Assembly: GCF_000382245.1 (NCBI RefSeq)
Contig: NZ_KB907890.1
Span: 1-43,738, forward strand
Direction of reading: 5' to 3'
DNA from: Kushneria aurantia DSM 21353
GTDB lineage: Bacteria; Pseudomonadota; Gammaproteobacteria; Pseudomonadales; Halomonadaceae
Length of the DNA stretch: 43,738 bases
Positions 1-43,738 of the stretch are shown here, piece after piece (the first letter of the stretch is position 1; the number at the start of each line of letters is the position of its first letter). The notes beneath the pieces were generated by a model. It was not told the DNA's origin and searched no databases. It saw nothing but the letters and a program-made list of their open reading frames with translations. The translations under genes and the position numbers were made by a program.

Positions 1-1
1 A

Positions 2-166
2 TGGATACCGGAGATCGGTTATTCGTGCTTTGTCTCGGCGAAGCGGTCAATCACGGATTATCTGATCGGCTATTACAGTGCTCTCCGGCCCCACAAGCAT
101 AATGATGGGCTGCCGCCCAATGTGGCTGAGCAGCTCTATTGGAAGACTCAAAAGACAGTGGCCTAA
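2..166 (+). CDS. IS3-family transposase OrfB, C-terminal end (5' partial)
   Basis: The open frame enters from the left edge and stops at TAA 164-166, giving about 54 residues. The stretch GYYSALRPHKHNDGLPP followed by VAE is the typical C-terminus of an IS3-family OrfB (DDE integrase-type transposase), just beyond the catalytic Glu region. The stop is followed within a few bases by a terminal inverted repeat (170-183), as expected for the right end of such an element. The catalytic core and OrfA lie outside the window, so activity cannot be judged. Confidence 0.8.
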   Translation, partial: WIPEIGYSCFVSAKRSITDYLIGYYSALRPHKHNDGLPPNVAEQLYWKTQKTVA

Positions 167-169
167 ATC

Positions 170-183
170 ACTTGACCACTACA
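170..183 (+). repeat. Right terminal inverted repeat of the IS3-family element
   Basis: The sequence acttgaccactaca ends in CA and reads tgtagtggtcaagt on the other strand. This is a common IS3-family terminus with the conserved TG...CA ends. It lies 3 bp after the OrfB stop and abuts IS30 coding sequence, so it marks the insertion point. Confidence 0.7.
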
Positions 184-502
184 GGATATTCATATGCTTG
201 AGCTTGCCGCTGATCTGTTCGGGAGACAAGCGCTGACGCAGCATGTGCTGAATCAAGGCGAATCGAGGGCTGCCTGGAAGCAGTTTGCTCATGGGCCGAC
301 AACCGTCTCGACGGTCATGACGGTGCTGTTGCGCATGTGACGCGCGATACCGTCCATCGGACGACCCTTTGCGCCGTATCTCTCGACTGATCGTCGCCGG
401 AAACCGTTCAAGCAGAGCCGCTACCTTCCTGATGCTCAAGCCTTGTGCGAGGCTGACCTGGATAGTGGCACGTTCTTCGGTGCAGAGTTCAGAATATGAC
501 AT
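184..502 (-). pseudogene. IS30-family transposase, N-terminal fragment (disrupted by IS3)
   Basis: The frame starts at ATG 502 and reads about 106 residues before entering the IS3 terminus, where a stop at 179-181 closes it. The N-terminus contains the IS30-type helix-turn-helix (EERATIQ, GLSIRKVAALL, ATISREIRRKG), and residues 88-101 carry the SPEQISG-type second HTH motif. The downstream DDE catalytic domain is absent, so the gene is dead. The upstream sequence 503-559 is nearly repeated at 3460-3511 in opposite orientation, which marks both as IS30 left ends. Confidence 0.8.
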
Positions 503-559
503 GGGTACAACACCTTACCGGTTTGATCAGGTGTTGCATTCAGAATTTGCGGCCAAGCA
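503..559 (-). repeat. IS30-type left end (tip at about 559)
   Basis: Read on the minus strand this begins gcttggccgca and ends ggtaaggtgttgtaccc just before the transposase ATG. The same blocks occur at 3460-3511 on the plus strand with a few substitutions and a short gap. The two tips face each other across the nuclease cassette. Confidence 0.65.
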
Positions 560-592
560 GTGTCTTCGCTACAAGGCTCACGGACACTAGAA

Positions 593-611
593 ACCCGCAC
601 ACTTGGCGGGT
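593..611 (-). terminator. Putative terminator of the nuclease operon
   Basis: A 6-bp stem, acccgc/gcgggt, with a 7-nt loop lies 20 bp downstream of the GIY-YIG gene stop. On the minus strand the stem is followed by ttt. The T-tract is short, so the terminator may be weak. Confidence 0.45.
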
Positions 612-630
612 CGTAAAGCGTTTTTACGGT

Positions 631-1368
631 TTAGGTGAACCGTATGGCGTCGCTCGATAGCACCTCTACCATGGCCGTATCTCCAAGGCTATAAGCCTGC
701 TGGAACAGCTTTGCAAGCTCTGAGCGTCCATATATCCGTGGTGCGCCTGTGGACTGAGCTTTCCTACTTATGTAGCCGAGAACGGCTTCTGGTAAGTCCT
801 TCACATAGATTTCAACCGTGTCTTTGTGGTCACCGAACAAGTCTGTGGCTTCCTTGGGGACGTTGACGAACCCCTGCTCGTAGTAGGTGGTGCCAAGCTT
901 CAAGGTGAAGGTGCCAGTGGGCGCGGGGAAATCCGGTGCCTGCAGATCGGCTTCTTCCTGCTCCTGAGCGACCTCTTTTGGTGGCTTACCGTTCCATGGA
1001 GGGTCGAGGGTCTTGATAATGCTGTCCTCAAGGCCACTTGCTAGGTTCAGGTGGAACGAGCCGTAATGCATGAGGCCGTTGTCAGGTAGAACGTAGATAT
1101 CTACTTCCTCACCAGCTTGAAGGCAAGCAAGGATGTTGGCGTTGTTCTTGGTGTTGGTGGGCTGTCTACCGTGGGGGTTCCGGTAGCCATAGAAACGGCG
1201 TGAAAGCGTTGTGGTGGTCTTTCCTACGTATCGAACCTCACCGTCGACGACGAAGACATACAGAACGTTAGAGTCTTTGTAGAAGCGGTCGAGCTTGAAA
1301 GCAATGCGGTTGTCTTCAAGGAACCAGTGACCAGCGTGCTCGAAGCCGACTTTCAGAAGTCTGTCCAT
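631..1368 (-). CDS. GIY-YIG nuclease-domain protein
   Basis: This 245-residue protein has a GIY-YIG core near its N-terminus. A variant GIY element (LYVF, residues 36-39) is followed by the YIG element RYVGKT (46-51), an Arg (R57) in the helix after it, and a Glu (E114) in LEDSIIKTLDPPWN. Tyr, Arg and Glu are the usual catalytic residues. Residues about 135-245 are not recognised. The ATG has a good GAGGT ribosome site. The gene starts 8 bp after the HNH gene stop on the same strand, so the two were probably co-transcribed. A role in cutting foreign DNA is inference from domain pairing and the mobile context. Confidence 0.75.
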   Translation of the reverse strand: MDRLLKVGFEHAGHWFLEDNRIAFKLDRFYKDSNVLYVFVVDGEVRYVGKTTTTLSRRFYGYRNPHGRQPTNTKNNANILACLQAGEEVDIYVLPDNGLMHYGSFHLNLASGLEDSIIKTLDPPWNGKPPKEVAQEQEEADLQAPDFPAPTGTFTLKLGTTYYEQGFVNVPKEATDLFGDHKDTVEIYVKDLPEAVLGYISRKAQSTGAPRIYGRSELAKLFQQAYSLGDTAMVEVLSSDAIRFT

Positions 1369-1376
1369 GGACTACC

Positions 1377-1698
1377 TCACTGAATCGAGCCAAGGGCTCT
1401 CAGGTGGTTTCTCAAGCCTTCCACGCTCTGTGCTGGCCGTGTCCTATGGATCATGGCGTGACAGTTAGCACAGACCGGCACAAGGTCGTTTACGGGGTCT
1501 ATCTGATACTCTTCTCCAATCTCAGAGATAGGCACGATGTGGTGAACGTGAATATACTCTTTGCCAAGACCGCCATAGAAGCGTGTGAAGTCGAATTCGC
1601 ATACCTTGCACTGGTAGCCATGCTTCTCAAGGCATTTGGCTCTGGCCTTGCCATTACGCTCAAATTGGTTCACCAGCACCGATTTCGAGGCACCCTCG
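1377..1698 (-). pseudogene. HNH endonuclease, C-terminal part, separated by IS256
   Basis: This is the 3' part of the interrupted HNH gene. It encodes a complete zinc-stabilised HNH (beta-beta-alpha-metal) domain: CKVC, then HVHH, then NDLVPVC, then CANCHAMIH. In the restored 250-residue protein these are C174/C177, H194-H197, N214 and C220/C223/H224. The frame stays open upstream to an ATG at 1709 that lies inside the IS256 end, so a short 110-residue HNH domain could in principle be made, but no clear ribosome site precedes it. The 5' part lies at 2994-3433. Confidence 0.85.
1690..1698. repeat. IS256 target-site duplication, left copy
   Basis: The 9-bp gcaccctcg is repeated exactly at 2994-3002 on the other side of the element. 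Deleting one copy plus the element restores the HNH reading frame. Confidence 0.9.
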
Positions 1699-2993
1699 GT
1701 AGTGTTCATAATTCTGTGTCATTTCTTTAAACTGGGCCAAAAAGAGATGACTCATGACCCAACCTACATTCGATATGGATGCCGCCCTTCAAGCCCTGCG
1801 TGAGGGCAAGGATCTCACCGGCAAAGAGGGCATCCTGACGCCGTTGATCAAGCAACTCACCGAAGCCGCCATGCAAGGTGAGCTGGACGCCCACCTGGCC
1901 TCGGAGGACGCGCCTAATCGCAAAAACGGCTCCAGTCGCAAAACCATGCAAGGACCGACAGGCAGCTTTGAGCTAGACGCACCGAGAGACCGGGCTGGCT
2001 CCTTTGACCCTCAGATCGTCAAGAAACACCAGACCCACCTCACCGACGAGCTGGAGCGTAAAATCATCGCCTTGTTCGCACTCGGTAACAGCTATCAGGA
2101 CATCCGCACGCACATTGCCGATTTGTATGGCATTTCGCTCTCAAACGGCACCCTCAATGCGGTCACCGACAAGCTGCTACCGGAGCTGCAAGCGTGGCGT
2201 GAGCGTGACCTGGAGGCCATTTATCCGATTGTCTGGCTCGACGCCATACACTACAAAATCAAGGAGAATGGTCGCTATGTCAGCAAGGCGGTCTATACCC
2301 TCCTTGGCCTGAATATTGAGGGCAAGAAAGAGCTGCTCGGCCTCTACCTCTCCGACCAGGAAGGTGCTCACCACTGGCTCGGCGTCCTCACCGATCTCTA
2401 CAATCGAGGCGTCAAGGACATCCTGATTGCCTGTGTCGACGGTCTGAAGGGCTTTCCCGAGGCTATCGAGTAGATCTATCCCGACACCGAGATCCAGCAC
2501 TGTGTCATTCACCAGATCCGGAACTCGCTGAAGTACGTGGCCTCAAAAAACCACAAGGTCTTTATGGCCGACCTGAAAGCCGTCTACAAGGCGGCCACGC
2601 TCAATGCCGCCGAGATGGCACTTGATGACCTGGAAGCGAAATGGGGCGATAAATACCCCATGGTTATCAAGTCTTGGCGAGACAAGTGGCCCACTCTCTC
2701 GGCCTACTTCAAATACCCGGATTACGTCCGCAAGGCGATTTACACCACCAATGCGGTGGAGGCCGTGCACCGCCAGTTCCGCAAGCTCACCAAGACCAAG
2801 GGCGGCTTTGCCAATGAGAACAGCTTACTCAAGCTGCTCTATGCCGGTATACTCAAAGCGTCCGAGCGCTGGACGCATCCCGTGCAGAACTGGAACTTGA
2901 CGCTGTCACAGATGGCTATTCATTTCCCAGGACGCTTGGAACAGCACCTCAGCCTATGAGGTAGTTGGCTGACACAGAGTTTTGAACACCCTC
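1699..2993 (+). mobile_element. IS256-family insertion sequence, complete, about 1.3 kb
   Basis: The ends carry imperfect inverted repeats: GTGTTCATAATTCTGTGTCA at 1702-1721 against the reverse complement of 2970-2989, with two mismatches in 20. The element is flanked by the 9-bp direct repeats 1690-1698 and 2994-3002; IS256-family elements usually make 8-9 bp duplications. It contains one transposase gene broken by a TAG. It sits in an HNH endonuclease gene on the opposite strand. The perfect target repeats suggest a fairly recent insertion with no later rearrangement at this site. Confidence 0.9.
1754..2959 (+). pseudogene. IS256-family (mutator-type) transposase with internal TAG
   Basis: The frame from ATG 1754 to TGA 2959 spans 402 codons and has one in-frame stop, TAG at 2471-2473 (codon 240). 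Both halves match IS256-family transposases: D163 in WLDAIHYK, D229 in CVDGLKGFPEAI and E336 in NAVEAVHRQF are the DDE residues. The stop lies between the second Asp and the Glu. The short product lacks the catalytic Glu, so the element is probably not self-mobile unless TAG is read through. Sequencing error at this base is an alternative. The typical HQIRNSLKYV block follows the stop. Confidence 0.85.
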
Positions 2994-3002
2994 GCACCCT
3001 CG
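2994..3002. repeat. IS256 target-site duplication, right copy
   Basis: Exact 9-bp match (gcaccctcg) to 1690-1698. Confidence 0.9.
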
Positions 3003-3433
3003 AAATAAACCTCATTGCTTTCAATTTCTTCGGCTACGAGCTTTGGTTCTTTTTTCTTATCGACCGCATACCACTCCCTCTCTATTTTCTCCAACTGCAT
3101 ATCATTGAGTTCAGCAATGAAACCGCCAATCTTTGCTGGACCTTCTTCACCGTCTCGCTCCTGTTCTACGTATTCCATAACAAAGGTTTTGAGTGTATAG
3201 CCTTTATCCTCGATCAGTTTGATATGCTCAATCGCCTGTCCATAGCCACTCTGTTTGCGTCCTTTATCAGACTTCTGCCAATCTTCGCTGAGTAATAGGC
3301 TCATATCAGTATCAACTTTATCGTTCCACACACCGAATATGACGAATCTTTCATTGTGATTCACAAACGACCAACTCCACAACCAGTTCGCACAGGTTGC
3401 GCCGTGACTTTCGATGAATTGTTTACGGTTCAT
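2994..3433 (-). pseudogene. HNH endonuclease, N-terminal part, interrupted by IS256
   Basis: The ATG at 3433 is preceded by a strong AAGGGGA ribosome site. The part before the IS encodes 146 residues, including an N-terminal region with GATCANWLWSWSFVNHNERF and a later acidic stretch. I associate this region with stand-alone HNH restriction-type proteins related to McrA, but cannot assign a named domain with certainty. Joined to 1377-1689 across one target repeat, it gives a continuous 250-residue protein ending in the HNH domain. With the IS present, the reading frame runs on into the IS256 end and stops at 2957-2959. The promoter region is very short, because the IS30 tip lies about 27 bp upstream of the ATG. 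Confidence 0.85.
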
Positions 3434-3459
3434 AGCCAGTCCCCTTGAATACCAAATCA

Positions 3460-3587
3460 GCTTGGCCGCAGATTCTGAGTGCAACACCCCACCCGGTAAG
3501 GTGTTGTACCCATGTCCTGTTCTGAACTGTGTGCCAAAGTACGTGCTCCCCCCCAGGTCAGCTTCGAGCAGGGCCTGAGCATCAGGC
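3460..3587 (+). mobile_element. IS30-type left-end remnant with transposase start codons
   Basis: The leader 3460-3511 matches the reverse complement of 503-559 in blocks: gcttggccgca, attctgagtgcaacacc and ggtaaggtgttgtaccc. From ATG 3512 the frame reads MSCSELCAKVRAPPQVSF then EQGLSIR, a mutated version of the IS30 start at 502. Similarity stops near 3587, about 10 bp before the stop of the MFS gene. The remnant is the mirror image of 184-559, so the nuclease genes lie between two divergent IS30 starts. Confidence 0.7.
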
Positions 3588-3597
3588 CCGAACCACC

Positions 3598-4776
3598 TCA
3601 ACAGGCGGCGGTTTTCTTGTTCGCTCCGGCCGCGCGGTCTGCCCTCAAGGCCATCCACACCCCGATAAGTGCCAGCACCGACATCACCGCACCGGCCAGC
3701 GGCACCGCCTGATAACCCAGCCCGGCGGCGATCACTGCACCACCCAGTGCTGCGCCGATGGCGTTGCTCAGATTGAAGGCGCCGATATTGACCGCCGAGG
3801 CAAGGTTGGGCGCATCGCCAGCCGCGCCAATCACGCGCACCTGCAAGGGCGGCACGATAGCGAAGCTCGCCACGCCCCACAGAAAGATCAGCCCTGCCGT
3901 CGGTACCCGATAGGGGGCCAGCAGGGCAAAGGCGATCAGCACCAGCGTCAGGCCGGCAAGGGTGACCATCAGGGTACGGTCGACCGAGCGGTCCGCAAAT
4001 CGGCCCCCCAGAGTGTTGCCCAGCATCAGGCCGAGTCCATAGATGACCAGCATGGCAGCGACAAAACCAACCGAAGCACCGGTCTCGACCTGCAATAGCG
4101 GTACGATGTAGGTGTAAACGGTGAACATCGCGCTTGCCCCCAGGGCGGTAAGGGTGAGCGCCACCAGCACCGGGCCGCGCGCCAGCACCCGCAGCTCTGC
4201 CAGCGCACCTTCGCTGGCCGGCGCCGGGCGGTCCGGCAGGGTCAGGCGCAGTGCCGCCATGGTGACAAGCCCCAGTGCGGTAAAACCCCAGAAAGGCAGG
4301 CGCCAGCCGAACTGTTCGCCCAGCCATGTCGCCAGCGGCACGCCCGCCACCGTGGCCAGCGTCAGCCCGCTGAACATCGCCGCTACCGCACTCGCCCCAC
4401 GCCCCGGCACCACCACGCTGGCGGCCACTACTGCACCGACGCCGAAAAAGGCGCCGTGATTGAGCGACGTGACGATCCTCGCCACCATCAGCATGGCGTA
4501 ACTCTGCGAAAGCGCCGCCAACAGATTGCCCAGGGTGAAAATGGCGGCGAGTCCGATCAGCAGAGTGCGCCTTTTCATATTCCCGGTGGTCAGCGTCATC
4601 AGCGGCGCCCCTGCCATCACACCGATGGCGTAGGCACTGATCAGCAGTCCGGCGGTGGGAATCGAGACGCCGAGATCGCCGGCGATCAAAGGCAGCATCC
4701 CCATGGGTGAAAATTCGCTGATACCGATACCGAAGGCGCCGATGGCAAGCGCCATCAAGGGAGGATTGAGGGTCAT
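3598..4776 (-). CDS. MFS transporter, DHA1 family (AraJ/YdhP-like exporter)
   Basis: This 392-residue, very hydrophobic protein has about 12 predicted membrane segments and the usual DHA1 length. Residues 17-36 (GISEFSPMGMLPLIA) match the GxxEF-xxxGxLP signature of the AraJ/YdhP/NepI group of proton-driven drug or sugar exporters. The motif-A region is degenerate (GAPLMTLTTGNMKRR). It is divergently transcribed from a LysR gene 88 bp away, a common arrangement in which the regulator controls the exporter. The substrate cannot be told from sequence. The gene's 3' end abuts the IS30 remnant but looks complete. Confidence 0.85.
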   Translation of the reverse strand: MTLNPPLMALAIGAFGIGISEFSPMGMLPLIAGDLGVSIPTAGLLISAYAIGVMAGAPLMTLTTGNMKRRTLLIGLAAIFTLGNLLAALSQSYAMLMVARIVTSLNHGAFFGVGAVVAASVVVPGRGASAVAAMFSGLTLATVAGVPLATWLGEQFGWRLPFWGFTALGLVTMAALRLTLPDRPAPASEGALAELRVLARGPVLVALTLTALGASAMFTVYTYIVPLLQVETGASVGFVAAMLVIYGLGLMLGNTLGGRFADRSVDRTLMVTLAGLTLVLIAFALLAPYRVPTAGLIFLWGVASFAIVPPLQVRVIGAAGDAPNLASAVNIGAFNLSNAIGAALGGAVIAAGLGYQAVPLAGAVMSVLALIGVWMALRADRAAGANKKTAAC

Positions 4777-4864
4777 GACGTCTTTTCCCGGATGAGTGTT
4801 TGGGGCAAAGATAAAGGCCTCTTTTCACTATCGGTAGCCGGCAACAAGGCAAGGGAGTTTTAAC

Positions 4865-5827
4865 ATGAACGCAAAGACGCTCTCGCCGAGTGATCGCACC
4901 CGTGCGCTGGAAGTCTTTCTGGCGGTCGCCGCAGCGGGCAGTTTTTCGGCTGCCGGGCGGCAGTTGGGCATCAGCCCTTCGGCGGTCAGCCGCACGGTGG
5001 ATCGCATCGAGCAGCGCCTCGGGGTGCGACTGCTGCTGCGCACCACCCGCGCGCTGACGCTGACGGCGGAGGGCCAGGCCTATCTGCATGCGGCGCGGCG
5101 CATCATTACCGACCTCGACGACGCCGAGCAGGCGATCGCCGATCTGGGCGCACCGCGCGGTCGGCTACGGATCAGCGCCGCCCAGTCGCACGGGCGACTG
5201 TGCGTGGTACCGCTGCTGAAAGCATTCACCGCACGCTATCCGCATATCCTGGTCGATATCAGCCTGAGCGATGCGATAGTGGATATCGCCGCCGGCCAGA
5301 CGGATGTCGCCATCCGCTTCGGCCCCCTCCCCGACAGCTCGCTCAACGCCCGCCGGCTGGGCGACAATCGTCGCGTCATCGTCGCCTCCCCCGACTATCT
5401 CGCCCGCCATGGCACACCGCGTGTTCCGGAAGATCTGCACGAACACAACTGCCTTAATTTCAACTTCCGCCGCGCCGAGCCGGTCTGGCCCTTTTGCAGG
5501 GCGGGGCAGGAGTACGCCATGAGCGTGCGCGGCAGCGTCGAGGCCAACAATGGCGAAACCCTGGGCCAGCTCGCCACCGCCGGGGTGGGCATTACGCGCG
5601 TGGGCGCCTTCAGTGTGGCCGCCGAAATCGCCGACGGTCGTCTGGTCACACTGCTGGAGGCGTATAACCCCGGCGACAAGGAGGAGATCAATGCGGTTTT
5701 CGTCGGCGGCGCCCACACCCCCGCTCGCGTGCGCGTCTTCGTCGATTTCATGATCGACAGGCTGCGCCAGGCGCCCGAAAAGGGGGGCCGACTTGCCAGA
5801 AGCGCGGCCAACTCCAATACTGATTGA
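4865..5827 (+). CDS. LysR-family transcriptional regulator
   Basis: This 320-residue protein has an N-terminal winged helix-turn-helix (AVAAAGSFSAAGRQLGISPS, about residues 17-36) and then a periplasmic-binding-protein-like effector domain. The subtype resembles the CrgA/DhcR-like regulators that sit next to exporters. The ATG follows AAGGGAG at ideal spacing. It is divergent from the MFS gene across 88 bp, so local control of that exporter is a reasonable inference. The inducer is unknown. Confidence 0.85.
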   Translation: MNAKTLSPSDRTRALEVFLAVAAAGSFSAAGRQLGISPSAVSRTVDRIEQRLGVRLLLRTTRALTLTAEGQAYLHAARRIITDLDDAEQAIADLGAPRGRLRISAAQSHGRLCVVPLLKAFTARYPHILVDISLSDAIVDIAAGQTDVAIRFGPLPDSSLNARRLGDNRRVIVASPDYLARHGTPRVPEDLHEHNCLNFNFRRAEPVWPFCRAGQEYAMSVRGSVEANNGETLGQLATAGVGITRVGAFSVAAEIADGRLVTLLEAYNPGDKEEINAVFVGGAHTPARVRVFVDFMIDRLRQAPEKGGRLARSAANSNTD

Positions 5828-5860
5828 CCTGTGTTGCCACTATCCGGAGCGCCGCTCGCC

Positions 5861-6553
5861 ATGCCGCTCAACGATGACACCACCCATGCTGACCAGCGCG
5901 CCCTGCTGGTGGTCGATCTGCAGCCCGATTTCATGCCGGGTGGACCACTGGCCTGTGAGCGCGGCGACGAGATCGTCGACGCCATTGGCGCGCTGATCAA
6001 CGACAGCCGCTTCGGCCGCGTCGTGGCCAGCCAGGACTGGCATCCGCCGGGGCATATCTCCTTCGCCGGCAGCCACGCCGAGCGCGCGCCGTTCGACACG
6101 CTGGAGCTCTACGGCGAGCCCCATACCCTGTGGCCGGATCACTGCGTGCGCGGCACGCCCGGCGCCGCTCTCGACCCGCGCGTCGACTGGTCGCGGGCCG
6201 ATCTGATCCTGCGCAAGGGCAGCGACCCGCGCATCGACAGTTACAGCGTCTTTCGCGACAACCTCGGCCCCGACGGCCAGCGCCCCGCCACCGGGTTGGC
6301 CGGCTGGCTGCGCGAACGCGGTGTGCGCGAGGTCTATCTGTGCGGTCTGGCGCGCGAGGTGTGCGTGCTGTGGAGCGCCGAGGACGCCGCCGCTGCAGGG
6401 TTCGATACCTTCTTTCTGTGGCCGCTGACGCGACCGGTAACGTCGGCTTCCGATGTGGCCACGCGCCAGCGGCTTGGCGAACGGGGCATTCATATTGTCG
6501 ATGCCCCCGACATGGCAGTCCTGCAGGATAGGCAGGACTCACACAAGGAGTGA
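5861..6553 (+). CDS. pncA: Nicotinamidase (isochorismatase-fold)
   Basis: This protein of about 230 residues would hydrolyse nicotinamide to nicotinate for NAD salvage. The catalytic triad is visible as D19 (VVDLQPDF), K119 (LILRKGSD) and C168 (GLAREVCVL). The metal-site signature [12 protein letters not shown] is present. I prefer ATG 5861; a GTG at 5831 in the same frame would add 10 residues and has no better ribosome site. The gene begins about 30 bp after the LysR gene on the same strand and is followed 4 bp later by the dodecin gene, so the three may share transcripts. Confidence 0.88.
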
Positions 6554-6557
6554 CTAC

Positions 6558-6764
6558 ATGAGCGACCACGTCTACAAGTCTGTCGAACTGACCGGCTCCT
6601 CCGAAACCAGTATCGAGGATGCCGTACAGAAAGCCCTCTCCAGGGCAAGCGACACCATCAAGAACATGCAGTGGTTTCAGGTGACCGAAACCCGCGGTCA
6701 CATCGTCGACGGCCAGGTGGGCCACTGGCAGGTGAGCGTCAAGGTGGGCTTCACCCTCGAATGA
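6558..6764 (+). CDS. Dodecin family flavin-binding protein
   Basis: This 68-residue protein has the standard dodecin length and fold pattern: [20 protein letters not shown], a central helix, then [14 protein letters not shown] and a final beta strand. Dodecins form 12-subunit shells that store or buffer riboflavin or FMN. The Trp in NMQWF is the residue that usually stacks on the flavin. AAGGAG lies 7 bp before the ATG. It may be co-transcribed with pncA. Confidence 0.9.
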
Positions 6765-6774
6765 TCCTCCCGAG

Positions 6775-6791
6775 GCGCCGCCCGGCGGCGC
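6775..6791 (+). terminator. GC-rich hairpin after dodecin
   Basis: Perfect 7-bp stem gcgccgc/gcggcgc with loop ccg, 10 bp after the dodecin stop. There is no T-run, so it could be a weak terminator or a 3'-end stabiliser. Confidence 0.35.
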
Positions 6792-6948
6792 TTCGCGCTG
6801 TTCCCCTCCCCTCGCCCGGCTATTCCACGGGCCTTCCCCTTGTCGTCGATTGGTGCCACCATCCTCGCCACCACGGGCAGCGACAACCAGCGCGCAGCAA
6901 CAAGGTTTCCCGCGCTCGCAGCGCTCATCACCCCAGCGGACGATTGGC

Positions 6949-8322
6949 ATGAAGATCATCATTCTGGGTGCCGGCCAGGTCGGCGGTACTCTGGCGGAAC
7001 ACCTGGCTCACGAGGACAACGACATCACGGTCGTGGATGTGGACGGCTCGCGCCTGCGCGATCTGAGCACGCGACTCGACCTGCGCACCGTGCAGGGGCA
7101 CTGCGCCTATCCTGCCACCCTGCGCGAGGCGGGCGGCGACGACGCCGACATGCTGATTGCGGTGACCAACTCCGACGAAGTCAACATGATCGCCTGCCAG
7201 GTGGCCCATACGCTGTTCAGCACCCCGACCCGCATCGCCCGGGTGCGCGCCTCCCAGTATCTGACCCGCAAGGGGCTGTTTTCGCAGGATGCCATTCCGG
7301 TCGACGTATTGATCAGCCCCGAGCAGGTGGTGACCAACCACATTCGCCGCCTGATCGAGTACCCCGGTGCCCTGCAGGTACTCGACTTCGCCGGCGGTCT
7401 GGCGCAGTTGGTGGCGGTCAAGGCCTATTACGGCGGGCCGCTGGTAGGTCAGGAGCTGGGGTTTCTGCGCCGCCATATGCCCAACGTCGACACCCGGGTG
7501 GCCGCCATCTACCGCCGCAATCGGCCCATCATGCCGCGCGGCGACACCGTCATCGAGGCCGACGACGAGGTTTTTTTCATCGCCGCACGCAAGGACATTC
7601 GTACCGTGATGGGCGAGCTGCGGCGCATCGACCGCGGTTTTCGACGGGTGATGATCGGTGGCGGCGGCAACATCGGCGAGCGGCTGGCGGAGACACTGGA
7701 GCACGACTACCAGGTCAAGATTCTTGAGCAGAACCTGGAGCGCTGTACCCACCTCTCGGAGCATCTCGACCGCACCGTGGTGCTGCACGGCAGCGCCACC
7801 AGCAAGCGGCTGCTGCTGGAAGAAAACATCGAGGAGTGCGATATCTTCTGCGCCCTGACCAACGACGACGAGGTCAATGTGATGTCGTCGATGCTGGCCA
7901 AGCGGCTGGGCGCCAAGAAGGTGCTGACCCTGATCAACAACCCCGCCTATGTCGACCTGGTGCAGGGCGGCGAGATCGATATCGCCATCTCGCCGCAGCA
8001 GGCCACCATCGGCAGCCTGCTGACCCATGTGCGCCGTGGCGATATCGTCAACGTACACTCGCTGCGCCGTGGTGCCGCCGAAGCGATCGAGGCGATCGCC
8101 CACGGCGACTCGCGCTCCTCACGGGTAGTGGGCCACACCATCGGCGAGATCAAGTGGCCCGAGGGAGTCAGCGTGGGCGCCATCGTGCGCGGCCGCGAGG
8201 TGCTGATGGCCCACGGCGACATTACCATTCAGACCGATGACCACGTGATTCTGTTCGTGGTCGACAAGCGCCGCCTCAAGGACGTGGAGCGGCTTTTCCA
8301 GGTAGGGCTGAGCTTTTTCTGA
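6949..8322 (+). CDS. trkA: Trk potassium uptake system NAD-binding regulatory subunit
   Basis: This 457-residue protein has the usual TrkA length with two RCK modules. Rossmann glycine motifs appear at residues 7-13 (GAGQVGG) and about 237-243 (GGGGNIG), each followed by a TrkA-C region. TrkA binds nucleotide and gates the TrkH/TrkG potassium channel at the inner membrane, which is central to osmoadaptation. ATG 6949 ([10 protein letters not shown]) is the family start; an upstream in-frame GTG at 6850 is not needed. The last 143 bp are duplicated exactly at 10718-10860. No trkH is in the window. Confidence 0.95.
8180..8322 (+). repeat. 143-bp direct repeat, copy 1 (native trkA 3' end)
   Basis: Bases 8180-8322 are identical to 10718-10860, as read by eye. 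Identity begins inside codon 411 of trkA and ends at the stop codon. Sequences on both outer sides differ. The copies bracket a 2.4-kb insert with tetR, an MFS gene and an SDR fragment. Confidence 0.95.
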
Positions 8323-8482
8323 ACTCTACCGGCCGCCCATGAGGGTGCCACACAAAGGCCGGATGGATGATCAGAACGGCGTCGGCGACGCCACGGACAG
8401 AAGATTGGCACAAGCAATTCTTTACCAATCGATAAAATACTGATCTAATCACGTCCATGAAAGGCGCTGAAGGAGAGCCACC

Positions 8483-9061
8483 ATGAGCGGAAGACCCAAA
8501 GAATACGACGATACAGCCGTCATGGACGCCGCAATGGATGTTTTCTGGACGAAAGGTTATGAAGCCAGTTCAACGCAGGAATTGTGTGAGCGTACAGGTC
8601 TGGGGCGTGGCAGTTTCTACCATGCCTTTGGCAGTAAGCAGAACCTCTATGAGCAGGCATTACGTCACTACCAGGAGTTGGGGCTCAAGGCGCAGACCGA
8701 AATTCTCAATGGCCCCGGTACCGCCAGGGAGCGATTGCAGGCGCTATTGCAGTGGGGCGTGGATGGCGACCTGAACTCCCGGGGCCGCAGCTGCATGGCT
8801 CTGTTTTCCGTCATGGAGCGCAGTAATAAAGATCCGGTGATCGAACGGATAAACCGCTCCTATGTCAACAGACTGGAGGCAGTGGTTTGCCATGTCATCG
8901 CCGTCGGCCAACGCAATGGAGAGCTTGCCAACGAACAGCCTGCCCTGGAAGTCGCACGCGCATTCCTGGCCAGTTACTACGGGCTGCGCATCCTTGGACA
9001 ATCCATGCCGGACCGCGCATTCCTGTCCGATGTGCTACAGGGGACAATCGCCAGACTCTAA
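8483..9061 (+). CDS. TetR/AcrR-family regulator
   Basis: This 192-residue protein has an N-terminal TetR helix-turn-helix (TQELCERTGLGRGSFYHAFG, about residues 32-51) and an alpha-helical ligand-binding C-terminal part. AAGGAGAG lies just before the ATG. It is followed by a hairpin terminator and then an MFS exporter on the same strand, with a palindrome between them that could be its operator. It probably represses that exporter, which is typical for the family. Base composition of this insert looks less GC-rich than trkA, consistent with acquisition. Confidence 0.88.
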   Translation: MSGRPKEYDDTAVMDAAMDVFWTKGYEASSTQELCERTGLGRGSFYHAFGSKQNLYEQALRHYQELGLKAQTEILNGPGTARERLQALLQWGVDGDLNSRGRSCMALFSVMERSNKDPVIERINRSYVNRLEAVVCHVIAVGQRNGELANEQPALEVARAFLASYYGLRILGQSMPDRAFLSDVLQGTIARL

Positions 9062-9074
9062 ATGCAGATGCTTG

Positions 9075-9097
9075 CCGGCCAGTGGGCCGGTTCTTTT
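9075..9097 (+). terminator. Terminator after the tetR gene
   Basis: 6-bp perfect stem ccggcc/ggccgg with loop agtg, followed by ttctttt, 13 bp after the tetR stop. Confidence 0.6.
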
Positions 9098-9107
9098 CGA
9101 TCAATTT

Positions 9108-9123
9108 TGTACTTATAGGTACA
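9108..9123. promoter_or_regulatory. Putative TetR operator before the MFS gene
   Basis: The palindrome TGTAC-ttatag-GTACA lies between the tetR terminator and the MFS ribosome site (GAGGGGA). Symmetric half-sites of this size and spacing are typical for TetR/AcrR regulators. I did not find the same palindrome upstream of tetR, so autoregulation is not indicated. Confidence 0.5.
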
Positions 9124-9142
9124 CTTTAGAGGGGAATTTGCC

Positions 9143-10312
9143 ATGCCATTGGCAGTTTACATGCTGGGGTTGACGATTTTTTCCTTGACCACTTCGGAAT
9201 TCATGGTTGCCGGCATGATGCCGTCGCTGACACAGGCATTTGACGTGTCGGTGACGCAGATCGGCCACCTCATCTCGCTCTATGCCATTGGCATGGTTAT
9301 AGGGGGACCGCTGCTCACCTGCGGCCTGCTGACACTGCGCATACCCAACAGGAAGGCGCTGCTATGGCTGCTGGGCTTCTATGCAGTCGCTCAAGCGGTG
9401 GCCGCGTCCGCAACCAGCTACGACATCATGGCCATCGCCCGAGTTGCCACGGGCGTGGCCGGTTCAGCGTGCTTTGGCGTATCGTTGGCGATCTGCGCCG
9501 AAATTGCAGCTGCCGAATCACGGGGACGCGCCGCGTCCATCGTGATCGGCGGACTGATGCTGGCAACGGTGCTGGGCGTTCCCATTGCCACGGTCATCGA
9601 CCAGCACTGGGGCTGGCGCGCCAGTTTCTGGCTGGTGGTCGCTCTGAGCGTGCTTTGTGCCACGGCCATCATTTTCCTGGTGCCCTGCTCCAGGGCTTCC
9701 GAAACAGTCAGCCCGGCTGTGGAGCTTGCAGAGTTCAGGAACCGGCATCTATGGGCGGCCTATGCCACCAGCGGGCTGATTATTGGCGCGACCTTCGCAG
9801 CTTTCAGCTATTTCACCCCGATCCTGACCGAGGTGACCGGCTTCGCTACTGCCTCGATACCCTGGCTGCTGGGAATCTACGGCGCGGCGAATGTCGTGGG
9901 CAATATGGTCGTGGGGCGCTATGCGGACAAGCACACCATGCCCATCATGGCGTGGGGCCTGATCGTGCTGGGCGCCGCCCTGGCGGTGTTTGCCCTCTTT
10001 GCTCAAAACCAGGCCTTGAGCCTTGCCGCACTGATCGTGATCGGCCTGGTCGGTGTTCCGATGAATCCCGCCATGATCGCCCGCGTCATGAAGACCGCTC
10101 ACCCGGGCGCGCTGGTCAATACCGTCCATACCTCGGTCATCAACATCGGTCTTGGCCTCGGTACCTGGATCGGCGGCCTGGGCATTTCGGCTGGCCTCGG
10201 AATCCGCTCGCCACTGTGGGTCGCTGTTGCCCTGGCGGTTCTCGGCCTGCTCAGCCTGCTGCCCTATCTCGCGCGAAAAACCGCGAACGGCACGCCGTGC
10301 GCCGATCAATAG
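9143..10312 (+). CDS. MFS transporter, DHA1 family exporter
   Basis: This 389-residue protein has about 12 hydrophobic segments. Residues 12-25 (FSLTTSEFMVAGMM) carry the SEF-xxxGxxP-like signature of the arabinose/chloramphenicol/drug-efflux branch. It is related to, but clearly not a copy of, the exporter at 3598-4776. GAGGGGA lies 8-14 bp before the ATG. Its neighbours are a TetR gene upstream and a broken SDR gene downstream, so the original cassette may have been regulator, exporter and dehydrogenase. Substrate unknown. Confidence 0.87.
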   Translation: MPLAVYMLGLTIFSLTTSEFMVAGMMPSLTQAFDVSVTQIGHLISLYAIGMVIGGPLLTCGLLTLRIPNRKALLWLLGFYAVAQAVAASATSYDIMAIARVATGVAGSACFGVSLAICAEIAAAESRGRAASIVIGGLMLATVLGVPIATVIDQHWGWRASFWLVVALSVLCATAIIFLVPCSRASETVSPAVELAEFRNRHLWAAYATSGLIIGATFAAFSYFTPILTEVTGFATASIPWLLGIYGAANVVGNMVVGRYADKHTMPIMAWGLIVLGAALAVFALFAQNQALSLAALIVIGLVGVPMNPAMIARVMKTAHPGALVNTVHTSVINIGLGLGTWIGGLGISAGLGIRSPLWVAVALAVLGLLSLLPYLARKTANGTPCADQ

Positions 10313-10440
10313 TATTGCTTATGGCCGTCGGTCCATGGCCGACCAGAAGAAACACTCAATTCACAGTCCGGAATTGTTTGACCACCGCAATGAAACCTTT
10401 ACAGAAGGTTGGTTGCTCTCAAGGTGAGGGAGGTTGCACC

Positions 10441-10717
10441 TTGCATGACTTTTCAGGGAAGACTGTCCTGATTACCGGGGCTGGTTCCGGAATCGCCCGT
10501 AGCGTGGCATTGGCCTTCGGAGCTGCCGGCGCACGTATCATACTGTTGGGTCGGAGAGTCACCGAACTGAAGGAAACGGCAACGCTCATCCCCGGATCGG
10601 CTGAGGCCGTCCGTTTCATGCCTGTTGACATTACTGACGAAACTTCCGTGGATAAGTTCTTCAGTTCGGTCAACAGTATAAATGCGGCGCCTCCATCTAG
10701 TTACCGGGGTCTTGAAA
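10441..10717 (+). pseudogene. Short-chain dehydrogenase, N-terminal fragment fused to a trkA tail
   Basis: The reading frame encodes the Rossmann start of an SDR: FSGKTVLITGAGSGIARS carries the TGxxxGI cofactor motif, and a later MPVDITDET gives the conserved Asp segment. Similarity ends near 10680, before the NNAG and YxxxK motifs, so it cannot be active. The frame then runs unbroken into the duplicated trkA 3' end and stops at 10860, giving a chimera of 139 residues if TTG 10441 is used. GAGGGAGG lies 8 bp before that TTG; an in-frame ATG at 10390 is the alternative start. Confidence 0.75.
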
Positions 10718-10860
10718 CCATCGTGCGCGGCCGCGAGGTGCTGATGGCCCACGGCGACATTACCATTCAGACCGATGACCACGTGATTCTGTTCGTGGTC
10801 GACAAGCGCCGCCTCAAGGACGTGGAGCGGCTTTTCCAGGTAGGGCTGAGCTTTTTCTGA
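10718..10860 (+). repeat. 143-bp direct repeat, copy 2 (isolated trkA 3' end)
   Basis: Exact copy of 8180-8322, in the same reading frame as the preceding SDR fragment. It ends at the TGA, 8 bp before the stop of the convergent antitoxin gene. It marks the right border of the insert. Confidence 0.95.
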
Positions 10861-10868
10861 CGAAGCAC

Positions 10869-11159
10869 TCAGCCGAGATCGCGCAGCGCCTCGGGGTGTC
10901 TGGCAGCCACCCGGAGCAGCGTCAGCGCCGCGCCGGTAGGTGCACGCCGGCCCTGCTCCCACTCCTGCAGGGTGCGCTTGCTCACCCCCAGCAGCTCGGC
11001 AAAGGCAAGCTGTGAAAGCCCCATGCGGTGGCGCGCCTGCGCGGCGGTGGAGACCTCCATCCGAGTTACCCGCGCCGCTTCGCCGCGCTTCATCTGGCGC
11101 ACCGATTCAAGCAGCTTTTCACCCAGCTCCTCTCCGGTCATGGTGTTATCTTCACGCAT
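10869..11159 (-). CDS. HigA-type helix-turn-helix antitoxin
   Basis: This 96-residue protein has an XRE-type HTH (MGLSQLAFAELLGVSKRTLQ, about residues 46-65) followed by WEQGRRAPTG, the signature of HigA/NadS antitoxins. The ATG at 11159 overlaps the end of the toxin gene by 8 bp, so the two are translationally coupled. It would bind and neutralise the toxin and repress the operon through the palindrome at 11467-11483. A second Met at codon 7 is a possible start. Confidence 0.85.
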   Translation of the reverse strand: MREDNTMTGEELGEKLLESVRQMKRGEAARVTRMEVSTAAQARHRMGLSQLAFAELLGVSKRTLQEWEQGRRAPTGAALTLLRVAARHPEALRDLG

Positions 11160-11457
11160 ACTCGATAGACTCCCTGATCGCTTTCAGGATCACGGCCGGA
11201 ATATCGCCGCGAACCGCTTTGGCGTAAATCACCAACAGCCAGATTTCACCGTTGGCGAGCCGGTTATAATAGATGACCCTTATCTTGCCCATGCCGCGGC
11301 GCATCCAGCGTATCTTGCGACAACCGCCGGAGCCGGGCACTACGCTACCTGCCTCGGGATTTTCGGACAAAAAGGCGAAAAACTTACCCCGTTCATCTTC
11401 CGACCAGAGGGTTCGCGCATCAGTCTCGAACAGCGGGGTTTCGATAAGAGTATACAT
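11152..11457 (-). CDS. HigB/RelE-family toxin
   Basis: This 101-residue protein is of the RelE superfamily, HigB-2-like branch. Characteristic pieces are FETDARTLWSEDER near the N-terminus, GSGGCRKIRWMRRGMGKIRV in the centre and GEIWLLVIYAKAVRGDIP near the end. Such toxins are ribosome-dependent mRNA endonucleases. Toxin-first gene order and overlap with the HTH antitoxin fit the higBA layout. The ATG at 11457 lies 7 bp downstream of a promoter -10 element, so the transcript may be nearly leaderless. Confidence 0.85.
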   Translation of the reverse strand: MYTLIETPLFETDARTLWSEDERGKFFAFLSENPEAGSVVPGSGGCRKIRWMRRGMGKIRVIYYNRLANGEIWLLVIYAKAVRGDIPAVILKAIRESIEYA

Positions 11458-11463
11458 GACTCG

Positions 11464-11492
11464 ATAATACGTCCCTGACGTATAAGGGACAA
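11464..11492 (-). promoter_or_regulatory. higBA-type promoter with embedded operator
   Basis: On the minus strand TTGTCC (11492-11487) and TATTAT (11469-11464) are 17 bp apart, matching -35 and -10 elements at 4/6 and 5/6. Between and overlapping them lies a perfect palindrome, ATACGTC-CCT-GACGTAT (11467-11483). This is well placed for repression by the antitoxin or the toxin-antitoxin complex. Confidence 0.65.
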
Positions 11493-11601
11493 GATTTTCC
11501 CGCATCGCAGCTCGCTGAGGCAGCGCTTGCGCCCTTTTGTCTACGGCCGCCGCTTCAGCGATAATCATCTCGAACACGGGCAGCAGAACTCGCCCGCCAT
11601 C

Positions 11602-12840
11602 ATGACTTCCAGCCCGCGAGTGACCATGAGCGACACATCCCGGGGGCCGCGCGAGGGCCTCGATCTCGGCACCCACCATCTCGAACTGTTGGGCACCGCC
11701 CACGTCTCCCGTGAAAGCGCCGATGAGGTGCGTGAACTGATCCGCTCCGGCGAGTTCGACGCCGTGGCTATCGAGCTGTGCGCCTCGCGCTATCAGAGCC
11801 TGGTCGAACCGGATGCGATGGCGAAGCTCGATCTCTTCCAGGTGCTCAAGCAGGGCAAGGCCGGCATGGTGGCCGCCAGCCTGGCGCTGGGCGCCTTCCA
11901 GCAGCGGGTCGCAGCGCAGTCCGGCATCGAGCCGGGGGCGGAGATGCGCGCCGCAGTGGAAGAGAGTCATCAGGCGCAGCTGCCGCTCTACCTGATCGAT
12001 CGTGAGCTGGGCGTGACCCTCAAGCGCATCTATCGCAACGTGCCCTGGTACCAGCGTTTCGCGCTGATGTCGGGACTGGTGGGCAGCGTACTGTCGCGTC
12101 AGAAGGTCTCCAGCGAGGAGATCGAGCGGCTCAAGGAGGGCGACGTGCTGGAGTCCACCTTCGCCGAGTTCGCCCAGCAGTCGCAGAGCCTCTATGCGCC
12201 GCTGATCAGCGAGCGCGACCGCTACATGGCGCTCAAGCTGGTCGAGGCGCTGCCGGAGGGTGGCGCAAGGCGGGTACTGGTGGTGATCGGCGCCGGCCAC
12301 CTGAAGGGCATGAGCGGCCATCTGCGCGAGTTCAACGAGGCACCGCCAACGCTGCAGGCAGCCCAAAGTGAGCGCGAAACGCTGGAAACCACGGCACCGC
12401 CGAGCCGCGTCTGGAAACTGCTGCCGTGGCTGATCGTGGTGCTGATACTGGCCGGCTTCGCGCTGGGCTTCAGCCGCAATACCGAGCTGGGCTGGACACT
12501 GGTGCTCGAGTGGGTACTGATCAACGGCGTGCTGTCGGCGCTGGGGGCGCTGATCGCGCTGGCTCATCCGCTGACAGTGGTTACCGCCTTTGTCGCCGCG
12601 CCGCTCACCTCGCTCAATCCCACCGTGGGGGTGGGCATGGTGGTCGCAGGTGCAGAGCTCTATCTGCGCCGTCCCACAGTGGGCGATTTCTCCGCCCTGC
12701 GCCGCGATGTCAGCCACTGGCGCGGCTGGTGGCGCAACCGGGTGGCGCGCACCCTGCTGGTCTTTCTGTTCGCCACCATCGGCTCCGCCGCCGCCACCTG
12801 GATCGCCGGACTGCGCATCGCCGGTCAGCTGTTTGGCTGA
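11602..12840 (+). CDS. TraB/PrgY-family membrane protein
   Basis: This protein of about 412 residues has an N-terminal TraB domain, recognised by HLELLGTAHVSRES near residue 25 and by conserved AIELCASRY. The C-terminal third is hydrophobic, with several membrane segments (from WLIVVLILAGFALGF on). The family was named for pheromone-shutdown proteins of enterococcal plasmids; its role in Proteobacteria is not established. The start is uncertain: ATG 11602, ATG 11626 or an upstream in-frame start at 11527; none has a strong ribosome site. It is divergent from higBA. Confidence 0.78.
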   Translation: MTSSPRVTMSDTSRGPREGLDLGTHHLELLGTAHVSRESADEVRELIRSGEFDAVAIELCASRYQSLVEPDAMAKLDLFQVLKQGKAGMVAASLALGAFQQRVAAQSGIEPGAEMRAAVEESHQAQLPLYLIDRELGVTLKRIYRNVPWYQRFALMSGLVGSVLSRQKVSSEEIERLKEGDVLESTFAEFAQQSQSLYAPLISERDRYMALKLVEALPEGGARRVLVVIGAGHLKGMSGHLREFNEAPPTLQAAQSERETLETTAPPSRVWKLLPWLIVVLILAGFALGFSRNTELGWTLVLEWVLINGVLSALGALIALAHPLTVVTAFVAAPLTSLNPTVGVGMVVAGAELYLRRPTVGDFSALRRDVSHWRGWWRNRVARTLLVFLFATIGSAAATWIAGLRIAGQLFG

Positions 12841-12873
12841 GCGGCGCAGCGCACGGTCGCGGAATTTCAGGAT

Positions 12874-13584
12874 TCAGCGCTGCTCTGCCCGTCGCGCCAG
12901 CAGTCGCTCGGCGGCGTCGGACAGGCAGGGCGTACCGGCGTCGCGACGGGCGGCGGCATACTGATCGTTGAAAACGGTGAAGTAGTCATCGAGCACTGCC
13001 GCCGCCTGGCTGTCACCGATACGCGACAGCAGCTCGGCGGCCACTTCGGCAGTACAGAGGTGCTCGGGGCTGGCCGCTTTGCGCAACCGATAGCGGGTTT
13101 GACGCGCGCTGTGCAGGGGCACTACCGGCAGCGCAGCGAGGTAATCACTGCGGCGAAACATGCGTCGTGCCTGGCGCCAGGTGCCGTCGAGCAGAATCAG
13201 TACCGGTATGCGCTCGCTTGACGCCACTCGTTGCGGGCCGACCACCCGATGGCGATAGTCGTCATTGTCGTCGGGAAACACCACGAAGGGCTCGAAACGC
13301 TCATCGGCAAGCGCCGTCAGCAGCGCCGGGTCGGGTTCGGTACGCGACCACTGAAAGACCCGGGTATGCTCGATGCAGTCGCCGATCAGGCGGCCGGTGT
13401 TGGTGGGCTTGTAGTGCTCGATACGGTGGGTGATCAGCCAGATATGGGTGCGGGTCGCCACCCGCACCCGGTAGGCGCAGATACAGTGCAGGCGCGGCAT
13501 GCGGCACGCCTCGCAGCGGCTGGCAAAGCTGCCCCGCGCCCGAAAGGGGCGCGAAGGCGCCTCGGGATCGTAACCTTCGCTCAT
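12874..13584 (-). CDS. tapT: DTW-domain tRNA-uridine aminocarboxypropyltransferase
   Basis: This 236-residue protein has the DTW domain: the cysteine motif RCEACRMPRLHCIC near residues 23-36 and the signature DGTWRQARRM in the middle. The family (YfiP/TapT) transfers the 3-amino-3-carboxypropyl group of SAM to U47 of tRNA, making acp3U. The start codon overlaps the stop of the upstream BASS transporter gene by 4 bp (ATGA), so they form one transcription unit. The symbol is by family and is likely rather than proven. Confidence 0.82.
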   Translation of the reverse strand: MSEGYDPEAPSRPFRARGSFASRCEACRMPRLHCICAYRVRVATRTHIWLITHRIEHYKPTNTGRLIGDCIEHTRVFQWSRTEPDPALLTALADERFEPFVVFPDDNDDYRHRVVGPQRVASSERIPVLILLDGTWRQARRMFRRSDYLAALPVVPLHSARQTRYRLRKAASPEHLCTAEVAAELLSRIGDSQAAAVLDDYFTVFNDQYAAARRDAGTPCLSDAAERLLARRAEQR

Positions 13585-14522
13585 GACGCGGTGACATTCT
13601 CACGCGTGCCGGTGTGCGCCGCGCGACGTTTCCACCAGGCGGCCAGCAGCGAACCCGAGATGTTGTGCCACACCGAGAAAAGCGCCCCGGGCAGCGCCGC
13701 CGCGGCGGGGAAGAAGGTGGTCGCCAGCGACACCGCCAACCCCGAGTTCTGCATGCCGACCTCGATGGACACCGCGCGGCTGTCGCGCTCGTCGAGCCCG
13801 AACAGGCGCGCCACCCAGAAGCCGCCGGCCAGTCCGCAGGCGTTGTGCAGCATCACCGCCAGCGCCACCAGCGGTCCCAGACTCGTCAGCCGGTCGGCGT
13901 TGAGTGCCACCACGATAGCGATGATCACGACGATGGCGGCCATGGCGACACTCGCCAACGCCGGCTCGATGCGCCGGATAGTGCCGGCGAAGCAATGGTG
14001 ACAGAGCGACCCCAGGGCGATGGGCGCGATCACCAGTCTGGCGATGCTCCACAGCATGCCGACCACCGGAATCTCGATGCTGGTGCCCAGCCAGGCCCAC
14101 ACCAGCAGTGGCGTCATGGCGACCGACAGCAGCGTCGAGACCAGCGTCATGCTGACCGACAGCGCCACATTGCCACCGGCCAGCCAGGTCATGACGTTGG
14201 AGGCAGTGCCACCGGCGGTAGCCCCCACCAGCATCATGCCCACCGTCAGCGCCGACGACAGTCCCAGCAGATGAGAGATGACGAAGGCGGCTGCGGGCAT
14301 CAGCGCAAACTGCAGCACCAGCCCGATCAGCACCGCCTTCGGCGAGCGCGCCACGGCGGCGAAGTCATGGCGCGACAGCGTCAGCCCCATGGTGAACATG
14401 ATCAGCGCCAGCAGTGGCTGGATCAGATGGCTCAGCGCGCTGAACGCCTCGGGCATCAGCGCCGCCAGCACGGCAGCGGCGATCGCCCAGAGTGGAAAGA
14501 GTCGATTGATGGTTTCGAACAT
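13581..14522 (-). CDS. BASS-family sodium-coupled transporter
   Basis: This 313-residue integral membrane protein has about nine or ten hydrophobic segments. The stretches GATAGGTASNVMTWLAGGN and later VEVGMQNSGLA-like (EVGMQNSGLAVS) are the conserved crossover motifs of the bile acid:sodium symporter family, where sodium and substrate bind. Bacterial members move organic anions or keto acids; substrate unknown here. It is translationally coupled to the DTW gene downstream. Confidence 0.88.
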   Translation of the reverse strand: MFETINRLFPLWAIAAAVLAALMPEAFSALSHLIQPLLALIMFTMGLTLSRHDFAAVARSPKAVLIGLVLQFALMPAAAFVISHLLGLSSALTVGMMLVGATAGGTASNVMTWLAGGNVALSVSMTLVSTLLSVAMTPLLVWAWLGTSIEIPVVGMLWSIARLVIAPIALGSLCHHCFAGTIRRIEPALASVAMAAIVVIIAIVVALNADRLTSLGPLVALAVMLHNACGLAGGFWVARLFGLDERDSRAVSIEVGMQNSGLAVSLATTFFPAAAALPGALFSVWHNISGSLLAAWWKRRAAHTGTRENVTAS

Positions 14523-14654
14523 GGGGCTGGCTCTATGCAGAACAGGCGGTAATGACCGCGCGCGGACAGGGTGATCTCAACGGCTGCGAGGGTAACCGAA
14601 CACGGCTCCCGCCGCGCCTGGCCAAAGGTGTCACGATGGCGCCGACGGGCGCTG

Positions 14655-15383
14655 TCAGGCGGTGTCGAAATCCACCGCCGCGGGCTTCACCAGCCGGCCC
14701 TGCTGGTGCCAGAAATCACACAGATGGCGCACGCCACGCGTGGCACTGCCACAGATGGGCACCACACCGTTGCTGACCAGCGACGCCGCGCCCGGATCGA
14801 CCAGCACGCGCGGTGCGTCGAGCGGCGCCTCATCGAGCAGCATCGACGCCGGCGTCACCGCCAGCGAGGTGCCGACAATCAGCAGCAGATCGGCTTCGGC
14901 GACGATATCGCAGGCGGTGGCGTAGAGCGGCACGTTTTCGCCGAACCACACCACATGCGGGCGCAGCTGCGAGCCGCTGTCGCAGTGATCGCCCATGTCG
15001 ATGTTCTGGTCGTCATCGAGGCGATAGACCAGCCGAGGGTCGCGGGTCGAGCGCGCCTTGAGCAGTTCGCCGTGCAGATGCAGCACGTCGCGCGAGCCGG
15101 CACGCTCGTGCAGGTCGTCGATGTTCTGGGTAATGATGCTGACGCGAAAATCCTGCGCCAGCTCGGCCAGCGCCAGGTGGGCGGCGTTGGGGTTGGCGGC
15201 GCGCATCTGAGCACGGCGCTGATTGTAGAACTTCAACACGGTGTGCGGATCGCGGGCCCAGGCTTCCGGGGTCGCGACATCCTCGACCCGGTGGTTCTCC
15301 CACAGGCCATCGCCGTCGCGAAAGGTTTTAATACCACTTTCGGCGCTGATTCCGGCGCCGGTCAGCACAACCAGGCGAGACAT
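14655..15383 (-). CDS. cobB: Sirtuin NAD-dependent protein deacylase (CobB/SIRT5-like)
   Basis: This 242-residue Sir2 protein removes acyl groups from lysines using NAD. Motifs present are GAGISAESGIKTFRDGDGLW (9-28), TQNIDDLHERAG (85-96) and the catalytic H104 in LHLHGEL. Y53 and R56 (FYNQRR) match the Tyr/Arg pair that marks desuccinylase/demalonylase class III sirtuins. The small domain between about 108 and 145 has only one Cys (C134), so the usual four zinc-binding cysteines are missing. The symbol is by family. Confidence 0.88.
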   Translation of the reverse strand: MSRLVVLTGAGISAESGIKTFRDGDGLWENHRVEDVATPEAWARDPHTVLKFYNQRRAQMRAANPNAAHLALAELAQDFRVSIITQNIDDLHERAGSRDVLHLHGELLKARSTRDPRLVYRLDDDQNIDMGDHCDSGSQLRPHVVWFGENVPLYATACDIVAEADLLLIVGTSLAVTPASMLLDEAPLDAPRVLVDPGAASLVSNGVVPICGSATRGVRHLCDFWHQQGRLVKPAAVDFDTA

Positions 15384-15610
15384 TGATCACTTCTCTCCGC
15401 AGCAGTGGGAAGGCGGCCAAAAGACGCCGCCCTGTTCAGGATTTCATTCACTCAATGTTGCCCTCGAGTTGTCGCCTGCTCGACCACGAGCGCGGCTGCG
15501 ATATTACCAGACAGGCGCCGACGAGACACGCCGGGGCCTGTACAGCCCGGGCTCGAGACCCGACAATAGTGGCCCTTTCCCTTTCGACAGTTCTCCTTGC
15601 GACGCAGCCG

Positions 15611-16402
15611 ATGAGCGGATTGATTCCGATCCTCTACCGTGACGACCACCTGGTGGTGGTGCACAAACCCTCCGGCGCGCTGGTCCATCGCAGCGCCATG
15701 GCGCGCCATGCCGGGCGGGTCATGCTGCAGACGCTGCGCGATCAGCTCGGGCAGCGGGTCTACCCGGTGCACCGCCTCGACCGCCCCACCTCGGGGGCGC
15801 TGCTGTTCGCCCTCGATGACGATACGGCCTCGGCGCTCAACCGGCAGTTTCGCGAACATCGCGTCGATAAGCGCTATCTGGCGGTGGTGCGTGGCATCGG
15901 CCCGGAGGCAGCGACCCTTGATCGGCCGCTGCGCGACGAAGAGGGGCCACGACCCAAGGCGCAGATGCCGGCCCAGCCGGCACTGACTCGGGTGCGGCGG
16001 CTGGACAGCGTCGAACTGCCGGTGCGCATCGACCGCTACCCTACCAGCCGCTATTCGCTGATGGAGGCGCGACCGGAGAGCGGCCGCCGCCACCAGATCC
16101 GTCGCCATCTGAGCGGCTGTGGCCACCCCATCATCGGCGATGCCAAGCACGGCAAGGGCGTACACAACCGCTTCTTTCGCGATCACCTCGACGCCGGCCG
16201 GCTGCTGCTCGCCGCCGTGGGGCTGGGTTTTCACCACCCCGTCAGCGGCCGCTGGATGAGCGTCAGCGCCGCTCCCGAGGCGGACTTCGCCGCACTGCTG
16301 ACACATTTCGGCTGGTCGGGGCATCTGCCTCCGGACAGCGTCAGCGTCTCCGATGAGGCGCCTGCCATCCATCGAACCGAGCGTGAACCCTCGACACCAT
16401 GA
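15611..16402 (+). CDS. truC: tRNA pseudouridine(65) synthase
   Basis: This RluA-family pseudouridine synthase of about 263 residues isomerises U65 in certain tRNAs. The catalytic-Asp motif HRLDRPTSGALLF is near residues 55-67. The early VVVHKPSGALVH and the later SGRRHQIRRHLSG segments are typical of TruC. ATG 15611 gives the family length; the frame is open further upstream but without a family match. Its stop overlaps the tcdA start by 4 bp. Confidence 0.88.
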   Translation: MSGLIPILYRDDHLVVVHKPSGALVHRSAMARHAGRVMLQTLRDQLGQRVYPVHRLDRPTSGALLFALDDDTASALNRQFREHRVDKRYLAVVRGIGPEAATLDRPLRDEEGPRPKAQMPAQPALTRVRRLDSVELPVRIDRYPTSRYSLMEARPESGRRHQIRRHLSGCGHPIIGDAKHGKGVHNRFFRDHLDAGRLLLAAVGLGFHHPVSGRWMSVSAAPEADFAALLTHFGWSGHLPPDSVSVSDEAPAIHRTEREPSTP

Positions 16403-17268
16403 ACGACCCTATTCGGTCTCCCACGGCCCCCCTCGACCCGCGCCATGAGGCGGATTTCGCCGCCCGCTTCGATGGCCTGCGCCGCCTCTACGGCCAGCGC
16501 GGCGTGGCCCACCTGCGCCGTGCCCATGTGGTGGTGATCGGCATCGGCGGCGTGGGCAGCTGGAGCGTCGAGGCGCTGGCGCGCTCCGGTTTCGAGCGCC
16601 TCAGCCTGATCGACCTTGACGATGTCTGCGTGACCAACATCAACCGCCAGCTGCATGCCCTCGACGGCACCGTCGGCCGCCCCAAGACCGCGGTGATGGC
16701 CGAGCGCTGCCGACTGATCAACCCCTGGCTCGAGGTACGCGAACTGCCGGGGTTCGTTACCCCCGACAACATCGCGCGCATGCTGCCCGAAGACTGCGAC
16801 CACGTTATCGATGCCATCGACCACGCCGCTGCCAAGTGCGCGCTGATCGACCACTGCCGCCGCCGGCGCATCGGCATTACCATCACCGGTGCCGCCGGCG
16901 GGCTGACCGATCCGACCCGCATCACCCTGGCCGATCTGACCCGCACCGAACACGACCCGCTGCTGGCGAAGGTGCGCAGCCGGCTGCGCCGCGACTACGG
17001 CTACAGCCGCAACCCGAAGCGGCGTTTCTCGCTGCCCTGCGTCTATTCGCCCGAGCAGCGCCGCTTTCCGGATGGCGCCGGTGAGGTGTGCAATACGCGC
17101 CCGCCCAATGGCGAGGCGCTGAGGCTGGGCTGCAGCGCCGGCTACGGTTCGGCAACCTTCGTGACCGGCGCCTTCGGCTTCGCCGCCGTGAGCCACGCCA
17201 TCGACAACATCATCGCCCGCGGCGAGCGCGCCGAAGCCCCGGCCGCCGCCGATAGTGAACAGGAGTGA
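16399..17268 (+). CDS. tcdA: tRNA threonylcarbamoyladenosine dehydratase
   Basis: This 289-residue E1-like enzyme uses ATP to cyclise t6A37 in tRNA to ct6A. The nucleotide-binding motif GIGGVGSWSVEALARSG lies near residues 49-65, followed by DLDDVCVTNINRQ. The segment ITGAAGGLTDPTRI is typical of TcdA/CsdL. It follows truC with an ATGA overlap, so two tRNA-modifying enzymes share a transcript. The old name csdL reflects its link with cysteine desulfurase CsdA, which is not in the window. Confidence 0.92.
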   Translation: MNDPIRSPTAPLDPRHEADFAARFDGLRRLYGQRGVAHLRRAHVVVIGIGGVGSWSVEALARSGFERLSLIDLDDVCVTNINRQLHALDGTVGRPKTAVMAERCRLINPWLEVRELPGFVTPDNIARMLPEDCDHVIDAIDHAAAKCALIDHCRRRRIGITITGAAGGLTDPTRITLADLTRTEHDPLLAKVRSRLRRDYGYSRNPKRRFSLPCVYSPEQRRFPDGAGEVCNTRPPNGEALRLGCSAGYGSATFVTGAFGFAAVSHAIDNIIARGERAEAPAAADSEQE

Positions 17269-17270
17269 TC

Positions 17271-17504
17271 ATGCCCCATACCCCGCAGACCGCACTGCCG
17301 CCGGGCATCTACCGCCACTACAAGGGCAGCGACTACGAAGTGATGGGCGTGGCGCAGCACAGCGAGACCGAGGAGGCGCTGGTGGTCTATCGCGCCCTGT
17401 ACGGCGAGTTCGGCCTCTGGGTGCGGCCGCTGGCCATGTTCATGGAGACGGTCGAGATCGACGGCGAGGCGGTGGCCCGCTTCCGCCTGATCCGGCATTT
17501 CTGA
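17271..17504 (+). CDS. DUF1653 family small protein
   Basis: This protein of about 77 residues has the DUF1653 pattern: GIYRHYKGSDYEVMGVAQHS, TEEALVVYRALYGEFG and WVRPLAMFMETVEI. No biochemical role is established. AGGAG at 17261-17265 suits ATG 17271; an in-frame GTG two codons earlier overlaps it. The gene follows tcdA by 2 bp, so it is the third gene of the truC-tcdA unit. Confidence 0.85.
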   Translation: MPHTPQTALPPGIYRHYKGSDYEVMGVAQHSETEEALVVYRALYGEFGLWVRPLAMFMETVEIDGEAVARFRLIRHF

Positions 17505-17530
17505 TGACGCGCTGCGCGCATCGCACACGC

Positions 17531-17562
17531 AAAAGGCCGCACCTCTGAAAAGTGGCGCGGCC
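17531..17562 (-). terminator. Terminator of the bacterioferritin gene
   Basis: Stem ggccgc/gcggcc extended by cc/gg pairs, followed on the minus strand by cctttt. It lies between the convergent DUF1653 and bfr genes and may act in both directions. Confidence 0.6.
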
Positions 17563-17592
17563 CTGTCGATACAAGCCGGAGAGGCGGTGCGA

Positions 17593-18096
17593 TCAGGTCG
17601 CCGTTTCGCCCTCGCGCGGCTGGTCGGCGGCACGCATCTGGCGCTGATGGTAGTTTTCCAGCCCCACCTGCTCGATCAGCGACAGCTCGGTCTCGATGAT
17701 GTCGATGTGCTCCTCTTCATCGGCGAGGATTTTCTTGAGCATGTCGCTGCTGGGGAAGTCGCTCACCGACTCGCAGTAGCGGATCGCCTCGAGCAGGTCG
17801 TTGCGCCCCTCGTGCTCGATATGCAGATCACACTCCAGCATCTCTTTGGTGTTCTCGCCGATATGCAGCTTGCCGAGATCCTGCAGGTTGGGCAGGCCTT
17901 CGAGAAACAGAATACGCTCGATCAAAGTATCGGCGTGCTGCATCTCCTCGATCGACTCCTTGTACTCCCAGTCGTTCAGGGCATGCAGACCGCGGTCGCG
18001 GTACATGCGCGCATGCAGAAAGTACTGGTTGATCGCCACCAGCTCGTTGCCGAGGCACTTGTTGAGGTGTTCGATAACGTGAGGATCGCCCTTCAT
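17593..18096 (-). CDS. bfr: Bacterioferritin
   Basis: This 167-residue ferritin-like protein would form 24-subunit iron-storage shells. Ferroxidase ligands are recognisable in [12 protein letters not shown] (E18), [13 protein letters not shown] (E51, H54) and [11 protein letters not shown]52 sits at the position of the axial heme ligand of bacterioferritin. Length is slightly over the usual 158 because of a charged C-terminal tail. The bfd gene lies upstream on the same strand with a terminator between, so the two are probably separate transcripts. Confidence 0.95.
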
Positions 18097-18200
18097 GATG
18101 TGGTCTCCGCCGGTCAGGTCATCCTTTTCTGGCGCACAAGCGCCACAATTGTTCGGTCAGTATCCATCAAAAGGGGCGTAATTTCGACACCCGCAGACAT

Positions 18201-18234
18201 AAAAAAACGCCGATGAGAGAGTTTATCATCAGCG
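18201..18234 (-). terminator. Terminator of bfd
   Basis: Hairpin of cgctgatga with tcatcggcg (one G-T mismatch), followed on the minus strand by TTTTTTT. A clear rho-independent terminator about 40 bp after the bfd stop. Confidence 0.8.
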
Positions 18235-18273
18235 AATTCAAACGGTTAGCAGTTTCCGGCAAAAAAGCTGACC

Positions 18274-18501
18274 CTATCCCACCGCATAGGCCAGTTCGTC
18301 AAAGCGTTGCGCCGCCGGATGAGTGGCGCCGAACTGCGCCAGCAGCGCGTCGTCGACGATCTCGCGAGCAAGACAGGTGCACTTGCCGCACTGGGTCGAG
18401 CAGCGTGTCTCACGTGATACTTCGCCAAAGCTGGAGGCGCCCTGCGCCACCGCCTGGCGCAGCTGACGATCGGTGACCTTCTTGCACATGCAGACGTACA
18501 T
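18274..18501 (-). CDS. bfd: Bacterioferritin-associated ferredoxin
   Basis: This 75-residue [2Fe-2S] protein reduces ferric iron stored in bacterioferritin so it can be released. The cluster ligands are the CxC pair C4/C6 (YVCMCKKV) and the CxxC pair C38/C41 (STQCGKC), at the same spacing as E. coli Bfd. Two ATGs are adjacent; 18501 matches E. coli numbering, and 18504 would add one Met. GGAGGGG lies just upstream. A Fur-like box precedes the gene, suggesting induction under iron limitation. Confidence 0.92.
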   Translation of the reverse strand: MYVCMCKKVTDRQLRQAVAQGASSFGEVSRETRCSTQCGKCTCLAREIVDDALLAQFGATHPAAQRFDELAYAVG

Positions 18502-18520
18502 CACTCCCCTCCAACTGACG

Positions 18521-18541
18521 AATACAAATGATTCTCATGAC
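18521..18541 (-). promoter_or_regulatory. Fur-like box upstream of bfd
   Basis: On the minus strand the sequence catgagaatcatttgtatt matches the central ATGAxAATCATT of the Fur consensus over most core positions. It lies about 20-40 bp before the bfd start codon. Iron-dependent repression is inference from this match and from the known regulation of bfd in other bacteria. Confidence 0.6.
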
Positions 18542-18580
18542 AAGCGCTGAAGGGAATATGCGAAATATTTTCATTTACGT

Positions 18581-18623
18581 CAAATAAAAAATTGAAGAAG
18601 AGCGGCGTTGGCCGCTCTTCTTC
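18581..18623 (-). terminator. Strong terminator of the aldehyde dehydrogenase gene
   Basis: Perfect 13-bp stem gaagaagagcggc/gccgctcttcttc with loop gttg (18594-18623), followed on the minus strand by AATTTTTTATTTG. It lies about 40 bp after the dehydrogenase stop. Confidence 0.85.
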
Positions 18624-18664
18624 GTTGCCAATGACGTCAATGTCGTTTTCGGGGCGGGTCGCGC

Positions 18665-20185
18665 TCAGTAGAGGCCGGCGGGATCATCGCTGTAGGAGAT
18701 CAGCTGGCATTTAAGCTGCTGGTAGCTGCCAAGAATGGCCAGATGGGTCTCGCGGCCGATGCCCGACTTCTTGTAGCCGCCGAAGGCGGCATGAGCCGGG
18801 TACTGGTGGTAGCAGTTGGTCCACACCCGGCCGGCCTGAATGCCGCGGCCCATGCGCCAGGCGCGGTTGATGTCACGGGTCCAGACGCCGGCGCCGAGGC
18901 CGAATTCGGTATCGTTGGCGATCGCCAGTGCCTCCGCCTCGGTTTTGAAGGTGGTCACTGAAAGCGTCGGCCCGAAGATCTCCTCGCGGAAAATGCGCAT
19001 GTCGTTGTGGCCGCGGAAGATGGTGGGCTGCACGTAGAAGCCGTTTTCATACTCGCCTGCAACCCGAGCGCGCTCGCCGCCCAGCAGCAATTCGGCGCCT
19101 TCGGCACGGCCAATCTCCATGTAGGAGAGAATTTTGTCGAACTGCTCTTTCGACACCTGAGCTCCCATCTCGGTGTCGCTGTCCAGCGGATCGCCGAACC
19201 TCAGCCGTTTGGCCCGCTCGATGAGACGCGCCATCAGTTCGTCGTAGACCGCTTCATGAATCAGCGCCCGCGACGGGCAGGTGCACACCTCTCCCTGGTT
19301 GAAAAAGGTCAGCATCAGCCCCTCGACGCACTTGTCGGCAAAGGCCTCGCCGTGGCTCAGCACGTCTTCGAAGTAGACGTTGGGGGATTTACCGCCCAGC
19401 TCCAGGGTAGCGGGAATGATGCGCTCGGCGGCACGCCCCATGATATGGCTGCCCACCGGCGTGGAACCGGTAAAGGCGATCTTGCGAATACCCTCGTGGC
19501 TGGCCAGCGCCTCGCCGGCCTCTTCACCCGGGCCGTGCACCACGTTGAGCACGCCGGGCGGCAGCAGGTCACCGATCAGTTCCAGCAACACACCGATCGA
19601 GGCCGGCGTCTGCTCGGCGGGCTTGAGCACGCTGCAGTTGCCCGCCGCCAGTGCCGGCGCCAGCTTCCAGCCGGCCATCAGTAGCGGAAAATTCCAGGGG
19701 ATGATCTGCCCCACCACGCCATAGGGCTCGTGGTAATGGTAAGCCACGGTCTGGCCGTCGATCTCGCTGATGCCGCCCTGCTGAGCGCGAATGCAGCCGG
19801 CGAAATAGCGAAAGTGATCGGCCAGCAGCGGAATATCCGCCGCCAGGCACTCGCGGATCGGCTTGCCGTTATCCCAGCTCTCGGCCACCGCCAGCGTTTC
19901 GAGGTTCTCCTCGATACGATCGGCGATTTTGAGCAGGATACCGGCGCGCTCCGCCACCGGCGTTGCCGCCCAGCCGGGTGCCGCCTTCTGTGCCGCCTGA
20001 ACGGCCAGATCGATATCGGCGCGGCCGGAGCGCGGCACCTGACAGAACACCTCGCCGGTTACCGGGGTGATGTTGTCGAGATAGCGCCCCTCCACCGGCG
20101 CGCGCCACTCGCCGCCGATGAAGTTGTCGTAGCGCTGACGGAAACTGACTTTCGAATCGGGGCTGCCGGGTCTTGCGTACTTCAT
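18665..20185 (-). CDS. NAD-dependent aldehyde dehydrogenase, AldB/ExaC type
   Basis: This 506-residue aldehyde dehydrogenase has the length of ExaC/AcoD/AldB acetaldehyde dehydrogenases. The Glu motif [12 protein letters not shown] and the catalytic Cys motif [13 protein letters not shown] are intact. The NAD-binding segments [12 protein letters not shown] and [11 protein letters not shown] are present. ATG 20185 (MKYARPGS) follows a strong AGGAGGT; an upstream in-frame start at 20218 is less likely. It probably oxidises acetaldehyde or related aldehydes to acids. No alcohol dehydrogenase or regulator gene is adjacent. Confidence 0.9.
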
Positions 20186-20304
20186 CACACACCTCCTGGA
20201 CAGGCCGCAAAGTGACAATGCTGCGCCTGCCAGGATGGCACCCGCGCAGGAGCGTCACAATCGCTCATTGGTCCAGGAGCCGGCCGCCTATCGACAGGCG
20301 GCGA

Positions 20305-21363
20305 TCAGCCGGCACGCCGCAGCAGCCAGAGCCCGATGCCGTAGCAGAGCAGCATCGGCACCAGGATCGCCCAGATCGGCGAGAAGCCGAAGATGATCGC
20401 CGCCGGCCCCAACAGATCCTGCACGTACTTGAAGGTCAGCCCCACGATGGTGCCGTAGAATACCCGGGTGCCGGCCGCCACCGTGCGCAGCGGGCCGAAC
20501 ACGAAGGAGGCGGCAATAATCACCAGCGAGGCGAGGGTCAACGGCAACAGTGCCTTCTGCCAGAAGTAGAGCCAGGTGTCGTCGGCGCGAGTGCCCTGGG
20601 CGTTGAGGTATTGTCCGTAGCGCCACAGGTCGCGCATCGACTGGGTGTCGCTGTCGGTGATGATCAGGCGCAGCAGATCGGGGTCGAGCGAGGTACTCCA
20701 GGCAAGGGTGTCGAAGCGTTCGGCGCTGGTGGTGTCATCGCCGATAGTGGTGCGCTCGACGTTTTCCAGCTGCCAGCTGCCATCCGGCTGCAGCACTGCC
20801 CGATCGGCGTGGGTGGCCGCCACCAGCTCGCCCTGCTGATAGCGAAAGCGGTTGAAATCGAGCAGGGTGTTGTCGGCGCGGATCGATCCGAAGCGATAGA
20901 AGCTGTCGCCCTCGCGCTGCCAGCCGCCACGGTGACTGGCCACGCTGCCGCCCTGCAGCTCGGTACGATACGACTCGGCAATCATCTGGGTACGTGGTGC
21001 GGCAAATTCGCCGATCAGCATGATCACGATCACCACCAGTGCCAGTGATTTCATCACGCCGACCAGGATGCGCCACAGCGAGAAGCCGGCCGCGCGCATC
21101 ACGGTCAGCTCGTTGCTCGAGGCCATCGCCCCCAGCCCCACCAGTGCGCCGATCAGCACGCTCACCGGGGCGAATTCGTAAAAGCGCCAGGGCAGCTGCA
21201 GCACGCCGTAGACCAGCATCTGCGCGCTACCATAGTCGCCCTCGGCATCGCCCAGGTTATTGATGAAACTGATGATGAAATCGAGCCCGAGGATGATCAC
21301 CTGGACAATCAGCATGCCCGCCAGCACGTTACGGGCGATATAGCGATCCAGTCGGTTGAACAT
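20305..21363 (-). CDS. lptG: LPS export ABC transporter permease LptG
   Basis: This 352-residue inner-membrane protein has membrane segments at both ends (first about residues 14-36) and a periplasmic beta-jellyroll domain between about 130 and 255. Together with LptF and the LptB ATPase it extracts LPS and passes it to LptC. The start codon shares one base with the lptF stop (TAATG), so the two are translationally coupled. LptB is not in the window, as usual. Confidence 0.93.
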   Translation of the reverse strand: MFNRLDRYIARNVLAGMLIVQVIILGLDFIISFINNLGDAEGDYGSAQMLVYGVLQLPWRFYEFAPVSVLIGALVGLGAMASSNELTVMRAAGFSLWRILVGVMKSLALVVIVIMLIGEFAAPRTQMIAESYRTELQGGSVASHRGGWQREGDSFYRFGSIRADNTLLDFNRFRYQQGELVAATHADRAVLQPDGSWQLENVERTTIGDDTTSAERFDTLAWSTSLDPDLLRLIITDSDTQSMRDLWRYGQYLNAQGTRADDTWLYFWQKALLPLTLASLVIIAASFVFGPLRTVAAGTRVFYGTIVGLTFKYVQDLLGPAAIIFGFSPIWAILVPMLLCYGIGLWLLRRAG

Positions 21364-22433
21364 TATCTGAGCCCTCCGCTGCGCCACAAAAGCCCTGCGC
21401 CGATCAGCGCAAACAGCAGGTGAATCGGCCACAGCCCGATGGCGGCGGAAAGCTGACCGGCGGCGATGGCATCCTGCGCCGCCAGCAGCAGACTCATGTA
21501 GGCGACGTACAGCATGATCGCCGGCAGTATCCGCGCGAAGCGCCCCTGACGCGGATTGGCGCGCGACAGTGGCAGCGCGATCATGGTCAATACCAGCACC
21601 ATCAGCACCAGCGAGAAACGCCACTGCAGAGCGGCGCTGGCCTCGCGACTGTCGGCACGCAGCAGCGCAGCGGTCGATTCGAGCTCGACATCGTCAAGCG
21701 TCATCTGCGCGCTGCTGTCCTCCAGGCGCAACGCATAGGTATCAAAACGCAACCGCTCGAGCGCCGGCGAGCCGGGCGTGACGCTTACCCGCGAGCCGTT
21801 GGAGAGCACCAAAAAACGGCTGCCGGTCTCCTCGTCGGTGGCCTGGTAGCCGCTTTCGGCGCGGGTCAATACCTCGACACGCTGCCCCTGCTCGCCGCGC
21901 TGGCGCTCGGCAATAAAGACATTCTGCAGGCGGCTGTTGTTGTCGCTGTGGCCCTCGGCATAGAGCGTACGCCCTCCCAACGACTGAAAGCGCCCCGGCG
22001 CCAGCGCGCTCAAATCGGCACGCTGCTGCTGCTCGGTGAGCAGGCGCTCGTTTTGCGAAAGTCCCAGCGGGGTCAGCCACAGGCTGCACAGCGCCACCGC
22101 CAGCGCCACCAGCAGCGCCGGCCAGCAGGAAGCGCCCAAAAGGCGCACAGGACTTATGCCGCAGGCGCTCAACACCGTCATTTCACTGTTGAGATAGAGC
22201 TGCCCGTAAGCCAGTAGAATGCCCAGAAAAAAGGCCAGCGGCAGAATCAGTTGCACAAATCCCGGCAGGTGAAACAGCATCAGGCTGCCCAGCAGGGTGG
22301 CGGGAAAATCGCCCTCGGCGACGTCGCTGAAATAGCGAATGAAGCGATTACCCATGATGACCAGCAGCAGAATGCCGGTAACGGCCACCATGGTCGTCAG
22401 TATCTCGCGCATCAGGTAGCGAAAAACGATCAA
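21363..22433 (-). CDS. lptF: LPS export ABC transporter permease LptF
   Basis: This 356-residue partner of LptG has the same layout: N-terminal membrane helices, a periplasmic domain of about 200 residues and three C-terminal helices. The segment LNSEMTVLSACGISPVRLL is the conserved LptF/G coupling-helix region that contacts LptB. The start is TTG (reading MIVFRYLMREIL), aligned with E. coli LptF and preceded at 7 bp by AGGGAG; no ATG fits as well. It is divergent from pepA across 189 bp, the classic arrangement. Confidence 0.93.
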   Translation of the reverse strand: MIVFRYLMREILTTMVAVTGILLLVIMGNRFIRYFSDVAEGDFPATLLGSLMLFHLPGFVQLILPLAFFLGILLAYGQLYLNSEMTVLSACGISPVRLLGASCWPALLVALAVALCSLWLTPLGLSQNERLLTEQQQRADLSALAPGRFQSLGGRTLYAEGHSDNNSRLQNVFIAERQRGEQGQRVEVLTRAESGYQATDEETGSRFLVLSNGSRVSVTPGSPALERLRFDTYALRLEDSSAQMTLDDVELESTAALLRADSREASAALQWRFSLVLMVLVLTMIALPLSRANPRQGRFARILPAIMLYVAYMSLLLAAQDAIAAGQLSAAIGLWPIHLLFALIGAGLLWRSGGLR

Positions 22434-22622
22434 ACAGTAACTCCCTGTACCTGCTTTACCCGTATCGATCTCTTGCCGGCGCTTTCAGGCCTGCACTGCC
22501 CCGCATGGTCATGACCCTGCCACAACAACACCGATATTCGTTTACCATGGGGACAGGCACAAGCGCCTGTTCGTCAGGGCAGGCATTATCGCCAATACCC
22601 AGCGCATTGTCCCGGAGACATC

Positions 22623-24110
22623 ATGGAATTTCCCGTTCTCACCGCCAACCCGGCCAGGGTCGATACCGGCTGCATCATCGTGCCGGTATTCAAAAGCGGC
22701 GACCTGCCGCCCGCCAGCGCGCGTCTCGACGACGCCAGCGAGCGGCTGATCGGCCAGCTGCTGGAGCGTGGAGACTTCGACCCGACCACCGGCAACGTCC
22801 AGCTCCTGCCCTTTGCCCCCGGCCTCAATACCGACCGCCTGCTGCTGGTGGGCTGCGGCGAGCCGGACGCCTTCGACGAGGAAGCCTTTCGCCGCGCCCT
22901 GGATGCAGTACTGGCGGCGCTGCTCAAGCTGCCCGTTGAAGAGGCTGCGATCGTCATGCTCGACCGCCAGACGGGCCCGCGCGACAGCGCCTGGAAGGCG
23001 CGCATGATCGCCGAGTGCACGCTGCGCGCCAGCTGGCGTTTTGACACCTTCCGCTCGAAAAAGAGCGAGCCGATTCAACTCAACAGGCTGTCGCTGATCG
23101 TCAGCGACGCCGGCGCCGCCCGCGATGTCGAGAAAGGCGCCCGGGTGGGCGCAGCGACCGGTGCCGGTATCAACCTGTCGCGGGAGCTGGGTGAGCTGCC
23201 GGGCAACGTCTGCACCCCGCGCTATCTGGCCGAGCAGGCGCAGCTGTTGGGCAGCGAAGCCGGCTTCGAAGTCAGCGTTCTTGACGAGCAGGCGCTGGAG
23301 GAGATGGGGGCCGGTGCGCTGCTGGCGGTCGGTCGCGGCAGTGCCGAGCCGTCGCGACTGATCGCGATCGAATACCGCGGCGCCGACGAGTCACAGCCCC
23401 CCCATGTGCTGGTGGGCAAGGGCATCACCTTCGACAGCGGCGGCATCTCGATCAAGGGTGGCGCCGACATGGACGAGATGAAGTTCGACATGGGCGGCGC
23501 CGCCGGTGTCATGGGCGCCATGAAGGCGATCGGCGCGCTGCGCCCGAAAATCAACGTGGTCGGGGTTATCGCCGCCGCCGAGAACATGCCCGACGGCCAT
23601 GCCTACAAGCCCGGCGATATCATCACGACCCTCAAGGGGCTGACCGTCGAGGTGCTCAACACCGACGCCGAGGGGCGGCTGGCGCTGGCCGATGCGTTGA
23701 CCTTCGTCGAGCGCTATCAGCCCGCTTCGGTGGTGGATATTGCCACGCTCACCGGCGCCTGCATGGTGGCCCTGGGCGATCACGCCAGCGGTCTTGTGGC
23801 CAACGACCAGGCGCTCGCCGACGCCCTGCTGGCAGCCGGCATCACCGCACGCGACCGCGCCTGGCAGCTGCCGCTGTGGGCGGAGTACGACAAACAGCTG
23901 GAGTCGCGCTATGCCGACATGGCCAACATCGGCGGGCGCAAGGCGGGTGCCATCACCGCCGGCTGCTTTCTGTCGCGCTTCAGCGGCAGCTACCGCTGGG
24001 CCCACCTGGACATCGCCGGTACCGCCTGGCGCGGCAAGCAGGGCTCGACCGGCCGCCCGGTGGGGCTTTTGACCCAGTATCTGCTCGACTGCGAGGCAAG
24101 CGCCGAATAA
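22623..24110 (+). CDS. pepA: Leucyl aminopeptidase (cytosol aminopeptidase)
   Basis: This 495-residue M17 metallopeptidase cleaves N-terminal residues from peptides; in E. coli the same protein is also a DNA-binding factor in plasmid dimer resolution. The family signature NTDAEGRL is at residues 346-353. Metal-binding segments VGKGITFDSGGISIKGGADM and FDMGGAAGVMG are intact. Its neighbour lptF on the other strand fits conserved gene order. holC follows only after three inserted genes. Confidence 0.95.
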   Translation: MEFPVLTANPARVDTGCIIVPVFKSGDLPPASARLDDASERLIGQLLERGDFDPTTGNVQLLPFAPGLNTDRLLLVGCGEPDAFDEEAFRRALDAVLAALLKLPVEEAAIVMLDRQTGPRDSAWKARMIAECTLRASWRFDTFRSKKSEPIQLNRLSLIVSDAGAARDVEKGARVGAATGAGINLSRELGELPGNVCTPRYLAEQAQLLGSEAGFEVSVLDEQALEEMGAGALLAVGRGSAEPSRLIAIEYRGADESQPPHVLVGKGITFDSGGISIKGGADMDEMKFDMGGAAGVMGAMKAIGALRPKINVVGVIAAAENMPDGHAYKPGDIITTLKGLTVEVLNTDAEGRLALADALTFVERYQPASVVDIATLTGACMVALGDHASGLVANDQALADALLAAGITARDRAWQLPLWAEYDKQLESRYADMANIGGRKAGAITAGCFLSRFSGSYRWAHLDIAGTAWRGKQGSTGRPVGLLTQYLLDCEASAE

Positions 24111-24246
24111 CGCTGCAGCGCTTTGTTGCCGCACTGCGGCTGTGCCATTCTTGAATTTCGCCAATTGTGATGTGCCGGGCGCCCCGATCGGCGTCCGCAT
24201 GCTCTTTCAAGCCCTATCGACAAGCCCTATCGACGGAGAACCGACC

Positions 24247-25347
24247 GTGTCTACCCAGCAATTCGATCTGCGCCCCACTGCCCACCCCACCGAAGAGAGA
24301 ATTCGCGCGGAGATTCTGGCCAACCCGGGCTTCGGTCGCTACTTCACCGACCATATGGTGCACGTGCGCTGGACCCACAACGACGGCTGGCACAGTGCGA
24401 TGGTGCGCCCCTATGGTCCGCTGACGCTGGACCCGGCTGCCTCGGTGCTGCACTACGCCCAGGAGATCTTCGAAGGGGTCAAGGCCTATCGTCACGCCGA
24501 CGGCTCGGTATGGACATTTCGCCCGGAGCGCAACGCCGCCCGCTTTCAGGCCTCGGCACGACGGCTTGCGCTGCCGGAGCTGGACAGCGACACCTTTATC
24601 GCCTCGCTGAAGGCGCTGGTCAGTCAGGATGTTGACTGGGTACCCACGCCGGCCAGCGAGGCGGAGGAGTCGAGCCTCTATCTGCGCCCCTTCATGATCG
24701 CCAGCGAGAAGTTCCTCGGCGTCAAGCCGGCCAAACAGGTCGACTACTACGTCATCGCCTCACCGGCGGCGGCCTACTTCAAGGGCGGCGTCAAGCCGGT
24801 GTCGATCTGGCTGTCGTCGCACTATAACCGCGCCGCCCGCGGCGGCACCGGCTCGGCCAAATGCGGCGGCAACTACGCCGCCTCGCTGGCCGCCCAGAAG
24901 GAAGCCGAGGCGCACGGCTGCGATCAGGTTGCCTTTCTCGATGCGGTGGAGAACCAATGGGTCGAGGAGCTGGGGGGCATGAACCTCTTTTTCGTTTTCC
25001 GCGACGGCCGCATTGTCACGCCGGCGCTGACCGGCACGATTCTGGAGGGCGTCACCCGCGACTCGGTGCTGCAGCTGGCCGCCGACGACGGCCTGCAGCC
25101 CGAAGAGCGCGCCATCAGCATCGACGAGTGGCGCGAAGGCGTGCGCTCCGGTGAGATCAGTGAGGTGTTCGCCTGCGGCACTGCCGCCGTGATAACCCCG
25201 GTGGGTGAGCTGATCAGCGAAGATGATCGGCTGGTGTGCGCCGAGGGCAGCGGTGGCGAAGTGGGCAAATCGCTGCGCAAGCAGCTGCTGGATATCCAGT
25301 ACGGTCGCGCCGAGGATCGTCACGGCTGGCTGACCCGGCTGGCCTGA
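24247..25347 (+). CDS. ilvE: Branched-chain amino acid aminotransferase, type II
   Basis: This PLP enzyme of about 366 residues transfers amino groups to the keto acids of Leu, Ile and Val. It belongs to the longer, eukaryote-like BCAT group. GGTGSAKCGGNYAAS contains the expected PLP lysine (K205), and VEELGGMNLFFVF and GTAAVITPVGEL are the other cofactor-binding segments. GTG 24247 is the likely start with GGAG upstream; the frame is open for 35 more codons but without family match. Confidence 0.9.
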   Translation: MSTQQFDLRPTAHPTEERIRAEILANPGFGRYFTDHMVHVRWTHNDGWHSAMVRPYGPLTLDPAASVLHYAQEIFEGVKAYRHADGSVWTFRPERNAARFQASARRLALPELDSDTFIASLKALVSQDVDWVPTPASEAEESSLYLRPFMIASEKFLGVKPAKQVDYYVIASPAAAYFKGGVKPVSIWLSSHYNRAARGGTGSAKCGGNYAASLAAQKEAEAHGCDQVAFLDAVENQWVEELGGMNLFFVFRDGRIVTPALTGTILEGVTRDSVLQLAADDGLQPEERAISIDEWREGVRSGEISEVFACGTAAVITPVGELISEDDRLVCAEGSGGEVGKSLRKQLLDIQYGRAEDRHGWLTRLA

Positions 25348-25359
25348 ACCCGACTTTTT

Positions 25360-25393
25360 GGCAACGTTTTTCAACCGGCAACGTTTTTCAAAA
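25360..25393 (+). repeat. Two tandem 17-bp repeats
   Basis: ggcaacgtttttcaacc is followed directly by ggcaacgtttttcaaaa. They lie between ilvE and the SDR gene, just before its AAAAGGAG ribosome site. A replication-slippage duplication is likely. Confidence 0.8.
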
Positions 25394-25407
25394 GGAGCCA
25401 ACCGCCC

Positions 25408-26151
25408 ATGAGCGTCATGATCATTACCGGTGCCAGCCGCGGCATCGGCGCCGCCACCGCGAAACTCGCCGCCGCGCGCGGCTATGCGGTGGCCATCAAC
25501 TACGTCAGCAATCGCGAGGCCGCCGAGCAGGTGGTCAGCGATATCGAGTCAGCCGGCGGCCGGGCGCTGGCAGTACAGGCGGACATGGCCCATGAGGCCG
25601 ATATCGTGCGCCTGTTCGAAACCGTCGACCGTGAACTGGGCACGCTCGACGTGCTGGTCAACAATGCCGGCGTGATCGACCGGATCGCCCGCCTCGACGA
25701 GATGAGCGCCGAGCGTATCGAGCGCATGATGCGCATCAACATCACCGGCCCCTTCCTCTGCGCGCGGGAGGCGGTCAAGCGGATGTCGACACGCCACGGC
25801 GGCAAGGGCGGCGCTATCGTCAATATCTCCTCGGCGGCCGCGCACCGCGGCGGCGCGGGCGAATATGTCGATTACGCCGCCTCCAAGGGCGCCATCGACA
25901 CCTTTACCGAGGGGCTGGCGAAAGAGGTGGCGGCCGAAGGCATCCGCGTCAACACCGTACGCCCGGGCGTGGTGCACACCGAAATTCACGCCAGCGGCGG
26001 CAACCCGGACAAGCCCGAGAAATCGAGCCAGGCGATTCCCATGGGGCGCGCCGGTGAACCCGACGAAATCGCCCACGGCATTCTGTGGCTGGCCGGCGGC
26101 GAGGCGTCGTTTGCCACCGGCGCGTGTCTGGACATTGACGGCGGGGTGTAA
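25408..26151 (+). CDS. Short-chain dehydrogenase/reductase (YgfF-like)
   Basis: This 247-residue classical SDR has the cofactor motif TGASRGIG near residues 7-14, NNAG near 87, a catalytic Ser in IVNISSAAAHRG and the YxxxK pair in YVDYAASKGA. The sequence after the first beta strand resembles NADP-preferring members. It is most similar in flavour to the YgfF/glucose-1-dehydrogenase-like group; the substrate is unknown. AAAAGGAG lies upstream. It is unrelated to the truncated SDR at 10441. Confidence 0.88.
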   Translation: MSVMIITGASRGIGAATAKLAAARGYAVAINYVSNREAAEQVVSDIESAGGRALAVQADMAHEADIVRLFETVDRELGTLDVLVNNAGVIDRIARLDEMSAERIERMMRINITGPFLCAREAVKRMSTRHGGKGGAIVNISSAAAHRGGAGEYVDYAASKGAIDTFTEGLAKEVAAEGIRVNTVRPGVVHTEIHASGGNPDKPEKSSQAIPMGRAGEPDEIAHGILWLAGGEASFATGACLDIDGGV

Positions 26152-26326
26152 GCGCCCACACAACGACTATCTGTCTCATGGCTCCTCCGCTGCTCTGTTG
26201 CTGGCCGATGACATGCAGGAGGTCAGGGCGCTCTATCGGCTCTGGAGTTTTCACTGGCAGGCCTCTGAAGCACACATTGCCAGGGTCGGAGAAGCATTAA
26301 GGGATACCGATAAAGGAACATTCACC

Positions 26327-26959
26327 ATGTCCATGGATAACTGGCTTGCTTTTGCTATCGCCTCTGCCATCATGCTGGCGATTCCGGGCCCCACCATTTT
26401 GCTGGTCATCTCTCATGCGTTAAGTCATGGCCGTCGGGCGGGCGCCGCGACGGTCGCCGGTGTCGCCCTGGGCGATCTGGTTGCCATGAGCGCTTCGATG
26501 GCCGGACTGGGGGCGCTACTGACAGCTTCGGCAACGTTGTTTACGCTGCTGAAGTGGCTGGGCGCCGGCTATCTGATCTACCTCGGCATCAAACTCTGGC
26601 GTACCGCACCCACCCTTCACGACGAAGGTGCAGGCCCTGCCATTACAGGGAAATCAGCGAGACTTTTCGGTCACGCCTTTACGGTGACCGCACTCAACCC
26701 CAAGAGCCTTGTGTTTTTTATCGCTTTCGTGCCTCAGTTCATGGATCCGGGGCTGCCACTGCTGCCGCAGATCGCCCTGATGGAAATCACCTTCGTCTCG
26801 CTGGGCGCGCTCAACGCCGCGCTGTATGGCCTGCTCGCCTCATCGGCACGCCAGAAAATCAGACAGCCCGGCCTGCAGCGTATCGCCAACCGTACGGGCG
26901 GTAGCCTGCTGATCGGCGCGGGCTTTTTAACGGCATTCTACAGGCGAACCAATGGATAA
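26327..26959 (+). CDS. LysE/RhtB-family amino acid exporter
   Basis: This 210-residue protein has six hydrophobic segments. The motif AIPGPTILLVISHALSHGRRAG near residues 18-39 is the conserved first part of the family, and GAGYLIYLGIKLWR and LNPKSLVFFIAF are also typical. It exports amino acids such as homoserine, threonine or lysine; the specificity cannot be read from sequence. AAAGGA lies 10 bp before ATG 26327. A 175-bp gap separates it from the SDR gene, with no recognisable gene in it. Confidence 0.87.
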   Translation: MSMDNWLAFAIASAIMLAIPGPTILLVISHALSHGRRAGAATVAGVALGDLVAMSASMAGLGALLTASATLFTLLKWLGAGYLIYLGIKLWRTAPTLHDEGAGPAITGKSARLFGHAFTVTALNPKSLVFFIAFVPQFMDPGLPLLPQIALMEITFVSLGALNAALYGLLASSARQKIRQPGLQRIANRTGGSLLIGAGFLTAFYRRTNG

Positions 26960-26974
26960 TTCGCTCACACGGTC

Positions 26975-27412
26975 ATGACCCGCATCGACTTCTATGTACT
27001 CTCCGCCACTACGGCCGAGGCGCGGCTCGACTTCGCCTGCCGGCTGGCGGAGACCATCTACCGCAAGGGCTACCGGCTGCATCTGCACTGCGAGGACGAG
27101 GCAATGGCGGCCGGCCTCGACGACCGCCTGTGGACCTTCCGCCATGACGCCTTCGTGCCTCATGTGCGGCTGGACGATCAGCGCCTGCCGCCGGCGCCGG
27201 TAACGCTGGGTTGGCAGGATGCCGCGCCACCGCCGGGTATCGAAGCGCTGCTCAACCTGCATCCCGATATCCCCGACTGGTTTTCACGCTTTCCCAGAGT
27301 GGCGGAGATCATCTCTCAGCAGCAGACGGTGCTCTCCGCCAAGCGTGCCTGCTGGCAGGCCTACCGCGAGCGCGGCTATGAGGTAGAGAGCCACCGCATT
27401 GGCGGTGGCTAG
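26975..27412 (+). CDS. holC: DNA polymerase III subunit chi
   Basis: This 145-residue protein matches HolC: RIDFYVL near the start, FACRLAETIYRKGYRLHLHCED, WTFRHDAFVPH and a later VTLGWQ. Chi links the clamp loader to single-strand binding protein at the fork. It starts 15 bp after the LysE gene. In many Gammaproteobacteria it lies between pepA and valS; here that order is kept but three genes precede it and a chemoreceptor on the other strand follows. Confidence 0.92.
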   Translation: MTRIDFYVLSATTAEARLDFACRLAETIYRKGYRLHLHCEDEAMAAGLDDRLWTFRHDAFVPHVRLDDQRLPPAPVTLGWQDAAPPPGIEALLNLHPDIPDWFSRFPRVAEIISQQQTVLSAKRACWQAYRERGYEVESHRIGGG

Positions 27413-27416
27413 CAGT

Positions 27417-29048
27417 TCAGCTCTGACGCTCGACACGAAAGCGCTGCGTAACGCCGTAGAGTTCACCGGCACTGCTGCTCATCTCCGCTGCGGAGGCGGC
27501 CGTTTGCTCCACCAGGGCCGCGTTTTTCTGAGTATTCTGATCCATCTGACTGATGGCGTCGTTGATCTGCTCGATGCCGCTGCTCTGCTCTCGACCGGCA
27601 GCAGCGATCTCTTCGAGCAGGTCGTTGATACGCTGAATCCGGCTGTCGATCTCCTGCATCCGCTCACTGGCGAGTTGCACCCGCTGCGAGCCACCCTCGA
27701 TGTGCTGACCGGACGCCTCGATCAGTTCACGGATATCCTTCGCCGCATTCGAAGAGCGGTTAGCGAGACTGCGCACCTCATTGGCCACCACCGCGAAGCC
27801 GCGGCCGTGCTCTCCGGCGCGCGCCGCTTCGACCGAGGCGTTGAGGGCCAGAATATTGGTCTGAAAGGCGATGTTGTCGATCAGCGAGATAATCTCGCCG
27901 ATACGCTCGGCGCTGGCGGTAATCTCCTCCATGCCGCTCACCGCCTCGCTCATCGCCTGTTGCCCGGCGCTGGAGGTATCAGCCGCTTCACCGGTCAGCT
28001 GGCGAGCACGGGCGGCGTTATCGGCGCTCTGGCGCACGCTGGCGGTCATCTGCTCCATGCTGGAGGAAGTCTGCTCGAGCGCCGCCGCCTGCTGCTCGGT
28101 ACGTTGCGACAGCTCCTGGTTGCCGGAAGACAGCTCTTCGGCCCCCTGGTCCACCCTGCCGCCGGTCTGCTGCAGCGATTTAACCAGTTCGGCAAGATTG
28201 TCACGCATGGTGCTGATATCGGCCAGCAGGCTGCCACGATCGCCCTTGCGCAGGGTGATGTGGGCGCTCAGATCACCCCCGGCGATCTGCTTGACCACTT
28301 CAGCGGCACGACCGGGCTCACCACCCAGCCGGCTCAGGATACGACGCATTCCCCACCAGAACAGCATCGTCAGCAGCACACCGGCGATCAGTATCACCAG
28401 TGTTGACTGCAGTAGACGGGCCATCACGATATTGTTGATGTCCCCCATGAACATGCCGCTTACCAGGTACATATCCCAGTCGCGATCATGTTGCACGAAG
28501 GCCAATACGGAGAGGTTATCCTTGCCATCGCGGGAAAAATTGGAACGGTACTCAACAAATCCACTGCCTTCTCCAGCGGCGGCGATCACGTTCTGAAACA
28601 GCAGACTGCCGTCGCCCCCGGTCACATTGGAGACATCCTGACCACGTGGACGTTCGGGATGGGCCAGGATATGCAGATCGCTGCTGACGGCATACACATA
28701 ATTGCCGTTGCCGTAGCGTAAATTCTGTAGCGCGTCCAGCGCCTGCTCACGCGCGGCACGCTGCTCCATGACGCCCTGCTGCGCCATGTCCTGATAGTGC
28801 TGAACAAGGCTTTCTGCCATTTCTACCGCCTCGACCAACTGCATGCGTCGCTCGGTCACCAGTGCACCGTGCAATTGGCTCGCATTGATTGTCAGCGTGA
28901 CAAGCAGAACCAGCCACATTACTCCCAGACCGATCAACATTTGCCGTCGTAGTGTCAGCTCCCGACGGGTTCGATTAGCGCTGCCTGCGGCTGAAGGATT
29001 GTTTGTGGCGTACTGCGCCTGCGGTAATGCAGCTTGTGAAGCATTCAT
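27417..29048 (-). CDS. Methyl-accepting chemotaxis protein
   Basis: This 543-residue transducer has a first membrane helix at about residues 37-56, a periplasmic sensor domain with the sCache_2-like pattern ([17 protein letters not shown]), a second helix at about 205-228, a HAMP domain and a long cytoplasmic coiled coil. The signalling tip [20 protein letters not shown] and the adjoining [16 protein letters not shown] stretch are highly conserved and would contact CheA/CheW. No C-terminal CheR-tethering pentapeptide is visible. ATG 29048 fits the family; the frame is open further upstream. The ligand is unknown; organic acids are common for this sensor type. Confidence 0.92.
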
Positions 29049-29286
29049 GAAAAAGCGGCCTGATCTTGTGTCGGGATGGATGTTGGCAGCATACCGGCGC
29101 ATGGCATGCGACTTTAGTATCAATCCGTCTATCGACTCAGTGACGACAATCTTTAGAACCACCGCTCAATTGTCGACAATGCCTACCCCGCCATGACGGC
29201 CACCGCTTGCCGGCGCTATAATCGATGGTATTTCGCCGCTTTCAGGCGGCCGTTGCGAATTTCAGCACCCCGGACCGAGCCTCTTC

Positions 29287-32247
<2,961 letters not shown>

Positions 32248-32341
32248 CCGCTGCTGTGAAGTTGGTGCAAGGGGCGCCGTGAGGCGTCCGGCAGATCGAT
32301 GACAAACCTGATAGCACTATTGCTGGCGGTATGGCCGCAAG

Positions 32342-32439
32342 GATCGGGATAGCCTGAAACGAGGGTTATTCGCCAGGGATGGCGAATTTAGCGCCCAGGG
32401 AGGGGTTTATAGCGCCCTCGTGGAAGGCTTGTCCCGATC
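32342..32439. repeat. Structured extragenic repeat-like element, 98 bp
   Basis: The outer arms gatcggga (32342-32349) and tcccgatc (32432-32439) are perfect complements. Inside is a perfect hairpin, attcgcca-ggga-tggcgaat (32369-32388), followed by agcgcccagggaggggtttatagcgccctc with paired agcgccc blocks. The CAGGGATGGCG and GGGAGGGGTT words recall REP-like intergenic elements of Halomonas, Pseudomonas and Marinobacter-type genomes. Only one copy is in the window, so repetition is not shown here. Confidence 0.5.
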
Positions 32440-32462
32440 TGAATTACTTTATCGGCAGCCTC

Positions 32463-32483
32463 AAAGGGCGCCACGAGGCGCCC
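32463..32483 (-). terminator. Terminator of the glyoxalase gene
   Basis: Perfect 7-bp stem gggcgcc/ggcgccc (32466-32483) with loop acga, followed on the minus strand by ttt. It lies 16 bp after the glyoxalase stop. Confidence 0.65.
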
Positions 32484-32498
32484 CTCACGTTGCCGAAC

Positions 32499-32942
32499 CT
32501 ACCAGCTGCCGGTGTTCTCCATCGACGCCCAGGGTTCCTGCGCCGCCTGCGCATCGCCCTTCTGCAACAGCTCGATGGAAATCCCGTCGGGCGTTTTGAC
32601 GAAGGCCATGTGGCCGTCACGGGGCGGCCGGTTGATGGTCACACCGTTGTTCATCAGGCGCTGACAGGTGGCGTAGATATCATCTACCCGGTAGGCCAGA
32701 TGGCCGAAATTGCGAGCATCCTTTGAAAGCTCCTCCGGGTCCCAGTTCCAGGTCAGCTCGAGTTCCGGCGACTGGTGCTTGCTGGAGGATGCCACATCCT
32801 CGTCGGCAGCCAGAAAGATCAGGGTAAAGCGCCCCTTCTCGCTCTCCTTGCGGCGCACCTCCTTCATCCCCAGCAGGTCACAAAAGAAGTGCAGCGACTG
32901 GTCGATGTCGGTGATTCGCAGCATGGTGTGTAGATATTGCAT
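32499..32942 (-). CDS. gloA: Lactoylglutathione lyase (glyoxalase I)
   Basis: This 147-residue enzyme converts the methylglyoxal-glutathione adduct to S-lactoylglutathione. The four metal ligands are visible as H5 (LHTMLRI), E62 (ELELTWNW), H81 (GHLAYRVDD) and E124 (ISIELLQ), at the usual spacing of the nickel-type enzyme. ATG 32942 matches the family start. It is a single gene with its own terminator. Confidence 0.92.
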   Translation of the reverse strand: MQYLHTMLRITDIDQSLHFFCDLLGMKEVRRKESEKGRFTLIFLAADEDVASSSKHQSPELELTWNWDPEELSKDARNFGHLAYRVDDIYATCQRLMNNGVTINRPPRDGHMAFVKTPDGISIELLQKGDAQAAQEPWASMENTGSW

Positions 32943-33027
32943 GGTCTCTCCAGCTTTCTTTAAAGGCGTCGTGATGGGCAGGCTTTTCGCCCGCCTTGTC
33001 CTGCAGGATAGCTGGACCGTGAGCCGT

Positions 33028-33215
33028 TCACAGGTTGAGATTGTCCGGGCGCACATCGAGCTGTTCGAGACGCTGCGCCAGCAGCCCCGGAAAGCGGCGA
33101 TACCAGGTCTGGTTGAGCGGCGAAGGGTGCGGCAGCGGATAGAACCTGAAGGTGCGGCTGCCACCGGCCGGGCGAGCTCTCGAAAGGCCTGTCGCTGGCG
33201 TTGCTCCAGCGCCAT
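33028..33215 (-). pseudogene. Uracil-DNA-glycosylase-like gene, internally deleted
   Basis: On the minus strand ATG 33215 starts MALEQRQRQAFRELARP. After about 17-20 codons the meaningful frame shifts, and the sequence reads FYPLPHPSPLNQTWYRRFPG followed by LLAQRLEQL to a TGA at 33028-33030. The HPSPLN segment resembles motif 2 (HPS) of uracil-DNA glycosylase superfamily proteins, which are normally about 200 residues. Only the two ends remain, out of frame, so most of the gene has been deleted. The family assignment is moderate. Confidence 0.55.
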
Positions 33216-33371
33216 ACTGCTCTCCTTAAGCCGCATCAATATTGGCATGCTATGGTAAATGGCGTCTTGCTCGATTCCAGGCTCGAGCACAGCCGTCATG
33301 GACGGTAACACCATCAACGCCGGTTCGATGGCACAGATAACGCACTCCCCGATCAGCAGGACATAAAAGGC

Positions 33372-34430
33372 ATGGATTCATTGACACAGGCCTGCCTCGG
33401 CGGCGCTATTGGTGGCGCAGTGCTGGGAAGGCGGCTGGGACGCCGCGCGGTAGTGCTGGGCGCGGTCACCGCCACGCTGCCGGATCTCGACAGTTTCATC
33501 GATTACGGCAACGCAGTGGCCGACTATACCTTTCATCGCGGTTTCAGCCACTCGCTGTTCGTGCTGACCGGGGTGGCGGCACTCGCCACGCTCATATGCA
33601 GCCGGCTGCCACGGGCCCGCGACATCCCGGCACGCCGGTGGTGGTGGTTCTGGTGGCTGTGCCTGATCACGCATCCGCTGCTGGACGCCTGCACCACCTA
33701 CGGCACCCAGCTCATGTGGCCGCTGGCGCCGCCACCCACGGCCTGGCCGCTGTTTTTCATTATCGACCCGCTCTATACCCTGCCACTGCTGATCGCCGTT
33801 ATCGTCATGCTGATACGCGGCCGACCGGGACGCGCGCCGCTGGCGGGACTGGCGCTCTCCACGCTTTACCTCGGTTTTGCCATATCGGCGAAGGCTGCAG
33901 TGATCGATCACATTACGCCAACGCTGATCGAGCGTGACCTGGTCGACCGCCCGGTGATGGTCCAGCCAACGCCCTTCAACACTTTGGTGTGGCGGGTAAC
34001 GGTGATCGACGACGGGCGTCAGCTGGAGGCGCTGGTCAGTCTGTTCGACGGCGACCAGGCGCCGCGCTTCGATCTCTTCCGGCGCCCGCAGGTCGACTAC
34101 GACAGCGCCGTCGATCTGTGGGCAGGGCAGCGGCTGGCGTGGTTTTCGGCACCCTTCTGGCGCATTTCGGCAGCCGATGACCAACTGCTGATCACCGATC
34201 TGCGCATGGGCTTTCCGGGCAGCTATTTCTTTGCCTTCGTGGTCGCCGAGCGCGAAGATAACGGGTGGCAGGCAGTCACGCCGCGCCAGCCGCAGGACCT
34301 GCGCCCCGACATGTCACTGCTGCCACGGCTGGCGGCGCGTATTGTCGATTCGCGGGCGCTCTGCCCGGCTGATTTCGGCGATCGTGACCTGCTGTTGCCA
34401 GAGAGCGAGTGTGTGATGCCCTCGACCTGA
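33372..34430 (+). CDS. YdjM/YbcI-type membrane-bound metal-dependent hydrolase (DUF457-like)
   Basis: This 352-residue protein starts MDSLTQACLGGAIGGAVLG, then LPDLDSFIDYG and HRGFSHSLFVL, the Asp/His cluster of this family, followed by a third His in ITHPLLDACTTYG. Several membrane helices lie in the first half; the C-terminal half is a soluble domain. The family is annotated as membrane-bound metal-dependent hydrolases, but its real substrate is unknown; one E. coli member is SOS-inducible. AAAAGG precedes the ATG. Confidence 0.82.
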   Translation: MDSLTQACLGGAIGGAVLGRRLGRRAVVLGAVTATLPDLDSFIDYGNAVADYTFHRGFSHSLFVLTGVAALATLICSRLPRARDIPARRWWWFWWLCLITHPLLDACTTYGTQLMWPLAPPPTAWPLFFIIDPLYTLPLLIAVIVMLIRGRPGRAPLAGLALSTLYLGFAISAKAAVIDHITPTLIERDLVDRPVMVQPTPFNTLVWRVTVIDDGRQLEALVSLFDGDQAPRFDLFRRPQVDYDSAVDLWAGQRLAWFSAPFWRISAADDQLLITDLRMGFPGSYFFAFVVAEREDNGWQAVTPRQPQDLRPDMSLLPRLAARIVDSRALCPADFGDRDLLLPESECVMPST

Positions 34431-34486
34431 CCACGAGACGCAGGACGCCCTGCACTGAACGCGAATACCATGAGAGACAGGTCTTC

Positions 34487-35404
34487 ATGATCGAATTTCG
34501 CCACCTGCGCACCCTGCTGGCACTTCGCGACACAGGATCGCTGGTCGAGGCCGCCGAACGTGTCCATCTGACGCAGTCAGCGCTCTCTCACCAGCTCAAG
34601 GATCTCGAGGAGCGGCTGGGCTGCCCGCTCTTTCTGCGCAAGACCCGCCCGGTTCAGTTTACCCGCGCCGGCCAGCGTCTACTGGGGCTGGCCGAGCAGG
34701 TGCTGCCCCAGGTACGCAACGCCGAGCGCGATATCGCCCGCATGGCCGGCGGCGAGCAGGGTCGGCTGCACATGGCAATCGAGTGCCACAGCTGCTTTCA
34801 GTGGCTGATGCCTACTATCGACCATTTTCGCGACCACTGGCCCGAGGTGGAGGTCGACATCCCCGCCGGTCAGCACTTTGACCCACTGCCGGCGCTGGCC
34901 CGCGAACAGCTCGACCTGGTGATCACCGCCGACCCACAGCCGCTGGCGCAGGTGCACTACGAGCCGCTGTTTCGCTACGAGAGTCTGCTGGCGGTATCCC
35001 GCCAGCACTCGCTGGCCGAACGTCGCTTTGTGACCGCCGAGGAACTCAGTGAGGAGACGCTGATCACCTATCCGGTAGCGCACAGCAAGCTGGACGTTTT
35101 CAGCCGCTTCCTCGATCCGCTGGGCGTTCACCCGCGCGAGACCCGCACCGCCGAGTTGACCATGATGATGATGCAGCTGGTGGCCAGCGGTCGCGGCGTT
35201 TGCGCGCTACCCAACTGGGCGCTGACCGAGTATCTGCAGCGCGACTATGTACGCGCCTGTTCGCTGGGTGAAGAGGGCGTGTGGGGCACGCTGTACGCGG
35301 CGGTGAGAAGCGACCAGTTGGAGCTGGCGTGGATGACCGACTTCCTGCGCACGGCGCGGGAGACCTCCTTTGCGGTGCTGGACGGCATTCGACCGGCGAA
35401 TTGA
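34487..35404 (+). CDS. metR: MetR-like LysR-family regulator
   Basis: This 305-residue protein has the length and N-terminus of MetR: MIEFRHLRTLLALRDTGSLV then EAAERVHLTQSALSHQLKDL as the HTH. The effector domain has IECHSCFQWLMP, typical of MetR, which senses homocysteine and activates metE and other methionine genes. No metE lies in the window. The symbol is by similarity. It begins 56 bp after the YdjM-like gene on the same strand. Confidence 0.8.
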   Translation: MIEFRHLRTLLALRDTGSLVEAAERVHLTQSALSHQLKDLEERLGCPLFLRKTRPVQFTRAGQRLLGLAEQVLPQVRNAERDIARMAGGEQGRLHMAIECHSCFQWLMPTIDHFRDHWPEVEVDIPAGQHFDPLPALAREQLDLVITADPQPLAQVHYEPLFRYESLLAVSRQHSLAERRFVTAEELSEETLITYPVAHSKLDVFSRFLDPLGVHPRETRTAELTMMMMQLVASGRGVCALPNWALTEYLQRDYVRACSLGEEGVWGTLYAAVRSDQLELAWMTDFLRTARETSFAVLDGIRPAN

Positions 35405-35416
35405 CGGCGTCGTACG

Positions 35417-37114
35417 CTATGACACCTCATCGTCGTCCGACCATTCACGCGGCAGGCAGAGTATAAAGCGGGCGCCGCCCAGCTCCGGCGCGCTGTCTAC
35501 CTCGACATGGCCGTCGTGCCACTCCATGACCCGCGCCACGATCGCCAGTCCGAGGCCATAACCGCCGTTTCTTTCCCGCTGGCGGGTACGGCTGTCGTCA
35601 AGACGAGCGAAGGGTTTGAAGATACGTCGACGCGACTGTTCCGGCACGCCGGGGCCGTCGTCCTCGACGCTGATATAGACGCTCTGGTTATCGCCCGTCA
35701 GCTGGATCCGGACCCGGCTCTCGGCATGGTGGCAGGCGTTGACCACCAGATTCTGCAGCGCCCGCTGCAGGTAGCGCCGGTCAGCATGCACCCTCAGCGC
35801 GCTGTCGCCGACCACTTCCAGTGTCAGGCGCGGAAAGAGCGTTGTCAGCGTCTTGACCACTTCATCGGCCATATCGCCTACCGCCAGCGTAATCGGCGCC
35901 AGCGGTATGCTGCCATCTGCCGTGTTGTCCAGCCGCGCGTAGGTCAGTATTTCGTCGATCAGCCGGTCGATCGCCTCGATGTCGTCGTCGACACCGCCCA
36001 ACAGCCGCCGAATCGCGGGCGAGTCGCTCATGTCATCGACCATCTGCAGGGCGAAGCGCACCCGCGCCACCGGCGTGCGAAACTCATGCGATACGGCACG
36101 CATCAACTCCTGCTGTGACGACAGCACCGACTGCACCTGATCGGCCATGGTGTTGAACGACTGCTCCAGCTGGGTCAGGTACTCCTGCCCCGGCTCCGCT
36201 CGAGCGCCGAAATCTCCGGAGGTGAACCGCAGGGTAATCTGCTCGAGCCGTGTCAGGCGCCGTTCCAGACTACGCAGCAGCAGATAGATCACCATGCCAA
36301 ACAGCAGCAGCAACATCGCCATGACCGCGGCGATCACCATCAGCGGCAGCGGCTCGAAGGGGCGCAGCGGGCCGACCATCAGCCAGCGCCCGCCGGGAAG
36401 GCTGGCATAAAATGAAAGGTTGGCACGATCGGCGCCGATGTTGATGACCACATGGCCATCATTGAAGCTTGCAAGCTGCCGCTCGGAGAGCCCGGGCGGC
36501 GTGCCGCTGCCCAGTCCCATGCCGACCGCCATGCGCTGGCGCAGGGATCGAAAGCGCGTCTCGCGCTCTGCCTCGGGCGCAAGTTCCAGCCACTGGCGCA
36601 GCAGTGACACCAGCAGTATCGGCTGGCGCTCGGAGAGCCCGACGAACTGCGCCGCCAACACCGCGCCATCCTCGCCCGGCAGCTCCCGGTAGAGCTGCCA
36701 GCCGCTCTCGCCCTCGGCGCGACGCGCCAGTACGCCGCCGTTGTTGAGCCGGTAGCGCTCGAGAAACCCCAGTCGCAGCGTTTCCGGGTCGGACATGGCA
36801 AGGCGAATGCCCAGTTCATCTTCATAGGCACTGAGCCACTGATCGCGGGCATCGGCGGGCTGAGACGCCACCAGTGCGGTCAATAACGCCATGGGCGCAC
36901 TGGCAAGCCGCTGACGATAGCTGTCCTGACGCCAGTCGTTGATCAACCAGGCGGCCCCGAGGCCGACCAGAAAGATCAATAAAAGCGATATGAACAGCAT
37001 CAGGTAGAGACGGCGAAAGCCACCGTTGGTCGACCGGGTGGACGACCAACGCGCGCTCGGGCCGCTATCGGTATCCTGATAAATGGATGGCGTCCGGCCG
37101 GTTTGCAATGCCAT
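35417..37114 (-). CDS. Sensor histidine kinase, RstB-like
   Basis: This 565-residue kinase has two membrane helices (about residues 39-58 and 258-280) enclosing a periplasmic domain of about 200 residues, then HAMP, the H-box AVSHEFRTPVARVRF with H343, an N-box (NLVVNACHHA) and G-boxes (EDDGPGVPEQ, GYGLGLAIVARVMEWHDG). The DHp style resembles RstB, but the sensor domain is longer than in the E. coli protein. The first 38 residues are hydrophilic; ATG at about 37000 is an alternative start. It follows its response regulator by 64 bp. Confidence 0.88.
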   Translation of the reverse strand: MALQTGRTPSIYQDTDSGPSARWSSTRSTNGGFRRLYLMLFISLLLIFLVGLGAAWLINDWRQDSYRQRLASAPMALLTALVASQPADARDQWLSAYEDELGIRLAMSDPETLRLGFLERYRLNNGGVLARRAEGESGWQLYRELPGEDGAVLAAQFVGLSERQPILLVSLLRQWLELAPEAERETRFRSLRQRMAVGMGLGSGTPPGLSERQLASFNDGHVVINIGADRANLSFYASLPGGRWLMVGPLRPFEPLPLMVIAAVMAMLLLLFGMVIYLLLRSLERRLTRLEQITLRFTSGDFGARAEPGQEYLTQLEQSFNTMADQVQSVLSSQQELMRAVSHEFRTPVARVRFALQMVDDMSDSPAIRRLLGGVDDDIEAIDRLIDEILTYARLDNTADGSIPLAPITLAVGDMADEVVKTLTTLFPRLTLEVVGDSALRVHADRRYLQRALQNLVVNACHHAESRVRIQLTGDNQSVYISVEDDGPGVPEQSRRRIFKPFARLDDSRTRQRERNGGYGLGLAIVARVMEWHDGHVEVDSAPELGGARFILCLPREWSDDDEVS

Positions 37115-37178
37115 CTTTCATTCCCGTCGGAGGATGACGATCACCGGGCATCGTTCTGACCAGGGGCACCGCCGTGGT

Positions 37179-37892
37179 TCAGCTTTCACGTACGAACAGA
37201 TATCCCCTGCTGCGTACGGTCTTGATGCGCTGCGGCTGATGGGGGTCGTCGCCGATCTTGGGACGAATGCGCGATACGCGCACGTCGATAGAGCGATCCT
37301 GACCATCGTAGCGGATGCCGCGCAGCGCCGAGAAAATTTCTTCACGGGTCAGCACGCGCCCGGCGTGAGAAGCGAGCAGCCAGAGCAGATCGAACTCGGC
37401 ACTGGTCAGGTCGATGCGTTCACCGTTGAGCCAGGCTTCGCGGGTCGAGGCTTCGATCACCAGGTCGCGAAACTCGAGCCGCGTCTCCTCCTGCTCGGAG
37501 GTTTCAGGGCCGTCGGCACGGCGCAACAGTGCCCTCATACGGGCCAACAGCACACGTGGCGGCACCGGCTTGGGTACGTAGTCGTCGGCGCCCATTTCGA
37601 GCCCCAGCACCTGATCCATATCGTCGGTGCGCGCGGTCAGCATCAGAATCGGCCCTGCATACTGCGGACGCGCTCGGCGACAGATCGACAGTCCGTCCTC
37701 ACCCGGCAGCATCAGATCGAGAATCACCAGGTCAGGGCGCAGCGACACGATACGCTCTACGCCGTTGGCGCCGTCATGCTCGACGCTGACTCTGAACCCG
37801 TTGCCTTCAAGATATTCGCGCGTCAGCGCGGCCAGCCGCTCATCATCCTCGACGATAAGAATGTGCTCGTTGGCGTTTGTAATGTTATCCAA
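37179..37892 (-). CDS. OmpR-family response regulator, RstA-like
   Basis: This 237-residue regulator has a receiver domain with acidic pair E15/D16-D17 (IVEDDE), phospho-acceptor D59 (VILDLMLPGEDG) and conserved Lys in VPKPVPPRVL, followed by a winged-helix DNA-binding domain (SAEFDLLWLLASHAGRVLTREE). The segment RGIRYDGQDRSIDVRVSRIR with KTVRSRGYLF is very RstA-like. It is the first gene of the two-component operon and is divergent from nrdA. Confidence 0.9.
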   Translation of the reverse strand: MDNITNANEHILIVEDDERLAALTREYLEGNGFRVSVEHDGANGVERIVSLRPDLVILDLMLPGEDGLSICRRARPQYAGPILMLTARTDDMDQVLGLEMGADDYVPKPVPPRVLLARMRALLRRADGPETSEQEETRLEFRDLVIEASTREAWLNGERIDLTSAEFDLLWLLASHAGRVLTREEIFSALRGIRYDGQDRSIDVRVSRIRPKIGDDPHQPQRIKTVRSRGYLFVRES

Positions 37893-38059
37893 GGCTTGTC
37901 CGTCCGATCATTGTAAAGAGAGCTTTCCTGCCATCGCCTGACGCTGCGTTCTTTTCTGCCGCAGGCAGGCAAGACAACCCTCGACATGGACACCGCACTT
38001 CGATCAGTGTTCCGTTAACCACATTGTGCCACCCTTGCCGGAAACTGCCCATATCGATG

Positions 38060-38082
38060 GCCGCGCGATCATATCGCGCGGC
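38060..38082. other. 23-bp perfect palindrome (10-bp arms, 3-nt loop)
   Basis: GCCGCGCGAT-cat-ATCGCGCGGC lies about 170 bp upstream of the response-regulator gene and 210 bp upstream of the nrdA promoter. There is no T-run on either side. It could be an operator or a stable hairpin in a leader transcript; the sequence alone does not decide. Confidence 0.45.
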
Positions 38083-38228
38083 TGTCTACCCTGACACGCA
38101 TGAATTTTTGTCCGATTGCAGCCTGTTTCGGCTGAAATATTCGCGATCTACCCCACCCTATAGAATCGATGGCAAGGCTTTCCCGTCAACGCCAGCGGCA
38201 GCAGGCGTTGCGCCGGAAAGGTCACAGG

Positions 38229-38237
38229 TTGTCCACA
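38229..38237 (+). promoter_or_regulatory. DnaA-like box upstream of nrdA
   Basis: TTGTCCACA differs at one position from the consensus TTATCCACA. In E. coli, DnaA sites upstream of nrdAB couple dNTP supply to replication, so the location is meaningful. Only one good box was seen. Confidence 0.5.
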
Positions 38238-38269
38238 TCCCACGCACTCTTGACCACAACTTTTTACTG

Positions 38270-38333
38270 TTGAGCCCCCTCGCAAGACACAATATAGTGT
38301 GCCTGCAACGCCGGCAGACACACTATATTGTGT
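38270..38333 (+). promoter_or_regulatory. nrdA promoter with paired NrdR boxes
   Basis: TTGAGC (38270-38275) and TATAGT (38293-38298) are 17 bp apart, a good sigma-70 promoter. Box 1 ACACAATATAGTGT (38287-38300) covers the -10; box 2 ACACTATATTGTGT (38320-38333) lies downstream. The two are reverse complements and 33 bp apart centre to centre, about three helical turns. This is the standard NrdR layout and predicts repression when dATP/ATP-bound NrdR occupies both sites. Confidence 0.85.
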
Positions 38334-38467
38334 CCGGGCGCGCAAAACGCCCGATAACGGCAGCCCGCTTTCAACGACTCGCTTCAACGGTTATGCCGCT
38401 CTCTCCTGCACTTTAAGCAGGCGAACACGGCCTATCTTTGACCTTAACGGCATGGAAGGAATATCGC

Positions 38468-41383
38468 ATGGCTACGTCCACTGACGAGCGCAGACATCAG
38501 GTCGCGCTTGATGACGGATCGCAGGATCATACGACCCATCGCCAGGTGCTGCGCATCATCAAGCGCACCGGCGATACGGTCGAATTCGACCCCGGCAAGA
38601 TTTCCGTGGCCATGAGCAAGGCCTTCCTCGCCGTGGAGGGCAGCAACGCCTCCGGCTCCTCGCGCATTCGCGAACAGGTCGAGGCGCTGACCCAGTCCAT
38701 CGTCGAGACCTTCGAGCGGCGCATGCCGGAAGGCGGCACCCTGCATATCGAGGATATTCAGGATCAGGTCGAGCTGGCGCTGATGCGCTCCGGCGAGCAC
38801 AAGGTGGCACGCGCCTATGTGCTCTATCGCGAGGAGCATGCCCGCGCTCGCGCCGCCGAGCAGCAGGGCATCGAGCGCCCCCATCCGACCATCAACGTCA
38901 CCCAGCCCGACGGCAGCCGCCGGCCGCTGGATCTGGCACGCATCGAAACGCTGGTCGGCGATGCCTGCAGCGGCCTTGCCAATGTTGATGCCAAACGCAT
39001 CGTCGAGGAGTCGTTGCGCAACCTCTACGACGGCGTCACCGCCGATGGCGTAGCCACCGCGCTGATGATGACCGCGCGCACCCTGGTCGAGAAGGAGCCC
39101 AACTACACCTTCGTCACCGCGCGCCTTCTGCAGGACAACCTGCGCCGCGAAGCGCTCTCCTTCCTCGGCCTCTGCGAGGAAGCCACCTTCGGCGACATGG
39201 CCACCCTCTACAGCCGCGCCTTCTCGACCTACGTGGCACGCGGCATCGAGTTCGAGCAGCTCGACCCGCGGCTGGCCGAATTCGATCTGGAGCGCCTCGG
39301 CGCCGCGATCGATTACGAACGCGACAATCAGTTCACCTATCTGGGCCTGCAGACCCTCTACGACCGCTACTTCCTGCATCGCGACGGCGTACGCTACGAG
39401 CTGCCGCAGGTGCTGTTCATGCGCGTAGCAATGGGTCTGGCACTCGAAGAGGACGACCGCGACGCGCGCGCCATCGAGTTCTATCAGCTGCTGGCGAGCT
39501 TCGACTACATGACCTCGACGCCGACGCTGTTCAACGCCGGCACCGTGCGCAGCCAGCTCTCCTCCTGCTACCTGACGACCGTGCCGGACAATCTCGAGGG
39601 CATCTATGGCGCCATCCGCGACAACGCCATGCTCTCCAAGTGGGCCGGCGGTCTGGGCAATGACTGGACGCCGGTACGCGCACTGGGGTCCTACATCAAG
39701 GGCACCAACGGCAAGAGCCAGGGCATCGTGCCCTTTCTCAAGGTGGTCAACGACACCGCCGTGGCGGTCAACCAGGGCGGCAAGCGCAAGGGCGCGGTCT
39801 GCTCCTATCTGGAGAGCTGGCACCTGGATATCGAGGAGTTCCTCGAGCTGCGCAAGAACACCGGTGACGATCGCCGCCGCACCCACGACATGAACACCGC
39901 CAACTGGGTGCCGGATCTGTTCATGAAGCGCGTCAGCGAAGAGAAGGAGTGGACGCTGTTCTCGCCCTCGGTATGCCCCGATCTGCACGATCTCTACGGT
40001 GCCGCCTTCGAAAAGCGCTACGAAGAGTACGAGGCGATGACCCGTACCGGCGAGATCAAGCTCTACAAGCGCGTGCCGGCGAAGGATCTGTGGCGTCGCA
40101 TGCTGTCGATGCTGTTTGAAACCGGCCACCCCTGGATCACCTTCAAGGACCCCTGCAACCTGCGCAGCCCGCAGCGTCACGCCGGGGTCGTGCACTCTTC
40201 CAACCTGTGCACCGAGATCACCCTCAACACCAGTGCCGACGAGATCGCGGTGTGCAACCTGGGGTCGATCAATCTGGCCGCGCACATCGTCGATGGCCGG
40301 CTCGACAGTGAAAAGCTCAAGCGTTCGGTCAAAACCGCCGTGCGCATGCTCGATAACGTCATCGACATCAACTATTACGCAGTGCCCCAGGCCAGGCGCG
40401 CCAATTTCCGTCACCGCCCGGTGGGTCTGGGGCTGATGGGCTTTCAGGATGCGCTCTACAAGCAGGGTATCGCCTACGCTTCACAGCAGGCGGTAGATTT
40501 CGCCGACAACTCCATGGAGCTGATCAGCTATCACGCCATCGAAGCCTCCAGTGACCTCGCCGCCGAGCGTGGCCGCTACGAATCCTTCGAGGGCTCGCTG
40601 TGGAGCCAGGGCGTGTTGCCGATCGACTCGGTGAACGAGCTGGCCCGCGAGCGCGGCGAGCAGTATCTGCAGATGGACACTTCCGCCACCCAGGATTGGC
40701 AGCGCATCCGCGACAAGGTGCGCCGTCAGGGGATGCGCAACTCCAACGTGATGGCGATCGCGCCGACCGCGACAATCTCCAACATCTGCGGCGTGACCCA
40801 GTCGATCGAGCCGACCTATCAGAATCTCTATGTGAAGTCGAACCTCTCCGGCGAGTTCACCGTGGTCAACTCCCATATGGTGCACGCCCTCAAGGAGCGT
40901 GACCTGTGGGACGAGGTGATGATCAACGATCTGAAGTATTACGACGGCTCGCTACAGCCTATCGAGCGTATCCCGGAGGATCTGCGCGAGCGCTACGCTA
41001 CCGCTTTCGAAATCGAGCCGCGCTGGATCGTCGAGGCCGCTTCGCGTCGTCAGAAGTGGCTCGACCAGGCGCAGTCGCTGAATCTTTATATCAGTGGCGT
41101 CTCCGGTCGCAAGCTGGACAACACCTACCGTATGGCATGGCAGCTGGGGCTCAAGACCACCTATTACCTGCGTGCCCAGGCCTCGACACGGCTGGAGAAA
41201 TCCACCCTGAAAGGCACCGATGGCAAGCTGACAGGCGTCAAGCCGGCCGCCGCACCTGGTGCTGCAACCGGCGACAGCCGTCCGTCCAGCGCCGCTCCGG
41301 CGGCCGATCCGCAGCAGCCGATGGGCTCGGCACCGCCCCTGGCCTGCTCGCTGGACGATCCGGACTGCGAGGCGTGTCAGTAA
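38468..41383 (+). CDS. nrdA: Class I ribonucleoside-diphosphate reductase, large subunit
   Basis: This 971-residue protein reduces ribonucleoside diphosphates to deoxy forms. Two ATP-cone regulatory domains occur in tandem at the N-terminus (about residues 26-130 and 140-240), as in Pseudomonas NrdA. Catalytic residues are N579, C581 and E583 (NLCTE), with the disulfide pair C367 (SSCYL) and C596 (VCNLGS). The C-terminal redox pair is C967/C970 (DCEACQ). ATG 38468 has GGAAGG upstream; an in-frame ATG at 38438 lacks one. nrdB follows 104 bp later. Confidence 0.95.
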   Translation: MATSTDERRHQVALDDGSQDHTTHRQVLRIIKRTGDTVEFDPGKISVAMSKAFLAVEGSNASGSSRIREQVEALTQSIVETFERRMPEGGTLHIEDIQDQVELALMRSGEHKVARAYVLYREEHARARAAEQQGIERPHPTINVTQPDGSRRPLDLARIETLVGDACSGLANVDAKRIVEESLRNLYDGVTADGVATALMMTARTLVEKEPNYTFVTARLLQDNLRREALSFLGLCEEATFGDMATLYSRAFSTYVARGIEFEQLDPRLAEFDLERLGAAIDYERDNQFTYLGLQTLYDRYFLHRDGVRYELPQVLFMRVAMGLALEEDDRDARAIEFYQLLASFDYMTSTPTLFNAGTVRSQLSSCYLTTVPDNLEGIYGAIRDNAMLSKWAGGLGNDWTPVRALGSYIKGTNGKSQGIVPFLKVVNDTAVAVNQGGKRKGAVCSYLESWHLDIEEFLELRKNTGDDRRRTHDMNTANWVPDLFMKRVSEEKEWTLFSPSVCPDLHDLYGAAFEKRYEEYEAMTRTGEIKLYKRVPAKDLWRRMLSMLFETGHPWITFKDPCNLRSPQRHAGVVHSSNLCTEITLNTSADEIAVCNLGSINLAAHIVDGRLDSEKLKRSVKTAVRMLDNVIDINYYAVPQARRANFRHRPVGLGLMGFQDALYKQGIAYASQQAVDFADNSMELISYHAIEASSDLAAERGRYESFEGSLWSQGVLPIDSVNELARERGEQYLQMDTSATQDWQRIRDKVRRQGMRNSNVMAIAPTATISNICGVTQSIEPTYQNLYVKSNLSGEFTVVNSHMVHALKERDLWDEVMINDLKYYDGSLQPIERIPEDLRERYATAFEIEPRWIVEAASRRQKWLDQAQSLNLYISGVSGRKLDNTYRMAWQLGLKTTYYLRAQASTRLEKSTLKGTDGKLTGVKPAAAPGAATGDSRPSSAAPAADPQQPMGSAPPLACSLDDPDCEACQ

Positions 41384-41437
41384 CGTACATTTGCACCACC
41401 GAGGCAGCGACCGCCGTGTCGCTGCTGACGAATATAA

Positions 41438-41469
41438 AGGCCGCTCCGCGTCGGTGACGTCGGAGCGGC
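41438..41469 (+). promoter_or_regulatory. Hairpin between nrdA and nrdB
   Basis: Perfect 10-bp stem ggccgctccg/cggagcggcc with a 12-nt loop ends 18 bp before the nrdB ATG, just upstream of its GCAGGAGG ribosome site. It could stabilise one mRNA part or reduce read-through. No T-run follows, so it is not a classic terminator. Confidence 0.5.
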
Positions 41470-41487
41470 CCGCAGGAGGCCAACAAC

Positions 41488-42600
41488 ATGCAGGAATCCA
41501 CACTCTTTGATGCCGAAGACGGCAATGGGCAGGTCGACAACAGCGGTCTGGGCGAAATCGACGTAGGTGCGGCACGTATCGATGCCAGCGAAAAGTCGAT
41601 GATCAATGCCCGTTCCGACGTCAATCAGTTGCTGCCACTGAAATACGGCTGGGCCTGGGAGAAGTACCTCTCCGGCTGCAATAACCACTGGATGCCCACC
41701 GAAGTCTCGATGCAGGGCGATATCGCCACCTGGCGCGCACCGGTCAACAGCCCGGAAGGATTGACCGAGGACGAAGTGCGCATGCTAAAGCGCAATCTCG
41801 GTTTCTTCGCGACCGCCGAGTCGCTGGTGGCCAACAACATCGTACTGGCGGTCTATCGTCATCTGACCAACCCCGAGTGCCGTCAGTATCTGTTGCGCCA
41901 GGCCTTCGAGGAAGCGATCCATACTCACACCTTCCAGTACATCTGCACCTCGCTGGGCCTCGATGAGGGCGAGCTGTTCAACATGTACCGCGAGGTGCCG
42001 TCGATTACCGACAAGGACGCCTGGGCACTCAAGCACACCCAGAACCTCGAAGATCCGGATTTTCGCACCGGTTCACCGGAGCGCGATCAGGCCTTTCTAC
42101 GCGACATGGTGGCCTTCTATGTCATCTTCGAAGGCATGTGGTTCTATACCGGCTTCGCCCAGATTCTGGCGCTGGGTCGGCGTAACAAGATGGTCGGTAT
42201 TGCCGAGCAGTATCAGTACATTCTGCGCGACGAATCGATCCACATGAACTTCGGTATCGACTGCATCAACCAGATCAAGATCGAAAACCCACACCTGTGG
42301 ACCGAAGACTTTCAGGAAGAGATCCGTGGCATGCTGCGCGAGGCGTGCGAGCTGGAGGTTGCCTACGGCAAGGAGACCATGCCCCGCGGTATCCTTGGCC
42401 TGAACGCCGAGCTCTGCGAGCAGTACATGCACTTCATTACCAACCGTCGCGCCGAGCAGATCGGTCTCGCTCGCCTCTTCCCCGAGGTGGATAACCCCTT
42501 CCCGTGGATGTCGGAGGTGATCGATCTGCCCAAGGAAAAGAACTTTTTCGAGACCCGTGTCACCGAATATCAGACCGGCGGCGCATTGAGCTGGGACTGA
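41488..42600 (+). CDS. nrdB: Ribonucleotide reductase small subunit, class Ic-type (Phe at radical site)
   Basis: This 370-residue R2 protein carries the metal site that starts catalysis in NrdA. Metal ligands are E111 (ATAESLV), E142 and H145 (EEAIHTHTF), E215 (IFEGMWFY), E249 and H252 (RDESIHMNF). The position of the radical Tyr is F149, and the first ligand is Glu, not Asp. From memory these match Chlamydia trachomatis R2 (E89, E120, H123, F127, E193, E227, H230) with a constant offset of 22. That suggests a Mn/Fe cofactor without tyrosyl radical. The C-terminus [15 protein letters not shown] is also Chlamydia-like. Confidence 0.93.
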
Positions 42601-42625
42601 TCTCTTCATTCGACGCACCGACAAG

Positions 42626-42647
42626 GGGCCCTGATGGGCCCTTTTTT
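42626..42647 (+). terminator. Terminator of the nrdAB operon
   Basis: Stem gggccc/gggccc with loop tgat followed by TTTTTT, 25 bp after the nrdB stop. A clear rho-independent terminator. Confidence 0.9.
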
Positions 42648-42726
42648 GTGCCCTGCCATCCCTGGCGGGCACCCTTCCGCTGGCGCTGCCAGCGCGCAGT
42701 AAGATACCCTCCGAGCTCGCATACAA

Positions 42727-42754
42727 AAAGAGCCTCTTCAGAGAGGCTCTTTTA
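42727..42754 (-). terminator. Terminator of the lipoprotein gene (bidirectional)
   Basis: Stem aaaagagcctc/gaggctctttt with loop ttcaga. The A- and T-runs on both arms allow termination in both directions. It lies 23 bp after the lipoprotein stop. Confidence 0.85.
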
Positions 42755-42777
42755 GACCGACAGAACAGATAACCGTT

Positions 42778-43191
42778 TTACTGCTGCTGATTATCGTCGC
42801 TCATCTCACTGCCCGCTTCCTGCATGGCGTCACCGGTCGCATCGGTAGCATCGTCGGCAGCATTACTGGCGGCATCGCCTGCGTTATCAAGTGCTTCGCC
42901 CGTCTCATCAACGGCATTGGAAGCAGCGTCGCTGGTAGCATCAGCCGCATTGGAGGCAGCGTCGCCAGTGGCATCGGCGGCATTGGACACAGCATCACCA
43001 GTGGCATCAGCAGCGTTGGAAGCGGCATCACCGGTGGCATCAGCAGCGTTGCTGGCGGCATCGCCGGCCTGGTCCGCAGCCTGACTCATCTCTTCGCTGG
43101 CATCATTGGCACCATCATCATTGCCGCAACCAACGAGTGCAAAGCCCATACCCATCATGGCAACCAACAGTAGACTCGATGTCCTTTTCAT
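42778..43191 (-). CDS. Small lipoprotein with 11-residue repeats
   Basis: This 137-residue protein starts with a signal peptide (MKRTSSLLLVAMMGMGFAL) and a lipobox ALVGC, with C22 as the lipidated residue. The mature part is very acidic, rich in Ala, Asp and Asn. Residues 43-97 are five tandem 11-mers close to GDAASNAADAT, with looser versions after. Such 11-mers can form amphipathic helices like those of LEA group 3 proteins, but that link is inference. GAGGG lies before ATG 43191. It would sit in the inner or outer membrane facing the periplasm; G23-N24 after the Cys does not give the classic inner-membrane Asp. Confidence 0.82.
   Translation of the reverse strand: MKRTSSLLLVAMMGMGFALVGCGNDDGANDASEEMSQAADQAGDAASNAADATGDAASNAADATGDAVSNAADATGDAASNAADATSDAASNAVDETGEALDNAGDAASNAADDATDATGDAMQEAGSEMSDDNQQQ
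42901..43065 (-). repeat. Five tandem 33-bp repeats within the lipoprotein gene
   Basis: The DNA encoding residues 43-97 is five imperfect 33-bp units, recognisable on the plus strand by repeated ggcatcagcagcgttgga-type words. Copy number could vary between strains by slippage. Confidence 0.8.
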
Positions 43192-43638
43192 TTTGCCCTC
43201 CCCCTTGCCTGGTGATAAGTCGAATAATTCACAACCAATGACGGAAATAATCCTTTTCAACGGTTAATATAATTGTGGTTCAGGCATGCAGAAAGCGCCA
43301 GCATCAGAGAAGAGTTCAAACTGTCATACAACTGAAAAGCGAGGGACTCCGGACAGAAGCGTTGACGACGTAGATGCCTGATTTGCAGCTCTTTGTGGTC
43401 GGGGTCCGGAAAAGCAAAACCCCGACCATGGGCCTGGGTTTCAAAAGGGTGCCTGACGATGACCCGGGCGGCGTTCCGCTACTGTTACTCGTCCCGTCCC
43501 GGGACTCGCCCTGCGGGCCCGCTGAAGCGGTTCCCGTCTGTTCCCGACAGACGGGTCATGGGGAGACCCCTGAAAAGCCCATGGGGAGGACCGGAAAAGC
43601 AAAACCCCGACCATGTTGTAATCGGGGTTTCAAAAGGG
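43192..43638. other. 447-bp region between the lipoprotein gene and 5S rRNA, with duplicated rrn-end pieces
   Basis: No protein gene is supported. 43406-43430 and 43591-43615 are an identical 25-bp block. 43436-43464 and 43625-43653 are an identical 29-bp block that includes the 5S 3' end. The 14-bp catggggagacccc at 43557-43570 matches 5S at 43662-43675. Between them is a hairpin, cccgtctgt-tcccg-acagacggg (43533-43555). This looks like remains of an extra 5S gene plus terminator. Confidence 0.65.
43596..43630 (-). terminator. Terminator of the rRNA operon
   Basis: Perfect 9-bp stem aaaccccga/tcggggttt (43602-43610 with 43622-43630), read on the minus strand and followed by ttttgctttt. It starts 9 bp after the 5S 3' end. 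Confidence 0.85.
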
Positions 43639-43738
43639 TGCCTGACGATGACCTACTCTCGCATGGGGAGACCCCACACTACCATCGGCGCTGAGCGGTT
43701 TCACTGCCGAGTTCGGGATGGGATCGGGTGGGACCCGC
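43639..43738 (-). rRNA. rrf: 5S ribosomal RNA, 3' portion (5' end outside the window)
   Basis: On the minus strand the sequence has the 5S core words ATCCCATCCCGAACTCGGCA, GTGAAACCGCTCAGCGCCGA and TGGTAGTGTGGGGTCTCCCC, ending GAGAGTAGGTCATCGTCAGGCA. About 100 nt are present; roughly the first 15-20 nt lie beyond the right edge. The 23S and 16S genes would be to the right. The exact 3' end at 43639 is set by pairing expected with the missing 5' TGCCTG. Confidence 0.95.

Follow-up and report, generated by a model that had tools for sequence, protein, structure and literature searches.

How did a small ribonucleotide reductase (RNR) subunit with the active-site residues of class Ic come to lie beside a NrdA with two ATP-cones in the gammaproteobacterium Kushneria aurantia, and did the two subunits arrive there together? 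The DNA analysed here (the window) is a stretch of 43,738 nt from strain DSM 21353 (GCF_000382245.1, NZ_KB907890.1, positions 1-43,738, forward strand). Its nrdB gene (41488..42600, plus strand, ATG start, 370 aa) was delimited from the list of open reading frames, Pfam, NCBIfam and alignment, and its product is an RNR small subunit, or R2 (Pfam PF00268, 295.9 bits; NCBIfam NF005550, 650.2 bits). Directly upstream lies a class I nrdA (38468..41383, plus strand), the neighbour looked for in a class Ic locus, which encodes a catalytic subunit of 971 aa. Both of its ATP-cone stretches were detected in a domain search, as the original prediction had it.

Active-site residues and distribution of the small subunit

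The position of the radical tyrosine is occupied by Phe149 (codon TTC, 41932..41934, plus strand) and that of the first metal ligand by Glu111 (codon GAG, 41818..41820, plus strand), where the Tyr-type relatives that were read have Asp. In a pairwise alignment with the R2 of Chlamydia trachomatis (1syy), the Chlamydia residues E89, E120, H123, F127, E193, E227 and H230 correspond to E111, E142, H145, F149, E215, E249 and H252, all seven at the constant offset of 22 that had been predicted. The same offset relates Y129, Y222 and D226 of Chlamydia to Y151, Y244 and D248, while W51 corresponds to W68 (offset 17) and Y338 to Y361 (offset 23). The remaining carboxylate and histidine ligands (E142, H145, E215, E249 and H252) and the relay residues (W68, Y244, D248 and Y361) are intact, and we take residues of the W68/Y244/Y361 type to form the radical relay. 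A misplaced radical tyrosine can be dismissed, as none occurs at the radical position and the closest one, Y151, aligns with Y129 of Chlamydia.

The seven key positions read EEHFEEH in all 80 loci that gave the best 80 matches in genome_contigs and in each of the 12 genomes of the family that carry an R2 86-100% identical to that of K. aurantia (L112-L123). They read DEHYEEH in the 30 best-scoring gammaproteobacterial NF005550 loci (30/30, from 144 genomes above the cut-off) and in all 18 Tyr-type loci fetched from the family search. An assembly or strain error, or a one-off substitution, was rejected because the same residues recur in separate assemblies from three genera, 12 genomes of the family in all.

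According to the scheme given in PMC8463856, Tyr/Asp marks classes Ia and Ib, Phe/Glu class Ic and Tyr/Glu class Id. By its residues, the K. aurantia R2 is well supported as a class Ic protein, with the Phe/Glu pairing and all ligands conserved. Class Id, with its Mn2(III/IV) centre, is described in the same source as sharing the metal oxidant and the Glu first ligand, but it keeps the Tyr for which K. aurantia has Phe149, and was rejected. R2lox proteins, in which the account in PMC3824934 has the C-terminal relay Tyr absent and no interaction with R1 expected, were likewise rejected, because Y361 is present and nrdA adjoins nrdB.

The original prediction's class Ic reading also holds up in comparisons over the whole protein. 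Among the best 80 matches in genome_contigs, the top six come from Larsenimonas and Kushneria and the other 74 from Actinobacteria at 79-84% identity, against 66-68% for the Tyr-type R2s of the family itself. These actinobacterial Phe-type R2s, from Amycolatopsis, Nocardiopsis, Saccharopolyspora and Kineococcus among others, align over nearly the whole protein and have the same key residues. The closest R2 of solved structure is 6y2n (E=1.2e-202), from Saccharopolyspora erythraea (PMC7467353). The Mn(IV)/Fe(III) R2c of C. trachomatis is alike in ligands, Phe, Glu and relay residues at 57% identity (191/337), but the NrdA of that organism is reported to have three ATP-cones (PMC9669993), whereas that of K. 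aurantia has two and differs in descent from its NrdB.

Phe-type R2s at 86-100% identity were found in 12 of the 275 Halomonadaceae genomes, namely in 8 of 10 from Kushneria, 3 of 3 from Larsenimonas (g230) and the single genome of a third genus (g237). Many other family genomes carry Tyr-type R2s at 65-69% identity (18 and 20 loci, all reading DEHYEEH, with some genomes in both sets), still more have only far more distant R2s, including nearly all of genus g243 and 18/18 of g240, and the R2 search of the 275 genomes gave no match in six. The motif EEAxHTHTF occurs in at least 6 of 321 genomes at class level, 4 of these outside Kushneria, and in at least 9 of 398 at phylum level, 6 of them outside both the genus and the class; these counts are lower bounds, since variants such as HTHAF escape the pattern. 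In a sample of 296 actinobacterial genomes, two have an R2 at 82% identity or more (one being the search centre), and six R2s at 57-58% also read EEHFEEH.

Some loci stand apart from this pattern. In two Kushneria genomes, G396 and G398, the class Ic R2 is missing and the search gave a distant R2 match only. In G396 (L190) a Tyr/Asp R2 lies beside a NrdA of about 797 aa, in which no ATP-cone was detected, and an RNR-associated flavodoxin (TIGR01754); the type of RNR has turned over within one genus. L191 (G391), listed with L190, is also of another RNR type. The Tyr-type nrdB of one family member (L200, G297:C1:1861106-1862148) gave two overlapping matches, apparently through a frame change. 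R2s at 76-79% identity occur on large plasmid records from Phyllobacterium, Methylocella and Aureimonas (H1-H7), a possible route of spread, and a 45-kb IMG/VR contig (L241) carries one at 80%.

Ancestry of the two subunits

We compared the two subunits in trees of the same 68 rows, made up of 11 Phe-type Halomonadaceae, 20 actinobacterial, 6 other-class, 20 Tyr-type Halomonadaceae and 11 other Tyr-type rows of the class. The actinobacterial rows were chosen by hand from 74 listed loci, all with a NrdA longer than 700 aa, and both Tyr-type sets were also hand-chosen; the other-class rows are all six Phe-type loci that the phylum search gave outside the class and are probably alphaproteobacterial. 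In the Phe-type Halomonadaceae set, L193 and L199 are the same contigs as L002 and L004; the set excludes L198 and the short loci L112-L123. L188 (partial NrdA), L190-L191 (other RNR type) and L200 (interrupted nrdB) were left out.

In the careful NrdB tree, the 11 Phe-type Halomonadaceae rows nest within the actinobacterial class Ic rows (95/89 and 96/91), and this nesting persists (95/95 and 96/83) when further Phe-type rows are added (L208-L212, L213, L214, L217 and L218, without L215 and L216). In the NrdB trees the program flagged long branches that meet, outside the Kushneria group. The AU test rejects a grouping of NrdB with the Tyr-type Halomonadaceae (p=1.3e-9), and at diagnostic sites NrdB has 37 foreign against 3 native residues. 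Vertical descent of a native NrdB that was point-mutated from Tyr/Asp to Phe/Glu, a signature needing only two residue changes, is hardly credible given these sites, a gain of 316 lnL units for the foreign side over residues 1-335 and the AU test, since it is the whole body of NrdB that is actinobacterial-like.

NrdA tells a different history. It shares 74-78% identity with the NrdAs of 20 Tyr-type Halomonadaceae loci and only 60-65%, over near-full length, with those of Phe-type loci from Actinobacteria and the other class (up to 69% in partial alignment). In a quick tree of the same 68 rows the Phe-type rows nest within the Tyr-type Halomonadaceae, and in a careful tree of residues 1-885 alone they fall within the family at 100/98. 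Diagnostic sites number 38 native against 7 foreign; five of the seven lie at 914-918 and 965, and two are in columns gapped in Tyr-type Halomonadaceae. By contrast, the NrdA and NrdB of the actinobacterial Phe-type rows sampled group together in both trees. Had nrdA and nrdB been transferred as a unit from a class Ic operon, actinobacterial or of another class, both K. aurantia subunits would have the same neighbours, as in an NrdABz operon of single descent, and they do not. Such transfer may happen elsewhere, since both subunits of the six other-class loci group with actinobacterial rows, and similar R2s (76-79%) lie on the plasmid records named above. For K. aurantia we regard it as very improbable, because the identities of NrdA favour its own family, its trees reject the transfer and the AU test (quick kind) excludes NrdA from the Actinobacteria (p=9.5e-44) and from the Actinobacteria with the other-class Phe-type rows (p=5.3e-7).

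The chromosomal neighbourhood is in keeping with the trees. A response-regulator gene divergent from nrdA (37179..37892, minus strand), recognized by locus comparison, is present beside nrdA in all 13 Phe-type loci examined and in all 20 Tyr-type Halomonadaceae loci examined, several of which are truncated at the locus end, so the place of the Phe-type nrdAB is the native one. The class Ia NrdABz of Halomonadaceae and Pseudomonas likewise has a two-cone NrdA but a Tyr/Asp R2, and in the Halomonadaceae the NrdA body is shared with K. aurantia as well as the neighbour (two ATP-cones in the one Tyr-type family row scanned, L153). Across the loci scanned, two ATP-cone stretches were found in L153, L195, L182, L209 and the actinobacterial L011, one in L008, L009, L173 and L175, and none in L018, whose extracted NrdA is cut short; these counts do not separate the groups cleanly. 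On the 3' side of nrdB, the open reading frames of the window include no marker common to Tyr-type loci. One of them (42778-43260, minus strand) is a small lipoprotein-like frame built of degenerate DATGDAASNAA repeats, and the end of the window (43630-43738), about 1 kb past nrdB, looks by eye like 5S rRNA, a stretch also seen downstream of nrdB in seven loci of the genus (two being the same contig).

Taken together, the trees, AU tests and diagnostic sites establish the operon, at the level of sequence, as a mosaic of a native NrdA and an actinobacterial-like NrdB of different ancestry. The exact donor of the Phe-type nrdB was presumably of actinobacterial type but is uncertain, because close R2s are sporadic in Actinobacteria, the comparison covers the best 80 matches, and the actinobacterial rows nearest the Kushneria group have fairly long branches. 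Composition carries no useful signal of transfer (GC3 of 0.776 for nrdB and 0.842 for nrdA); with no sign in GC3 of a recent high-GC import, any import would be old.

Cofactor and control of the enzyme

The host genome is 99.98% complete and has a single R2 (one PF00268 match). NrdD (class III) was not found in it and, for class II, nothing scored above the NrdJ cut-off, the sole match to that model being the nrdA-encoded NrdA itself. The Phe-type enzyme is therefore the only RNR found in K. aurantia, and as such it should be active; activity of the hybrid NrdA-NrdB pair would follow the same expectation.

Its cofactor is probably Mn(IV)/Fe(III), as judged from the residues. It is unlikely that an R2 of class Ic by residues would instead hold another metal pair in vivo (Fe/Fe or Mn/Mn) or form a poor enzyme. 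Metallation cannot be read from sequence, and a propensity of class Ic proteins for mismetallation is described in PMC8463856, but Phe/Glu is the class Ic signature, and a poor enzyme is hard to reconcile with its being the only RNR found in the genome. The expectation that the enzyme resists radical scavengers calls for more caution than the original prediction gave it, since hydroxyurea-mediated reduction of the class Ic cofactor is described in that source.

The operon was also predicted to be under NrdR control. A motif scan placed two NrdR-like boxes before nrdA (38287..38302 and 38318..38333, both plus strand), separated by 15 bp; it gave three matches, two of them overlapping, against 0.07 expected. 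NrdR proteins are reported to bind box pairs with spacers of 14-17 or 24-27 bp (PMC12051234), and the host genome has one nrdR gene. The box pair, its suitable spacer and this gene together agree with the prediction that nrdAB is an NrdR-controlled operon.

The arrangement as a whole had been called unlike the usual textbook one, which is only partly right. As far as the account in PMC9669993 goes, the NrdAz clade has mixed Tyr and non-Tyr partners, many of them class Ic-like, and multiple ATP-cones (two in P. aeruginosa, three in C. trachomatis), so that class Ic beside a multi-cone NrdA is known. Class Ic outside Chlamydia is known from archaea, and horizontal transfer of RNR operons, Phe variants included, is described (PMC3019208). 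What is new is the joining of a native NrdA to a foreign R2. A list of class Ic sequences was reportedly given by Högbom in 2010.

Probable joins inside nrdA and nrdB

We scanned for joins by grafting the Kushneria group beside either the Tyr-type Halomonadaceae or an actinobacterial row (L008), with one graft point per side, and comparing lnL column by column. The site-wise difference (negative values favouring the native side) is -432 for NrdA 1-885, +43 for NrdA 904-971, +316 for NrdB 1-335 and -9.5 for NrdB 336-370. The best cuts are at NrdA 903 (889-891 also lying within 2 lnL) and NrdB 335 (334-344). In the internal controls, the 818 windows spanning 68 columns within NrdA 1-885 all score -9.95 or lower, and the 301 spanning 35 columns within NrdB 1-335 all score +3.83 or higher.

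Just past the 5' join, all 11 Phe-type Halomonadaceae rows have the linker STLKGTDGKL; its GTDG is present in 26/26 actinobacterial and other-class Phe-type rows and in 0/31 Tyr-type rows. NrdA is of Halomonadaceae descent from residue 1 to about 903, and a join inside nrdA is strongly indicated. The putative imported tract (approximately 41177..42493, plus strand) would consist of the last ~68 codons of nrdA, encoding the linker and the Cys tail, an intergenic part that is probably also of actinobacterial type, and nrdB codons 1 to about 335. The C-terminal ~35 codons of nrdB (42494..42597, plus strand), which encode what we take to be the docking tail, look Halomonadaceae- or gammaproteobacteria-like again, and both diagnostic sites in the tail favour the native side. 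Both joins fall at places where some pairs of Tyr-type Halomonadaceae and actinobacterial sequences have identical DNA runs of at least 17 nt, namely NrdA 894-902 (up to 31% of pairs), NrdB 335-344 (up to 20%) and NrdB 348-359 (up to 85%), although other stretches of both genes are better conserved (the junction windows rank 348 of 957 in NrdA and 147 of 356 in NrdB).

A second join inside nrdB, with a native-like tail beyond it, is weakly indicated, because about 9.5 lnL units and two tail sites speak for it and selection on a docking tail would look alike. The same mosaic might thus carry a tail that never recombined, the import having reached or passed the end of nrdB and the tail having converged on the gammaproteobacterial form for docking. 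This possibility deserves consideration, as the tail is short, its presumed docking role invites selection and several actinobacterial rows have Thr359, one of the two diagnostic residues. Nevertheless, we consider it doubtful, given that the site-wise lnL drops below zero at the conserved NPFPWMSE (residues 336-343) and that NrdB 335-344 and 348-359 contain the exact DNA runs shared between the two groups.

The history that we favour, and hold to be probable, is that a class Ic-type R2 took over from the native class Ia R2 at the same locus, through a tract of ~1.3 kb from an actinobacterial-type operon, while the native NrdA was kept. The replacement may date from an ancestor shared by Kushneria, Larsenimonas and a third Halomonadaceae genus, and have proceeded by homologous recombination at conserved stretches, from about nrdA codon 903 to about nrdB codon 335. 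The native locus, the catalytic barrel and ATP-cones of NrdA and, probably, the docking tail of the native NrdB would have stayed in place. The R2 body would now hold an oxidised Mn(IV)/Fe(III) centre instead of a tyrosyl radical, and the oxidising equivalent would pass to the NrdA cysteine through the W68/Y244/Y361-type relay, following the class Ic mechanism as given in PMC8463856. In the weakest step, a native-like NrdB tail might help the foreign R2 body to dock on the native NrdA. With more hesitation, we lean towards a single gene-conversion tract of ~1.3 kb having switched the sole RNR of this halophile lineage from tyrosyl radical to metal oxidant in one step, importing the NrdA Cys tail and sparing the native docking tail, and towards subunit swapping having perhaps happened more than once.

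Four loci from gammaproteobacteria outside the family (L208-L211; G047, G158, G269 and G146) also have a Phe-type R2. The NrdA of L208-L210 groups with gammaproteobacteria in the tree (the NrdA trees did not include L211, whose NrdA is partial). In such loci NrdB is clearly Phe-type over residues 1-335 (+118 and +41 lnL), and NrdA 1-885 falls weakly on the native side (-8.7 and -4.8). The NrdA tail of L208, which sits on a very long branch, leans native (-5.7), and the best cuts differ from those of Kushneria. These results hint at further subunit swaps in L208-L210.

A search of titles and abstract openings found no class Ic RNR or subunit swap for Kushneria or Halomonadaceae, though one may exist in print, nor any case in which a native NrdA is joined to a class Ic R2 through breaks inside the genes. 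Class Ic itself, multi-cone NrdAz with class Ic partners and transfer of RNR operons are known; the mosaic operon with joins that appear to lie inside genes is new. RNR is essential and its radical passes a long distance across the subunit interface, so NrdA and NrdB are expected to co-evolve. If our reading is true, a hybrid of native NrdA and foreign class Ic R2 became fixed as the only RNR found, which would show that the radical-generating part can be exchanged as a module and that the cofactor can switch from Fe-tyrosyl to Mn/Fe in one step. With Tyr-type and Phe-type relatives in one family and NrdAs 74-78% identical, the Halomonadaceae offer a natural experiment in which the limits of cross-compatibility may be addressed by exchanging subunits or tails.
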